Of a DNA stretch of 56,272 bases, positions 1-56,272 are shown piece after piece. Every line of letters starts with the position of its first letter. The stretch's first letter is position 1. The stretch is taken from contig NZ_JWID01000011.1 of the NCBI RefSeq assembly GCF_001466305.1, positions 1 through 56,272 of the forward strand, in the 5' to 3' direction. The DNA comes from Defluviitalea phaphyphila (GTDB taxonomy: Bacteria; Bacillota; Clostridia; Lachnospirales; Defluviitaleaceae). Both the position numbers and the translations under genes were made by a program. The notes under the pieces were generated by a model. It saw only the letters and a list, made by a program, of their open reading frames with translations, ran no database searches and was not told the origin of the DNA.

Positions 1-82
1 TTAAGGCTAATTTTATACTTTAACACCTAAAATCAAGCATGATTTCTACTAAACATAAGTGTTGCATTTAATATTGCAATTT

Positions 83-101
83 AGAAAAGCATTTTGCTTT
101 A
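83..101 (-). terminator. weak possible terminator of the MarR gene
   Basis: A 6-bp stem (AAAGCA / TGCTTT, 3-base loop) lies just past the MarR stop codon. On the minus strand it is followed by TTTTCT. The stem is short and AT-rich, so the call is tentative. Confidence 0.3.
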
Positions 102-109
102 CTTTTTAC

Positions 110-547
110 TTATACTGACTGTTCTACTATTTCTAAAGCCCTATTAAATTCTTCCATTACAACTTGTTTGTTGGAAGGGTTCATATTTTCTACCCATTTG
201 TATAATATATCATATTTATTCTTGCTATATTCTGTGAAAAATCTTTCCCCTTTTTTTGTAAGTTCTATGTATAATACTCTTCTATCAACTTCGTTCTTTT
301 GTCTTTTAACTAATCCTTTTTTTTCTAATTTATCTATTAAAAAAGTTATACCTCCTTTTGTCATCCCCATAATTTTTGCTATATCTTTCATCTTTTTCGG
401 ATTTTTACTAGTACCTATGATTTCCATAACTCTCATTTCATTAAAAGTCATCTTATATTTTAGTTTTTTCTCATTTAAAAGTTTATCTTTATTTTGCGAT
501 ATGTTTATTATAATTTGGGTCAAGGATTTTATTAATTGTTCATTCAT
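110..547 (-). CDS. MarR family transcriptional regulator
   Basis: A 145-residue winged-helix DNA-binding protein, normal length for MarR. The middle reads as a MarR core: a helix ending in MRVMEII, the recognition region KDIAKIMGMTKGGITFLIDKLEKKG at about residues 54-78, then the wing DRRVLYIELTKKG. The start is an ATG preceded by GGAGGG at good spacing. No target gene is adjacent; the next gene upstream is a tRNA. MarR proteins usually bind a palindrome in their own promoter and respond to a small ligand or oxidant. The sequence does not show which ligand. The family call is firm and the role is unknown. Confidence 0.9.
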   Translation of the reverse strand: MNEQLIKSLTQIIINISQNKDKLLNEKKLKYKMTFNEMRVMEIIGTSKNPKKMKDIAKIMGMTKGGITFLIDKLEKKGLVKRQKNEVDRRVLYIELTKKGERFFTEYSKNKYDILYKWVENMNPSNKQVVMEEFNRALEIVEQSV

Positions 548-667
548 CTTTTACCCTCCACTTATTAAATTATTTAAAAATTTTTACTTTTAAAACATAG
601 TATAGCAACAAATTTTCCATTTTTCAACTATATTTTATTAAAAAATCTAAAAATCCAAAATCAAGAC

Positions 668-706
668 AAAAAAAATAAACCCTGCATATGCAGAGTTTAT
701 TTTTTT
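668..706 (-). terminator. intrinsic terminator of tRNA-Ser
   Basis: On the minus strand a hairpin with arms AAATAAACTCTGCA and TGCAGGGTTTATTT is followed by a run of T. It starts four bases after the tRNA 3' end, so the tRNA is a single-gene transcript. Confidence 0.8.
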
Positions 707-710
707 AAAA

Positions 711-798
711 CGGAGAAGGAGGGATTTGAACCCTCGCGCCGATTACTCGACCTATGCCCTTAGCAGGGGCACCTCTTCAGCCACTTGAGTACTTCTCC
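711..798 (-). tRNA. tRNA-Ser (anticodon GCT), CCA not encoded
   Basis: An 88-nt class II tRNA with a long variable arm. The acceptor stem GGAGAAG pairs with CTTCTCC. The anticodon loop CTGCTAA places GCT at 762-764, so it reads AGC/AGU serine codons. The T arm is GAGGG-TTCAAAT-CCCTC and the discriminator base is G. No CCA follows; the next bases are TTTT. The 88 bases are identical to the plus-strand copy at 56012-56099, which does encode CCA. A sigma-A promoter and a terminator flank it. Confidence 0.97.
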
Positions 799-813
799 AT
801 TACCGCTTGGTAT

Positions 814-842
814 AGTATATCACATTGATTTTACCCTGTCAA
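814..842 (-). promoter_or_regulatory. sigma-A promoter of tRNA-Ser
   Basis: On the minus strand TTGACA (837-842) and TATACT (814-819) are separated by 17 bases, 15 bases upstream of the tRNA. The match is near consensus. Confidence 0.8.
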
Positions 843-923
843 TGTATATTATTAAATCCTTTTTGTATTTCATAGATTAAAACATATTAAAAAAAATTTC
901 TTAAAAAGTTTTAAATATTAAAG

Positions 924-1072
924 TTATACAACTAAATATTTTTCTGATAATTCATCAGTTAATTCATTAATACTTCTAAAACTAATTGTCACATATTTTC
1001 AAATATATCTGACAATCTACTTTCTGTTAACCATATACAAAATAAATATACAAGTAAAAGTGCAATAATCAT
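924..1072 (-). pseudogene. possible small membrane protein, frameshifted
   Basis: From an ATG at 1072 the minus strand reads a hydrophobic peptide of 27 residues (MIIALLLVYLFCIWLTESRL, then SDIFENM) that stops at 989. In another frame the next bases continue as VTISFRSINELTDELSEKYL, then VV and a stop at 924. One added base near 992 would join them into a protein of about 50 residues with one membrane segment and an amphipathic tail. No homologue is recognised and the ribosome binding site is weak. The rest of the 437-base gap between the tRNA and the dehydrogenase (799-1235) holds only the tRNA promoter and a terminator. Confidence 0.2.
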
Positions 1073-1160
1073 GTAATAATCTTACCATATCCTTGTGTTT
1101 GATATAGTGATGTAGTAAAATGTTAGATAAATATCTCTTTAAGTCTTTTTTATAAATATA

Positions 1161-1207
1161 AAAAAGACAACGAAGCTATGTTATTATAAAAGCTTCGTTG
1201 CCTTTTT
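1161..1207 (-). terminator. terminator of the aminotransferase / alcohol dehydrogenase operon
   Basis: The arms AAGACAACGAAGCT and AGCTTCGTTGCCTT pair across a 13-base loop, with T runs on both strands. It lies just after the dehydrogenase stop codon on the minus strand. Confidence 0.8.
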
Positions 1208-1235
1208 AATCTTATTTTTTAATTTAAATATATTA

Positions 1236-2354
1236 TTAATTAAAAACTTCTTGATACATTTTAATTAAGTCTTCTTTTTTAGGTTTAACAATGCAATTAC
1301 TTATGTTTTTAGTTTTCATTGCTATATCACTGTATTCATCTATTTCATCACGAGTAATATTTTCTTTTGTGCCAAGTAATTCATCCATAAGGTTAATAAA
1401 TTCTTCTGTACTGTTAAGATTCATTGCTTCTAATATTTTTTTGATACGGTCTGGATTTTCTTTTTCCACAAATTTTAAAAATTCTCCTAGTAATAATCCA
1501 TTTGCTCTTCCATGGTCAATATCTTTAAAATATGTTAGGGAATATCCCATTGCATGAACGGCTGTTGTTCCCGTTTGTGCAATAACAATCCCCGCCATAA
1601 AAGATGCATATAATAATTGTTCTCTTGTATTTTTATCAATTACAATATCAGGATTTTTTAAGGATTTTAATATTTTTGGAATACAATTTGTAATCATTTT
1701 AATGCTTTCACAAGCTAGCGTATCACTGATAAATGAAGCTTTAATAGAAAGCATTCCTTCTACTGCATGGGATAGGGCATCCACTGCTGTATTAATAGTT
1801 GTTGTTAAAGGTAATTGTAAGGTATATTTAGCATCTAAAAATGCAATAGTAGGAAATATTAATTCTGTTGCAATACTCATTTTAGTTTTAGCTTTATCAT
1901 TGGTTAAAATGGAGTATTGAGTAACTTCAGAACCAGTCCCTGCTGTTGTAGGAATATATACCATTGGTAAAACTTTATTTTCATAAACTCCAGAAAATAA
2001 ATTTTCTTCTTTTATATCCTGAGCTGCTAATAAAGCTATAGCTTTACCAGCGTCCATTGGAGAACCTCCACCAATAGCTATTATAAAATCTACATTATTT
2101 TCCCTTGCTATTTTAGCTCCTTCATAAACACAAGCTATAGTTGGATTACTCATAACTTTATCAAATATTAAGTAACTAATTCCTACTGAATCAAGGGCAG
2201 ATATAACATCTGATTGTGACCCATTTATTTTAGCTGAACGGGCTCCTGTTACAATTAATGCCTTCTTTCCTAATGATTTAAATACTTCCTTATTTTCGAT
2301 AATGCAATTTTCCCCTATAAAAACTTTTGTGGGCATATGATATTTTAAACTCAT
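1236..2354 (-). CDS. iron-containing (group III) alcohol dehydrogenase
   Basis: A 372-residue NAD(P)-dependent dehydrogenase that interconverts an aldehyde and an alcohol in the cytosol. The nucleotide site shows GGGS at 95-98 and TTAGTGSEVT at about 136-145. The metal ligands are all visible: D192 and H196 (DALSH), H267 (VHAMG) and H281 (DHGRANG). The start is set by AGGAGG just upstream. It follows the class III aminotransferase by 38 bases on the same strand with a shared terminator, so the two probably form an operon: the transaminase makes an aldehyde and this enzyme reduces it. The substrate is not shown. Sulfoacetaldehyde (from taurine) or succinate semialdehyde (from GABA) are candidates by analogy with known transaminase and Fe-ADH pairs. 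Confidence 0.9.
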   Translation of the reverse strand: MSLKYHMPTKVFIGENCIIENKEVFKSLGKKALIVTGARSAKINGSQSDVISALDSVGISYLIFDKVMSNPTIACVYEGAKIARENNVDFIIAIGGGSPMDAGKAIALLAAQDIKEENLFSGVYENKVLPMVYIPTTAGTGSEVTQYSILTNDKAKTKMSIATELIFPTIAFLDAKYTLQLPLTTTINTAVDALSHAVEGMLSIKASFISDTLACESIKMITNCIPKILKSLKNPDIVIDKNTREQLLYASFMAGIVIAQTGTTAVHAMGYSLTYFKDIDHGRANGLLLGEFLKFVEKENPDRIKKILEAMNLNSTEEFINLMDELLGTKENITRDEIDEYSDIAMKTKNISNCIVKPKKEDLIKMYQEVFN

Positions 2355-2392
2355 AAATTTCCTCCTATATAAAAATAATTGTAATACAACTA

Positions 2393-3721
2393 TTATAACA
2401 TTTTATCGACTTCACTTAATACTTTATCCATAATTTTCATTGATTCATCAAGTTCTTTTTCTGTAATTATTAATGGAGGTGCGATAATTAATATATTTTC
2501 ATGGGAATAATGATAAAATCCTTCTGCTTTTAACATTCCTAATATTTTATTCATAATTCCATCTGGGTCTTTACCATATTCAACTAAAGGTTCTTTAGTC
2601 TCTTTATCTTTTACTAATTCTATTGATGAAAATAATCCTATATACCTAACATCTCCTACACATGGATGTTTTGATTTAAGTTCTTCTAATAATTTTCCTA
2701 AATAAGCTCCTCTTTTCTTTGCTTTTTCTATTAAGCCTTCTTCTTTATATACTTCTATAGTTGCTAAGCCTGCGGCACATCCTAATAAATGAGCAGAATA
2801 TGTAAGTCCACAGCTTAAAAAATTATTATCAAAATAATCTGCTATTTCTTTGCTTACAATAACTCCTCCAAGAGGTGCATAACCACAAGTAATTCCTTTT
2901 GCAAAAGTTATAATATCTGGTTTTACATCATAGTTATTGATTCCAAACCATTCTCCAGTCCTTCCAAAACCACACATTACTTCATCGCATACCATTAAAA
3001 TTCCAAATTCATCACAAATCTCTCTTACACCTTGCATATATCCCTTTGGAGGTATAATGATTCCATTACTTCCTGTGATAGTTTCTAAAAATATGGCTGC
3101 CACTGATTCTCTTCCTTCATAAATAATTTGTTCTCTTAATTGATCAATATAGTATTTAGTGGCTTCTTCCTCACTTTTAAAAGTTATAGGAGCACGATAA
3201 AGATATGGATCAAAAAATTTCACAAATCCAGTAATACCTGGTTCACAAGTAAATCTTCTAGGTTCTCCTGTTAAATTAGCTGCACCATATGTGGCTCCAT
3301 GATATGAACGATATCTTGAGAAAATTTTATTACGTCCTGTAAACATTTTAGCTATTTTTATAGCATTTTCATTAGCATCAGCTCCACCTAAAGTAAAAAA
3401 TACCTTTCCCATATTATCTGGTGCTAATTCCACTATAGTTTTTGCAAGTTTTGACCTTACATCAACTGCAAATGAAGGTGCTGCAAATGCTAATTTTTCA
3501 GCTTGGTCTTGAATTGCTTTAATTACTTTTTTATTTCCATGTCCAATATTTACATTTACTAATTGAGAAGACATATCATAATAACGTTTTCCTTTTTCGT
3601 CCCAAAAATAAATTCCTTCTGCTTTAGTCATTACAATTGGATTTATTTTACCTTGAACAGACCATGAATGTAAATTATATTGGGTTGACATTTTACTAAT
3701 TTCATTTATTTCTGTTTTCAT
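2393..3721 (-). CDS. class III (omega-amino acid) aminotransferase
   Basis: A 442-residue PLP enzyme of fold type I, class III, the family of GABA, taurine-pyruvate and beta-alanine aminotransferases. The PLP-binding region includes LGGADANENA at 111-120, CDEVMCGFGRTG at 245-256 with the ring-binding Asp246, and the Schiff-base lysine K275 in TFAKGITCG. I chose the ATG at 3721 because GAGGTGG sits 7 bases before it; a longer reading from a TTG at 3745 has no ribosome site and overlaps a hairpin. It is first in an operon with the iron alcohol dehydrogenase and divergent from an ArsR regulator. Class is certain; the amino donor (taurine, GABA or similar) is inference. Confidence 0.88.
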   Translation of the reverse strand: MKTEINEISKMSTQYNLHSWSVQGKINPIVMTKAEGIYFWDEKGKRYYDMSSQLVNVNIGHGNKKVIKAIQDQAEKLAFAAPSFAVDVRSKLAKTIVELAPDNMGKVFFTLGGADANENAIKIAKMFTGRNKIFSRYRSYHGATYGAANLTGEPRRFTCEPGITGFVKFFDPYLYRAPITFKSEEEATKYYIDQLREQIIYEGRESVAAIFLETITGSNGIIIPPKGYMQGVREICDEFGILMVCDEVMCGFGRTGEWFGINNYDVKPDIITFAKGITCGYAPLGGVIVSKEIADYFDNNFLSCGLTYSAHLLGCAAGLATIEVYKEEGLIEKAKKRGAYLGKLLEELKSKHPCVGDVRYIGLFSSIELVKDKETKEPLVEYGKDPDGIMNKILGMLKAEGFYHYSHENILIIAPPLIITEKELDESMKIMDKVLSEVDKML

Positions 3722-3745
3722 AACATACCACCTCTTATATAGCAA

Positions 3746-3774
3746 AAGCCTGTTCTAGTTACTAGAACAGGCTT
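3746..3774 (-). promoter_or_regulatory. 14-bp perfect inverted repeat in the aminotransferase leader
   Basis: AAGCCTGTTCTAGT and its exact reverse complement flank one base, between the promoter and the ribosome binding site of the aminotransferase. In RNA it is a stable hairpin. No long U run follows on the minus strand, so it fits an operator, a 5' stabilising hairpin or an attenuator better than a plain terminator. Confidence 0.55.
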
Positions 3775-3813
3775 CTTTGCCGTATTTTTTAATTTTTTTT
3801 GTAATTTAAGCAT

Positions 3814-3841
3814 ATTATAACATATCATTTATCTTTATCAA
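3814..3841 (-). promoter_or_regulatory. putative promoter of the aminotransferase operon
   Basis: On the minus strand TTGATA (3836-3841) and TATAAT (3814-3819) are separated by 16 bases. The leader would be about 85 bases and would contain the hairpin at 3746-3774. Confidence 0.55.
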
Positions 3842-3847
3842 TAAATC

Positions 3848-3871
3848 TTAGCACAAAATAAATTGTGCTAA
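3848..3871. promoter_or_regulatory. candidate ArsR operator (9-6-9 inverted repeat)
   Basis: TTAGCACAA-N6-TTGTGCTAA is a perfect inverted repeat in the divergent region, directly upstream of the -35 of the aminotransferase promoter and about 97 bases before arsR. ArsR proteins are dimers that bind such repeats. Linking it to this ArsR is inference. Confidence 0.5.
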
Positions 3872-3967
3872 CGCACATATAAATTGCATTTCAAATTTTT
3901 TTGTATTATACTGACTTATATATGTTATCATAATATTATAATATTTAAAAAATATTGGAGTGAGTAT

Positions 3968-4241
3968 ATGGATATAAAAGCATTTGAAAAGAAGGCAGAA
4001 ATTTTAAAAGCATTAGGACATCCTACTAGACTTTGTATAGTAAAACGACTTATAGATAGAGGAGGTTGTAATGTATCCCATATGCAAAGCTGTATTGGAC
4101 TCCCTCAGTCCACCGTATCTCAACATATATCTAAATTAAAAGCTGCAGGTATTATACAAGGGGATAGATGTGGACTTGAGATTACTTATAAGGTAGTTGA
4201 TGAAGACGCTATTAAAATTATAGAATCTTTATTTAATGATT

Positions 4242-4243
<2 letters not shown>
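3968..4243 (+). CDS. ArsR/SmtB family transcriptional regulator
   Basis: A 91-residue winged-helix repressor. It shows the ArsR signature KALGHPTRLCIVKRL near the N-terminus and the recognition helix LPQSTVSQHISKLKAAGII. The start is the ATG at 3968, with GGAGTGAG upstream; an upstream extension in the same frame is hydrophobic and lacks a ribosome site. It carries four cysteines: one in the RLC segment, two in GGCNVSHMQSC, and one in DRCGL. Cysteines near the recognition helix can be metal ligands or thiol switches in this family, so the signal may be a metal, persulfide or oxidant. It is divergent from the aminotransferase and dehydrogenase operon, which it probably controls. Confidence 0.88.
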
Positions 4244-5567
<1,324 letters not shown>

Positions 5568-5596
5568 TTATTTTATATTAATTTTTCCCTTCTATA

Positions 5597-5833
5597 TAAA
5601 AATAAACCCCCATCCTTTAAAAAAGGACGAGAGTTCCCCGCGTTGCCACCTATCTTGTTATATAAAAATATAACCCCTTTAAGTGAGATAAAGGTCACAA
5701 ACCTTCTGATTCATCATCAGCAGCTAAGAAAGTGGATCATCTTATATTCTATATCAGTTTACACCTACCACTGACTCTCTTTAATAGAAATATAAGACTA
5801 TTCTTTCTTCATCGCCATTTTATCCGTATAGTT
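5597..5833 (-). promoter_or_regulatory. T-box leader (serine) of serS
   Basis: The minus-strand leader has the T-box hallmarks in order: an AGAGAG box, a GGTAGGTG segment, a candidate specifier codon TCC (Ser, at 5734-5736) in GATGATCCACT, the conserved GGTGGCAACGCGG bulge (5636-5650) and a G-C-rich terminator hairpin (5605-5635) followed by TATTTTTA. The bulge TGGC would pair with a tRNA 3' end GCCA, matching the G discriminator of the tRNA-Ser genes in this window. Uncharged tRNA-Ser should stabilise the antiterminator and allow serS transcription. Confidence 0.93.
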
Positions 5834-5839
5834 TATTTT

Positions 5840-5867
5840 ATTATAGCATACATAAAAATTTTTTCAA
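5840..5867 (-). promoter_or_regulatory. promoter of the serS T-box transcript
   Basis: On the minus strand TTGAAA (5862-5867) and TATAAT (5840-5845) are 16 bases apart, just upstream of the T-box stem I. Confidence 0.75.
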
Positions 5868-5901
5868 TAAATAATGTATAAAACTTAAATATAATGGTTA
5901 T

Positions 5902-5986
5902 TATTTAAGTGTACCCAATGTAAGGTACATCGCTAAATCCCCCCTCAACCTGGAGCTTCTCCCCCCTGAAGCCCAGGTACTTTTTT
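5902..5986 (+). ncRNA. candidate small RNA with two UCCCCCCU segments
   Basis: This stretch is unusually GC-rich for the window and folds well on the plus strand. A first hairpin TGTACC / GGTACA (5910-5929) is followed by single-stranded TCCCCCCT (5938-5945). A strong hairpin then follows (5948-5978: ACCTGG-A-GCTTC / GAAGC-CCAGGT) whose loop is again TCCCCCCT (5960-5967), ending in TTTTTT (5981-5986). The last hairpin plus U run is an intrinsic terminator. C-rich unpaired loops of this kind occur in Gram-positive small RNAs such as RsaE/RoxS, which pair with Shine-Dalgarno sequences. No identity with a named RNA is claimed. A TATAAT (5890-5895) lies upstream but no good -35 is seen, so the 5' end is uncertain. 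It could instead be an attenuated leader of adhE. Confidence 0.55.
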
Positions 5987-6104
5987 CTAATCGTTATTTT
6001 TTTATCATTAATATTTTTATATATCCCTTAATAAATTAGTGATGTTTAACATGTTTTAGAAATTTTTTTTGTTATTTTTATATAAATTTTATTATTAATA
6101 TTAG

Positions 6105-6134
6105 TTGACATATACTATTATTTCATGATATCAT
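6105..6134 (+). promoter_or_regulatory. putative adhE promoter
   Basis: TTGACA (6105-6110) and TATCAT (6129-6134) are 18 bases apart, about 100 bases before the adhE ATG. A weak Rex-like repeat begins 9 bases downstream of the -10. Confidence 0.55.
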
Positions 6135-6142
6135 TTAGACAA

Positions 6143-6160
6143 ATGTTAATAAAAAAACAA
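6143..6160 (+). promoter_or_regulatory. weak Rex-like operator
   Basis: ATGTTAA-TAAA-AAAACAA resembles the Rex consensus TTGTTAA-N4-TTAACAA with three mismatches. It sits at the predicted transcription start of adhE. It is supported mainly by the better site at 6197. Confidence 0.35.
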
Positions 6161-6196
6161 ACGAAGTTTTTACCCCTTTTTTTTATTTTAATCTAT

Positions 6197-6214
6197 TTGT
6201 TAAATTTTTAACAT
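6197..6214 (+). promoter_or_regulatory. Rex (NADH-sensing repressor) operator upstream of adhE
   Basis: TTGTTAA-ATTT-TTAACAT matches the clostridial Rex consensus at 13 of 14 defined positions. It lies just upstream of the adhE ribosome binding site and downstream of the predicted promoter, where a bound repressor would block elongation. Rex releases DNA when NADH/NAD+ is high, which fits an enzyme that reoxidises NADH. The rex gene is not in the window. Confidence 0.75.
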
Positions 6215-6233
6215 ATTTTAAGGAGGTTTTATT

Positions 6234-8840
6234 ATGGCAGAAAAAAAAGTTGAAAAAACTCCACAAGTAGATGTTAAAACTATGGTGGATACTCTAGTTA
6301 AAAATGCAGAACAAGCACTTAGTGAATACATGAAGTTAGACCAAGATTCTATTGATAATATTGTTAAGACTATGGCTTTAGCTGGACTTGATAAACATAT
6401 GTACCTTGCAAAGCTTGCTGTTGATGAAACCAAAAGAGGTATTTATGAAGATAAAATTATTAAAAATATTTTTGCAACAGAATATATTTATCATAGCATT
6501 AAGTATGAAAAAACTGTTGGAATTATAAATGAAAATGATGAAGAAGATTATATGGAAATAGCAGAACCTGTTGGAATTATAGCAGGAGTAACTCCTGTAA
6601 CTAATCCTACTTCTACTACTATGTTTAAATCTATTATCTCTGCTAAAACAAGAAATCCTATTATTTTTGCTTTCCATCCATCTGCTCAAAAATGTTCTGC
6701 TGAAGCTGCAAGAATTCTTAGAGATGCAGCTATCGAAGCAGGTGTTCCTAAAAATTGTATTCAATGGATTGAAAGTCCCTCTATTGAAGCAACTCAATAT
6801 CTTATGAATCATCCTAATGTATCATTAGTTTTAGCAACTGGTGGTTCTGGTATGGTTAGGGCTGCTTATTCTACTGGTAAACCTGCTCTTGGAGTAGGAC
6901 CTGGTAATGTTCCATGTTTTATTGAAAAAACTGCAGATGTAAAAAGAGCTGCTACTGACCTCATTCTTTCTAAATCCTTTGATAATGGTATGATTTGTGC
7001 TTCTGAACAAGCTGCTATTATTGAAGCTCCTATATATAAAGAAGTAACTGATTTTATGAAGGCTCATAAATGTTACTTTGCAACTAAAGAAGAGGTTAAA
7101 AAATTAGAACCAGTAGTTATTAATTTAGAAAAAATGGCAGTTAATCCTAATATAGTAGGTATGCCTCCTTATAAAATTGCTGAACTAGCTGGTATTACTA
7201 TCCCAAAAGATACTAAAGTTCTTTGTTGTGAAATTGATGGAGTAGGAGAAAAATATCCTTTATCTAGGGAAAAACTATCCCCTGTTTTAGCAGTTGTTAA
7301 AGCTAAAAATGTAGAAGAAGGAATAAAAATGGCAGAAACTATGGTTGAACTTGGTGGTCTTGGTCATAGTTCTGTTATTCATTCTAATGATGATAAGGTT
7401 ATTGAAGAATTTTCTAATAGATTAAAAACAGGACGTATTATTGTAAATTCTCCTTCTACTCATGGAGCTATTGGAGATATTTATAATACTAATATGCCTT
7501 CCCTTACTCTTGGCTGTGGATCTTATGGTAAAAACTCCACTACTGCTAATGTAACAGCTGTAAATCTAATTAATAAGAAAAGGGTGGCGAAGAGAAGAGT
7601 GAATATGCAATGGTTTAAAGTTCCAGAAAAAATTTACTTTGAAGCAGGTTCTATTCAATATTTAAGCAAAATGCCTAATATTAGCCGTGCATTTATCGTA
7701 ACAGATCCTTTTATGGTTAAACTTGGATATGTGGATAAAGTATTATATCATTTAAGAAAAAGAATTGATTATGTACACTGTGAAATATTTAGTGAAGTTG
7801 AACCAGATCCATCTCTTGATACAATTAATAAAGGTGTTGACTTAATGAATAAGTTTCAACCTGATGTAATTATAGCTCTTGGTGGTGGTTCTGCTATGGA
7901 CGTTGCTAAGGGAATGTGGCTATTTTATGAACATCCAGAAGCTGATTTTACTGGTATGGCTCTTAAATTTATGGATATTAGAAAAAGAATTTATAAATTC
8001 CCTAAAATGGGTCAAAAAGCAAAAATGGTAGCAATACCTACTACTTCTGGTACTGGTTCTGAAGTTACTTCCTTTGCTGTTATTACAGATAAAACTAAAA
8101 ACATCAAATATCCTTTAGCTGATTATGAACTAACTCCTGATGTAGCAATAGTAGACCCTGAATTTGTTATGACTGTTCCAAAGTCTGTTACTGCTGATAC
8201 TGGACTTGATGTATTAACCCATGCAATTGAAGCTTATGTTTCTATATTAGCTTCTGATTATACTGATGCACTAGCTATGAAAGCAATTGAATTAGTTTTT
8301 GAATATCTACCAAAGGCTTATCACAATGGTAATGATGCCGTAGCTAGAGAAAAAATGCATAATGCTTCTTGTATTGCTGGAATGGCCTTTACAAACGCAT
8401 TCTTAGGTATTAATCACTCCTTAGCTCATAAACTTGGAGGAGAATTCCATATACCTCATGGAAGAGCTAATGCTATATTGCTTCCTTATGTTATAGAATA
8501 CAATGGTGAAACTAGTCCAACTAAGTTTGTTTCTTGGCCAAAATATGAAAAATTCATTGCTCCAGAAAAATATGCTCAAATTGCAAAACATCTAGGACTT
8601 CCAGCTTCAACTCCAGAAGAAGGAGTTAAATCTTTAGCTAATGCTGTTAGAAACTTAATGAAAGAACTTAATATCCCAGCAACTATTAAAGAATGTGGTG
8701 TAGAAGAAAACTCATTCCTTGAAAAGGTTGAATACTTAGCAGATAGAGCTTTTGAAGACCAATGTACAACTGCTAATCCAAGACTTCCTTTAGTAAGTGA
8801 ATTAGTAGACCTTTATAAAAAAGCATATTATGGAAAATAA
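6234..8840 (+). CDS. adhE: bifunctional acetaldehyde-CoA / alcohol dehydrogenase
   Basis: An 868-residue cytosolic fusion enzyme that reduces acetyl-CoA to acetaldehyde and then to ethanol, oxidising two NADH. Residues 1 to about 440 are the aldehyde dehydrogenase half, with the catalytic cysteine C255 in NGMICASEQ and a glycine-rich LATGGSGMV. A short linker (about 445-455) leads to the iron alcohol dehydrogenase half, with GGGSAMDVAKG, TTSGTGSEVT and the iron ligands in DVLTHAIEA, NHSLAHKLGG and PHGRANA. The length is typical of AdhE. AGGAGG precedes the ATG. It is single-cistron, with its own promoter, Rex-type operator and terminator, and runs against the local replication direction. Confident. 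Confidence 0.98.
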   Translation: MAEKKVEKTPQVDVKTMVDTLVKNAEQALSEYMKLDQDSIDNIVKTMALAGLDKHMYLAKLAVDETKRGIYEDKIIKNIFATEYIYHSIKYEKTVGIINENDEEDYMEIAEPVGIIAGVTPVTNPTSTTMFKSIISAKTRNPIIFAFHPSAQKCSAEAARILRDAAIEAGVPKNCIQWIESPSIEATQYLMNHPNVSLVLATGGSGMVRAAYSTGKPALGVGPGNVPCFIEKTADVKRAATDLILSKSFDNGMICASEQAAIIEAPIYKEVTDFMKAHKCYFATKEEVKKLEPVVINLEKMAVNPNIVGMPPYKIAELAGITIPKDTKVLCCEIDGVGEKYPLSREKLSPVLAVVKAKNVEEGIKMAETMVELGGLGHSSVIHSNDDKVIEEFSNRLKTGRIIVNSPSTHGAIGDIYNTNMPSLTLGCGSYGKNSTTANVTAVNLINKKRVAKRRVNMQWFKVPEKIYFEAGSIQYLSKMPNISRAFIVTDPFMVKLGYVDKVLYHLRKRIDYVHCEIFSEVEPDPSLDTINKGVDLMNKFQPDVIIALGGGSAMDVAKGMWLFYEHPEADFTGMALKFMDIRKRIYKFPKMGQKAKMVAIPTTSGTGSEVTSFAVITDKTKNIKYPLADYELTPDVAIVDPEFVMTVPKSVTADTGLDVLTHAIEAYVSILASDYTDALAMKAIELVFEYLPKAYHNGNDAVAREKMHNASCIAGMAFTNAFLGINHSLAHKLGGEFHIPHGRANAILLPYVIEYNGETSPTKFVSWPKYEKFIAPEKYAQIAKHLGLPASTPEEGVKSLANAVRNLMKELNIPATIKECGVEENSFLEKVEYLADRAFEDQCTTANPRLPLVSELVDLYKKAYYGK

Positions 8841-8848
8841 AATAAAAT

Positions 8849-8882
8849 AAAAAATAGTCATGATTATTCATGGCTATTTTTT
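8849..8882 (+). terminator. adhE terminator
   Basis: The hairpin AAAAAATAGTCATGA-TTAT-TCATGGCTATTTTTT lies directly after the adhE stop codon. It is near-symmetric and could also end the minus-strand transcript from the gene at 8900. Confidence 0.85.
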
Positions 8883-8899
8883 ATTTTTATAACATATTT

Positions 8900-9121
8900 T
8901 TAAATTATTATTTTATCTTTATCCATGTCTAAAATTGAACTTTTAATTTCTTCTTTAGAAATATTAATTTTTATGGTTTCTTTACCTTTATTTGTTTTAT
9001 TTAAAATATTTTTAATGGGAATATAAATACCCATGATTATAAATATAAAAATAAGGATAAATAGAAGCTCTTCTAATAGTTTAAAAAAAATTTTTTTATA
9101 AATTTCTTTATATTGTATCAT
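8900..9121 (-). CDS. small single-pass membrane protein, unknown
   Basis: A 73-residue protein I do not recognise. Residues about 17-37 (LEELLFILIFIFIIMGIYIP) form one membrane helix. The N-terminus is basic and the C-terminal 35 residues are charged, with alternating Lys, Glu and Asp. A good AAGGAG precedes the ATG. It lies 58 bases downstream of the phosphatase at 9180 on the same strand, so it may be co-transcribed. The ribosome site and clean membrane topology argue that it is real; no function can be inferred. Confidence 0.6.
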   Translation of the reverse strand: MIQYKEIYKKIFFKLLEELLFILIFIFIIMGIYIPIKNILNKTNKGKETIKINISKEEIKSSILDMDKDKIII

Positions 9122-9179
9122 TAAAAAACTCCTTAATTATTCCCTTATTATATTTTATTCAAGAGTTTTAATAAACAGA

Positions 9180-9986
9180 CTATAATATAAATTTTTCTAT
9201 TATTTCTTTTACTGCTCCATGATTGTTATCATTTTTTGTTATATAATCTGCTCTTTTTTTAATTTCAGGATGAGCATTAGCTACAGCTACTCCAAGATGC
9301 GCCTCTTCTATCATATATAAATCATTAAAACTATCGCCTATACATGCTACCTCTTCTTTTTTAAAACCTAATCTTTTCCTTAAATCTCTTAATGCCAATC
9401 CTTTATTAGTATTTATATTAGTAAATTCTAAATAAAAAGGTTTAGAAATAAACATATGTAACTTTTCTCTAACCCATGGTTCTAATTTTTCCTTTATTTT
9501 AATTAATTTTTTATTTTCACCTTGAAATAATATTTTTACAATATCTTCTTTAACCCATTCTGATAAATCTCCTACCTCTATATAATCCATTCCTGTTAGT
9601 CTTTTATATTCTTTAGTATATTCATTAGCTTTTTCTACAAATAAATAATCTCCTTGATAAGTTTGAGCATAAATATTTTCTTTTTTTGCAAACTCAAATA
9701 AATATTTTGCATACTCTTTTTTAATATTTTTTTGATTTATAATTTCTAAACTTTTTGTTTTAAAAGTAATTGCTCCATTATATGAAATAGCATATTCATC
9801 ATCTTTTTTTAAATTTAATTGTTCTAAATATGAATATAAGGCTACACTAGCTCTTCCTGAGCAAAGAACTATTTTTACACCTTTTTTTATAGCTTTTTGT
9901 ATAGCTTCTTGATTTTCCTTTGAAATAGTTAAATCATCACTTAAAAGAGTGTCATCCATATCAATTGCTAGCATTTTATACTGCAT
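9180..9986 (-). CDS. Cof-type HAD-IIB family phosphatase
   Basis: A 268-residue haloacid dehalogenase-fold hydrolase, likely acting on sugar phosphates or a cofactor such as pyridoxal phosphate or FMN. Motif I is DMDDTLL, with D9 as nucleophile and D11 as general acid. Motif II is the Ser in LCSGRA, and motif IV is IGDSFNDLYMIE near residue 216. The region between motifs II and III is the large type IIB cap. GGAGAGGAAG precedes the ATG. The members of this family overlap in substrate range, so no substrate is proposed. Confidence 0.92.
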   Translation of the reverse strand: MQYKMLAIDMDDTLLSDDLTISKENQEAIQKAIKKGVKIVLCSGRASVALYSYLEQLNLKKDDEYAISYNGAITFKTKSLEIINQKNIKKEYAKYLFEFAKKENIYAQTYQGDYLFVEKANEYTKEYKRLTGMDYIEVGDLSEWVKEDIVKILFQGENKKLIKIKEKLEPWVREKLHMFISKPFYLEFTNINTNKGLALRDLRKRLGFKKEEVACIGDSFNDLYMIEEAHLGVAVANAHPEIKKRADYITKNDNNHGAVKEIIEKFIL

Positions 9987-10079
9987 AGTATTCTTCCTCT
10001 CCTATATTTTATATGGTTAACTTTATAATATTATATCATAAAATTATCTAACTAATCTTATATATCTTTGAGTATTATA

Positions 10080-10108
10080 TTGACTTTTTTCATTTTTTGG
10101 TATATAGT
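10080..10108 (+). promoter_or_regulatory. putative promoter of the TPP riboswitch - thiT transcript
   Basis: TTGACT (10080-10085) and TATAGT (10103-10108) are 17 bases apart, about 39 bases before the riboswitch P1 stem. Confidence 0.6.
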
Positions 10109-10146
10109 TTTATATATTAAAGAATAATCTTTAAAATTAAATATAT

Positions 10147-10257
10147 GTCCGCTAGGGGAGCCTTTTGGCTGAGAGTGTGCTAATAAGCACTAACCCTTTG
10201 TACCTGATCCAGGTAATACTGGCGAAGGGAAGCGATTTTCGGTAACCTCCTGCGGAC
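10147..10257 (+). promoter_or_regulatory. TPP riboswitch (THI element)
   Basis: The conserved THI-box segments are all present: CTGAGA (10169-10174), ACCCTTTGTACCTGATCC, and ACTGGCGAAGGGAAGC. The terminal stem P1 pairs GTCCGC (10147-10152) with GCGGAC (10252-10257), extending to AGGGG with CTCCT. The thiT ribosome site (10264-10272) is only seven bases past P1 and no U-run terminator intervenes, so control is probably at translation initiation. Thiamine pyrophosphate binding normally represses genes of this class. Confidence 0.97.
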
Positions 10258-10278
10258 AAGAATAAAGGAGGATTTTTT

Positions 10279-10956
10279 ATGTTTTCAGAAGAAGTTCTAA
10301 ATGAATTTTTTAATTCTTTTTTAGGAAAATCTATAATGATTTTTATTGCTTTAATTTTTATTGCCCTATTTATTGGAAAGTTATATAAAAGCAAAAATTT
10401 TTCTTCTAGAGCTTTGACTTATTCAGGAATTGCTATTGCTCTAGCTACTATTTTATCTGAATTTACTCTATTTTCACTTCCTCAAGGTGGTTCTGTTACT
10501 CCTTTTTCCATGATGTTTATTGTTTTAATAGGATATTGGTTTGGTCCTTTAGAAGGAATACTTAGTGGAGTTACCTATGGTATATTACAACTTGCTTTAG
10601 GTGCATATGTAGTACATCCCATTCAAATATTACTTGATTATCCTTTTGCCTTTGGAGCATTAGGACTTTCTGGTTTCTTTAGAAAAGGTCCTTATTCTAT
10701 CATATACGGATACTCTGTAGGAGTTTTAGGTAGGTTTATATTTAGTTTCTTATCAGGATGGATTTTCTTTGGTTCCTATGCTTGGGAAGGATATAGTGCC
10801 ATAACTTATTCTTTTCTATATAATCTATCTTATATAGGAATTGAAATGATACTTACCCTTATATTATTTATGATTCCTTCTTTTAGAAAAGCCCTTTATC
10901 ATATTAGAAAAATAGTTAATATAAATGAAAATATAAATAAAAAAGCAGCTATGTAA
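10279..10956 (+). CDS. thiT: ECF-type thiamine transporter substrate-binding subunit ThiT
   Basis: A 225-residue integral membrane S-component of an energy-coupling factor importer that binds thiamine and works with a shared EcfA-A'-T module encoded elsewhere. About six membrane helices are visible. The segments WFGPLEGILSGVTYGILQL and YVVHPIQILLDYPFAFG carry the conserved thiamine-site residues of the ThiT/YuaJ family. AAAGGAGGA precedes the ATG. The TPP riboswitch directly upstream confirms the substrate and gives feedback control. It is single-cistron and ends at a bidirectional terminator. Confidence 0.96.
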   Translation: MFSEEVLNEFFNSFLGKSIMIFIALIFIALFIGKLYKSKNFSSRALTYSGIAIALATILSEFTLFSLPQGGSVTPFSMMFIVLIGYWFGPLEGILSGVTYGILQLALGAYVVHPIQILLDYPFAFGALGLSGFFRKGPYSIIYGYSVGVLGRFIFSFLSGWIFFGSYAWEGYSAITYSFLYNLSYIGIEMILTLILFMIPSFRKALYHIRKIVNINENINKKAAM

Positions 10957-10967
10957 GCTGCTTTTTT
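10939..10967. terminator. bidirectional terminator of thiT and the YkuS-like gene
   Basis: AAAAAAGCAGCT-ATGTA-AGCTGCTTTTTT overlaps the thiT stop codon and the end of the converging gene. Confidence 0.88.
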
Positions 10968-11256
10968 AAAATAGTGGAGAATATACTCTATTATTTATAA
11001 TTTGTTCTATTTCATCAATACTTTTATTTTTCCCATTTATAAATAATATTCCATTATGTTTATGTTTCGCTCTTTTTTGAACTGAGGAAGTTAATACCAC
11101 GCCTATACTATTATTTTCTTCCATCCAGTTTGGATGATCTATGTATATATAAGCATCTACTGGATAATTATATTCATCTTCATATACTACTTTATAGCCT
11201 CTTTCTTCTAATTTTTCTTTAATCCCTTCAAGTCCTCTTTGAATTCCTATTATCAT
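10966..11256 (-). CDS. YkuS-like (UPF0180) small protein
   Basis: A 96-residue cytosolic protein. It opens with a short strand and helix (IIGIQRGLEGIKEKLEERGYKV split by a turn) and continues as an alternating alpha/beta fold, like the UPF0180/YkuS family, although somewhat longer than the usual 80 or so residues. No catalytic motif is visible. Its ribosome site GGAGGTG lies inside the 3' arm of the terminator hairpin between it and the DUF4446 gene. It trails parA-parB-DUF4446 on the same strand. Function unknown; the family call is moderate. Confidence 0.6.
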   Translation of the reverse strand: MIIGIQRGLEGIKEKLEERGYKVVYEDEYNYPVDAYIYIDHPNWMEENNSIGVVLTSSVQKRAKHKHNGILFINGKNKSIDEIEQIINNRVYSPLF

Positions 11257-11300
11257 AAAAAAACACCTCCAGTTATATTATTTCCTGGAAGTGTGTTTTT
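11257..11300 (-). terminator. hairpin between DUF4446 and the YkuS-like gene, containing its Shine-Dalgarno
   Basis: The arms ACACTTCCAG and CTGGAGGTGT pair with one mismatch and are followed by TTTTTTT on the minus strand. The 3' arm contains GGAGGTG, which is also the ribosome binding site of the gene starting at 11256. The structure could both terminate and hide that site. Confidence 0.7.
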
Positions 11301-11301
11301 A

Positions 11302-11820
11302 TTATTTTTTCTCTTTATTTAATTTAGCTAATTTTATTGCTTGTTCTTCTTCTGCCGATAAGGTATAAGAACTTTTACCTTTTTCTATAGGTTTTGCATA
11401 AGTATATGAACCTTCTCTACCATGAATACCATTTATCACAACTCCATCATCATATCCATCTAAAAGGGCTATTGCATAACATAAATCTCCTCCCATATCA
11501 TCAAAAGCATTATATCTTACTATTCCTTCTTTTTGAATACAAGCTTTAACATTTTTCTTTATAGCTTCACATTCTTGTCTTATCTTTTTATTTTCATCTT
11601 CTACTTTTATAACTTTATCAATATAATCTATTAATATAGTTTCTAATGATTGCCCCTTTTGTCCTCTCATAAAACGATTATATTTTTTATTTAGTTTATT
11701 TAATTTAAAAGATAATATTATTAAAGCAATAAGAAAAATTAAGCAAATCATGCTAATACATATTAAAATTATATTATTATACATTGAAATCCACTTTGAG
11801 ATATTCATAAAGATATCCAT
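11302..11820 (-). CDS. DUF4446 family membrane protein
   Basis: A 172-residue protein with one N-terminal membrane helix (about residues 15-37, IILICISMICLIFLIALIIL) followed by a coiled coil (about 40-95) and a conserved C-terminal domain with IVRYNAFDDMGGDLCYAIALLD and GVVINGIHGREGSYTYAKPI, which is the DUF4446 signature. It is commonly found after parB in Clostridia, and here it overlaps the parB stop by one base. AGAGGTG precedes the ATG. The function is not established; the parAB linkage suggests an envelope or chromosome-partition role, which is inference. Confidence 0.9.
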   Translation of the reverse strand: MDIFMNISKWISMYNNIILICISMICLIFLIALIILSFKLNKLNKKYNRFMRGQKGQSLETILIDYIDKVIKVEDENKKIRQECEAIKKNVKACIQKEGIVRYNAFDDMGGDLCYAIALLDGYDDGVVINGIHGREGSYTYAKPIEKGKSSYTLSAEEEQAIKLAKLNKEKK

Positions 11821-12686
11821 TATTTCACCTCTAAATTCTTGTTTTCTATGGATTTAATTAAATAAAATATCCTTTCTAAATCACTATTAGAATAATATTC
11901 GATTTCTATTTTCCCTTTTTTCTTTCCCTTCGATATTTGTACTTTTGTTCCTAAAATATTTTTTATTTCTTCTTCTATTTCTTTATATATAGGAGAAATT
12001 TCTTTTTTCTTATTTTCCTTTTTAGTTTTTAATAGATTTTTTATTAATTTTTCTGTTTCTCTAACACTTAATTTATTCTTTAAAATTTTTTCTACTACTA
12101 ACAATTGAGTTTTTTTATCTTTTAAGGTTAATAAAGCCCTAGCATGTCCTTCACTTAATTCTTTATTTATCAATAATTCTTGAATTTTTTCATCTAATTG
12201 CAAAAGCCTTAAAGTATTTGCAATAGCTGATCTACTTTTACCAACTCTTTTTGATACTTCTTCTTGTGTTAAAGAAAAATTATTAATAAGGGCTTCAAAA
12301 GCCTTGGCTTCTTCTATTGGATTTAAATCCTGTCTTTGAATATTTTCTATTAACGAAACTTCTATAGCTTTATCTTGGGTATAATCATTAATTATTACTG
12401 GCACTTCTTTTAACCCTGCCATTCTAGCAGCTCTCCAACGTCTTTCTCCTGCTATTATTGTATAGTAATTATCTTGTTTTTTTACTATAATAGGTTGTAT
12501 AATTCCATGTTCTTTTATTGAATTTGATAACTCTTCCATTTTATTTTGATCAAAATTTTTTCTAGGTTGTTCTTTATTAGGTTCTATTTGATTAATTGGT
12601 ATCATAGAAATCTTTGCCGTATTAGTTTCTTGTTCTATATCTGAAATTAAAGCAGAAAGCCCTTTTCCTAATCCTCTTTTTGCCAT
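11820..12686 (-). CDS. parB: chromosome partitioning protein ParB (Spo0J)
   Basis: A 288-residue CTP-dependent DNA clamp that loads at parS and slides to form the partition complex. The N-terminal KRGLGKGLSALI is the segment that stimulates ParA. The CTP-binding motif GERRWRA is present. The helix-turn-helix reads GKSRSAIANTLRLLQL, followed by LSEGHARAL. Arg, Thr and Gly at the specificity positions are the ParB/parS set, in contrast to Gln, Lys and Arg in the Noc paralogue at 20108. It overlaps parA by one base, and two perfect parS sites lie just upstream of parA. Confident. Confidence 0.97.
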   Translation of the reverse strand: MAKRGLGKGLSALISDIEQETNTAKISMIPINQIEPNKEQPRKNFDQNKMEELSNSIKEHGIIQPIIVKKQDNYYTIIAGERRWRAARMAGLKEVPVIINDYTQDKAIEVSLIENIQRQDLNPIEEAKAFEALINNFSLTQEEVSKRVGKSRSAIANTLRLLQLDEKIQELLINKELSEGHARALLTLKDKKTQLLVVEKILKNKLSVRETEKLIKNLLKTKKENKKKEISPIYKEIEEEIKNILGTKVQISKGKKKGKIEIEYYSNSDLERIFYLIKSIENKNLEVK

Positions 12687-13453
12687 TATGCTCCCTCCCT
12701 CTCTAGAAATTCTTCGACTAATAATTTATAACTTTCTGCCCCTTTAGACCTTTTATCATACATCATTATAGGTAAACCATGGCTGGGGGCTTCTCCTAGT
12801 CTTACATTCCTAGGAATTAAGGTTGTATATATTTCTTTTGAAAAATATTTTTTTACTTCTTCTACTACTTGAAGAGATAAATTTGTTCTAGCATCATACA
12901 TAGTAAAAAGAATTCCTTCTATATAAAGAGAAGGATTTAGTTTTTGTTGCACTAATTTTATAGTGCTTATTAGATGAGTTAATCCTTCTAAGGCATAATA
13001 TTCACATTGAATAGGAACTAATACCGAATCTGCTGCTGTTAATGCATTTAATGTTAATATATTTACTGCTGGAGGACAATCTATAAAAATATAGTCATAT
13101 GTATTTTTTACTTTATTTATGGCATTTTTAAGTAAGTACTCTCTTTTTTTTATATCTAATAACTCTATTTCTGCTCCTGCTAAATTCATATTAGCTGGAA
13201 CAAGATCTAGATTTTTCATAGGGGTTTTAAATTTTGTATCGTTTATCTCTATTTCTCCTAAAAGCACATTGTATATTGTTTTTTCTAATTCATTTTTATT
13301 AATTCCTAAACCACTACTCGTATTTCCTTGAGGGTCGATGTCTATTGTAAGTACTTTTTTCCCAATCTCTGCTAATCCCGACGCAATATTTATATTAGTA
13401 GTGGTTTTCCCAACTCCACCTTTTTGATTAAATATAGCTATTACTTTTCCCAT
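12686..13453 (-). CDS. parA: chromosome partitioning ATPase ParA (Soj)
   Basis: A 255-residue deviant Walker A ATPase. The P-loop is FNQKGGVGKTTTNIN at about 8-22 with the signature lysine in KGGVGKT. Walker A' is DIDPQGNTSSGLG, and Walker B is FIDCPPAVN. It dimerises on ATP, binds DNA nonspecifically, is released by ParB, and in Bacillus also regulates DnaA at the origin. AGGAGGTGGGGAG precedes the ATG and a TATAAT lies about 35 bases upstream. It forms a translationally coupled operon with parB. Confident. Confidence 0.97.
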   Translation of the reverse strand: MGKVIAIFNQKGGVGKTTTNINIASGLAEIGKKVLTIDIDPQGNTSSGLGINKNELEKTIYNVLLGEIEINDTKFKTPMKNLDLVPANMNLAGAEIELLDIKKREYLLKNAINKVKNTYDYIFIDCPPAVNILTLNALTAADSVLVPIQCEYYALEGLTHLISTIKLVQQKLNPSLYIEGILFTMYDARTNLSLQVVEEVKKYFSKEIYTTLIPRNVRLGEAPSHGLPIMMYDKRSKGAESYKLLVEEFLEREGA

Positions 13454-13516
13454 CTCCCCACCTCCTAATAACTTTCTTTTTTAATTATACCATTATTTTT
13501 GTATAAATAAAAACAT

Positions 13517-13532
13517 TGTTTCACGTGAAACA
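13517..13532. promoter_or_regulatory. parS site 1
   Basis: TGTTTCACGTGAAACA is the perfect 16-bp palindromic parS consensus bound by ParB. It lies 64 bases upstream of the parA start. Confidence 0.97.
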
Positions 13533-13578
13533 TTTTAAGTTATCTCAAAAACTAATTATTAAAAGTTTATTTTGAGAT

Positions 13579-13594
13579 TGTTTCACGTGAAACA
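13579..13594. promoter_or_regulatory. parS site 2
   Basis: This is a second perfect TGTTTCACGTGAAACA, 62 bases (about six helical turns) from site 1 and 11 bases past the argS stop. The bases between the sites include an inverted repeat, ATCTCAAAA and TTTTGAGAT, that can form a hairpin. Confidence 0.97.
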
Positions 13595-13605
13595 ATATGA
13601 ATAAA

Positions 13606-15300
13606 TTACATTTTTTCTGGAGCTTTTATTCCTAGGAGGTCAAGTCCTATATATAGTATTGTTTTTACTCCATAAACTAAGGCTAATCTAGCTATTTTTA
13701 CTTTTTCATCTTCCACTAATATTGGATTATCATGATAAAATTTATTAAAAGCTTGAGATAGGTCTATAATATATCTAGCTATAAATGATGGTTCTAATTT
13801 ATTAGCAGCTTCTTTTATTTTTTCTGGGAATTGTTCCATAAGACGAATTACTTCTACTGATGCAGGGTCTGTTAAAATGCTATAATCTATTTTTTCTTTA
13901 TCTATATTAATATTAGCTTTTCTTAAAACACTACAAGCCCTAGCATGGGTATACTGTACATAAGGACCAGTTTCTCCATCAAAATTTAATACCTTATCCC
14001 ATGAAAATACTACATCTTTTATTCTATTATTACTTAAATCATTAAAAATAACTGCTCCTATTCCTACCTGTTCTGCAATTATATCTTTATTTTCTAAGTT
14101 TGGATTTTTATCATTAATAATTTGTTTTGTTTTTTCAATAGCTTCTTTTAATATTTCTTCTAATAAAACTACATTTCCTTTTCTTGTAGAAAGTTTTCCT
14201 GTTTCCATACTAACTAGTCCAAATGGAACATGAATTAAATCTTTATACCAATCATATCCCATTTTTTCTATTACCTTAAACCATTGAGCAAAGTGTAGAT
14301 TTTGAGCTAAAGCCGTTACATAAATACATTTATTAAAGTCATAAGTATTTTTTCTGTAAATAGCAGCTGTTATATCCCTAGTTGCATAAAGAGTACTTCC
14401 ATCTTTTTTAGTAATAAGACATGGAGGCATATCTTCTAGTTCAACTATTTTTGCTCCTTCACTTTCTTTAAGGAGCCCTTTTTGTTCTAATTCTTCTATT
14501 ACTTTATCCATTTTATCATTATAAAAACTTTCTCCAGCATAGGAATCAAATTTAATGCCAAGAAGATCATATACTTTATTAAATTCTATTAAACTAATAT
14601 CTTTAAACCAATTCCAAAGGTCTAATGCTTCTTTATCTCCGTTTTCCATCTTAGTAAACCATTTTCTTGCTTCTTCTTCTAAGGACGGGTCTTTTTCTGC
14701 TTTTTCATGAAATAAAACATAAATTCTCATTAATTCTTTTATCCCGTCTTTTTCTACTGCTTCTTTACTTCCCCACTTTTTATAAGCTACTATTAATTTA
14801 CCAAATTGTGTTCCCCAATCTCCTAAGTGATTAACTCCTATACAGTTATACCCTAATTTTTTAAATATGCGATAAATACTTCCTCCTATAACTGTAGACC
14901 TTAAATGTCCTACATGAAAAGGTTTTGCTATATTAGGAGCTGAGTAATCTATAACTATGTTTTTTCCATTTCCTTCATTAGAAGACCCATAAGTTTCTTT
15001 CTTATCTAATACTTCTGATAATACATAAAAAGCAAATTTTGTTTTATCAATATAGAAATTTATATATCCTGATACATTCTTGATTTCTTTTATAAAATCT
15101 GGCTTTTCTATAACTTTAACCGTATCTTCTGCTATTTGAGCTGGTGACTTTCTAAATATTTTAGCTAATCTAAAACAAGGAAATGCATAATCTCCCATTT
15201 CAGGATTGGGAGGAATTTCTATCATAGAAATTATTTCTTCTTTAGAAAAATCTTTAAATTTACTATTAAGTAAATCTGCTATTTGTAATTTAAAATCCAT
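13606..15300 (-). CDS. argS: arginyl-tRNA synthetase
   Basis: A 564-residue class I synthetase that charges tRNA-Arg, typical length. The N-terminal Add1 domain (about 1-110) precedes the HIGH motif, seen here as PFHVGHLRST at about 131-140. The KMSKS-equivalent is METGKLSTRKGNVV near 375. The C-terminal DALR anticodon-binding domain follows. AAAGGAAG precedes the ATG. No T-box is seen in its short leader; a terminator from the degU transcript lies 36 bases upstream. Two parS sites lie downstream. Confident. Confidence 0.98.
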   Translation of the reverse strand: MDFKLQIADLLNSKFKDFSKEEIISMIEIPPNPEMGDYAFPCFRLAKIFRKSPAQIAEDTVKVIEKPDFIKEIKNVSGYINFYIDKTKFAFYVLSEVLDKKETYGSSNEGNGKNIVIDYSAPNIAKPFHVGHLRSTVIGGSIYRIFKKLGYNCIGVNHLGDWGTQFGKLIVAYKKWGSKEAVEKDGIKELMRIYVLFHEKAEKDPSLEEEARKWFTKMENGDKEALDLWNWFKDISLIEFNKVYDLLGIKFDSYAGESFYNDKMDKVIEELEQKGLLKESEGAKIVELEDMPPCLITKKDGSTLYATRDITAAIYRKNTYDFNKCIYVTALAQNLHFAQWFKVIEKMGYDWYKDLIHVPFGLVSMETGKLSTRKGNVVLLEEILKEAIEKTKQIINDKNPNLENKDIIAEQVGIGAVIFNDLSNNRIKDVVFSWDKVLNFDGETGPYVQYTHARACSVLRKANINIDKEKIDYSILTDPASVEVIRLMEQFPEKIKEAANKLEPSFIARYIIDLSQAFNKFYHDNPILVEDEKVKIARLALVYGVKTILYIGLDLLGIKAPEKM

Positions 15301-15335
15301 TTTTTTCTTCCTTTCATATTATAATATATAATATT

Positions 15336-15360
15336 AAAAACTCTCGTCACAAGACGAGAG
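15336..15360 (-). terminator. degS-degU terminator
   Basis: On the minus strand CTCTCGTC-TTGT-GACGAGAG is followed by TTTTTA, a strong terminator between degU and argS. Confidence 0.88.
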
Positions 15361-15437
15361 CATTGATTTTCTTTTATAATTGTAGCTTTTTAAAAAAGAA
15401 AAATCAAGTATATTAAATAAATAGTATAGTGAAATTA

Positions 15438-16088
15438 TTATTTTATATCAACAATTTTTTCTTTTATGGCATATACTGCAGCTTGAGTTCTATCATATAC
15501 ATCAATCTTTTTAAATATATTAGATACATGATTTTTAACGGTCTTTTCACTTATACAAAGTTTATGGGCTATTTCTTTATTTAATAATCCTTCTGTAATA
15601 AGTTTTAATACTTCTAATTCTCTTTTAGTTAATTGATTTTTTTCTTCTTTTATATTATTTTTATTATTACCATTTTTTATTCTATTTGCTTTTTTAACTA
15701 AATGAACTGCCATATTAGGTTGAATATAAGTTTCTCCTTTATAAACTGTTTTAATAGCATTAATTAAAACTTCTGATTCCGAATCTTTTAATATATAACC
15801 GTCTATTCCCATCTCTACTGTTTCAAAAAGATATTCTATTTCATCATGAATTGTTAACATTATGATCTTACAAGGAGAATTTTTTTCTTTTAATTTTTTC
15901 ACTGCTTCAATCCCATTTAAAACCGGCATATTTATATCCATTAAAATTACATCTGGTTTTTTTTCTAAGGCTTTTTGTATTACTTCTTCTCCATTGCCAG
16001 CTTGGTCTATAACTTCGATATTTTCATTTAATTCTATTAATTGTTTTAGCCCTTCTCTTACCATTGAATGGTCATCAGCTATAATCAC
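15438..16088 (-). CDS. degU: DegU-like response regulator, start uncertain
   Basis: A NarL/LuxR-type regulator of 216 residues as read from a GTG at 16088. The receiver shows the acidic pair ADDHS, the phosphoacceptor Asp in VILMDINMPVLNG, Thr in MLTIHD and Lys in YILKDSE. The C-terminal helix-turn-helix ISEKTVKNHVSNIFKKI followed by DRTQAAVYAI is very close to DegU. The GTG has no ribosome site at useful distance. An ATG at 16102 does (GGGGTG), but reads ATG-AAA-AAA-TAA. One more A in the A6 tract would give MKKIKVIIADDHS and put the phosphoacceptor at position 56, as in Bacillus DegU. The start may therefore involve slippage or a sequence error. Partner of degS. Confidence 0.88.
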   Translation of the reverse strand: MIIADDHSMVREGLKQLIELNENIEVIDQAGNGEEVIQKALEKKPDVILMDINMPVLNGIEAVKKLKEKNSPCKIIMLTIHDEIEYLFETVEMGIDGYILKDSESEVLINAIKTVYKGETYIQPNMAVHLVKKANRIKNGNNKNNIKEEKNQLTKRELEVLKLITEGLLNKEIAHKLCISEKTVKNHVSNIFKKIDVYDRTQAAVYAIKEKIVDIK

Positions 16089-16105
16089 TTTTATTTTTTC
16101 ATTTG

Positions 16106-17263
16106 TTACACCCCTTTTTCTTTTAATGGTATTCTAATATAACAGCGCGTTCCTTGATTAGGTTTTGATTTTATAATAAATTGCCCTTCTAATAATTGGG
16201 CTCTTTCTTTCATACTAGATAACCCAAAGCCACTTCCATCATCTTTTATTCTTTCTTGTACTTCTTCTATATTAAATCCTTGCCCATTATCATTAATAAA
16301 AAGTTCTACATATTTTTTTGAAAATAACAATTTAACAGATGCTTCTGTTGCCCTAGAATGTTTTAAAATATTATTTATAGCTTCTTGAGCTATTCTAAAT
16401 AAAGTAAGAGATATAATAGATGTAAGAAAATAAGGAGAACCAACAACATTAAATTTAATAACTATATTATGTTGTTCTGTTATTTTTGATATATATCTTT
16501 CTAAAGTAGGAACTATACCTAAATCATCTAACGACATAGGTCTTAAATCATAAATAATCCTTCTAACATCTTGAATACTTGTCCTAACCATTTCTTTTAA
16601 ATTAATTAATTCATTTCTCGTTTTATTTATATCTTTATCTAATAATTTAAGACATAGCTCTGCTTTTAAAACTACATTTGACATGGATTGAGCAGGTCCA
16701 TCATGAATCTCTCTTGCTACCCTTTGTCTTTCTGTTTCCTGTGCTTTTAAAATTTTAATTCCTAAACTCTTTTTTTCTTGTAAATCTTCTATTTGATTAG
16801 AAATATTTCTTAAATCTCCAGCTAAAAAATTTAAGGCAACAGCTACATGATTTATTAAATTTTCTGCCTTTTTTATAATCTGTTGTGAGGATTTTAACCG
16901 AGATTCTAAATCATTTCTTCTTTGAATTAACATTTGTTCTCTTTCTCGTTCTACAGCTAAATTAATTCTAATTTCATCAGTTTTATTATATATTAACTCC
17001 ATATCCTTTTGAGAATATTTATCAAAATTTTTATTTATCATCATAAGTTTTTGTTTGCTTTTTTTTAAATCCCTTTCGTATTTTTCAACTTTATCTATAG
17101 TTTCTCTTATATTTTTTTTTAAATCTATTAATTCTTGTTTTAGTTTATCATATTCGTTTTTTGCATGTTCTGCTATATCATAAATTTCATTTTTACTTTG
17201 TTCAATACTATCAATTGTTCTTTTTACTATTTCATCTAATTGTTCCATATTAAGCTCATGCAT
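16106..17263 (-). CDS. degS: DegS-like sensor histidine kinase
   Basis: A 385-residue cytosolic kinase, the same length as Bacillus DegS. Residues about 15-165 are a long coiled-coil sensor domain without membrane segments. The phosphoacceptor is H187 in REIHDGPAQSMSNV, the HisKA_3 motif typical of DegS. The ATPase domain shows NNILKHS (N box), NDNGQGFN (G1) and GFGLSSMKERAQLLEG (G2). GAAAGGG precedes the ATG. It is followed by degU after 17 bases. In Bacillus, DegS-DegU controls exoenzymes, motility and competence; the targets here are not shown. Confidence 0.96.
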   Translation of the reverse strand: MHELNMEQLDEIVKRTIDSIEQSKNEIYDIAEHAKNEYDKLKQELIDLKKNIRETIDKVEKYERDLKKSKQKLMMINKNFDKYSQKDMELIYNKTDEIRINLAVEREREQMLIQRRNDLESRLKSSQQIIKKAENLINHVAVALNFLAGDLRNISNQIEDLQEKKSLGIKILKAQETERQRVAREIHDGPAQSMSNVVLKAELCLKLLDKDINKTRNELINLKEMVRTSIQDVRRIIYDLRPMSLDDLGIVPTLERYISKITEQHNIVIKFNVVGSPYFLTSIISLTLFRIAQEAINNILKHSRATEASVKLLFSKKYVELFINDNGQGFNIEEVQERIKDDGSGFGLSSMKERAQLLEGQFIIKSKPNQGTRCYIRIPLKEKGV

Positions 17264-17375
17264 TTTTTTACCCTTTCTACTAAATTTTTATTTTATAAAA
17301 ATTTTTAATTAATGAATAAAAATTTTTATATTACACATTATAAATAAAGGATTAAAATAATAAATGGAGAACTTT

Positions 17376-17549
17376 ATGTTTTTAATTATATCATGTTTTA
17401 CATTATTAACTCTTAGTTTTCATATTTATAAAACTCATCCAAAAAATTTTGAATCTATTTTCTTTTGTATTTTTATAGCATTTATATCATGTCTTTATAT
17501 GTTTAGTTTTATATTTATGAATTATTTAAAACCTTTACTAAATATTTAA
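17376..17549 (+). CDS. small hydrophobic membrane protein, unknown
   Basis: A 57-residue protein made almost wholly of two membrane helices (about 1-19 and 27-50) joined by a short polar loop (HIYKTHPKNFES). I chose the ATG at 17376 because GGAG lies just upstream; an ATG four codons earlier has no ribosome site. It ends a few bases before the large membrane protein at 17555 and probably shares its transcript. I do not recognise a family. Confidence 0.5.
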   Translation: MFLIISCFTLLTLSFHIYKTHPKNFESIFFCIFIAFISCLYMFSFIFMNYLKPLLNI

Positions 17550-17554
17550 TTGGA

Positions 17555-19147
17555 ATGAGTGATTTTTTGAAAAGAGTAGTATGTTTTTTTATACTTATTA
17601 TACACTTTTTTTTAATTTTCCCTATAAAAATACATGGAGCTTATTATAAATCTTATTTCAAAGAAAATTTATTAATTGTTTTGGTATCAGATTTATCAAT
17701 AAACGATGAAATTTTCCCCTATTATGGCATACATTCTTTATTATATAATAATATTAAAAAAAATTCCAAACAAGTTTTTTTAGATTTTAAAAAAATAAAC
17801 AATAATTCTATATATATGAATTTGAGAGATTACATAACAGTAGGATATAAGCTAAATAATCCTATTATATTAGTAAATGTTGAAAAAAACGAATTAGAAT
17901 ATTTATTATCTTTTAAAAATAATAGAAAATTAATAATTACTTCTATATCTAATAGAATTAATCCGCTTTACATAGAAAATAATAAATCTGGAATATTATA
18001 TAGTAAAACTACTAAAAAATTGGGTTTCATTAAATATGAAGATATTTTTTCACAATCTAATTATATTTATTTCAAAGAAATTAACAATCCTCATTTATTT
18101 ATTAAAAAAATTTTTAATAAAAATTTTTATTTATTATATAGTAGATATTTTTTAATAGGATATTTAGTTATTATTTTCTTTAGTTTTATTATATTTAAAT
18201 CTAAACGTATTTTTTTTAGTTATATAATATTTTTATGCCCTAATTTATCTTGTTTTTTTGGGCTTTCACCTTTTATTAATTTAAATGGAATAATAAAAAG
18301 TTTCTTTATCATAATTATATCTTTAATCCTTAGTAAATTATTTTTATTATATAATTTAAATCCTAAAAAAGTTTTTTTATATATCAATATAATTACTTTA
18401 TTATTTCTTTTTTATTTTACTTTTTCTAATAAATTTCTATATCAAAGCCCCATAGGTTTTAATAATATTTTTAAAGGAAATAGATTTTATGGTTGGAATA
18501 ACGATTTTATTGGAATATTTATTGGAAACATTTTGGGAATATTTTATGTACTTAATAACATGAAAACAAGAAATTTTTTAATATTTATTGATGCTTTATT
18601 AATCATTTGTATCATTTGCTTTTCTCCTAAATATGGAGCTAATGTTGGAGGAATGATAAGTTGTTTTTTTTCTATAATAATGTGTACTTTTATTTTTGAA
18701 ACTTCTGTAATTAAAAAATATCTTTATATAATATTATTTCTTATAGGATTTTTATTTCTTCAAAATTATTTTATTAGTTGGGATTTAAATCAAAATGTTT
18801 CTACTCATTGGGGAATCTGGATTAATTCTATTTTAAATGAAAATTTTGCTTTTTCATTTAAAATTATGTATAATAAAATCAAGTGTATATTTTTTTTATT
18901 TTTAATTCCACCCCTAAATATTATACTATTATTTCAATTATTTTTAACAGTTAAATTTAAATTTTTAGATTATTTTAATAAAAAATGGCGAAATTTATTT
19001 GTTGTGATATCTTTAGTTGTAATTTTTATAAATGATTCTGGTATATTTTCTTCTAATTTTATACTTTTTCATTTTTTAATTCCTAGCTATGTTTTTTATA
19101 ACAAAAGAAAGGGGCTTTATAATGAAGAAAAAAAAATTTTTAGTTAA
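17555..19147 (+). CDS. polytopic membrane protein with extracytoplasmic N-terminal domain
   Basis: A 530-residue protein of unknown function. An N-terminal membrane segment (about 8-28) is followed by an outside domain of about 165 residues and then 8 to 10 membrane helices. NRFYGWNNDFIGIFIG near 308-323 and SPKYGANVGG near 353-362 resemble a conserved pair of motifs (RFYGIGNEYMG and PKLGANVGG) I recall from uncharacterised membrane proteins of Clostridia. In that family the outside domain looks like a degenerate alkaline-phosphatase fold; LLIVLVSDLS and YITVGYK here would be its remnants. This is inference. Codons are extremely AT-rich. The ribosome site at the ATG is weak. It overlaps the hydrolase by 26 bases. 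Confidence 0.7.
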   Translation: MSDFLKRVVCFFILIIHFFLIFPIKIHGAYYKSYFKENLLIVLVSDLSINDEIFPYYGIHSLLYNNIKKNSKQVFLDFKKINNNSIYMNLRDYITVGYKLNNPIILVNVEKNELEYLLSFKNNRKLIITSISNRINPLYIENNKSGILYSKTTKKLGFIKYEDIFSQSNYIYFKEINNPHLFIKKIFNKNFYLLYSRYFLIGYLVIIFFSFIIFKSKRIFFSYIIFLCPNLSCFFGLSPFINLNGIIKSFFIIIISLILSKLFLLYNLNPKKVFLYINIITLLFLFYFTFSNKFLYQSPIGFNNIFKGNRFYGWNNDFIGIFIGNILGIFYVLNNMKTRNFLIFIDALLIICIICFSPKYGANVGGMISCFFSIIMCTFIFETSVIKKYLYIILFLIGFLFLQNYFISWDLNQNVSTHWGIWINSILNENFAFSFKIMYNKIKCIFFLFLIPPLNIILLFQLFLTVKFKFLDYFNKKWRNLFVVISLVVIFINDSGIFSSNFILFHFLIPSYVFYNKRKGLYNEEKKIFS

Positions 19148-20066
19148 TTTTATTTTTTTAACATCTTTTATTACTTTACTTAATAGTATTATATTTAAAT
19201 TAGGTTCAAAAAAATATAATGCAAAAGATAGCCCTGATAAAATTTATTTATGGAAATTAGGTAAAATAGCTTATAAAGTTAGAGGAGAAGGGCCTCCTCT
19301 TTTACTTATTCATGGAATAGGAAATGGAACTTCTTCTTATGAATGGAGAAAAAATATTCCTTATCTTTCTAAACATTTTAAAGTATATAGTATAGATTTA
19401 TTAGGATTTGGATATTCTTCAAGACCTAAATTAACTTATACTGCTTTTTTATATGTTCAGCTTATCCAAGATTTTATTAAAAATGTTATTAAAGAACCAA
19501 CCTTTGTTATAGCTAATTCTCAATCAGCATCTTTTGCAGTAATAGCAGCTAATTTTTCTCCAAACTTATTTAAAAAATTAATTTTAATTTCTCCTACTGG
19601 AATAAAAGAACAAATAGATTCTCCTACTTTTAAAAGTAAAATAATAAAACTATTTATAGAAACTCCTATTATAGGAACAACTTTTTATAATTTAATTTCT
19701 TCAAAATTATATATTTATTATTTTATTAAAACTAAATTATATAATTCATCTTTTTCTATAGCTCCCTCTCTAGTAGATAATTATTATTTAGCTTCTAAAG
19801 CAGGAGGAGCTTCTTCTAGATATCTTCTTGCTTCATTTTTAGGAGGATATATGAATATAAATATAACGAATTTTCTTAATAAAATTTCTTGTCCTATTTG
19901 TACTATTTGGGGAAAAGAAAATCCATTAGTTTCTAAAGATTTATTAAATGAATGGACTAAAATTAATCCTTCTATAACTTCTTACATATTTAGAAAATCA
20001 AAAACTATGCCCCATGAAGAGGAACCTTTTTATTTTAATGAAGTTTGCAAAAATTTTTTTAATTAA
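19122..20066 (+). CDS. alpha/beta hydrolase, membrane-anchored
   Basis: A 314-residue protein with a basic N-terminus and one membrane or signal segment (about 6-24), then an alpha/beta hydrolase domain. The oxyanion segment is LLIHGIGNGTS at 61-71. The nucleophile elbow reads A-N-S133-Q-S instead of the usual G-x-S-x-G. The acid is probably E266 in WGKENPL, where Asp is usual, and the base H298 in MPHEEEP. The start at 19122 has GAAAGGGG upstream; an earlier start in the same frame lacks one. Overlap with the preceding membrane protein gene implies coupled translation. Probably an esterase- or lipase-like enzyme outside the membrane, with unknown substrate. Confidence 0.82.
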   Translation: MKKKKFLVNFIFLTSFITLLNSIIFKLGSKKYNAKDSPDKIYLWKLGKIAYKVRGEGPPLLLIHGIGNGTSSYEWRKNIPYLSKHFKVYSIDLLGFGYSSRPKLTYTAFLYVQLIQDFIKNVIKEPTFVIANSQSASFAVIAANFSPNLFKKLILISPTGIKEQIDSPTFKSKIIKLFIETPIIGTTFYNLISSKLYIYYFIKTKLYNSSFSIAPSLVDNYYLASKAGGASSRYLLASFLGGYMNINITNFLNKISCPICTIWGKENPLVSKDLLNEWTKINPSITSYIFRKSKTMPHEEEPFYFNEVCKNFFN

Positions 20067-20083
20067 ATTTTTAAACTTTAAAA

Positions 20084-20105
20084 ATGGGCGAAATATTTCG
20101 CCCAT
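20084..20105. terminator. bidirectional terminator between the hydrolase gene and noc
   Basis: A perfect 22-bp palindrome (ATGGGCGAAAT and its complement) lies between the converging genes. The minus-strand side is followed by TTTTAAAG and the plus side by CTCTATTTTAT. Confidence 0.8.
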
Positions 20106-20107
20106 CT

Positions 20108-20914
20108 CTATTTTATAGGTATTTTTATTTTTATTTCATAGAAATCTTCTTTTTCTTCCATAGTATATTTTGCTTCTACTCCAGACTGTTGAATTAAATC
20201 CACTGCCTGCTGTATAGTATTAGTAAATAATCTAATATCTTTTAGATATCTTTTCATTTTTTGTTCTTTTTTTTCTTGTGATTTATTAATTATTTTTTCA
20301 ATCATTTTTTCTACTAATTCTTCTGTTTTTTTAACATTTAGTCCTTGTGATATTACCCTTTTTAAAACCATAAATTGCATTTTTTCATCTGGTAATCTAA
20401 GTAGAGCTCTTGCATGTCTTTCCGATAAATTATTTTCTAATATTACTTTTTTAACTTCAGAAGATAACTTTAATAATCTAAGCTTATTAGCAATAGTAGA
20501 TTGACTTTTTCCTAATCTTTTCGCTAATTCTTCTTGAGTAAAACCATAATCTTGCATTAAATTATTATAAGCTTCTGATTCCTCTAGAAAATTTAATTCT
20601 TCTCTTTGGAGATTTTCAATAAGAGATAATACTGCACTATCTTGATCATTTACATCGACTAAAACTGCTGGAATTACATCTAAACCTGCATTTTTACAAG
20701 CTCTAAGTCTTCTTTCTCCTGCTACTAATTCATAACTTGAATTTCCAATCATACGGACAGTTATAGGCTGCATAACTCCATATTCTTTTATTGAATTTGT
20801 TAATTCTTCAAGGGCTTTTTTATCAAAATTTTTTCTTGGCTGATATGGGTTAGGACGTATTTTATCAACAGGAATAAATTCTACTTTTAATTCTTTTGAT
20901 TTATCTATCTGCAT
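20108..20914 (-). CDS. noc: nucleoid occlusion protein Noc (ParB paralogue)
   Basis: A 268-residue ParB-family CTP clamp that binds NBS sites and blocks FtsZ assembly over the nucleoid. GERRLRA is the CTP motif. The helix-turn-helix GKSQSTIANKLRLLKL and LSERHARAL carry Gln, Lys, Lys and Arg at the four positions known to set NBS rather than parS specificity. Its place beside rsmG is the Bacillus position of noc. Only about 11 residues precede the ParB core (VEFIPVDKIRPNPYQPR), so the N-terminal amphipathic membrane-targeting helix of Bacillus Noc is missing. GAGGAGAG supports this start and no upstream in-frame start exists before a stop. Confidence 0.92.
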   Translation of the reverse strand: MQIDKSKELKVEFIPVDKIRPNPYQPRKNFDKKALEELTNSIKEYGVMQPITVRMIGNSSYELVAGERRLRACKNAGLDVIPAVLVDVNDQDSAVLSLIENLQREELNFLEESEAYNNLMQDYGFTQEELAKRLGKSQSTIANKLRLLKLSSEVKKVILENNLSERHARALLRLPDEKMQFMVLKRVISQGLNVKKTEELVEKMIEKIINKSQEKKEQKMKRYLKDIRLFTNTIQQAVDLIQQSGVEAKYTMEEKEDFYEIKIKIPIK

Positions 20915-21002
20915 TATATCTATCTCTCCTCTTACAGTTCTATCGGAAAATATCTATTATCTGTATTATAACATAGTCTTTTGATAATAAAAAATTTTTT
21001 TA

Positions 21003-21722
21003 TTATTTTATAGGATTTTTACTGGGTTTACCTGGTTTTCTTGGGTATTTTGTAGGAGTTTGATTTACCTTTTTTATAAATATAATCCTATGTTTAATAT
21101 CACTAAAAGGAATAGATATATCTTTTATATCTACTATTTCTCCACCTAAAACTGATATAGCTTTTTTTGCTTCTTCTATTTCTTTTTCGCTATTAATACT
21201 TTTCATACAAAGAAACATTCCGCCAAGTTTTATAAATGGAAGAGTATATTCTGATAAAACTGATAAATTAGCTACTGCTCTAGATACACATATATCATAA
21301 CTTTCTCTATATTTTTTATCTTTACCTAATTCTTCTGCTCTACTGTGAATTAACTCTACATTCTCTAAAGAAAGTTTTAAACTAACTTCTTTTAAAAATT
21401 CTATTCTTTTATTTAATGAATCTACTAAAGTAATTTTAACTTCAGGATATGTTATTTTTAATGGAACACCAGGAAAACCTGCTCCTGTTCCTATATCAAT
21501 AATATTTTCTACAGAAGAGAAATCAAATACAGACCCAATAGATATAGAATCTAAAAAATGCTTTATAATAATATCTTTATCCTCTGTAATAGCTGTCAAA
21601 TTCATCTTTTCATTCCATTTAATAAGAAGATCTTTATATTTTATAAACTGATCTATTTGATTACTATTTAAAGTTATGTTTAAATTTTTACTTCCTTCTT
21701 TTAAATATTCTATAATTTCCAT
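21003..21722 (-). CDS. rsmG: 16S rRNA m7G527 methyltransferase
   Basis: A 239-residue SAM-dependent methyltransferase that modifies G527 of 16S rRNA (GidB). The SAM-binding loop is IDIGTGAGFPGVPLKI at about 90-105. LIKWNEKMNLTAI near the N-terminus and CVSRAVANLSVLSEYTLPF are family hallmarks. The C-terminal tail is Pro-Lys-rich (TPTKYPRKPGKPSKNPIK), as in many RsmG. GAGGGA precedes the ATG. It is nine bases downstream of mnmG in the conserved mnmE-mnmG-rsmG-noc cluster. Confident. Confidence 0.98.
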   Translation of the reverse strand: MEIIEYLKEGSKNLNITLNSNQIDQFIKYKDLLIKWNEKMNLTAITEDKDIIIKHFLDSISIGSVFDFSSVENIIDIGTGAGFPGVPLKITYPEVKITLVDSLNKRIEFLKEVSLKLSLENVELIHSRAEELGKDKKYRESYDICVSRAVANLSVLSEYTLPFIKLGGMFLCMKSINSEKEIEEAKKAISVLGGEIVDIKDISIPFSDIKHRIIFIKKVNQTPTKYPRKPGKPSKNPIK

Positions 21723-21731
21723 ATAAATCCC

Positions 21732-23630
21732 TCAATAATCTAATTCTTTTTTTCTATTTAATTGCTCTAAGTATACTAATAAAACAGATATATCTGCAGG
21801 CGAAACTCCGGATATTCTAGATGCTTGTCCTATGGACCTTGGTTTTATTTTATTTAATTTTTGAGCTGCTTCTATTCTAAGTCCTTTAATACTTAAATAA
21901 TCTATATCTTCTTTAAGAAGTTTTCTTTCTAATTTTTTAAATTGTTCTACCTGCTGCATTTGTCGTTTAATATAACCATCATATTTTATTTGAATATTAA
22001 CTTGTTCTTTAACTGCATCAGGTAGATCTCTTGGATTTGGGTCAATTTCTCTAATTTTATAATAATCTAATTCTGGTCTTTTTATAAGTTCTAAAAGAGA
22101 TATACCTGACCTTAATGGAGTACTATTGTTAGCTTTAAGAAACTCTTGAACATTAGGCTTAACTCCAACAATTGTTTTTTTCATTCTTTCTATTTCTTCT
22201 TCTATTAACCTTTTCTTTTCTAAAAACTTTTCATATCTTTCTTTTGAAATAAGACCTACCTCATATCCTTTTTGTGTTAAGCGAATATCTGCATTATCTT
22301 GTCTTAAAAGAAGTCTATATTCAGCTCTTGAAGTCATCATCCTGTAAGGCTCATTTGTTCCTTTAGTAACTAAATCATCAATAAGTACTCCTATATATCC
22401 TTCTGAACGGTCTATTATCATAGGGTCTTTATTTAGTATTTTAAGTCCTGCATTAATTCCTGCTACTATCCCTTGAGCCGCTGCTTCTTCATATCCTGAA
22501 CTTCCGTTAAATTGACCTGCACTAAATAATCCATCTATTTCTTTAAATTCTAAAGTATGTCTTAATTGAGTTGAATCAATGCAATCATATTCTATGGCAT
22601 ATCCTGTTCTCATTACTTCACATTTTTCAAATCCAGGAAGGGTTCTTAACATAGAAATCTGTACATCTTCTGGTAAAGAAGAAGACATCCCTTGAACATA
22701 CATTTCCATAGTGTTTTCCCCTTCTGGTTCAAGAAAAACTTGATGTCTTTCTTTATCTTCAAAACGTACTACTTTATCTTCAATAGAAGGACAATATCTT
22801 GGTCCAATTCCTTCTATTTTTCCTCCATATAAAGGAGACCTATGAAGATTATCTTTTATAATTTTATGAGTTTTATCATTAGTATAAGTGAGCCAGCAAG
22901 AAATTTGTTCTCTATAAATTGATTTTGAATCATTTTCAAAAGAAAATGGAACTATTTTTTCATCTCCTGGCTGTTCTTCTAATTTTGAAAAATCTATACT
23001 TCTCTTATCAACCCTAGAGGGAGTTCCTGTTTTAAATCTAAGCATTTTTATACCTAATTCTTTTAAACTATCTGTTAACTTATTAGCAGGTTTTAAACCA
23101 TTAGGCCCAGTATACTCAACTACATCTCCTATAAAACAACGAGCCCTTAAATAAGTTCCTGTAGCTATAATTGCAGCCTTACAATTATAAATAGCTCCAT
23201 TCGCAGTTTCCACTGCTTTTACTTTTTTATTTTCATCTACATGAATTTTTACTATTTCCATTTGTTTTATACTTAAATTTTCTGTTGTCTCTAAAGTTTT
23301 TTTCATTTCTTGAGAATAACGGCGTTTATCAGCTTGAGCTCTTAGAGAATGAACTGCTGGACCCTTACCTGTATTTAACATTCTAGACTGTATAAAAGTT
23401 TTATCTATATTTTTCCCCATCTCTCCACCTAAAGCGTCTATTTCTCTTACTAAATGTCCTTTAGATGTTCCACCTATACTAGGATTACAGGGCATCATAG
23501 CAATACTATCTAAACTAATAGCAAATAATACAGTTTTTAGTCCCATTCTAGCTGTAGCAAGAGCTGCTTCACACCCTGCATGTCCTCCACCAATCACAGC
23601 AACATCTATATTGTCAGCAATATAAGTCAT
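21732..23630 (-). CDS. mnmG: tRNA 5-carboxymethylaminomethyluridine enzyme MnmG
   Basis: A 632-residue FAD protein (GidA) that, with MnmE, installs carboxymethylaminomethyl on U34 of several tRNAs. The FAD-binding motif is [13 protein letters not shown] at about 10-22. [28 protein letters not shown] and the [14 protein letters not shown] segment are highly conserved in the family. The C-terminal helical domain that contacts MnmE and tRNA is complete. AGAGGTGG precedes the ATG. It lies between mnmE (16 bases) and rsmG (9 bases). Confident. Confidence 0.99.
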
Positions 23631-23646
23631 ATACCCACCTCTTTTA

Positions 23647-25029
23647 TTATTTTCCTAAACAAAATTGACTAAATATCTTATTTATTAAATCTTCTTCTAC
23701 TGATTCTCCTGTTATTTCTCCTAAATATTTATAAGCATTCATTAAATCAATAGATAAACAATCTTCAGGCATTCCCATATTTATACTTTCTAAAACATTT
23801 TTCAAACTACTATCAGCTTTTATTAAAGCTTCTTTATGCCTTATATTTGTAATTATAGTAGAATCATTCATTGTAATCTTGCCTTTTATAAACATATCTT
23901 TTAAAATATTTTCTAATCTTTCTACATCTTCTATATTTTTAGCTGACATTTCTATTATTTTATCTTTAGAAAATCTATCATAAATTTCTTCTTTATCTAT
24001 CACTGATTCTAAATCTGTTTTGTTTAATATAACTATAGTTTTTTTATTTTGAATTAAATCCATAATATAAATATCCTCTTTGGTTAATGGAGTAGATATA
24101 TCTAATATAAGAATAATTAAATCTGCAACCTCTAACCACTCTTTAGAACGTTTTACTCCTATTTGTTCTACTACATCTTCTGTTTCCCTAATACCTGCAG
24201 TATCTATTATTTTAAAAGGAATACCCGAAATATTTATATATTCTTCTAAAACATCTCTAGTTGTTCCAGGTATATCTGTTACAATAGCCCTTTGTTCTCT
24301 TAAAAGTGCATTTAAAAGAGAAGATTTTCCAACATTAGGCTTACCTACGATAACTGTTTTTACTCCTTCTTTTATGATTTTACCAGAAGAAGTTGTTTCT
24401 ATTAAAAGATTAATTTTATTTTTTATATTTTCTATATTATTTTTTAATGTATCGTAATTCAATTCCTCTATATCATATTCTGGATAATCTATGGAAGCTT
24501 CTATATGAGCCATAATTTCTAATAATGTATTTCTTATTTCATTTATTTTCAAAGATAAATTCCCATTTAATTGGTTTATCGCAGTGTTTAAAGAGACATC
24601 AGTTTTTGCAGTTATAACATCAATAACCGCTTCTGCTTGAGATAAATCAATACGTCCATTTAAAAAAGCTCTTTTAGTAAATTCTCCAGGTTCTGCCATC
24701 CTCGCTCCCATTTTTAAAACCTGTTCCAAAACTTTTCTAACAGAAATTATTCCTCCATGACAATTTATTTCTATAACATCTTCTTTTGTATAGGTATTTG
24801 GCGCTCTCATAACCATAACTAAAACTTCGTCTATTATACTTTTTTTATCCTTATCTATAATATGTCCATAATGAATGGTGTGACTTTTTACTTTCAATAA
24901 ATCTTTTTTTGTCTTAGATTGGAAAATATTATTTACAATACTTATAGCATCTTTCCCACTTATTCTAACAATTCCTATTCCCCCTGTTCCCATAGGGGTT
25001 GAAATAGCTGCAATAGTATCTTCTATCAT
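23647..25029 (-). CDS. mnmE: tRNA modification GTPase MnmE
   Basis: A 460-residue GTPase (TrmE, ThdF) that partners MnmG in wobble-uridine modification. The N-terminal tetrahydrofolate-binding domain (1 to about 118) has [22 protein letters not shown]. The G domain is inserted in the helical domain: G1 [13 protein letters not shown]2/G3 TDIPGTTRD and DTAGIRET, G4 NKTD. The C-terminal CLGK holds the catalytic cysteine. GGAG precedes the ATG. A terminator separates it from jag upstream, so it starts the mnmE-mnmG-rsmG run. Confident. Confidence 0.99.
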
Positions 25030-25055
25030 ATCATTACTCCTTTTTTAATCATTTT

Positions 25056-25083
25056 AAAAAACCCAGCTCAAACTGGGTTTTTT
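25056..25083 (-). terminator. terminator of the rpmH-to-jag operon
   Basis: AAAAAACCCAG-TTTGAG-CTGGGTTTTTT overlaps the jag stop codon and precedes mnmE on the minus strand. Confidence 0.88.
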
Positions 25084-25714
25084 ATCCATTATTTATTGGG
25101 GTGATAACTACTTTTCTATAAGGTTCTTCACCTTCACTGTGAGTTTTAACAGTTTTATCATTTTGAAGAGCAAAATGTATTATTCTTCTTTCATAAGGAT
25201 TCATCGGTTCTAATACTACACTTTTTCTTGTTAATCTTACTTTCTTTGCTAAATTCCTTGCCAAATTTTCTAAAGTTGCTTTTCTTTTTTCTCTATAATT
25301 TTCTGTATCTAAAGTAATTCTAACGAAATTTTCATTTCTTTTATTTGCAACTAAATTTACTAAATATTGAAGAGAATTAAGAGTTTGACCTCTTTTCCCA
25401 ATTAAAATGCCCATATCTTCGCCTTTTAAATTAAACATATATTGATTATCTTCATCCATTTTTTTTACTTCAATTTCAACTTTAAGCATCATTTTATCAA
25501 ATATATTTTCTAAAAAATTTATAGCTATTTCGACTGGAGTAATTTTTCTTTTTAAACGCACTCTAGCCATTTTAGAACCAACTAAACCTAAAAAACCTTT
25601 AGACCCCTTATCAAGTATTTCAATTTCTACCTTATCTCTTGTAAGCCCTAATTCAATTAACCCTTCTGTTATGGCGTCATCGACTGTTTTACCTGTTTTT
25701 TCGACAAAATCCAT
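25082..25714 (-). CDS. khpB: RNA-binding protein KhpB (Jag, SpoIIIJ-associated)
   Basis: A 210-residue RNA-binding protein. The N-terminal Jag domain (about 1-50, EKTGKTVDDAITEGLIELGL) is followed by a KH domain with the GxxG loop in ILIGKRGQTLNSLQYLVN and a C-terminal R3H domain with MNPYERRIIHFALQ. It acts with KhpA on cell division and elongation mRNAs in Gram-positives. It follows yidC by two bases, the conserved spoIIIJ-jag pair. The yidC stop region supplies GGAAGGTGA. Confident. Confidence 0.97.
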   Translation of the reverse strand: MDFVEKTGKTVDDAITEGLIELGLTRDKVEIEILDKGSKGFLGLVGSKMARVRLKRKITPVEIAINFLENIFDKMMLKVEIEVKKMDEDNQYMFNLKGEDMGILIGKRGQTLNSLQYLVNLVANKRNENFVRITLDTENYREKRKATLENLARNLAKKVRLTRKSVVLEPMNPYERRIIHFALQNDKTVKTHSEGEEPYRKVVITPINNG

Positions 25715-25716
25715 AT

Positions 25717-26664
25717 TTATTCACCTTCCCCCGTTTTATCTAAATATTTGTTGATAGCTATTTGTTGCACTATCTGGAAGATGTTACTTGTTATCCAATA
25801 TATCCCTAATCCTGCTGGTAAACTATATGTCATCCACGCTGTTATAAAAGGGAAAATTATACTCATTGTTTTTTGAGTTTGAGCTGCTTGTTCATTTTGA
25901 TTACTACTTCCTGCTACAGATATTTTTGATTGAAGATAAGTTGTAAATGCTGAAATAAAAACAAATAATACAACAGCTACAATAACTCCTTGTCCCATTA
26001 AATCCTTAGGACTATCTACTAAACTAATACCTAAAAATATTTCTATATTATCCTTTTGTTGTATTAAACTCTCTGGAATTGTTTTTATAGAGCTTATTAA
26101 ATTTCCCCATTCTGTACTTGTTAACTGAGATAATACAGATTGAAGGCTATCTACATTATTTAAAACTGTTTCATCTAGTTTAATATTTGACTTGTTTTTT
26201 AATATATCTTGCAATATTGATTGATATCCTGAAGTTTCCATGATTTTAACAGCCAGTTGATTATATATTTCATGTAATTTTAAAATATATGTACTAGCCT
26301 TCTGTAACACCCTAAATAGTGCAAAGAAAATTGGCATTTGAATTAATAAAGGTAAACATCCTCCTAGGGGATTAACTTTATTTTCTTTATAAAATTCTCC
26401 TAATTCTTTACTCATTTGTTTTTGAGATTCTGGGTCCTTCTTATCTTTATATTTATTTTGAATTTTTTGAATTTGAGGTTGAATTTTCTGCATTCTTCTC
26501 ATGGAAATTTGTTGATTAATCATTAGGGGAAGCATTAATACTCTAGTAAAAATAGTAAATAAAATAATAGCTATACCTAAAGAACCTGCTGGGCCTATAT
26601 CATGTATAAAATTAAAAATTACATTAAGTATAATACCTAGAAACTGTGCTAATGCATCTATCAA
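25717..26664 (-). CDS. yidC: membrane protein insertase YidC (SpoIIIJ/Oxa1 family)
   Basis: A 315-residue insertase with five membrane helices that inserts and folds membrane proteins with or without SecYEG. The groove arginine lies in LFTIFTRVLMLPLM of the first helix. The cytosolic hairpin QKIQPQIQKIQNKYKDKK and the NPLGGCLPLLIQMPIFFALF segment are typical. Unlike Bacillus SpoIIIJ, the N-terminus has no lipobox cysteine and starts directly with a membrane segment; an extracytoplasmic insert (about residues 140-215) is longer than usual. AAGGAGG precedes the ATG. Confident. Confidence 0.97.
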   Translation of the reverse strand: MIDALAQFLGIILNVIFNFIHDIGPAGSLGIAIILFTIFTRVLMLPLMINQQISMRRMQKIQPQIQKIQNKYKDKKDPESQKQMSKELGEFYKENKVNPLGGCLPLLIQMPIFFALFRVLQKASTYILKLHEIYNQLAVKIMETSGYQSILQDILKNKSNIKLDETVLNNVDSLQSVLSQLTSTEWGNLISSIKTIPESLIQQKDNIEIFLGISLVDSPKDLMGQGVIVAVVLFVFISAFTTYLQSKISVAGSSNQNEQAAQTQKTMSIIFPFITAWMTYSLPAGLGIYWITSNIFQIVQQIAINKYLDKTGEGE

Positions 26665-26683
26665 TTTATTTCCTCCTTATATA

Positions 26684-26905
26684 TTATGGAATAGGATCAT
26701 ATCCCCCTGGATGAAAAGGATGACATTTTAAAATTCTTTTTATTCCTAAATATACTCCTTTTATAACTCCATATTTTTCTATTGCTTGATAAGTATATAA
26801 AGAACAACTAGGATAAAATCTACATACTCTGGGCTTATAAGGAGAAATGAATTTTCGATAAAATTGTATACATCCTAAAAAAATTTTCTTCAAAATAAAC
26901 TTCAT
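26684..26905 (-). CDS. yidD: membrane protein insertion efficiency factor YidD
   Basis: A 73-residue protein of the YidD family with the hallmark [23 protein letters not shown] and the C-terminal [13 protein letters not shown]. Three conserved cysteines are present. It associates with the inner face of the membrane through an amphipathic N-terminal helix and helps YidC. It lies between rnpA and yidC as in most bacteria. AAGGAAGG is close to the ATG. Confident. Confidence 0.97.
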
Positions 26906-26914
26906 TCCTTCCTT

Positions 26915-27259
26915 TTAATTTTTATTATACAACATTTCACTTTTTTTTAACAAATTATAAATAGACTTAGATATTTCATTATAGTCTGAATTTTTCGAAG
27001 CTACCCTAGCAATAATTACTATATCCCATCCTTTTTTAATTTCTTCCTCTTTAAGTCTATAGGATTCTCTTATCAATCGGGTAATTCTATTTCTAACTAC
27101 ACTATTTCCTACTTTTTTACTAACTGAAATTCCTAATCTATTTTTATCTTTACCATTTTTTAATTTATACATAACTAAAAATCGATTTGCTATAGAATTA
27201 CCTTTATTATATACATTTCTAAACTGATAGTTTTTTTTTAATGATTCTGTATATTTCAT
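26915..27259 (-). CDS. rnpA: ribonuclease P protein component
   Basis: A 114-residue basic protein that assists the RNase P RNA in 5' maturation of tRNA precursors. The family signature is visible as NRLGISVSKKVGNSVVRNRITRLIRESYR at about 40-68, the RNR box. AGGAGG precedes the ATG. It sits between rpmH and yidD. Confident. Confidence 0.97.
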   Translation of the reverse strand: MKYTESLKKNYQFRNVYNKGNSIANRFLVMYKLKNGKDKNRLGISVSKKVGNSVVRNRITRLIRESYRLKEEEIKKGWDIVIIARVASKNSDYNEISKSIYNLLKKSEMLYNKN

Positions 27260-27326
27260 AAAAATCCTCCTAAAAATTTTATTTTATCATTTGGAGGAAA
27301 AAAATTTAAAAATTTGCAGTATACAA

Positions 27327-27350
27327 CAAGGCCACAATGATGCGGCCTTG
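27327..27350 (-). other. hairpin between rpmH and rnpA
   Basis: CAAGGCC and GGCCTTG form a 7-bp G-C-rich stem two bases after the rpmH stop. No U run follows on the minus strand, so it may be an mRNA processing or partial termination signal that lowers rnpA relative to rpmH. Confidence 0.5.
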
Positions 27351-27351
27351 T

Positions 27352-27486
27352 TTATGCTGATAATCTTTTTCTACCTTTTGCTCTTCTTCTTTTTAATACA
27401 ATTCTTCCACTTCTTGTTCTCATTCTTTTACGAAATCCATGTTCTTTTTTTCTTTGTCTTTTCTTTGGCTGAAATGTCATTTTCAT
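27352..27486 (-). CDS. rpmH: 50S ribosomal protein L34
   Basis: A 44-residue, very basic ribosomal protein. The translation begins [20 protein letters not shown], followed by [20 protein letters not shown] and RLSA, a textbook L34. AGGAGG precedes the ATG. It is the first gene left of the origin and starts the rpmH-rnpA-yidD-yidC-jag operon. A consensus promoter lies about 95 bases upstream. Confidence 0.98.
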
Positions 27487-27580
27487 AATCAGCACCTCCT
27501 TATAAATCTATGACGGATCAACCTACATTTCATAGGCTATTAATCCTTTTTTTTGTAATTTTTTTGTAAGCACTATTACA

Positions 27581-27609
27581 ATTATATTAAATATCTTTTT
27601 TTTAGTCAA
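27581..27609 (-). promoter_or_regulatory. rpmH operon promoter
   Basis: On the minus strand TTGACT (27604-27609) and TATAAT (27581-27586) are exactly 17 bases apart. The leader to rpmH is about 90 bases. Confidence 0.85.
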
Positions 27610-27653
27610 GAACCTATTTCTGTATAATAAAATATTTATTGTTGAATATTTTT

Positions 27654-27887
27654 TGTGGATAATTTTTTTTATTATTGATTATCCACAAGAATTTTGTTAT
27701 TATAAAAAAGAATCTGTGAATAACTTTTTCATTTTATTAATTTATTCACAATCTGTGGATAAAACTGTGTATAAATATCTAATTTATTTTTATTTTCTTT
27801 TTTTTAAAGCTATTCTTTTGTGTATAATTATTTCAACAGTTTGTTCATAATTTTATAAACAAAAATGTATGTATAAAATTATTCACA
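27654..27887. other. oriC, dnaA-upstream DnaA-box cluster
   Basis: The rpmH-dnaA gap holds DnaA boxes on both strands. Consensus boxes are TGTGGATAA at 27654-27662 and 27754-27762, and TTATCCACA at 27679-27687. One-mismatch boxes are TGTGAATAA at 27715, TTATTCACA at 27742 and 27879, and TGTGTATAA at 27766 and 27819. With the dnaA-dnaN boxes this makes a bipartite origin as in Bacillus. The strand switch of core genes here supports it. Confidence 0.93.
27817..27828 (+). promoter_or_regulatory. putative dnaA promoter -10 overlapping a DnaA box
   Basis: TATAAT (27823-27828) is preceded by TGTG, an extended -10, with a poor T-rich -35. The one-mismatch DnaA box TGTGTATAA (27819-27827) covers it, which suggests autorepression by DnaA. 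Confidence 0.5.
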
Positions 27888-27975
27888 AAATACACATTTA
27901 GCTTTTTTTGTTATTAACAATTGTTGATAACTTGTGCATATATAAATTTTTTAAGCACAATAGGAGGAATTTTTA

Positions 27976-29313
27976 ATGAATAATCACATAATAAACAACT
28001 GGGCAAGTATACTAAAAATATTGGAAGCAGAAACATCACCTGTAAGTTTCCAAACTTGGTTTAAAAATTTAAACCCCATATCTTTAAAAGATAACATTTT
28101 AACAATTGAAACACTAGATGATTTTTCTAAAGATATTTTAAGAAATCGATATATAAGGCTTATCCAAAATGCAATAACTCAAGTAACACATTATGAATAT
28201 GAAATAGAAATTGTTACAAAAAATGAAGCCCAACAAATTAAAAAAAGTTCCTCTATAAAGGAAGAAACAAATGATCCATTAGATAACCAAAGTAATCTAA
28301 TACCAAGATATGTTTTTGATACATTTGTTGTGGGAAATAGTAATAGAATGGCTCATGCAGCAGCCTTAGCAGTTGCAGAAGCTCCAGCTAAAGCATACAA
28401 TCCTTTATTTATTTATGGTGGTGTAGGACTTGGAAAAACTCATTTAATGCATTCTATTGGGCATTATATTTTATCCCAAAATCCAAAAGCTAAAGTTTTA
28501 TATGCTTCTTCTGAAAAATTTACTAATGAATTAATTAATTCAATTAAAGACGATAAAAACCAAGCCTTTAGAAATAAATACAGAAATATAGATGTTCTTT
28601 TAATTGATGACATTCAATTCATAGCAGGAAAAGAAAGAACAGAAGAAGAATTCTTCCATACATTTAATGCTCTTCATGAAGACAGTAAACAAATCATCAT
28701 ATCCAGTGATAGACCTCCTAAAGAAATTAAAACATTAGAAGATAGACTAAGGTCACGTTTCGAATGGGGACTTATTGCTGATATTCAACCACCTGATTTA
28801 GAAACTAGAATAGCAATATTAAGGAAAAAAACCGAATTAGAAAAACTTAGTGTTCCAAATGATGTAATTCTTTTTGTAGCAAAATCTATAGATTCTAATA
28901 TTAGAGAATTAGAAGGAGCCTTAAACAGAATAATAGCCTATTCCACCTTAGCTAACCAAGAAATAACTATAGAACTTGCCAGTGAAGCCTTAAAAGATTT
29001 AATAAGTACAGACAAGCCAAAAACAATTACAACGGAACTAATTCAAGAAATTGTAGCTTCTTATTATAATCTAAGACCAGAAGACTTAAAATCTAAAAAA
29101 AGAACCAGAAGTGTTGCCTTTCCAAGACAAGTTGCTATGTATTTATGTAGAAAACTTACAGACCTTTCTTTACCAAAAATAGGAGAAAAATTTGGAGGAA
29201 GAGACCACACAACTATTATTCATGGATATGAAAAAATTAATAATGATATTAAAACTAACAATGAATTAAGACAAGCTATAAAAGAATTAGAAAAGAAAAT
29301 TACAGGAAAATAA
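27976..29313 (+). CDS. dnaA: chromosomal replication initiator protein DnaA
   Basis: A 445-residue AAA+ initiator. Domain I (about 1-85) opens with [21 protein letters not shown]; domain II is a short linker; domain III has Walker [17 protein letters not shown] and Walker [14 protein letters not shown]. Domain IV ends in the DnaA signature [20 protein letters not shown] followed by [17 protein letters not shown] precedes the ATG. It is flanked by DnaA boxes on both sides. Confident. Confidence 0.99.
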
Positions 29314-29388
29314 TTATTAACATTATCTTGTTAATTAATAGTGAATTATATGTTAATAATAAATTTAAAAACATGAAATTGTTTATAA

Positions 29389-29535
29389 TGTGGATAAAAA
29401 ATTATTTTTATTTTTTTTGTCCACAATTTTATTCTATTATTATTTTTCCTGTATTCTTTTAATTTTAATACTTATCCACATTTCCACATTCCCTATTACT
29501 ATAACTACTCAAATCTTTTTATTTTTTATTATTAA
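29389..29535 (+). other. oriC basal unwinding element between dnaA and dnaN
   Basis: This gap holds TGTGGATAA (29389-29397) and then a block very like the Bacillus subtilis unwinding system: TTATCCACA (29472-29480), a second partial box TTTCCACA (29481-29488), a short TTCCC, then trinucleotides TATTACTATAACTACTC (29494-29510) matching the DnaA-trio pattern, then an A/T-only stretch to about 29538. This is the predicted site of first strand opening. Confidence 0.85.
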
Positions 29536-29558
29536 AAAAGTGAAAGGAGTTATCAACA

Positions 29559-30662
29559 ATGAAAGTGTCCTGCATGAAAAATGATTTACTAAATGCTGTA
29601 AATATTGTTTTAAAAGCAATTTCAGGTAAAAAAACTATTCCTATTTTAGAATGTATACTATTAGAAGGAGAAGATGGATATCTAAAATTAACAGGAAATG
29701 ATCTAGAGTTAGGAATAGAAAGTACTATTCCTGCTAAAGTAGAACAAACAGGATGTATTGCTCTAGAAGCAAAGATTTTTTCTGAGATTGTAAGAAAACT
29801 TCCAGAAGATGAAGTTAAAATAAATGTAGATTCTAATTTTATGACTACTATAAAATGTGTTAATTCAGAATTTAAAATAGCAGGTCAATCAGGTTTAGAT
29901 TTTCCAGAACTTCCAAAAATAGAAAAAAATCAATCTTTTTCTTTACAACAAGGAACTTTAAAAGATATTATAAGACAAACAATTTTTTCTGTTGCAACAG
30001 AAGATACAAGACCTATTTTAACTGGAGAATTAATACAAATTAAAGATAAAGCAATGCATATGGTTTCAGTAGATGGATATAGAGTATCTTATAGAAAAGT
30101 TCCTTTATCAATTGAGAATGAAGAATATGAAGTTGTCGTTCCAGGAAAGACATTAGGGGAAATCAGTAAAATTCTTACTTCTGAAGAAGATGAAGTGTTT
30201 ATATATTTTACTGATAAACATATATTATTTGATTTAGGGGAAAGTATGGTTGTTTCTAGACTTTTAGAAGGAGAATTTTTAAAATATGAAAATAGTTTTT
30301 CAGAAGATTATGAAACAAAAATAAGGGTAAATAGATCTCTGTTATTACAAAGTATAGAAAGAGCAGCGTTAATTTCAAGAGAAGGAAGAAAAAATCCTAT
30401 TAAAATAGAAATAACTCAAGATAATATAATAATAACATCTAATACAGAATTAGGAACATCAAGGGAAGAATTAAGTATTCAGATGGAAGGGAAAGAACTT
30501 ATTATAGCTTTTAATCCTAAATATTTAATAGATGCATTAAAAGCTATAGATGATGAAGAGATTGTTATTCAATTTATTTCTTCTTTAAATCCTTGTATTA
30601 TTAAACCAGTTGAAGGTGAAGATTATAAGTATCTAATTTTACCAATACGTTTAAATGCATAA
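29559..30662 (+). CDS. dnaN: DNA polymerase III beta subunit (sliding clamp)
   Basis: A 367-residue clamp protein that forms a dimer ring on DNA and tethers polymerase III. Three repeated clamp domains are seen. Conserved elements include KTIPILECILLEGEDGYLKLTGNDLELGI in domain 1, DTRPILTGELIQIKDKAMHMVSVDGYRVSYRK in domain 2 and the C-terminal YLILPIRLN. AAAGGAG precedes the ATG. It ends at a terminator. Confident. Confidence 0.99.
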   Translation: MKVSCMKNDLLNAVNIVLKAISGKKTIPILECILLEGEDGYLKLTGNDLELGIESTIPAKVEQTGCIALEAKIFSEIVRKLPEDEVKINVDSNFMTTIKCVNSEFKIAGQSGLDFPELPKIEKNQSFSLQQGTLKDIIRQTIFSVATEDTRPILTGELIQIKDKAMHMVSVDGYRVSYRKVPLSIENEEYEVVVPGKTLGEISKILTSEEDEVFIYFTDKHILFDLGESMVVSRLLEGEFLKYENSFSEDYETKIRVNRSLLLQSIERAALISREGRKNPIKIEITQDNIIITSNTELGTSREELSIQMEGKELIIAFNPKYLIDALKAIDDEEIVIQFISSLNPCIIKPVEGEDYKYLILPIRLNA

Positions 30663-30718
30663 ATTTTTATATAATTGATTTTTAAATGTATAGTAATATT
30701 TTTAGGATATGGTATAAT

Positions 30719-30748
30719 AAAGAGTGCGATGTATTTTCGCACTTTTTA
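30719..30748 (+). terminator. terminator after dnaN
   Basis: AGAGTGCGA and TCGCACTTT pair around a 7-base loop and are followed by a T run. It separates dnaN from the S4-recF-remB-gyr genes. Confidence 0.85.
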
Positions 30749-30776
30749 TATATTATAAAAGAAAGAGTGGTTGGAT

Positions 30777-30986
30777 TTGGAAAAAATAAAGATAAATACA
30801 GAGTATATAAAATTAGACCAATTTTTAAAATATATAAATATTGTTTCTTCAGGAGCTGAAGCAAAATATTTTATTAAAGAAAATAATGTAAAAATTAATG
30901 GTGAAAAAACTAATCAAAGAGGAAAAAAGTTAAAAAAAGGAGATAAAGTGGATATTGGTGGTAAAATTTATATTATAACTGACTAA
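30777..30986 (+). CDS. rlbA: S4 domain protein (RlbA/YaaA family)
   Basis: A 69-residue RNA-binding protein consisting of one S4 domain: EYIKLDQFLKYINIVSSGAE, AKYFIKENNVKINGE and KLKKGDKVDI are the conserved elements. The best start is the TTG at 30777, six bases after GAGTGG; a TTG two codons earlier abuts the ribosome site. It lies between dnaN and recF, the usual place of yaaA. The role is linked to ribosome assembly in related bacteria. Confidence 0.92.
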   Translation: MEKIKINTEYIKLDQFLKYINIVSSGAEAKYFIKENNVKINGEKTNQRGKKLKKGDKVDIGGKIYIITD

Positions 30987-30999
30987 TGGAGTGGGAATA

Positions 31000-32097
31000 A
31001 TGTATATTAGTGAGGTGAATTTATATCAATTCAGAAATTATAATGAGTTGACTTTATCTCTACACCCAAAATTAAATATTTTATATGGAGAAAATGCTCA
31101 AGGAAAAACTAATTTATTAGAATCTATTTATTTATGTGCTACAGGAAGGTCTCATAGAACTACCCACGAAAAAGAAGTTATACGTTGGGAAAATGAAGAA
31201 ACTCATATTAGAACATTTCTTAATAAAAAAAATCATGTAGAAAAGATTGATTTTCATTTAAAAAAAAATGGCAAAAAATCTGCTGCTCTTAATGGAATAC
31301 CTATTCAAAGATTAGGAGAATTATTAGGAATAATGAATGTAGTTTTATTTTCTCCAGAAGATTTACAATTAATTAAAAGTGGACCTAGGCAAAGAAGGAG
31401 ATTTTTAGATATAGAACTTTGTCAATTAGATAGAATGTATTTTTATAATCTTCAAAAATATCATAAAGTATTAAAACAAAGAAATTATTTACTGAAAAAT
31501 ATCAATTCTGGTAAAGATTCTAAAGATATGCTTAATATATGGGATGAACAATTAGTTTATTTTGGAGAGAAAATTATCGAAAAAAGGAAAGATTTTATTG
31601 ATAAAATAAATAATTTAGCTTTTTTAATTCATAGAAATATTACTGATAAAAAAGAAGAATTATTAATAGGATATATACCCAGCGTGGATAAAAATGAATT
31701 TATGGGAAAATTAAAATATAATATACAAAAAGACATCCAAAATAAAACCACTTCCCTAGGGCCGCATAGAGATGATATAAGTTTTAAGATTAATGGAATG
31801 GATCTTAAAACTTATGGTTCGCAAGGACAACAGAGAACAGCAGCTCTTTCTTTAAAACTTTCAGAAATAGAATTAATAAAAAAAGAAATAGATGAAAGTC
31901 CTATATTGCTTTTAGATGATGTATTATCTGAATTAGATGAAAATAGGCAAAAAGATTTAATAGAAAGTATAGATGATATACAAACGATACTTACTTGTAC
32001 AGGAATAGAGGATATAATCCTAAAGCAAAAACATAGAGGTTCTATTTTTTATGTTAAAAACGGAAATATAAAGATTAAGAATTTTCAAAAGTTGTAA
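31000..32097 (+). CDS. recF: DNA replication/repair protein RecF
   Basis: A 365-residue SMC-like ATPase that loads RecA at gaps with RecO and RecR. Walker A is LYGENAQGKTNLLE near residue 30. The signature motif is TYGSQGQQRTAALSLKLSE, and Walker B with the D-loop is PILLLDDVLSELDENRQ. I chose ATG at 31000, with GGAGTGG just upstream, over a GTG three codons earlier that lies inside the ribosome site. Confident. Confidence 0.98.
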   Translation: MYISEVNLYQFRNYNELTLSLHPKLNILYGENAQGKTNLLESIYLCATGRSHRTTHEKEVIRWENEETHIRTFLNKKNHVEKIDFHLKKNGKKSAALNGIPIQRLGELLGIMNVVLFSPEDLQLIKSGPRQRRRFLDIELCQLDRMYFYNLQKYHKVLKQRNYLLKNINSGKDSKDMLNIWDEQLVYFGEKIIEKRKDFIDKINNLAFLIHRNITDKKEELLIGYIPSVDKNEFMGKLKYNIQKDIQNKTTSLGPHRDDISFKINGMDLKTYGSQGQQRTAALSLKLSEIELIKKEIDESPILLLDDVLSELDENRQKDLIESIDDIQTILTCTGIEDIILKQKHRGSIFYVKNGNIKIKNFQKL

Positions 32098-32133
32098 TAT
32101 TAATTTAAATAGGCTAAAATAGGGAGGATGGTT

Positions 32134-34324
<2,191 letters not shown>

Positions 34325-34336
34325 AGGAAGGTAAAA

Positions 34337-36781
34337 ATGGAAGAAAGAGAATTTGATAAAATTATTCCAGTAGAAATTCAAGATGAGATGAAAAAATCTT
34401 ACATAGACTATGCTATGAGCGTTATTATATCAAGGGCTATTCCCGATGTTAGGGACGGATTAAAACCCGTTCATAGAAGAATTTTATATGCTATGAACGA
34501 ACTTAAATTAAGCCCTAATAAGCCTTATAAAAAATCTGCTCGTATAGTAGGGGAAACCATGGGTAAATATCATCCTCATGGTGATAGTTCTATATATGAC
34601 GCTATGGTTAGAATGGCTCAAGATTTTTCTATTAGATATCCTTTAGTGGATGGCCATGGAAATTTTGGGTCTGTAGATGGAGATAGCGCAGCAGCTATGA
34701 GATATACTGAAGCTAGATTAAGTAAAATAGCTATGGAACTTTTAGCAGATATTGAAAAAGAAACTATAGATTACAGACCTAATTTTGATGAATCTTTAAA
34801 AGAGCCTGTAGTTTTGCCAGCAAGATTTCCTAATTTATTAGTTAATGGTTCATCAGGTATTGCTGTTGGAATGGCAACTAATATACCTCCACATAATTTA
34901 AAAGAGGTTATAAATGGAGTTTTAAAGATTATTGATAATTATGTTGAAGAAGATAGGGAAACTACTATAGAAGAATTACTTTCAATAATAAAAGGTCCAG
35001 ATTTCCCAACAGGAGCTATCATATTAGGAAGAAAAGGTATAGAAGAAGCTTATAGAACAGGGAAAGGAAAAATTAAAGTAAGGGCAGTTGCTGAAATAGA
35101 AGAAATGTCAAATAATAAGCAAAGAATTATAGTAACTGAAATCCCTTATATGGTAAATAAGGCAAGATTAATTGAAAAAATAGCTGATTTAGTTAAGGAA
35201 AAAAGAATAGAAGGTATATCAGATATTAGAGATGAATCAGACCGTACTGGAATGAGAATTGTTATAGAGATAAAAAAAGACCATAATGCAAATGTTGTTT
35301 TAAATCAGTTATATAAATATACTCAAATGCAAGATGTATTTAGTGTTAACATGCTTGCTTTAGTTGACAATGAAGCAAAAACCCTAAATTTAAAGGACAT
35401 GCTTATTCATTATTTAAATCATCAAAAAGATGTTGTAACAAGAAGAACAAAATTTGATCTTAGAAAAGCAGAAGAAAGGTCTCATATTTTAGAAGGTTTA
35501 ATAGTAGCTCTTGATAATATAGATAGAGTAATATCTATTATAAGATCTTCTTCAAGTACTCAAGAAGCTAAAGAAAGACTTATAAAAGAGTTTAATCTTT
35601 CAGAAAAACAGGCTCAAGCTATAGTAGATATGAGACTTAGAAGCCTAACTGGTTTAGAAAGAGAAAAAATAGACAATGAATATAGAGAACTTCAAGAAAC
35701 TATAAAAGAATTAAAGTCAATACTTATGGATGAGAAAAAGCTTTATAGAGTGATAAAAGAAGAAATTTTAATTATTTCAGAAAAATATAGTGATGAAAGA
35801 AAAACTAAATTTCAAGTTGATGAAGGAGAATTTAATTTAGAAGACCTTATAAAAGAAGAAACTAGCGTTATTACCACTACCCATTTAGGATATATAAAAA
35901 GACTTCCTCTAAATACTTATAAAAGTCAAAATAGGGGAGGAAAAGGAATTATAGGAATGCAAACTAGAGAAGAAGATTTTATAGAAGATTTATTTATTAC
36001 TTCTACCCATGATTATATTTTATTCTTTACAAATAAAGGGAAAGTATATCGCATAAAAGCTTATGAAATTCCTGAAGCTTCAAGAACAGCTAGAGGAACA
36101 GCTATTATTAATCTTCTTCAGTTAGATTCTGGGGAAAAAATAACGGCGGCAATTCCAGTAAAGGAATATAAAGAAGGAACATATCTTTTAATGGTAACAA
36201 AAAAAGGTCTTATAAAAAAGACAAGCATTATGGAATACCAAAATATTAGAAAAGGTGGTTTAAATTCTATTACCTTAAGAGATGAAGATGAATTAATAGA
36301 AGTTAAAAATATAGAAAAAGGTGAAAAAATCTTTGTAGGAACTAAAAAAGGACATGGAATAGTATTTAAAGAAGAAGAAGTTAGAGCTATAGGAAGAACT
36401 GGAATGGGAGTTAAAGCTATAAATTTAAATAAAGATGATGAAGTTATTGGAGTAGGATTATTATCAGAAGGTAATGATATATTATTTGTTACTCAAAAAG
36501 GACTTGGAAAAAGAACTGATATAAATGAATTTAATATTCAAAGAAGAGGCGGTAAGGGAGTAAAAACTTATCGTTTAACAGATAAAACAGGAGAAATAGT
36601 AGGAATTAAAATGGTATCTGAGAAAGAAGAAGTAATGATGATTACTTCAGAAGGAATTATTATAAGAATCAATGTATCTCAAATATCAAAAACAGGAAGG
36701 ATTACTCAAGGAGTAAAATTAATGAATTTAGGAGAAGATGAATCTGTAGTATCTGTAGAAAAGGTTGTTGAAGAAGAATGA
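34337..36781 (+). CDS. gyrA: DNA gyrase subunit A
   Basis: An 814-residue subunit with the breakage-reunion domain and six-bladed C-terminal DNA-wrapping domain. The catalytic tyrosine is in [13 protein letters not shown]. The quinolone region reads [19 protein letters not shown], with Ser and Asp at the two usual resistance positions, so it is wild type there. The GyrA box is [18 protein letters not shown] precedes the ATG. Its stop overlaps the ATGA of the next reading frame. Confident. Confidence 0.99.
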
Positions 36782-37808
36782 AGTTAAAAAAAAAGTAATT
36801 TTATTTTGTATAGTATCTTTAATTTTACTAGGATATTTAGGAATAAAATACTTTCAAGATACAAATAAATTAATGGAAGAAATGGAAAATATAACTCAAG
36901 AAAACATACAAAATACAATAAATTATCATGTTTACTATAAAAATAGTTTAATCAAATCTTTTTATAACAAAGAAGATGCCATAGAATATAGTAAAAGACA
37001 TAGATATACTTATGTAACAGAAAAAGATAAAGATGAATGGATTTTTGATAATTTTAAACCATTCATCTTATATAGAGATAATAAGTTTATTAATGATTAT
37101 GATACTTTTTCTGAAGCTGTATTTTTTGCTAAAGAAAAAGAAAAATCAGAAATATACTTTTTATCTAATAAAAATCTTATTTGGTCTAATATAGAACCAA
37201 TAAAAAAAGAGATTTTATTAGAAGTTCCTACTATTTTACAGTATCCAGAGCTTCCAAGAGGTTGTGAGGTTACAAGTTTAGCCATGCTTCTTAATTATAA
37301 GGGAATAAATGTTGATAAAATGGAGTTAGCTAAAAAAATAAAAAAAGACACTACTCCAATGACGAAAAAAGATGGTAAAACATATTATGGAAATCCAAAT
37401 GATGGATTTGTAGGAGATATGTATTCTCTAGAAAATCCAGGCTATGGAGTTTATAGTGGACCTATTGTTGAATTAATGGAAGAATATATGCCAAATAAAA
37501 CTATAGATTTAACAGGATGTGAATTTGAAGATTTATTTCAATTTGTTTCAAGAGGAAAACCTGTTTGGGTTATTACTAATACAACTTATAAAAAATTAGA
37601 TGAAGATAAATTTGAAATTTGGATAACCCCTACAGGACCTGTTGAGATAACTTATAAACTCCATTCTGTTGTAATTACCGGATATGATGAACAATATGTT
37701 TATTTTAATGATCCATATTATTCTCAAAAAAATATAAAAGCATTAAAAGAAGATTTTAAAGAAGCTTGGAATCAAATGGGAAGACAAGCAGTTTCATATA
37801 TAGACTAA
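36765..37808 (+). CDS. membrane-anchored C39-like cysteine peptidase, start uncertain
   Basis: A 347-residue protein as read from a TTG. An N-terminal membrane helix (about 10-28) is followed by an extracytoplasmic region and a C39-type papain-fold domain (Peptidase_C39_2). Its catalytic residues are C167 in [14 protein letters not shown]300 in [11 protein letters not shown] and D316 in YFNDPY. The natural start should be the ATG at 36779 overlapping the gyrA stop, but it reads ATG-AAG-TTA then an A9 tract and hits TAA. One more A would give [11 protein letters not shown] and the full protein. The TTG start has no clear ribosome site. Slippage or a homopolymer error is possible. Substrate unknown. 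Confidence 0.82.
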
Positions 37809-37870
37809 AAATTATTTTGTGTATAAATATATGATAAATAGTTTAAATTATTTATATATGAAATATTGTA

Positions 37871-37899
37871 ATGACAAAAAATGAAGAATGTGTTAAAAT
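37871..37899 (+). promoter_or_regulatory. putative promoter of the BMP lipoprotein gene
   Basis: ATGACA (37871-37876) and TAAAAT (37894-37899) are 17 bases apart, with TGTGT before the -10. Confidence 0.55.
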
Positions 37900-37929
37900 G
37901 TTGTTGAATATATTAAAGGAGGGAAACTA

Positions 37930-39021
37930 ATGAGTAAAAAAACAATTAGCTTACTATTAAGTTTAGTTTTTATTTTTTCTATTGCATTAACAGGGTGTGG
38001 TAATAAAGAAGAATCAGAAGCAGTTAAAGTAGGTATGGCTACAGATTCAGGAACTATCGATGATAAATCTTTTAATGAAGGAACTTGGAAAGGAATTGTA
38101 AGATATTCAGAAGAAAATGAAGGAGCTATTGAGGTAAGATATCTTCAACCTGAAGGAGAACAGCATACAAATTATATTAATGCTATTAATGATTTAATTG
38201 ATACAGGACATAAGATTATTGTAACTCCAGGATATAAATTTGAAACAGCAGTAAATGAGGCAGCTGCAAATAATGAAGATATATATTTTATTTTAATTGA
38301 TGGAACTACTCATAGTGAAGATAGTTTTGATTTTGTAAAACATGATAATACAGTATGTGTTTTATTTAATGAACATGAAGCAGGGTTTTTAGCAGGAGTT
38401 ACTGCTGCCCTATCTACTAAAACAAATAAATTAGGTTTTATAGGTGGAATGGAAGTGCCAGCCGTTCAAAAATTTGGTTGGGGATATCAAGCAGGAGTTC
38501 ATTATGCAAATAAAACTTATGGAACAAATGCAGAAATAATTGATTATATTTATCAAGGAACATTTAATGATGCTGCGGCAGGGCAAACATTAGCTGCAGG
38601 AATGTATGATAAAGGTGCAGATATCATATTCCATGCTGCCGGTGGTACAGGATTAGGAGTATTTAGTGAAGCTAAACAAAGAGCTGAAAAAGGTGAAGAA
38701 GTATATGTAATTGGTGTTGATATAGATCAGTATGAAACAGGGAAAATTTCAACTGGTGAATCAGTTACTTTAACTTCAGCAGTAAAAGGAATAGATTTAG
38801 CAGCATATAACTATATTGATGCAGCATTAAATGGAACATTTCCAGGTGGGGAAATAGTTACATTAGGTCTTAAAGAAAATGCGGTAGGAATTCCAGAAGA
38901 AAATCCAAATCTATCAGAAGATGTTATAAATAAACTTGAAGAAGTAAAACAAGAAGTAATAGATGGTAATTTAGTAATTCCATCAACACAAGAAGAATTG
39001 GATGAATTTTTAAATAATTAA
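37930..39021 (+). CDS. BMP family nucleoside-binding lipoprotein
   Basis: A 363-residue substrate-binding lipoprotein (Bmp/Med/PnrA family). The signal peptide ends in the lipobox IALTGC, with the lipidated Cys23. The mature protein shows KVGMATDSGTIDDKSFNEGTW and the HAAGGTGLGVF and VIGVDIDQY segments of purine nucleoside binders. AAAGGAGGG precedes the ATG. A terminator follows, and then the ABC ATPase and two permeases, so readthrough would give excess binding protein. Together they form a nucleoside importer. Confidence 0.95.
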   Translation: MSKKTISLLLSLVFIFSIALTGCGNKEESEAVKVGMATDSGTIDDKSFNEGTWKGIVRYSEENEGAIEVRYLQPEGEQHTNYINAINDLIDTGHKIIVTPGYKFETAVNEAAANNEDIYFILIDGTTHSEDSFDFVKHDNTVCVLFNEHEAGFLAGVTAALSTKTNKLGFIGGMEVPAVQKFGWGYQAGVHYANKTYGTNAEIIDYIYQGTFNDAAAGQTLAAGMYDKGADIIFHAAGGTGLGVFSEAKQRAEKGEEVYVIGVDIDQYETGKISTGESVTLTSAVKGIDLAAYNYIDAALNGTFPGGEIVTLGLKENAVGIPEENPNLSEDVINKLEEVKQEVIDGNLVIPSTQEELDEFLNN

Positions 39022-39027
39022 TAGATT

Positions 39028-39063
39028 AAAAAAACGCACAGCTATTAAGTGCGTTTTTTTTTT
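39028..39063 (+). terminator. terminator after the BMP lipoprotein gene
   Basis: AAAAAAACGCAC and GTGCGTTTTTTT form a strong hairpin ending in a run of ten T. It probably sets the binding protein to transporter ratio. Confidence 0.9.
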
Positions 39064-39132
39064 GACTCTATATATAATAAATAAAATAATATGATATAAT
39101 AATAATATCAAAAATTATTTGGAGGAAATAAT

Positions 39133-40668
39133 ATGGACTATGTTATAGAGATGTTAAATATTAGAAAAGAATTCCCTGGCATAGTAGCTAATGATAATAT
39201 TACATTAAGGGTGATACCAGGAGAAATTCATGCTCTATTAGGTGAGAATGGAGCAGGTAAATCTACTTTAATGTCTATTTTATTTGGATTATATAAACCA
39301 GATAAAGGAATTATTAAAGTAAGAGGAAAGGAAGTAAATATATCAAATCCTAATATTGCTACTGAACTTGGAATAGGGATGGTCCATCAACACTTTAAAT
39401 TAATACATAATTTTACAGTTACAGAAAATATTATTTTAGGAATGGAAAAAACAAAAGGATTATCTATAGATATTAAATCAGCAGCAAAACGTATAAAAGA
39501 ATTATCTAATTTATATGGTCTTAAAGTAGATCCTTATGCAAAGATTGAAGATATTTCTGTAGGTATGCAGCAAAGGGTAGAAATATTAAAAATGCTTTAT
39601 AGAAATGCAGATATTCTTATATTTGATGAGCCAACTGCTGTTTTAACTCCTCAAGAAGTAGAAGAATTAATGAATATTATGAGACGTCTTATAGATGAAG
39701 GAAAATCTATTATTTTAATTACTCATAAATTAAAAGAAATAAAAGCTATAGCTAATAGATGTACAATTATAAGAAAAGGAAAAGGTATTGCAACAGTAGA
39801 TGTAGCTAGTACTTCTACTGAAAAGATGGCAGAACTTATGGTAGGACATGAAGTTAACTTTAAGGTTAAAAAAGGGGAACCTAAGTTAGGAGATGTTTTA
39901 TTAAAAGTAGACAAGCTTAATGTAAAGGACAATAGAGATATTACTGCAGTTAAAGATGTATCTTTTGAAGTAAGAGGAGGAGAAATATTAGGAATAGCTG
40001 GAGTAGATGGAAATGGACAAACAGAGTTAATTGAAGCAATTACAGGATTAAGAAAGGTAGAATCAGGTAAAATTATATTAAATGGTGAAGAAGTACAAGA
40101 TTGGTCTATAAGAAAAAGAAATGAATTAGGTTTAGGTCATATACCAGAGGATAGACATAAGCATGGATTAGTGTTAGATTTTCTATTAGAAGACAATATG
40201 ATATTAGAAAACTACTATAAAAGTCCATTTTCCTCTAAGGGTATTTTAAATAGGGAAGAAATAAGAAAATATTCAGATAGATTAATTAAAGAATTTGACG
40301 TAAGATGTGGTAAGGGTAGTAAAACTATTGTAAGAAGTATGTCTGGTGGTAATCAGCAAAAGGCGATAATTGCCCGGGAAATAGATAGATCTCCTCAAGT
40401 TCTTGTAGTATCTCAACCTACACGAGGATTAGATGTAGGAGCTATTGAATACATTCATAAAAGACTAATTGAAGAAAGAGATAAAGGTAAAGCTATATTA
40501 TTATTTTCTTTAGAATTAGATGAAATACTTAATGTATCAGATAGAATAGCGGTAATGTATGAAGGAAATATTGTAGGAATTGTGGATGCTAAAAGTACTG
40601 ATGAAAATGAATTAGGTCTTATGATGGCAGGTTCAAAGGGAGGAAATAAGAATGAAAAAAATATCTAA
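39133..40668 (+). CDS. nupA: nucleoside ABC transporter ATPase (duplicated)
   Basis: A 511-residue double ATPase of the CUT2-like nucleoside family (YufO/NupA). The N-terminal half has Walker A LLGENGAGKSTLMS, signature SVGMQQRVEILKML and Walker B LIFDEPTAVLTPQE. The C-terminal half has a modified P-loop GVDGNGQTELIEA and signature SGGNQQKAIIARE followed by VVSQPTRGLDVGA. As is common in this family, the second site is degenerate. GGAGG precedes the ATG. It overlaps the first permease by 17 bases. Confidence 0.95.
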   Translation: MDYVIEMLNIRKEFPGIVANDNITLRVIPGEIHALLGENGAGKSTLMSILFGLYKPDKGIIKVRGKEVNISNPNIATELGIGMVHQHFKLIHNFTVTENIILGMEKTKGLSIDIKSAAKRIKELSNLYGLKVDPYAKIEDISVGMQQRVEILKMLYRNADILIFDEPTAVLTPQEVEELMNIMRRLIDEGKSIILITHKLKEIKAIANRCTIIRKGKGIATVDVASTSTEKMAELMVGHEVNFKVKKGEPKLGDVLLKVDKLNVKDNRDITAVKDVSFEVRGGEILGIAGVDGNGQTELIEAITGLRKVESGKIILNGEEVQDWSIRKRNELGLGHIPEDRHKHGLVLDFLLEDNMILENYYKSPFSSKGILNREEIRKYSDRLIKEFDVRCGKGSKTIVRSMSGGNQQKAIIAREIDRSPQVLVVSQPTRGLDVGAIEYIHKRLIEERDKGKAILLFSLELDEILNVSDRIAVMYEGNIVGIVDAKSTDENELGLMMAGSKGGNKNEKNI

Positions 40669-41749
40669 GTATTTTACAAACGAAGATTATCAGAAAAAAA
40701 TAATTCCTTTTCTTTCTGTACTATTAGGATTTATTATGGGTGCTTTGATTATGTTATTTTCAGGATATAATCCTTTAGAAGCATACTCTGCATTATTAAA
40801 AGGAGCAGGATTTTATGGAAGTATAAAAAGGTTTGGAGATACCCTTTTAAATATGACTACTCTTATTTTTACAGGATTATCTGTTGCTTTTGCTTTTAGA
40901 ACAGGCTTATTTAATATAGGAGCTGCAGGACAAATGTTAATGGGTGGTTTTATTGCAGTATATATAGGAATTATATTTGATCTTCCAAGAATAATACATC
41001 TTCCCTTTGCTGTCATTTCTGCGGGTTTAGCAGGAGCATTATGGGCGTCTATTCCAGGAATTTTAAAGGCGAAATTTAAAGTTCATGAAGTTGTTACAAC
41101 TATTATGATGAATTGGATTGCTTACTGGAGTGTATATTATTTTGTGCCAAATTATATTCCAGGAAATTTTGATACAGAATCAGCAGTTATAAAAGAAAGT
41201 GCCTCCCTTAGAACAGATTGGCTTAGTAGTTTATTTAAAGGTTCTTATGTAAATTTAGGCTTATTTCTTTCTATTATTGCTGTAATAATTATATGGTGGA
41301 TTTTAGAAAAAACTACTTTTGGATATGAATTAAAAGCTGTAGGATTTAATCCTAATTCAGCAGAATATGCGGGAATGAAAGTTAATAGAAATATAGTTTT
41401 TTCTATGATGATATCTGGAACTTTAGCAGGACTTGCAGGAGCAGTTTATTATTTAGGATATACTAATAATATAAAAATAGGAGAATTACCTACACAGGGT
41501 TTTGATGGAATAGCTGTTGCACTTTTAGGTCTAAATAATCCTATAGGAATTGTTTTTTCATCATTTTTATTTGGATTTATGAATGCAGGGAAATTATTTA
41601 TGAGTGCTTCTACAGAAGTACCAAAAGAACTTATAGAAATTATAATAGCTGTTATTATTTTCTTTGCAGCAGCTAATTTAATGATTAAAGGATTTTTATC
41701 TAAAATAAATAAAGTTATTTATAGAAAAGAAGGTGAAAAAAATGTTTGA
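40652..41749 (+). CDS. nupB: nucleoside ABC transporter permease 1
   Basis: A 365-residue membrane subunit (YufP/NupB, BPD_transp_2 family) with about nine membrane helices. Family landmarks include GLFNIGAAGQMLMGGF and HEVVTTIMMNWIAYW, and the coupling region FGYELKAVGFNPNSAEYAGM. GGGAGG precedes the ATG inside the ATPase gene. It pairs with the second permease to form the nucleoside channel. Confidence 0.95.
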   Translation: MKKISKYFTNEDYQKKIIPFLSVLLGFIMGALIMLFSGYNPLEAYSALLKGAGFYGSIKRFGDTLLNMTTLIFTGLSVAFAFRTGLFNIGAAGQMLMGGFIAVYIGIIFDLPRIIHLPFAVISAGLAGALWASIPGILKAKFKVHEVVTTIMMNWIAYWSVYYFVPNYIPGNFDTESAVIKESASLRTDWLSSLFKGSYVNLGLFLSIIAVIIIWWILEKTTFGYELKAVGFNPNSAEYAGMKVNRNIVFSMMISGTLAGLAGAVYYLGYTNNIKIGELPTQGFDGIAVALLGLNNPIGIVFSSFLFGFMNAGKLFMSASTEVPKELIEIIIAVIIFFAAANLMIKGFLSKINKVIYRKEGEKNV

Positions 41750-42692
41750 TATACTATCTAGCATATTTCCTTTAGCCCTAGCTTATACAGCGCCACTTTT
41801 GATTATAGCTTTAGGGGGATTATTTAGTGAAAGAAGTGGGGTTGTTAATATTGGATTAGAAGGATTAATGGGTATAGGAGCTTTTAGTAGCGCATTTTTT
41901 ATATCAAGCAATTATGAATCTTTAGGAGATTTTGCTATTATATTGGGAATTATAATAGGTGCATTAGCTGGAGGAGTTTTTTCTATTATTCATGCTTTTG
42001 CTAGTATTAATATGAAAGCAGACCAAGTTATTAGTGGTACAGCTATTAATATGCTTTCATCAGCTATTACCATATATCTAGCTAGGTCACTGACTGGAAG
42101 TGCTAATATCCAAATTATAAAGGGATTTATAAAAAATGATATAGCAGGACTTAGTAAAATACCTTTAATTGGACCACTTTTTTTTAGTAATGCTTATGCT
42201 ACAACTTATTTAGTTATTATTATTGTTATTATTAGTTGGTATGTTTTATATAAACTTCCTTTTGGATATCATCTTAGGGCTTGTGGTGAAAATCCTCAAG
42301 CAGCAGATTCAATGGGTATTAATGTTATAAAAATGAGATATATAGGAGTTATTTTATCAGGAATTTTAGCAGGACTTGGAGGAGCTATAGTAATTACTAC
42401 TTATTATGGAGAATTTTCAGCTAATGTTTATTCTGGATTAGGATTTTTAGCTTTGGCAGCTCTTATATTTGGAAAATGGAAGCCTTTTGGAGTATTAGGT
42501 GCATCTTTATTTTTTGGATTTGCAAAAACAGTAGCTGATATGTCGCAGTTATTTGAAGCCTTAAAGAAAATGCCTAATATTTATTTTAATACATTTCCTT
42601 ATGTTGTAACTATTCTTGCCCTTATTATCTTTTCTAAAAATTCAGTTGGTCCTAAAGCAGCAGGGGAACCTTATGACCCAGGTAAGAGATAA
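41742..42692 (+). CDS. nupC: nucleoside ABC transporter permease 2
   Basis: A 316-residue membrane subunit (YufQ/NupC) with about eight helices. GVVNIGLEGLMGIGAF, DQVISGTAINMLSS and the coupling segment FGYHLRACGENPQAADSMGI parallel those of the first permease, showing a common origin. I chose the ATG at 41742 with AAGGTG upstream over the GTG three codons before, which lies in the ribosome site. It overlaps permease 1 by eight bases. The phosphorylase gene follows after 22 bases. Confidence 0.95.
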   Translation: MFDILSSIFPLALAYTAPLLIIALGGLFSERSGVVNIGLEGLMGIGAFSSAFFISSNYESLGDFAIILGIIIGALAGGVFSIIHAFASINMKADQVISGTAINMLSSAITIYLARSLTGSANIQIIKGFIKNDIAGLSKIPLIGPLFFSNAYATTYLVIIIVIISWYVLYKLPFGYHLRACGENPQAADSMGINVIKMRYIGVILSGILAGLGGAIVITTYYGEFSANVYSGLGFLALAALIFGKWKPFGVLGASLFFGFAKTVADMSQLFEALKKMPNIYFNTFPYVVTILALIIFSKNSVGPKAAGEPYDPGKR

Positions 42693-42714
42693 ATAAATTA
42701 TAGGAGGAGTTAAT

Positions 42715-43527
42715 ATGTTTGAAAAAATTCAAGAAGCAAAAAAATGGATTGAAACTAAAACAGATGTAGTTCCTAAAATAGGACTTATATTAGGTTCAGG
42801 ATTAGGTTCTTTAGGAGAAGAAATAGAAAATTCCATAAAAATAGATTACAAAGATATTCCTCATTTCCCAATATCTACAGTAGAAGGACATGAAGGTAAA
42901 CTTATTATAGGAGAGTTAGAAGGTCAAAAAGTAGTGGCAATGCAGGGACGTTTTCATTATTATGAAGGATATAGTATGCAAGAAGTAACTTTTCCTGTTA
43001 GGGTAATGAGAGCTTTAGGAGTAGAAATTCTTTTAGTAACTAACGCAGCAGGGGGACTTAGGGAAGATTTAAAGCCAGGAAGTTTAATGATTATAGAAGA
43101 CCATATAAATATGATGGGAGACAATCCTCTTATAGGACCTAATGATAATAGATTAGGAGTTAGATTCCCTGATATGTCAGAAGCCTATGATAAAGAGTTA
43201 ATAAAATTGGCAAAAAATGTAGCTAAAAAAGAAAATATAGATATTACAACAGGAGTATATTCTCCTATTTCAGGGCCTAGTTATTGCACTAAAGCAGAAT
43301 TAAAAATGCTTATAAAAATTGGTTCTGATGCAGTAGGAATGTCCACGGTACCAGAAGTAATAGTAGCAAATCATGGAGGTATGAAAGTATTAGGGATTTC
43401 ATGCATTACTGATATTGCTAATCCTTATATAATGCATCCACCAAATCATGAAGAAATAGTTAAAGTAGCTAACGAAACAAAACCTAAATTTATTAGATTA
43501 ATGAAATCTATAGTAAAAGAATTATAA
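42715..43527 (+). CDS. purine nucleoside phosphorylase (trimeric type)
   Basis: A 270-residue enzyme that splits inosine or guanosine with phosphate to base and ribose 1-phosphate. The phosphate-binding GSGLGSL near residue 30, GRFHYYEGY near 83, and TNAAGGLREDLKPGSLMIIEDHINM are the PNP family signatures. Glu in ISGPSYCTKAEL and Asn in DIANPY of the purine pocket are present, which fits 6-oxopurine specificity. AGGAGG precedes the ATG. It is last in the importer operon, so imported nucleosides are salvaged at once. Confident. Confidence 0.95.
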   Translation: MFEKIQEAKKWIETKTDVVPKIGLILGSGLGSLGEEIENSIKIDYKDIPHFPISTVEGHEGKLIIGELEGQKVVAMQGRFHYYEGYSMQEVTFPVRVMRALGVEILLVTNAAGGLREDLKPGSLMIIEDHINMMGDNPLIGPNDNRLGVRFPDMSEAYDKELIKLAKNVAKKENIDITTGVYSPISGPSYCTKAELKMLIKIGSDAVGMSTVPEVIVANHGGMKVLGISCITDIANPYIMHPPNHEEIVKVANETKPKFIRLMKSIVKEL

Positions 43528-43543
43528 AAGTAAAATAAAAGTG

Positions 43544-43589
43544 AAAAAAGAGCTAATATATTCACTAGTGAATATATTAGCTCTTTTTT
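43544..43589. terminator. 46-bp perfect palindromic terminator
   Basis: Perfect 23-bp arms are centred on CTAG, with outer A6 and T6 runs (the T run continues one base further). It ends the nucleoside operon and isolates the sugar locus. The 178 bases from here to 43767 are nearly all A/T, with TATAAT-like elements but no promoter I can fix. Confidence 0.9.
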
Positions 43590-43767
43590 TATAAATTTTT
43601 GTCAAAATTAATAAAAAATAAATTTAAATAATAATTTTTTATACTAAAAAATATATACCTAACATGAAATAAAATATCTTTTATCTCTTTATTATTAATA
43701 ATATAATAAAGAAAAAATTATTATGATATGTAATATATATAAATTGCATAAAGAAAAGAGGAGTCAT

Positions 43768-44733
43768 ATGGTAAAAGAAACAACTTTAAAAAATTGTACA
43801 TCTAAACTAAGAAAAAAGAAAAAAATCAATAAATTTTGGCAAAAATTAAAAAGGCAAAAAGAATTACAAATTATGGCTTGGGCAGGTATTATTTGGATGA
43901 TAATTTTTAACTATATTCCAATGTATGGAATTATAATTGCTTTTAAAGATTATAGTATAATTAAACCTATTTCGGAAGCTCCGTGGGTTGGGCTTGAACA
44001 TTTTGTTGAATTTTTTAAAGATGAGAATTTTTATATGGTCATCAGAAATACATTGGGGATTAGTTTATTAAAATTAATAATAGGATTTCCTTTGCCAATA
44101 ATATTTGCCATTTTATTAAATGAAATACGACATATAGGATTTAAAAGAACAGTGCAAACTATTTCATATTTACCTCATTTTCTTTCATGGGTTGTGCTTG
44201 GTGGAATTATGATAAATTGGTTGTCTGAAACGGGAATTATTAATGAATTATTAATAAAATTTGGAGTACTAGATAAACCTATTACATTTTTATCAGAACC
44301 AAAATATTTTTGGGGAATTGCTGTTATATCAGATATATGGAAAGAGCTAGGATGGTCAGCAATTATTTATTTAGCTGCTATTTCAGGAATTGATCCAGAA
44401 TTATATGAAGCAGCTACAATGGATGGTGCAGGACGTTTAGCGAAAATAAAATATATTACTATTCCTTGTATTCAAGGAACAATTGCTGTATTGTTTATTC
44501 TTGCTGTAGGAAATTTATTAAATACAAATTTTGACCAAATTTTTGTACTTAGAAATTCCTTAAATCAATCAATGAGTGAAGTAATAGATATTTATGTTTA
44601 TAGAATAGGAATTCAATCTGCTAGATTTTCTTATGCAACAGCTGTAGGATTATTTAAATCTGTTATTGCATTAATACTTTTAATAATTGCAAATTTTGTT
44701 ACAAAAAAACTAAAAGGAAATTCTTTATTTTAG
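43768..44733 (+). CDS. sugar ABC transporter permease, LplB type
   Basis: A 321-residue membrane subunit of a CUT1 importer with six helices after a basic, cytosolic N-terminus. NYIPMYGIIIAFKDYSI is the LplB/YteP family pattern. The EAA loop that docks the ATPase reads ELYEAATMDGAGRLAKIKYITIP. The start is the ATG at 43768 after GAGGAG; an upstream in-frame ATG has no ribosome site. No ATPase gene is present in the locus, which is usual for this family because an MsmX-like ATPase is shared. First gene of the sugar operon. Confidence 0.94.
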   Translation: MVKETTLKNCTSKLRKKKKINKFWQKLKRQKELQIMAWAGIIWMIIFNYIPMYGIIIAFKDYSIIKPISEAPWVGLEHFVEFFKDENFYMVIRNTLGISLLKLIIGFPLPIIFAILLNEIRHIGFKRTVQTISYLPHFLSWVVLGGIMINWLSETGIINELLIKFGVLDKPITFLSEPKYFWGIAVISDIWKELGWSAIIYLAAISGIDPELYEAATMDGAGRLAKIKYITIPCIQGTIAVLFILAVGNLLNTNFDQIFVLRNSLNQSMSEVIDIYVYRIGIQSARFSYATAVGLFKSVIALILLIIANFVTKKLKGNSLF

Positions 44734-44747
44734 AAAGGGGGATAAAT

Positions 44748-45641
44748 ATGATAAATGCTTTTAAAAGAAAAGATAAAAAAGAAATTATATTTGATATTTT
44801 TAATACTTGCTTAATGATTTTTATTTGTTTTATTACCTTATATCCAATCTGGTATACACTTGTACTTTCATTTAATGATGGCACAGATGCTATGCTTGGA
44901 GGAATTTATTGGTGGCCAAGAAAATTTAGTTTAGAAAGTTATAAAGCAGTATTTCAAAATATAGGAATTATTAAAGCTTTTGGTGTTACTATTGCAAGAA
45001 CTGTAATTGGTACTGTTACAAATGTGTTATTTACTGCTATGGTTGCTTATGCTTTTTCTAAAAAAGATTTAGTTGGGCGAAAGGTTTATTTGACTATAGG
45101 TATTATTACAATGTTTTTTAATGGAGGATTAATTCCTAATTTTTTACTTATGAAAAATCTTGGATTATTAGATAGTTTTTGGGTTTATATATTTCCAACA
45201 ATGTTTAATTTCTTTAATCTTATTATTTTTGTATCATTTTTTAAAGAAATTCCAAAGGCATTAGAAGAATCTGTAATGATTGATGGAGCTAATCACTTTG
45301 TTATTTTTTGGAAAATAATTTTACCATTATCAGCACCTGTTATCGCTACCATTGCTTTATTTACAGGAGTATTCCATTGGAATGATTATTTCTTTGGTGT
45401 AATTTACATTAATAATCCAGATTTACAGCCTATACAAACTTATTTGTATAAAGTAATTGCTCAAGCAACTTCTAATCAAATGTTAATGAATGCTCCGGGG
45501 GGAATTAGTAAAGCAAATATAACTTCTACTTCTATTAAGTTAGCAACAATGGTAATAACTACATTTCCTATAGTATGTGTATATCCTTTTTTACAAAAAT
45601 ATTTTGTAAAAGGAATGCTTTTAGGTTCAGTGAAAGGATAA
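44748..45641 (+). CDS. sugar ABC transporter permease, LplC/YtcP type
   Basis: A 297-residue membrane subunit with six helices. The N-terminal ITLYPIWYTLVLSFNDGTDA and the EAA loop PKALEESVMIDGANHFVIFWKIILP are typical of LplC/YtcP. GGGGG precedes the ATG, 14 bases after the first permease stop. It forms the heterodimeric channel with that subunit. Confidence 0.94.
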   Translation: MINAFKRKDKKEIIFDIFNTCLMIFICFITLYPIWYTLVLSFNDGTDAMLGGIYWWPRKFSLESYKAVFQNIGIIKAFGVTIARTVIGTVTNVLFTAMVAYAFSKKDLVGRKVYLTIGIITMFFNGGLIPNFLLMKNLGLLDSFWVYIFPTMFNFFNLIIFVSFFKEIPKALEESVMIDGANHFVIFWKIILPLSAPVIATIALFTGVFHWNDYFFGVIYINNPDLQPIQTYLYKVIAQATSNQMLMNAPGGISKANITSTSIKLATMVITTFPIVCVYPFLQKYFVKGMLLGSVKG

Positions 45642-45682
45642 TATTTTTAATATAAAAAATAAACAAGATAGGGGGAATTATT

Positions 45683-47347
45683 ATGAAAAACATCTTTAAA
45701 AGAACTGGAATTTTTGTAATGATAATTATTATGATAACTTCATTATTATCAGGATGTGGTAAAACAACTGAGGAAACAATAAGTAATGAAAATAGTAATA
45801 TGGAAAGCCAAGATGAAAGTAATAAAGAAATGGTTTCAGCAGATACGCCGGGTTGGAAAGAGGATACTTCTCCTATTACTTTTGACTGGTATCTTAATTT
45901 TTCTTGGTTTGCTAATCAATGGGGAGGAGATGAAACTTCTAAATATATTACGGAAAAAACCGGTGTAAATATTAATTTTATTGTTCCAGCAGGAAATGAA
46001 GCAGAAAAATTAAATACTATGATAGTATCTGACACTTTACCTGATTTTATTACATTAGGTTGGTGGGAATCACAGGTTGATACAATGATTGAGGGAGGAC
46101 TAGTATATCCATTAAATGAACTTGCCGATAAATATGACCCTTATTTTTATACAGTTGCAGATCCTGCAAGATTAGGTTGGTATACAGAAGAAGATGGAAA
46201 TGTATATGGTTATCCTAATGCATCATATAGCCCATCAGATTATGAAAAATATGATATTTATTCTAATCAAACATTTTTAGTAAGAAAAGATATGTATGAA
46301 GCTATAGGAAGTCCAGATATGAGAACTCCAGAAGGATTTCTTGATGCACTTAGAAAAGCAAAAGAAATGTTTCCAGAAGTTAATGGTCAACCTTTAATTC
46401 CTTTTGGAGCTCATGAATTTACAGATACAGGAAACTACTCCTTTGAAACATATCTTCAAAACTTTTTAGCTATTCCTAGAGAAAAAGATGGAAAGTTATA
46501 TGATAGAACAACAGACCCTGAATACATAAGATGGTTAAAAGTGTTTAGACAAGCTAATGAAGAAGGATTAATAGCTAAAGATATTTTTGTAGATAAAAGA
46601 GCACAGATGGAAGAAAAAATAACACAAGGTAGATATTTTTGTATGTTATATCAAAATTGGGATATGCAAGCACCTCAAAAAGCATTATACAGTAAAGACC
46701 CTAATTCAGTATATATAGCAGTTCCAGGGCCAGCAAATTCAAACTTAGATGATCCTACTTTAGATGGAGGTGGGATTGCAGGATGGACTATTACAATGAT
46801 TTCTAAAAATTGTAAGGATCCTGAAAGAGCTATTAAATTTTTAAGTTATTTAATGAGTGAAGAAGGACAAAAAGATGTATTTTTAGGGCCAAAAGGTGTT
46901 ACCTATGATACTATTGATGGAAAAGATCAATTAAAACCAGAAGTTAAAGAACTATTATCACAAGATAGATCAGCTTTTGATAAAATGTATGGATGTGATA
47001 ATACTTATTGGATGTTAATGGATTTAGGAATTCAATCACAATGGACACCAGAATTAGAAGAACCTTTACGTCAACCTCAAGAATGGACAAAACCATATGT
47101 ACAATTTGTAGGGCAGTATGATAATATTACTCCTCCTACAGATTCAGAAGAAGGAATTATATTATCTAAGATACAAAATAAATGGGGAACTATATTGCCA
47201 CAATTAATTTTAGCGGAATCAGAAGAAGAATTTGATGCAATATTTAATGAATTTTTACAATATAGAGAAGAGCAAGGATATGAAAAAGTTGTTGAGTACA
47301 TGCAAAAGAAAGTAGATGAAAATAAAGAAAAACTTGGAATTAAATAA
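45683..47347 (+). CDS. extracellular sugar-binding lipoprotein, LplA/YtcQ type
   Basis: A 554-residue substrate-binding lipoprotein. The signal peptide ends in the lipobox SLLSGC, with Cys25. Asp/Glu-rich linker residues lead to a large two-lobe domain typical of the LplA/YtcQ family (about 500-550 residues), with TPEGFLDALRKAKE and IKFLSYLMSEEGQ. Many exposed tryptophans (as in WYLNFSWFANQWGG) suit an oligosaccharide ligand. GGGGG precedes the ATG. It follows the two permeases and ends at a terminator. Confidence 0.94.
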   Translation: MKNIFKRTGIFVMIIIMITSLLSGCGKTTEETISNENSNMESQDESNKEMVSADTPGWKEDTSPITFDWYLNFSWFANQWGGDETSKYITEKTGVNINFIVPAGNEAEKLNTMIVSDTLPDFITLGWWESQVDTMIEGGLVYPLNELADKYDPYFYTVADPARLGWYTEEDGNVYGYPNASYSPSDYEKYDIYSNQTFLVRKDMYEAIGSPDMRTPEGFLDALRKAKEMFPEVNGQPLIPFGAHEFTDTGNYSFETYLQNFLAIPREKDGKLYDRTTDPEYIRWLKVFRQANEEGLIAKDIFVDKRAQMEEKITQGRYFCMLYQNWDMQAPQKALYSKDPNSVYIAVPGPANSNLDDPTLDGGGIAGWTITMISKNCKDPERAIKFLSYLMSEEGQKDVFLGPKGVTYDTIDGKDQLKPEVKELLSQDRSAFDKMYGCDNTYWMLMDLGIQSQWTPELEEPLRQPQEWTKPYVQFVGQYDNITPPTDSEEGIILSKIQNKWGTILPQLILAESEEEFDAIFNEFLQYREEQGYEKVVEYMQKKVDENKEKLGIK

Positions 47348-47348
47348 T

Positions 47349-47376
47349 AAAAACCCAGAGAAATCTGGGTTTTTTG
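47349..47376 (+). terminator. terminator after the sugar-binding lipoprotein gene
   Basis: AAAAACCCAGA-GAAA-TCTGGGTTTTTT follows the stop codon directly. Confidence 0.9.
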
Positions 47377-47533
47377 TGTCATATATTAAATAAATAAAAT
47401 ATTCTATAATTTATAAATTTAAATATATGTCTATTTATTATATATTTATGTTATAGTAAAGTTGTTATATTTTTTATAAATATAATTTTTAATGATATAT
47501 TTTAATTATAACAAAAGGAACGGTTATATTACT

Positions 47534-49423
47534 ATGAAAATGTATAAATTACGGGAAAGTATATATTTATTAGTTCAAAGTATTATATCTCATTTTAAAA
47601 GTATGAGCCTTTTAAAAAAATTAATTTATGCATATATGTTTATTTTAGCTATTCCCATTATAGGATTTGCATTATATTTTTTTAATGATTATAAAAAAAA
47701 TATAAATGAAAAATTATTGCAGCAGGCTTATCAAGATGTAGATAATATAAAAAATGATATAGAACATAATATAGAAACTTTTAATAGAATTTATAAAACC
47801 ATTATATCTAATAGAGAATTGATGAATTTTATTGATACAAAAGAAGAAGTTACGACTAAGGAATTACTTGAATTTACAAGAACTCATGTAAAAGAAATAG
47901 AAAGAATACAATTTAGCAATCCCGATTTATATAGAATTAGAATTTTTATTGAAAATGAAAAAATATTAGAAAGATGGCCTATAATTTATCATGTTTCAAG
48001 GATAGAAAAAGAAAGTTGGTATACAAAATTAAAAGAGTCTAATGCAAAACAATATTGGATTTTTAATCATCAAGATGTTCTTACACATTTGGAAGAATCA
48101 CAGCCGATTTTTATTACTTCTTTATATACCAAAATTACTGAATATGGAAAAGATGGATTAGGATTCATTGAAATATCTATGCCTACACAAACATTTTTTT
48201 ATTATTTATATAATCAAAATGATAGTGATGAAAAAAATTCTTTTATGTGTTTTATAGATAGTAATGATAAAATTTATTTTGATTTTGAAAATGATTTTTT
48301 AAAAAATAATAACTTAAATATTCAAAATATTAAAAATAAGTTAATTGAAAGTAAAAAAGGGCAAAAGGGATTTTTGGAATTAGATAATCAAAAAGTAATA
48401 GCTGTATATCAATATATAGATGTACTTGATACCTATATTTATAAAATTATTTATGTAAAAGATTTACTATCAAATAGCAAAGATATGCTTAATATAGTTT
48501 TAATAACAAGTTTTATATTAATATTCGTTCTTTCGATATTTACTTATTTTATTACATCTATTATTTTAAAAAAACTTAAACTTATTATTCAATCTATGAG
48601 AGAAGTACAAAAAGGTAATTTAAATATAGAGATACCTGTAGTTGGTAATGATGAAATAGGAGAGTTAGCTTATAATTTAAGATTAATGTTAAAGAAAATT
48701 AATGATTTAATAAAAGTTGTTTTAAAAAAACACAAATTAACAAAAGATGCTCAAATCAGTGCATTACAATCTCAAATAAATGCTCATTTTATTTATAATG
48801 TATTAGAAGCTATAAAAATGATGGCAGAAATACAAGAAGCTTATGAAATTTCTGATGTAGTTACTTCGTTAGGTAAATTAATGAGATATAGTATGAGGTG
48901 GAAAATACAAGTTGTAAAATTACAAGAAGAAATAGAATATATAAAAAATTATATTAAATTAATTAATATACGATATGATTATCAAGTTTATCTAAATATT
49001 GATATAGAGTCTGATTTAATGCAATATGAAATATTAAAGATGTCTTTACAGCCTGCAGTGGAAAATGCAATTAAACATGGTATAAATCCATTAGAAGAAG
49101 ATGCAGTTATTCGTATAAAATCTTATAGAGAAGATGAAAAAGTAATTATTGAAATTTCAGATACAGGAATAGGTATGAGTTTAGAAAAATTACATGAAGT
49201 CAGGGAAAATATATATTCTAAAGAGAATAAAGAATTTGTTAAAAAAGGAAATGGAATAGGGCTTAAAAATATTCATGAACGGATTCAAGTTTTTTATGGA
49301 GAGGAATATGGATTAGAAATTATGAGTAAAGAAAATTGTTATACAAAAGTTAGACTTATTTTGCCATATTATCATGATTTAAGAAGGAGACTAGAAGATG
49401 AGGAATATTTTAATAGTAGATGA
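47534..49423 (+). CDS. YesM-type sensor histidine kinase
   Basis: A 629-residue membrane kinase. Membrane helices at about 30-55 and 315-340 enclose a sensor domain of about 260 residues, then a HAMP domain, the LytS/YesM phosphoacceptor in SQINAHFIYNVLEAIKMM and a GHKL ATPase domain with ENAIKHGINP, DTGIGM and GNGIGLKNIHERI. I favour the ATG at 47534, after AAAGGAACGG; an in-frame ATG at 47492 has no ribosome site. It overlaps the YesN-type regulator by 26 bases. Such pairs usually control the adjacent sugar importer in response to an oligosaccharide. Confidence 0.93.
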   Translation: MKMYKLRESIYLLVQSIISHFKSMSLLKKLIYAYMFILAIPIIGFALYFFNDYKKNINEKLLQQAYQDVDNIKNDIEHNIETFNRIYKTIISNRELMNFIDTKEEVTTKELLEFTRTHVKEIERIQFSNPDLYRIRIFIENEKILERWPIIYHVSRIEKESWYTKLKESNAKQYWIFNHQDVLTHLEESQPIFITSLYTKITEYGKDGLGFIEISMPTQTFFYYLYNQNDSDEKNSFMCFIDSNDKIYFDFENDFLKNNNLNIQNIKNKLIESKKGQKGFLELDNQKVIAVYQYIDVLDTYIYKIIYVKDLLSNSKDMLNIVLITSFILIFVLSIFTYFITSIILKKLKLIIQSMREVQKGNLNIEIPVVGNDEIGELAYNLRLMLKKINDLIKVVLKKHKLTKDAQISALQSQINAHFIYNVLEAIKMMAEIQEAYEISDVVTSLGKLMRYSMRWKIQVVKLQEEIEYIKNYIKLINIRYDYQVYLNIDIESDLMQYEILKMSLQPAVENAIKHGINPLEEDAVIRIKSYREDEKVIIEISDTGIGMSLEKLHEVRENIYSKENKEFVKKGNGIGLKNIHERIQVFYGEEYGLEIMSKENCYTKVRLILPYYHDLRRRLEDEEYFNSR

Positions 49424-50954
49424 TGAAAAATTTATTAGATGGGGATTAAAAAAAATTATTGAAAGAGAAAATTTACCTATTAAAAATATTTATGAGAGCA
49501 AAAATGGGCAAGATGCTATAGAAAGGTTAGAAAAAGATGATATAGATATATTAATTACTGATATTCGTATGCCTAAAATGGACGGGATAGAACTTATAAA
49601 AAAAATACATAATAAAAATAAGAAAGTTAAAATTATTATTTTAAGTGGCTATGATGAGTTTAATTATGCACAAGAAGCATTAAAATATGGAGCAAAGGCA
49701 TATATTTTAAAACCTGTAGATAAAAATGAACTAATAGATTTATTAAAACAAATAGAAAATGAAATAAAAGAAGAAGAAAAATTAAAAAAACAAGAAGAAA
49801 ATATAAATAAATTTATTAAACAATTTTATAATAATGAATTAAATTATATTTTTTTAAATGACTATATAACAAAAGAAGAAATACAAAATATTATGGATAC
49901 TATTAAAATTGATATATTTAACAAAACATTTTATGTATGTATATTGTCATATAAATATATAAAAAATAATTATGTATTAGAAAATAATAATGAATTAAAA
50001 GAATATGTAGATAAATATTTTATAAAACAACAAATTAATGTACTTTGTTTTTGGAATGTAAAAAAGCAGTTGGTACTTATTGTAGATGAAAAAATTAATT
50101 TTGATGAATTTATTACATATTTAAATAAAAAAATAAATAAAAAATTTTTTATTTGCGTAAGTAATCTTGGAAAGGAAATTACTGATATTAGAAAATTATA
50201 TTTACAAGCTTGTGAAATTTATAGTCATAGATTTATTCTATCTGAAAATATTAATGTAGTTTATTATGAGCAAATAAAAAATAAAATTAAAATAGTAAAT
50301 AATTTAGAAAATGAAATTATAAAAATAAGACAAATGTTAGGAACTCAGAGATATGAAAAAGCTTTAAATTTATTAGATAAAGTATTTGATATAGAACATA
50401 TAGAAAATTATCATATTCAATATTATGAACAAATAATAGAGTATATAAATTATTATATAATTAATTATTTTAACAATAAGATTCCACAGGAAATGGAAAA
50501 ATTAAAACAAAAATATGGAGAGATTACAGCTATAAATAGATTTAATCATATAAATGAGTATATTAAAGTATTAAAAAAATATTTAGAAGAAATTAATGAA
50601 TATCTCATATTATTAAAAAAAGAAAATAAAGTAGAAAATGAAATAGATATGGCTATAGAATATATTCAAAAAAATTATTATAAAGATTTAAATATGGCTG
50701 TTGTGTCTAATTATGTTTCTTTAAATTATTCTTATTTTTCACAATTATTTAAAGAGAGGACAGGAATGAATTTTATTGATTATTTAAAATATGTGAGGAT
50801 AGAAAAAGCAAAAGAGTTTTTAAATAATACAGATTATAAAATTTATGAAGTTTCAGAAAAAGTAGGTTATCAAAATCCAAAACATTTTATGAAAGTGTTT
50901 AAATCATTAACAGGTATTTCCCCCAGTGAATATAGAAAAAAAATAGTAAAATAG
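49398..50954 (+). CDS. YesN-type response regulator with AraC DNA-binding domain
   Basis: A 518-residue regulator. The receiver (1 to about 120) has the acidic pair VDDEK, the phosphoacceptor in ILITDIRMPKMDG, SGYDEF and the lysine in YILKPVD. A long, Lys/Asn-rich middle region of about 270 residues has no motif I recognise. The C-terminal AraC domain has two helix-turn-helix units: LNMAVVSNYVSLNYSYFSQL and KIYEVSEKVGYQNPKHFMKVF. AAGGAG precedes the ATG inside the kinase gene. Likely activator of the LplBCA, GH30 and phosphorylase genes. Confidence 0.94.
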   Translation: MRNILIVDDEKFIRWGLKKIIERENLPIKNIYESKNGQDAIERLEKDDIDILITDIRMPKMDGIELIKKIHNKNKKVKIIILSGYDEFNYAQEALKYGAKAYILKPVDKNELIDLLKQIENEIKEEEKLKKQEENINKFIKQFYNNELNYIFLNDYITKEEIQNIMDTIKIDIFNKTFYVCILSYKYIKNNYVLENNNELKEYVDKYFIKQQINVLCFWNVKKQLVLIVDEKINFDEFITYLNKKINKKFFICVSNLGKEITDIRKLYLQACEIYSHRFILSENINVVYYEQIKNKIKIVNNLENEIIKIRQMLGTQRYEKALNLLDKVFDIEHIENYHIQYYEQIIEYINYYIINYFNNKIPQEMEKLKQKYGEITAINRFNHINEYIKVLKKYLEEINEYLILLKKENKVENEIDMAIEYIQKNYYKDLNMAVVSNYVSLNYSYFSQLFKERTGMNFIDYLKYVRIEKAKEFLNNTDYKIYEVSEKVGYQNPKHFMKVFKSLTGISPSEYRKKIVK

Positions 50955-50969
50955 CTTTTTAATCTAAAA

Positions 50970-51002
50970 AAAAGATAACAAAAATAAAATTTGTTATCTT
51001 TT
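50970..51002 (+). terminator. terminator after the YesN-type gene
   Basis: AAAAGATAACAAA and TTTGTTATCTTTT form a 13-bp stem with a 7-base loop. It is AT-rich, and may be leaky toward the GH30 gene. Confidence 0.7.
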
Positions 51003-51062
51003 AATGTATATATAATCATTATAAAATTGAGAAGTATTAAAAGTTATTTTAGGGGGATATCA

Positions 51063-52427
51063 ATGAGCAAAAAATTAAATAAAATTACTATAATTCAATC
51101 TGTAAAAGATACTGATGATAGATTAAAAAAGAAAGAAGAAATTTATTTTAAAAAGTTAAAAGATGAAGAAAATGACAAAAATTTATTAACAGTAGATATT
51201 AATCCTAATGAAAAATTTCAAGAAATAATAGGCTTTGGTGGAGCTTTTACAGATGCAGGAGCTTATGTTTTATCTCAGATTTCATCAAATCAAAGAGATG
51301 AAATTATTAGGGCTTATTTTCACCCAGAAGAAGGAATAGGATATACATTTTGTCGTACCCATATTAATAGTTGTGATTTTTCTACTGAAAATTATTCTTA
51401 TGATGAAGTAGAAGGAGATATAGAATTAAAACATTTTGACATTTCTAGAGATAGAGTTCGGTTAATACCTTTTATTAAAGATGCAATGAAAGTTGAAGGT
51501 GCTAATTTTAAATTATTTGCATCTCCATGGAGTCCTCCAGCTTGGATGAAAACAAATGGTGAAATGAATAATGGAGGAAAATTAAAAGAAGAATATAAAG
51601 ATGTATGGGCAAGGTATTATGCTAAATATATAAAAGAGTATGAAAAAGAAGGTATTAATATTTGGGGAATTACAGTACAAAATGAACCTGATGCAACTCA
51701 AGTATGGGATTCTTGTAGATATACTGCGGAAGAAGAAAGGGATTTTGTAAAAAATAATTTAGGACCAACTCTTAAAAAAGAAGGATTAGAACATATAAAA
51801 ATTATGGTATGGGACCACAATAGAGATGCATTATATGATAGAGCAAAAGTTATTTTATCTGATAAAGAAGCAGCAAAGTATATTTGGGGAATAGGTTTTC
51901 ATTGGTATTCAGGAGACCAATTTTATAACCTTGCAAAAACTCATGAAGAATTTCCAGATAAAAAATTAGTATTTACAGAAGGATGTATAGAAGGAGGAGT
52001 TAAACTAGGGTCTTGGGATATAGGAGAAAGATATGGATATAATATAATTAATGATTTAAATAATTGGACTGTCGCTTGGGTAGATTGGAATATGGTATTA
52101 AATGAAAAGGGTGGACCTAATCATGTAGGTAATTATTGTGATGCTCCTATTATTGTTGATACTAATAATAAGAAAATTTATTATCAAAGTTCTTATTATT
52201 ATTTAGGGCATTTTAGTAAATATATTCGTCCTGGCGCAAAAAGAATAGGCTGTAAAACAGAAAATAAAGATATTCAAACAACTGCATTTATTAATAAAGA
52301 TGGGAAAGTAGTAGTTATTATTATGAATCCAACAGGAAAATCTTTTGATTTTCAATTAAAATTAGATGATAATATAGCAAAATATAAGAGTTTAGCCCAT
52401 TCTATAATGACATTAATTTGTGAATAA
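51063..52427 (+). CDS. glycoside hydrolase family 30, cytosolic
   Basis: A 454-residue GH30 enzyme of the glucosylceramidase / beta-1,6-glucanase type. The fold begins IIGFGGAFTDAGA, followed by FCRTHINSCDFS and ASPWSPPAWMKTNG. The acid/base is E208 in TVQNEPDAT and the nucleophile E306 in LVFTEGCIE. A C-terminal beta domain follows (about 385-454). There is no signal peptide, so it works on imported sugars. The start is the ATG at 51063 after AGGGGG; an upstream in-frame ATG lies in the preceding terminator. With the neighbouring phosphorylase it suggests breakdown of beta-linked gluco-oligosaccharides; a beta-1,6 debranching role is inference. Confidence 0.92.
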   Translation: MSKKLNKITIIQSVKDTDDRLKKKEEIYFKKLKDEENDKNLLTVDINPNEKFQEIIGFGGAFTDAGAYVLSQISSNQRDEIIRAYFHPEEGIGYTFCRTHINSCDFSTENYSYDEVEGDIELKHFDISRDRVRLIPFIKDAMKVEGANFKLFASPWSPPAWMKTNGEMNNGGKLKEEYKDVWARYYAKYIKEYEKEGINIWGITVQNEPDATQVWDSCRYTAEEERDFVKNNLGPTLKKEGLEHIKIMVWDHNRDALYDRAKVILSDKEAAKYIWGIGFHWYSGDQFYNLAKTHEEFPDKKLVFTEGCIEGGVKLGSWDIGERYGYNIINDLNNWTVAWVDWNMVLNEKGGPNHVGNYCDAPIIVDTNNKKIYYQSSYYYLGHFSKYIRPGAKRIGCKTENKDIQTTAFINKDGKVVVIIMNPTGKSFDFQLKLDDNIAKYKSLAHSIMTLICE

Positions 52428-52456
52428 AAATCTCTGCAATTAAGCAGAGATTTTTT
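52426..52456 (+). terminator. terminator after the GH30 gene
   Basis: AAAAATCTCTGC-AATTAA-GCAGAGATTTTTT overlaps the stop codon. Confidence 0.9.
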
Positions 52457-52494
52457 AAATAAAATAATAATACCAAAACAAAAATTTATATCCT

Positions 52495-52541
52495 ATCTTT
52501 TTATTTTGTTCTTTTATTAGAATGAAATAAAAAGATTTTTT
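52495..52541 (+). promoter_or_regulatory. terminator-like hairpin in the phosphorylase leader
   Basis: An 18-bp stem with two G-U wobbles (left arm 52495-52512, right arm 52519-52536) and loop TTTATT is followed by TTTTT (52537-52541). It stands after the GH30 terminator and about 37 bases before the phosphorylase ATG, so it could be an attenuator or an operator for that gene. No promoter is clear between the two hairpins. Confidence 0.45.
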
Positions 52542-52577
52542 AAATAAATTAAATTAGTATGATAATGGAGGAGAAAA

Positions 52578-55500
52578 ATGAGTGAATATTATTTAGATAG
52601 TAAAGAAAGATTTGTAATTGAAAATTATCAACAAAAGAACCCGTTTTCTAGTTTTTTATCGGGAATTGCAGGAATTAAGGGTATACCTATGTGGGTGTTT
52701 TATGTTAATAGAGGGCAGGGAATTTGTAGTTTTGGAATAAAAGATAAAGATAATTCTATTATGGAATTTTTCCCCGCAAATCAAGCATATCAAAATGTTT
52801 CAACAAAAGGTTTTAGAACATTTATAAAAAAAACTATAGATAATAATACTACTTTTTATGAGCCTTTTTCCCCTACTTTAAACAATAGAGATTCCGTAGA
52901 AAAAATGTATATAGAACCTAATATTTTAGAAATTGAAGAAAACAATAAAAAAGAAGGATTAAAAATTAATATAACATATTTTAATATACCTAATGAAAAG
53001 TTTGGAGGATTAGTAAGAAAAGTAAATATTAAAAATATATCAGATTATGTAATGAAGCTTGAAATATTAGATGGTATACCTGTTATTCTTCCTTTTGGAA
53101 TTAATCATATGGCATATAAATCTGTAGGAAATACTTTAAAAGCATGGATGGATGTTTTTAATATAGAAAAAAGAATTCCATATTATAAAGTTCGTTCTAG
53201 TACAGAAGATACAGCACAAGTTACAGAGATTAATGGGGGTTATTTTTATATTAGTTTTATTTCAAATGAAGAAGAATTATTACAGCCTTTAGTGGATATA
53301 GAAAATATTTTTGGGTATGATACATCATTATATTATCCTCAAATTTTTATAAAAAAACCTTTAAAAGAATTATTAAAAATGAAAAAAAATACAGCAAATA
53401 AAGTACCTTGTGGTTTTTCTCCAATTATTAAAGAATTACAACCTAAAGAAACTATAGAATTTTATACTGTAATAGGATATGTAAATGATATTAATATTAT
53501 TAATAAACAAGTAAAGAAAATTACTAATGTTTCATATATGAAAGAAAAAGAAAAACAATCAAGAGAAGTTATCAGAGAATTAACTGATGATATTAAAACT
53601 AAAACATCTTCTAAATTATTTGACTTATATGTAGAGCAAAATTATATAGATAACATATTAAGAGGTGGATATCCTATTTTATTGGAAAAAGACAAAGATT
53701 TTTTTGTATATTATGTGTATTCAAGAAAACATGGAGATTTAGAAAGAGATTATAATTTCTTTTCTATACTTCCGGAATATTATTCACAGGGGAATGGTAA
53801 TTTTAGAGATACAAATCAAAATAGAAGAAATGATATATTTTTTAATCCTAAAATAGGAGACTTTAATATTAAAATATTTATGAATTTAATTCAAGCAGAT
53901 GGATATAATCCTTTAGTAATAAAAGGTTGTACATTTAATATAGATGAAGATAAAATACATTTATTATTTTCTTATATTGTTAATGAAGAAGATAAGCTCA
54001 AAATAAAAGAAATATTAAAAAACTCTTATACACCAGGAAAATTATTAATGTTCATTGAAGAAAATAAAATAAAATTAAGTATTTGTGAAGAAGAATTTTT
54101 AAAAAAAGTATTAACATATTCCACTGAAAATTTTGAAGCAGAATTTGGAGAAGGATATTGGATTGATCACTGGACATATAATATGGATTTAATTGAAAAT
54201 TATTTGTCAATATATCCAGATAAAAAAGAGGAGCTTTTATTTAATAAAAAAGATTATATGTTTTATGATAGCTATGCATTTGTTTTACCAAGAAAAGATA
54301 AATATGTATTAGTAGATGGGAAACCCCGTCAGTTTGATTCTATTGAAATTGATGAAGAAAAGAAGAAAATCATTGAAAAAAGAACAAAAATGAAATATTG
54401 GGTAAGAACACAAAAGGGAAAAGGAACTATTTATTACACTAATTTATTTGTAAAATTAACATCTTTGGCATTAATTAAATTTGCTACAATGGACCCTTAT
54501 GGAATGGGAATTGAAATGGAAGCTAATAAACCTGGGTGGAATGATTCCATGAATGGATTACCTGGCATTTTTGGCTCAAGTATAGCTGAAACAATGGAAT
54601 TAAAAAGAATAATTTTATTTTTATTAAATATTGATAAAGAAGATGAGTATAAAATTTTACTTCCAATAGAAATATTTGAATTATTAAAAACAGTTGAAAA
54701 ATATTTGAATGAGTACAATTCTTCAGAAAATAAGAATAAAGATTTTATTTATTGGGATCAAGTAGCTTTTGCAAGAGAAAAATATAGAGAAAAAATAAAA
54801 TTTGGATTAGATGGAGATGAAAAAGAGATTTCTATTAAAGAAATAAAAAATATATTAAGAAAATTTTTAGAAAAAATAAATAAAGGTATTGAAAAGGCAT
54901 TAGAGTTTGGAAATGGAATATATCCAACTTATTTTTACTTTCAAGTAGAGGATTTTGAAGTATTAAAAGAGAAAGGAAAAGTTAAACTTAATAAAAAAGG
55001 ATTACCTAATGTAGAGGTAAAGAAATTTAGTCCAGTTGTTATGCCTTACTTTTTAGAAGGACCAACAAGGGCATTAAAAGTATTAAATGATTCAGAAAAA
55101 GCTAGAGTTTTATATAAAAATATTAGAAATAGCAATATATATGATAAAAAATTAAAAATGTATAAAATATGCGAATCATTAGAAAACCAGCCATATGATA
55201 TTGGAAGAGGACGAGCATTTACGCCAGGATGGTTAGAAAATGAATCAATTTTTTTACATATGGAATATAAATATATGTTAGAAATACTAAAGGCAAATTT
55301 GTATGATGAATTTTTTGAAGATATGAAAAATGTAATGATTCCTTTTTTAAATCCTAATATATATGGAAGAAGCACATTAGAAAATTCCTCTTTTATTGCT
55401 AGTAGTTCAAATCCTGATGAATCTGTTCATGGTAGAGGATATGTTGCACGATTAAGTGGGTCAACAGCAGAATTTTTAAGTATGTGGAATATAATGATGG

Positions 55501-55808
55501 TTGGGAAAAAACCTTTTATATTAAAGGATAATAAATTATGTTTATGTTTTTCACCAATCCTTCCAGGATGGTTATTTGATGAAAACGGTCAAGTATCATT
55601 CAAATTTTTAGGAAAGTGTAAAGTAACTTATCATAATCCATCTAAGAAAAATACATATGGAGATAATAAAGTATGTATTAGAAAAATAATTTTAAAAACT
55701 AATGAAAATAAAATAATAGAAATTTTAGGAGCATATATTAATGAAGATAATGCTTTAAAGGTAAGAAATGGGGAGATAAAAGATATAGATGTTTATTTTA
55801 CAAAATAA
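52578..55808 (+). CDS. large beta-glucan phosphorylase of the GH94/GH149/GH161 group, probably GH161
   Basis: A 1076-residue cytosolic protein related to cellobiose phosphorylase but about 270 residues longer than GH94 enzymes, the size of GH161. The N-terminal half is a beta-sandwich domain (to about 300) and helical linker; the catalytic (alpha/alpha)6 barrel has EGYWIDHWTYNMDLIENYL near 523-541 and GWNDSMNGLPG at 653-663. D656 aligns with the general acid of the GWND motif of GH94. SGSTAEFLSMW near the C-terminus fits the phosphate-binding loop. GGAGG precedes the ATG. Known GH161 and GH149 enzymes phosphorolyse beta-1,3-glucans to glucose 1-phosphate, which fits this importer locus. The exact family is inferred by size and motif. 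Confidence 0.82.
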   Translation: MSEYYLDSKERFVIENYQQKNPFSSFLSGIAGIKGIPMWVFYVNRGQGICSFGIKDKDNSIMEFFPANQAYQNVSTKGFRTFIKKTIDNNTTFYEPFSPTLNNRDSVEKMYIEPNILEIEENNKKEGLKINITYFNIPNEKFGGLVRKVNIKNISDYVMKLEILDGIPVILPFGINHMAYKSVGNTLKAWMDVFNIEKRIPYYKVRSSTEDTAQVTEINGGYFYISFISNEEELLQPLVDIENIFGYDTSLYYPQIFIKKPLKELLKMKKNTANKVPCGFSPIIKELQPKETIEFYTVIGYVNDINIINKQVKKITNVSYMKEKEKQSREVIRELTDDIKTKTSSKLFDLYVEQNYIDNILRGGYPILLEKDKDFFVYYVYSRKHGDLERDYNFFSILPEYYSQGNGNFRDTNQNRRNDIFFNPKIGDFNIKIFMNLIQADGYNPLVIKGCTFNIDEDKIHLLFSYIVNEEDKLKIKEILKNSYTPGKLLMFIEENKIKLSICEEEFLKKVLTYSTENFEAEFGEGYWIDHWTYNMDLIENYLSIYPDKKEELLFNKKDYMFYDSYAFVLPRKDKYVLVDGKPRQFDSIEIDEEKKKIIEKRTKMKYWVRTQKGKGTIYYTNLFVKLTSLALIKFATMDPYGMGIEMEANKPGWNDSMNGLPGIFGSSIAETMELKRIILFLLNIDKEDEYKILLPIEIFELLKTVEKYLNEYNSSENKNKDFIYWDQVAFAREKYREKIKFGLDGDEKEISIKEIKNILRKFLEKINKGIEKALEFGNGIYPTYFYFQVEDFEVLKEKGKVKLNKKGLPNVEVKKFSPVVMPYFLEGPTRALKVLNDSEKARVLYKNIRNSNIYDKKLKMYKICESLENQPYDIGRGRAFTPGWLENESIFLHMEYKYMLEILKANLYDEFFEDMKNVMIPFLNPNIYGRSTLENSSFIASSSNPDESVHGRGYVARLSGSTAEFLSMWNIMMVGKKPFILKDNKLCLCFSPILPGWLFDENGQVSFKFLGKCKVTYHNPSKKNTYGDNKVCIRKIILKTNENKIIEILGAYINEDNALKVRNGEIKDIDVYFTK

Positions 55809-55960
55809 AAAATAAATATTGATAGTAAGAGATTTTTATATAGATAGTTTGGGCGGAGAAAATATAGATAAAAACAATTAGGATAAACCTAAATAATATC
55901 AACGATAAATAAAAATTTAATAAATTACAATATTTTACATTAAATTTTAAATAAAAAATC

Positions 55961-55989
55961 TTGACATATAATATGTGTTTTAGTATAAT
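55961..55989 (+). promoter_or_regulatory. sigma-A promoter of tRNA-Ser (right copy)
   Basis: Perfect TTGACA (55961-55966) and TATAAT (55984-55989) are 17 bases apart. A small hairpin TTGCGT-TTAAG-ACGCAA (55995-56011) lies between it and the tRNA, ending at the tRNA 5' base. The stretch 55809-55960 holds no gene or clear terminator. Confidence 0.9.
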
Positions 55990-56011
55990 GACTCTTGCGT
56001 TTAAGACGCAA

Positions 56012-56102
56012 GGAGAAGTACTCAAGTGGCTGAAGAGGTGCCCCTGCTAAGGGCATAGGTCGAGTAATCGGCGCGAGGGTTCAAATCCCTCCTTCTCCGC
56101 CA
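56012..56102 (+). tRNA. tRNA-Ser (anticodon GCT), CCA encoded
   Basis: This is a second tRNA-Ser(GCT), identical over 88 bases to the minus-strand copy at 711-798 but followed by an encoded CCA (56100-56102). The anticodon is at 56046-56048. It has its own consensus promoter and no terminator before the rRNA promoter 25 bases downstream, so it may read through into the rRNA leader. Confidence 0.97.
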
Positions 56103-56126
56103 TTATTAAAAAAATAAAAAAAGTTG

Positions 56127-56272
56127 TTGACAAGATTGCGGCAAGTTGATATAATGGATTTCGTTGTCGCAAAAAACGACAAAATTTGATCCTTGAAAAC
56201 TAAACAGCGCCAAATAAAAACCCAATCAATTCCAAGATTGATTAAAAGCCAGTAGGCAAGGAAAGATAGAAA
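56127..56272 (+). promoter_or_regulatory. rRNA operon promoter and 16S leader
   Basis: Perfect TTGACA (56127-56132) and TATAAT (56150-56155) are 17 bases apart. The leader has a hairpin TTGTCG / CGACAA (56164-56182) and then GATCCTTGAAAACTAAACAG (56188-56207), a conserved segment upstream of 16S rRNA genes in Bacillota that takes part in leader processing or antitermination. The 16S gene itself starts beyond the window edge. Confidence 0.9.

What the first reader, a model, noticed from the sequence alone, without database searches (positions are those of the whole stretch)
5902..5986. Candidate trans-acting small RNA with twin UCCCCCCU segments upstream of adhE
Seen: a GC-rich island in an AT-rich gap with a 5' hairpin, a free UCCCCCCU, and a strong terminator hairpin carrying the same UCCCCCCU octamer in its loop, then six U. 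Six-C runs are very rare here. Known: RsaE/RoxS-type RNAs use C-rich loops to pair with Shine-Dalgarno sequences, and RoxS is tied to redox control. Inference: an RNA that blocks AGGAGG/GGGGGA-type ribosome sites, possibly linked to the Rex-controlled adhE next to it. It may also be a relative of a sporulation RNA such as CsfG; I cannot test that.
Basis: partly seen in the sequence, partly recalled or inferred. Interest (0 to 1): 0.72.

Follow-up and report, generated by a model that had tools for sequence, protein, structure and literature searches.

The report
Spore-compartment small RNA with C-rich loops
This is a gene for an RNA of about 80 letters with two runs of Cs, kept across many relatives that carry spore-formation genes; its promoter suggests that it is made in the developing spore, where it may stick to G-rich start signals of other messages.

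Summary
The window encodes a predicted ~80-nt plus-strand RNA (about 5907-5986): a GUACC/GGUAC hairpin, a free UCCCCCCU, and a terminator hairpin with a second UCCCCCCU in its loop. A covariance model finds it in 37 of 96 genomes of the same order (35 after dropping two doubtful hits); named relatives include Epulopiscium, Cellulosilyticum and Vallitalea. Both C-tracts persist (5-7 and 5-11 C) while the stems covary. All 34 members used match the forespore sigma-F promoter consensus upstream, at least 10 of 13 positions; sigG in the same genome has this type. None of 18 genomes without a good sigG match has it. No Rfam family matches. It is not CsfG by sequence but has CsfG's layout. The adhE/redox link is not supported. 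Most likely it is a forespore-made trans-acting RNA that pairs with G-rich ribosome sites; targets are unproven. The best candidate, pdaB (12 bp), is weakened because its G-run can pair with a cis C-tract. Transcription was not tested.

The parts
5876..5905 (+). forespore (sigma-F type) promoter: GTATA (5876-5880), 15-nt spacer, GGTTATTATT (5896-5905)
   Evidence: sigma-F consensus score 10 of 13 here; all 34 members score at least 10 vs 10% of shuffled regions; strict pattern in 31 of 34 vs a mean of 0.5 of 34 in 200 shuffles
5907..5986 (+). predicted sRNA, about 80 nt (5' end inferred, not mapped)
   Evidence: covariance-model match, 93 bits (the window was in the training set); homologues in other genomes
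5910..5929 (+). 5' hairpin UGUACC/GGUACA; in some relatives an extra domain sits inside it
   Evidence: fold; alignment (88.9% of cells paired in helix 1)
5938..5945 (+). first C-tract UCCCCCCU, unpaired, inside the strongly conserved AAUCCCCCCUCAACCUG
5948..5986 (+). intrinsic terminator hairpin (stem 5948-5959/5968-5978) with the second UCCCCCCU (5960-5967) as loop, then six U
   Evidence: helix 2 has 96.2% of cells paired and 9 of 11 pairs with two-sided changes (alignment fitted to the structure)

Best explanation
A stand-alone small RNA gene made in the forespore by sigma-F (possibly also sigma-G) RNA polymerase. The RNA keeps one C-tract single-stranded between two hairpins and shows a second in the terminator loop; both are free to pair with G-rich ribosome-binding sites (GAGGGGG, AGGGGGGA) of other mRNAs and block their translation in the forespore. 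Shown here: the conserved gene, structure, promoter match and co-occurrence with sigG. Inferred: that it is transcribed, when, and that it acts by pairing. It works like CsfG in layout but is not a CsfG member by sequence.
For: Model matches in 37 of 96 genomes of the order, with C-tracts kept while the stems change. 93.7% of pair cells standard and 78 two-sided changes vs 23.5 in shuffles (the alignment was fitted to the structure). Sigma-F consensus (as printed in PMC3416734, passage) matched at 10 or more of 13 positions in 34 of 34 members vs 10% of shuffled regions, with no sigma-A enrichment; the same promoter type stands before sigG in the same genome. RNA in 37 of 78 genomes with a good sigG match and 0 of 18 without, Fisher p 7e-5, not corrected for kinship. 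Neighbouring genes change while the RNA stays. Pairing with G-rich ribosome sites is energetically feasible.
Against: No transcript data. Targets are not shown: the G-run of the strongest predicted partner, pdaB, can pair with a cis C-rich stretch in the same leader, and the GGGGGG site was not seen at the pdaB starts printed for genomes of other families, where several starts were unclear. Forty-one of 78 genomes with sigG have no match, so it is not a general sporulation RNA, or the model misses them (37 candidates scored per genome, strict filters). The window's own -10 fits sigma-F less well than many others (10 of 13). The C-tracts could serve protein binding instead.
Confidence: 0.72

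Rival explanations
1. A diverged CsfG: the same ancestral forespore sRNA whose sequence changed beyond recognition in this order.
For: Same layout (5' part, C-rich unpaired tracts, terminator) and, in several cases, the same promoter type in 15 RF00516 loci that I read. RF00516 matches are common in the phylum (56 of 199 at E 1e-4, 5 over the family's cut-off) but none reaches E 1e-3 in 57 genomes of this order, as if one replaced the other.
Against: No shared core: the CsfG-strand core (CCCCATAAGCTCTTCCTCCGGTTTCTCCTCTCCC and variants) is absent here; RF00516 does not hit the locus; model R2 gives no hit at the CsfG position in 15 loci, and among 40 of the 56 RF00516-matching genomes only one has matches, two weak ones in which I saw no promoter.
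Confidence: 0.25
2. A RoxS/RsaE-type redox sRNA tied to adhE.
For: C-rich unpaired tracts near an adhE gene.
Against: Forespore-type promoter and no sigma-A enrichment, adhE nearest downstream in 4 of 34 only, adhE start pairs about as well as the median, no Rfam RsaE match.
Confidence: 0.04
3. The RNA mainly binds a protein or a G-rich sponge RNA through its C-tracts and does not silence mRNAs directly.
For: Both C-tracts persist in all 34 members, yet no target site shared across families was found (one gene looked at).
Against: C-rich regions of RoxS bind a ribosome site in experiments (PMC4409812, passages), so direct pairing is the known precedent.
Confidence: 0.2
4. The functional strand is the minus strand: a tiny ORF (GAGGGGGG-ATTTAGCG-ATG) with a strong ribosome site.
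For: GAGGGGGGATTTAGCGATG recurs opposite the RNA in several genomes.
Against: The ATG is lost in other members (for example L079), promoter and U-tract orient the plus strand, and the plus strand folds better relative to shuffles (z -5.66 vs -2.63).
Confidence: 0.03

Closest known systems
CsfG (B. subtilis; antisense of the Rfam ylbH leader RF00516)
   Same: Forespore sigma-F/sigma-G expression (there reported, here a promoter match), short RNA with several C-rich tracts and a terminator, reported as conserved in spore formers (PMC8216469, PMC3574147, PMC9147052, passages; loci)
   Different: No shared sequence core, no RF00516 match, different gene neighbours; the two were not found together in what was sampled
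RoxS/RsaE
   Same: C-rich unpaired tracts that can meet Shine-Dalgarno sequences (PMC4409812, passages)
   Different: Promoter type, neighbours and sequence; no Rfam match
FsrA
   Same: C-rich regions in a short RNA (PMC8216469, PMC4409812, passages)
   Different: Fur-controlled iron RNA; no FsrA sequence or model was compared here, apart from whatever Rfam holds

Membership tests
CsfG | Match to the RF00516 covariance model (antisense of csfG per PMC3574147) | tested here: not met
   No match at the locus at E 5 (six member loci), nor at that place in 57 genomes at E 1
CsfG | Forespore sigma-F/sigma-G promoter | tested here: met
   34 of 34 members at 10 or more of 13, by sequence only; use of the promoter is not testable here
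CsfG | Location between ylbG and ylbH (B. subtilis, PMC3574147) | tested here: not met
   serS is the divergent neighbour in 10 of 34, varied genes downstream (and the window, by eye from N-termini; ylbG/ylbH were not searched for as families)
CsfG | Several C-rich single-stranded tracts | tested here: met
   Two tracts; PMC4409812 gives three for CsfG
CsfG | Found in endospore formers | tested here: met
   0 of 18 genomes without and 37 of 78 with a good sigG match; sigG stands in for spore formation
RoxS/RsaE | Match to its Rfam model | tested here: not met
   No such match
RoxS/RsaE | Control by a redox/NO regulator (ResDE for RoxS) | not testable with these tools
   needs expression data; the promoter is of forespore type
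trans-acting antisense sRNA | Base pairing with an mRNA, proven by compensatory mutation | not testable with these tools
   only duplex predictions, and the best one has a cis explanation

The most novel reading that the evidence does not exclude
A previously uncatalogued forespore sRNA that took CsfG's place in one order of Clostridia and was kept when Epulopiscium turned spore formation into the making of live offspring (its promoter there matches the sigma-F consensus at all 13 defined positions), so that it serves compartment-specific translation control in a daughter cell rather than spore resistance.
Probability: 0.3. Interest if true: 0.75.

Novelty: new variant of a known kind. Interest (0 to 1): 0.55.

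Why it matters
Few forespore RNAs are known and what they do is largely open: for CsfG, papers of 2021 and 2022 say that no mRNA target is known (PMC8216469, PMC9147052, passages), although a 2025 paper says in passing that CsfG and a protein regulate sporulation-related mRNAs (PMC12456014, passage). A second forespore-type RNA of the same design but different sequence in another clade would suggest that C-rich RNAs are a recurrent part of the forespore programme. Its presence in Epulopiscium, which forms intracellular offspring by a process like endospore formation (PMC3416734, start of abstract), lets one ask whether it acts in building a daughter cell rather than in dormancy.

Tried and rejected
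Rejected: RoxS/redox/adhE; phage origin (no match in the 50,697 phage records at E 1); sigma-A promoter (the TATAAT at 5890-5895 is not conserved in the alignment, by eye, and sigma-A scores do not exceed shuffles); minus-strand mini-ORF; cis leader of the downstream gene (the neighbours vary).

Weakened by my own check: pdaB as target. Its ribosome site GAGGGGGGATTT is a 12-nt complement of the RNA in G000 (-23.7 kcal/mol vs a best of -20.7 among 41 window start regions), and GGGGGGATT stands before the pdaB start in 8 of 8 genomes of the window's family, but C-rich stretches upstream in the same leaders can pair with it. Of three leaders folded, the hairpin is strong in G000 and G003 (z -5.2, -3.5) and not significant in G002 (z 0.2). 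Other GAGGGGG sites shared by orthologues in at least two of three genera include a JAB-domain protein and an ORF that I take for apt from its sequence alone; not pursued.

Rows dropped: of the 37 genomes, two (L095, L096) were left out of the 34-member set because L095 shows no such promoter and L096 has a different 3' hairpin (by eye), and L004 because it is identical to L003 in the aligned stretch. The strict promoter pattern is in 15 of the 26 named contigs; the other 11 score 11 or 12 of 13 for sigma-F, and 9 of them match the sigma-G consensus fully. A model search of 391 genomes of the class hit the window genome alone, but only 9 candidates per genome were scored, so it says little. 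One search also used strict filters; absences may be misses. G552, an RF00516-matching genome, gave two weak hits without visible promoter. R2 hits in L125 (E 0.0018) and L134 (E 0.86) lie away from the CsfG position. My first promoter pattern was wrongly spelt and found almost nothing; it was corrected. In one search the shuffles keep single-base composition only; those keep dinucleotides.

Full report
The thing itself. On the plus strand between serS (divergent, with its T-box leader at 5620-5821) and adhE (6234-8840) lies a GC-rich island. It folds as a hairpin UGUACC/GGUACA, an open stretch UCGCUAAAUCCCCCCUCA, and a terminator hairpin CCUGG-A-GCUUC / GAAGC-CCAGG whose loop is UCCCCCCU, followed by six U. 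The fold energy is beyond all 200 shuffles (z -5.66); the minus strand is less unusual (z -2.63). Counts of C-runs alone are unremarkable.

It is conserved. A DNA search of 96 genomes (the window's own and relatives down to the same order) gave 24 loci with E below 0.02, the window's own included. After orientation they share GG-ACA, AAU with five or more C and UC, and a C-rich terminator loop, while terminator stems vary as CCUGG/CCAGG, CCUAGG/CCUAGG and CCUGCG/CGCAGG. A covariance model (R1) matched 37 of 96 genomes at E 0.01, one match each, in 14 of the 25 families sampled. I distrust two of the 37 (L095, L096), which leaves 35 genomes in 13 families. On 34 members aligned to the model, 93.7% of pair cells are standard pairs, with 78 two-sided changes against 23.5 in shuffles and at most 18 in slid controls; this alignment was fitted to the structure, so the numbers lean that way. 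In several members an extra domain lies between GUACC and GGUAC. Tract lengths: first 5 to 7 C, mostly 6; second 5 to 11 C.

Who has it. A pattern scan of named genome contigs returned 26 stretches, from Epulopiscium and Candidatus Epulonipiscium (including Ca. E. viviparus morphotype B), Cellulosilyticum, Vallitalea and other Vallitaleaceae, Niameybacter, Sporanaerobium and unnamed Clostridia. The pattern is strict, so divergent members are missed.

Its promoter. Upstream of each of the 34 members is a match to the B. subtilis sigma-F consensus GTATA / GGNAANAMTR (consensus as printed in PMC3416734, passage): 10 or more of 13 defined positions in 34 of 34, against 10% of shuffled regions reaching 10 for either forespore consensus; sigma-A matches are no better than in shuffles. 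A strict pattern is met in 31 of 34, 200 shuffles averaging 0.5 of 34 with a maximum of 3. The same arrangement (GTATA-N14-GGTAATCATT) precedes sigG in the window's genome. By eye, 3 of 8 SASP-family loci from three genomes have the sigma-G-like variant GTATA-N18-CATACT. Of 11 named contigs without the strict pattern, 9 match the sigma-G consensus fully. PMC3789822 (passages) reports that sigma-F and sigma-G consensus sequences are very similar in C. [quoted passage not shown] I cannot tell the two apart with certainty.

It follows sporulation genes. Eighteen of the 96 genomes have no good sigG match (best TIGR02850 E above 1e-40); none of them has the RNA. Of the other 78, 37 have it; Fisher p 7e-5, not corrected for kinship. 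The two of 8 genomes of the window's family without a match (G004, G007) are only 85% and 78% complete.

Neighbours. In 10 of 34 members, the window included, serS is the divergent neighbour; downstream lie adhE (4 of 34), HD-GYP-like, HAD-like and other genes (nearest ORFs assigned by eye from N-termini; only the window's serS and adhE were checked by Pfam). The RNA is therefore an independent gene.

Relation to CsfG. The CsfG paper (Marchais 2011) is not held; I read passages in other papers. They describe CsfG as a sigma-F/sigma-G forespore RNA with C-rich regions, without known target as of 2021-2022 (PMC8216469; PMC9147052), lying antisense to the former ylbH leader motif (PMC3574147); PMC12456014 (2025) mentions regulation of mRNAs by CsfG in passing. 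RF00516 matches at E 1e-4 occur in 56 of 199 genomes of the phylum, 5 above the family's cut-off, so most are below it. The 15 loci that I read carry, on the other strand, GTATA-type promoters in several cases and the core CCCCATAAGCTCTTCCTCCGGTTTCTCCTCTCCC or variants of it. In 57 genomes of the window's order the best RF00516 match is E 0.0036, and none of the listed matches lies at the sRNA locus. Conversely the R2 model finds only two weak matches, in 1 of 40 RF00516-matching genomes (40 of the 56), and none at the CsfG position in 15 loci. So the two look alike in design, differ in sequence, and were not found together. Whether they share an ancestor is open.

Targets. The free tract and the loop can pair with GAGGGGG-type ribosome sites. 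In three genomes of the window's family there are 109 such sites before an ATG, the antisense of the RNA itself included (19, 42 and 48, against 8, 37 and 22 for the reversed pattern); the excess may simply be ribosome-site usage. The best candidate is pdaB, a sporulation deacetylase (TIGR02764 is the best family, 157.9 bits, below the curated cut-off of 237.4; so are the best matches of 29 of 30 genomes): 12 perfect pairs, -23.7 kcal/mol, against a best of -20.7 and a median of -8.6 in 41 window start regions, adhE being -9.2. GGGGGGATT stands before the pdaB start in 8 of 8 genomes of the family and was not seen in the starts printed for other families, several of which were unclear. However, the pdaB leaders carry their own C-rich stretch that can pair with the same G-run (strong in G000 and G003, not significant in G002), which explains the conserved G-run without the sRNA. 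I therefore do not claim pdaB as target.

Epulopiscium. PMC3416734 (start of abstract in the listing; passages) says that Epulopiscium sp. type B forms intracellular offspring by a process like endospore formation and that sporulation sigma factors are conserved. The RNA is there with GTATA-N14-GGCAATACTA (L014, 13 of 13; the named Ca. E. viviparus contig L109, 13 of 13). That type B and Ca. E. viviparus morphotype B are the same organism is recalled. The passages seen do not mention this RNA.

Print. Searches for CsfG (40 of 104 papers listed), CsfG with clostridia, forespore small RNA in clostridia, Epulopiscium small RNA or forespore (8 of 40 listed), Cellulosilyticum sRNA (none) and C-rich sRNA in sporulating clostridia listed no title or abstract start that describes this RNA. 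Only open-licence papers are held, supplementary tables could not be opened, and the key CsfG paper was not read, so it may be in print elsewhere.

Noticed in passing
L307 (G000:C13), 9807-12206: The window genome's pdaB loses similarity to an intact relative after about 180 of 272 codons; a large serine recombinase ORF (Resolvase, Recombinase, zinc ribbon) on the same strand begins about 330 nt after it, which looks like a skin-type developmental intervening element in a sporulation gene. A related genome (G004) has pdaB matches at the ends of two contigs.
   Followed up: partly
L307 12196-12260 (-), L284 1288-1352: The pdaB ribosome site can be locked in a cis hairpin of a C-run and a G-run, a possible translational control of its own.
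   Followed up: partly
window 5620-5821 (-) and 10144-10247 (+): T-box leader of serS and a TPP riboswitch upstream of an ORF at 10279-10956 that looks like a membrane protein, by eye.
   Followed up: no
window 710-799 (-) and 56012-56102 (+): Two tRNA-Ser(GCT) genes with the same Rfam score near the two ends of the window.
   Followed up: no
G000_L206, G003_L209, G002_L210: A gene for a protein with a weak JAB-domain match has the identical ribosome site and start GAGGGGGATGAAATATG in three genera.
   Followed up: no
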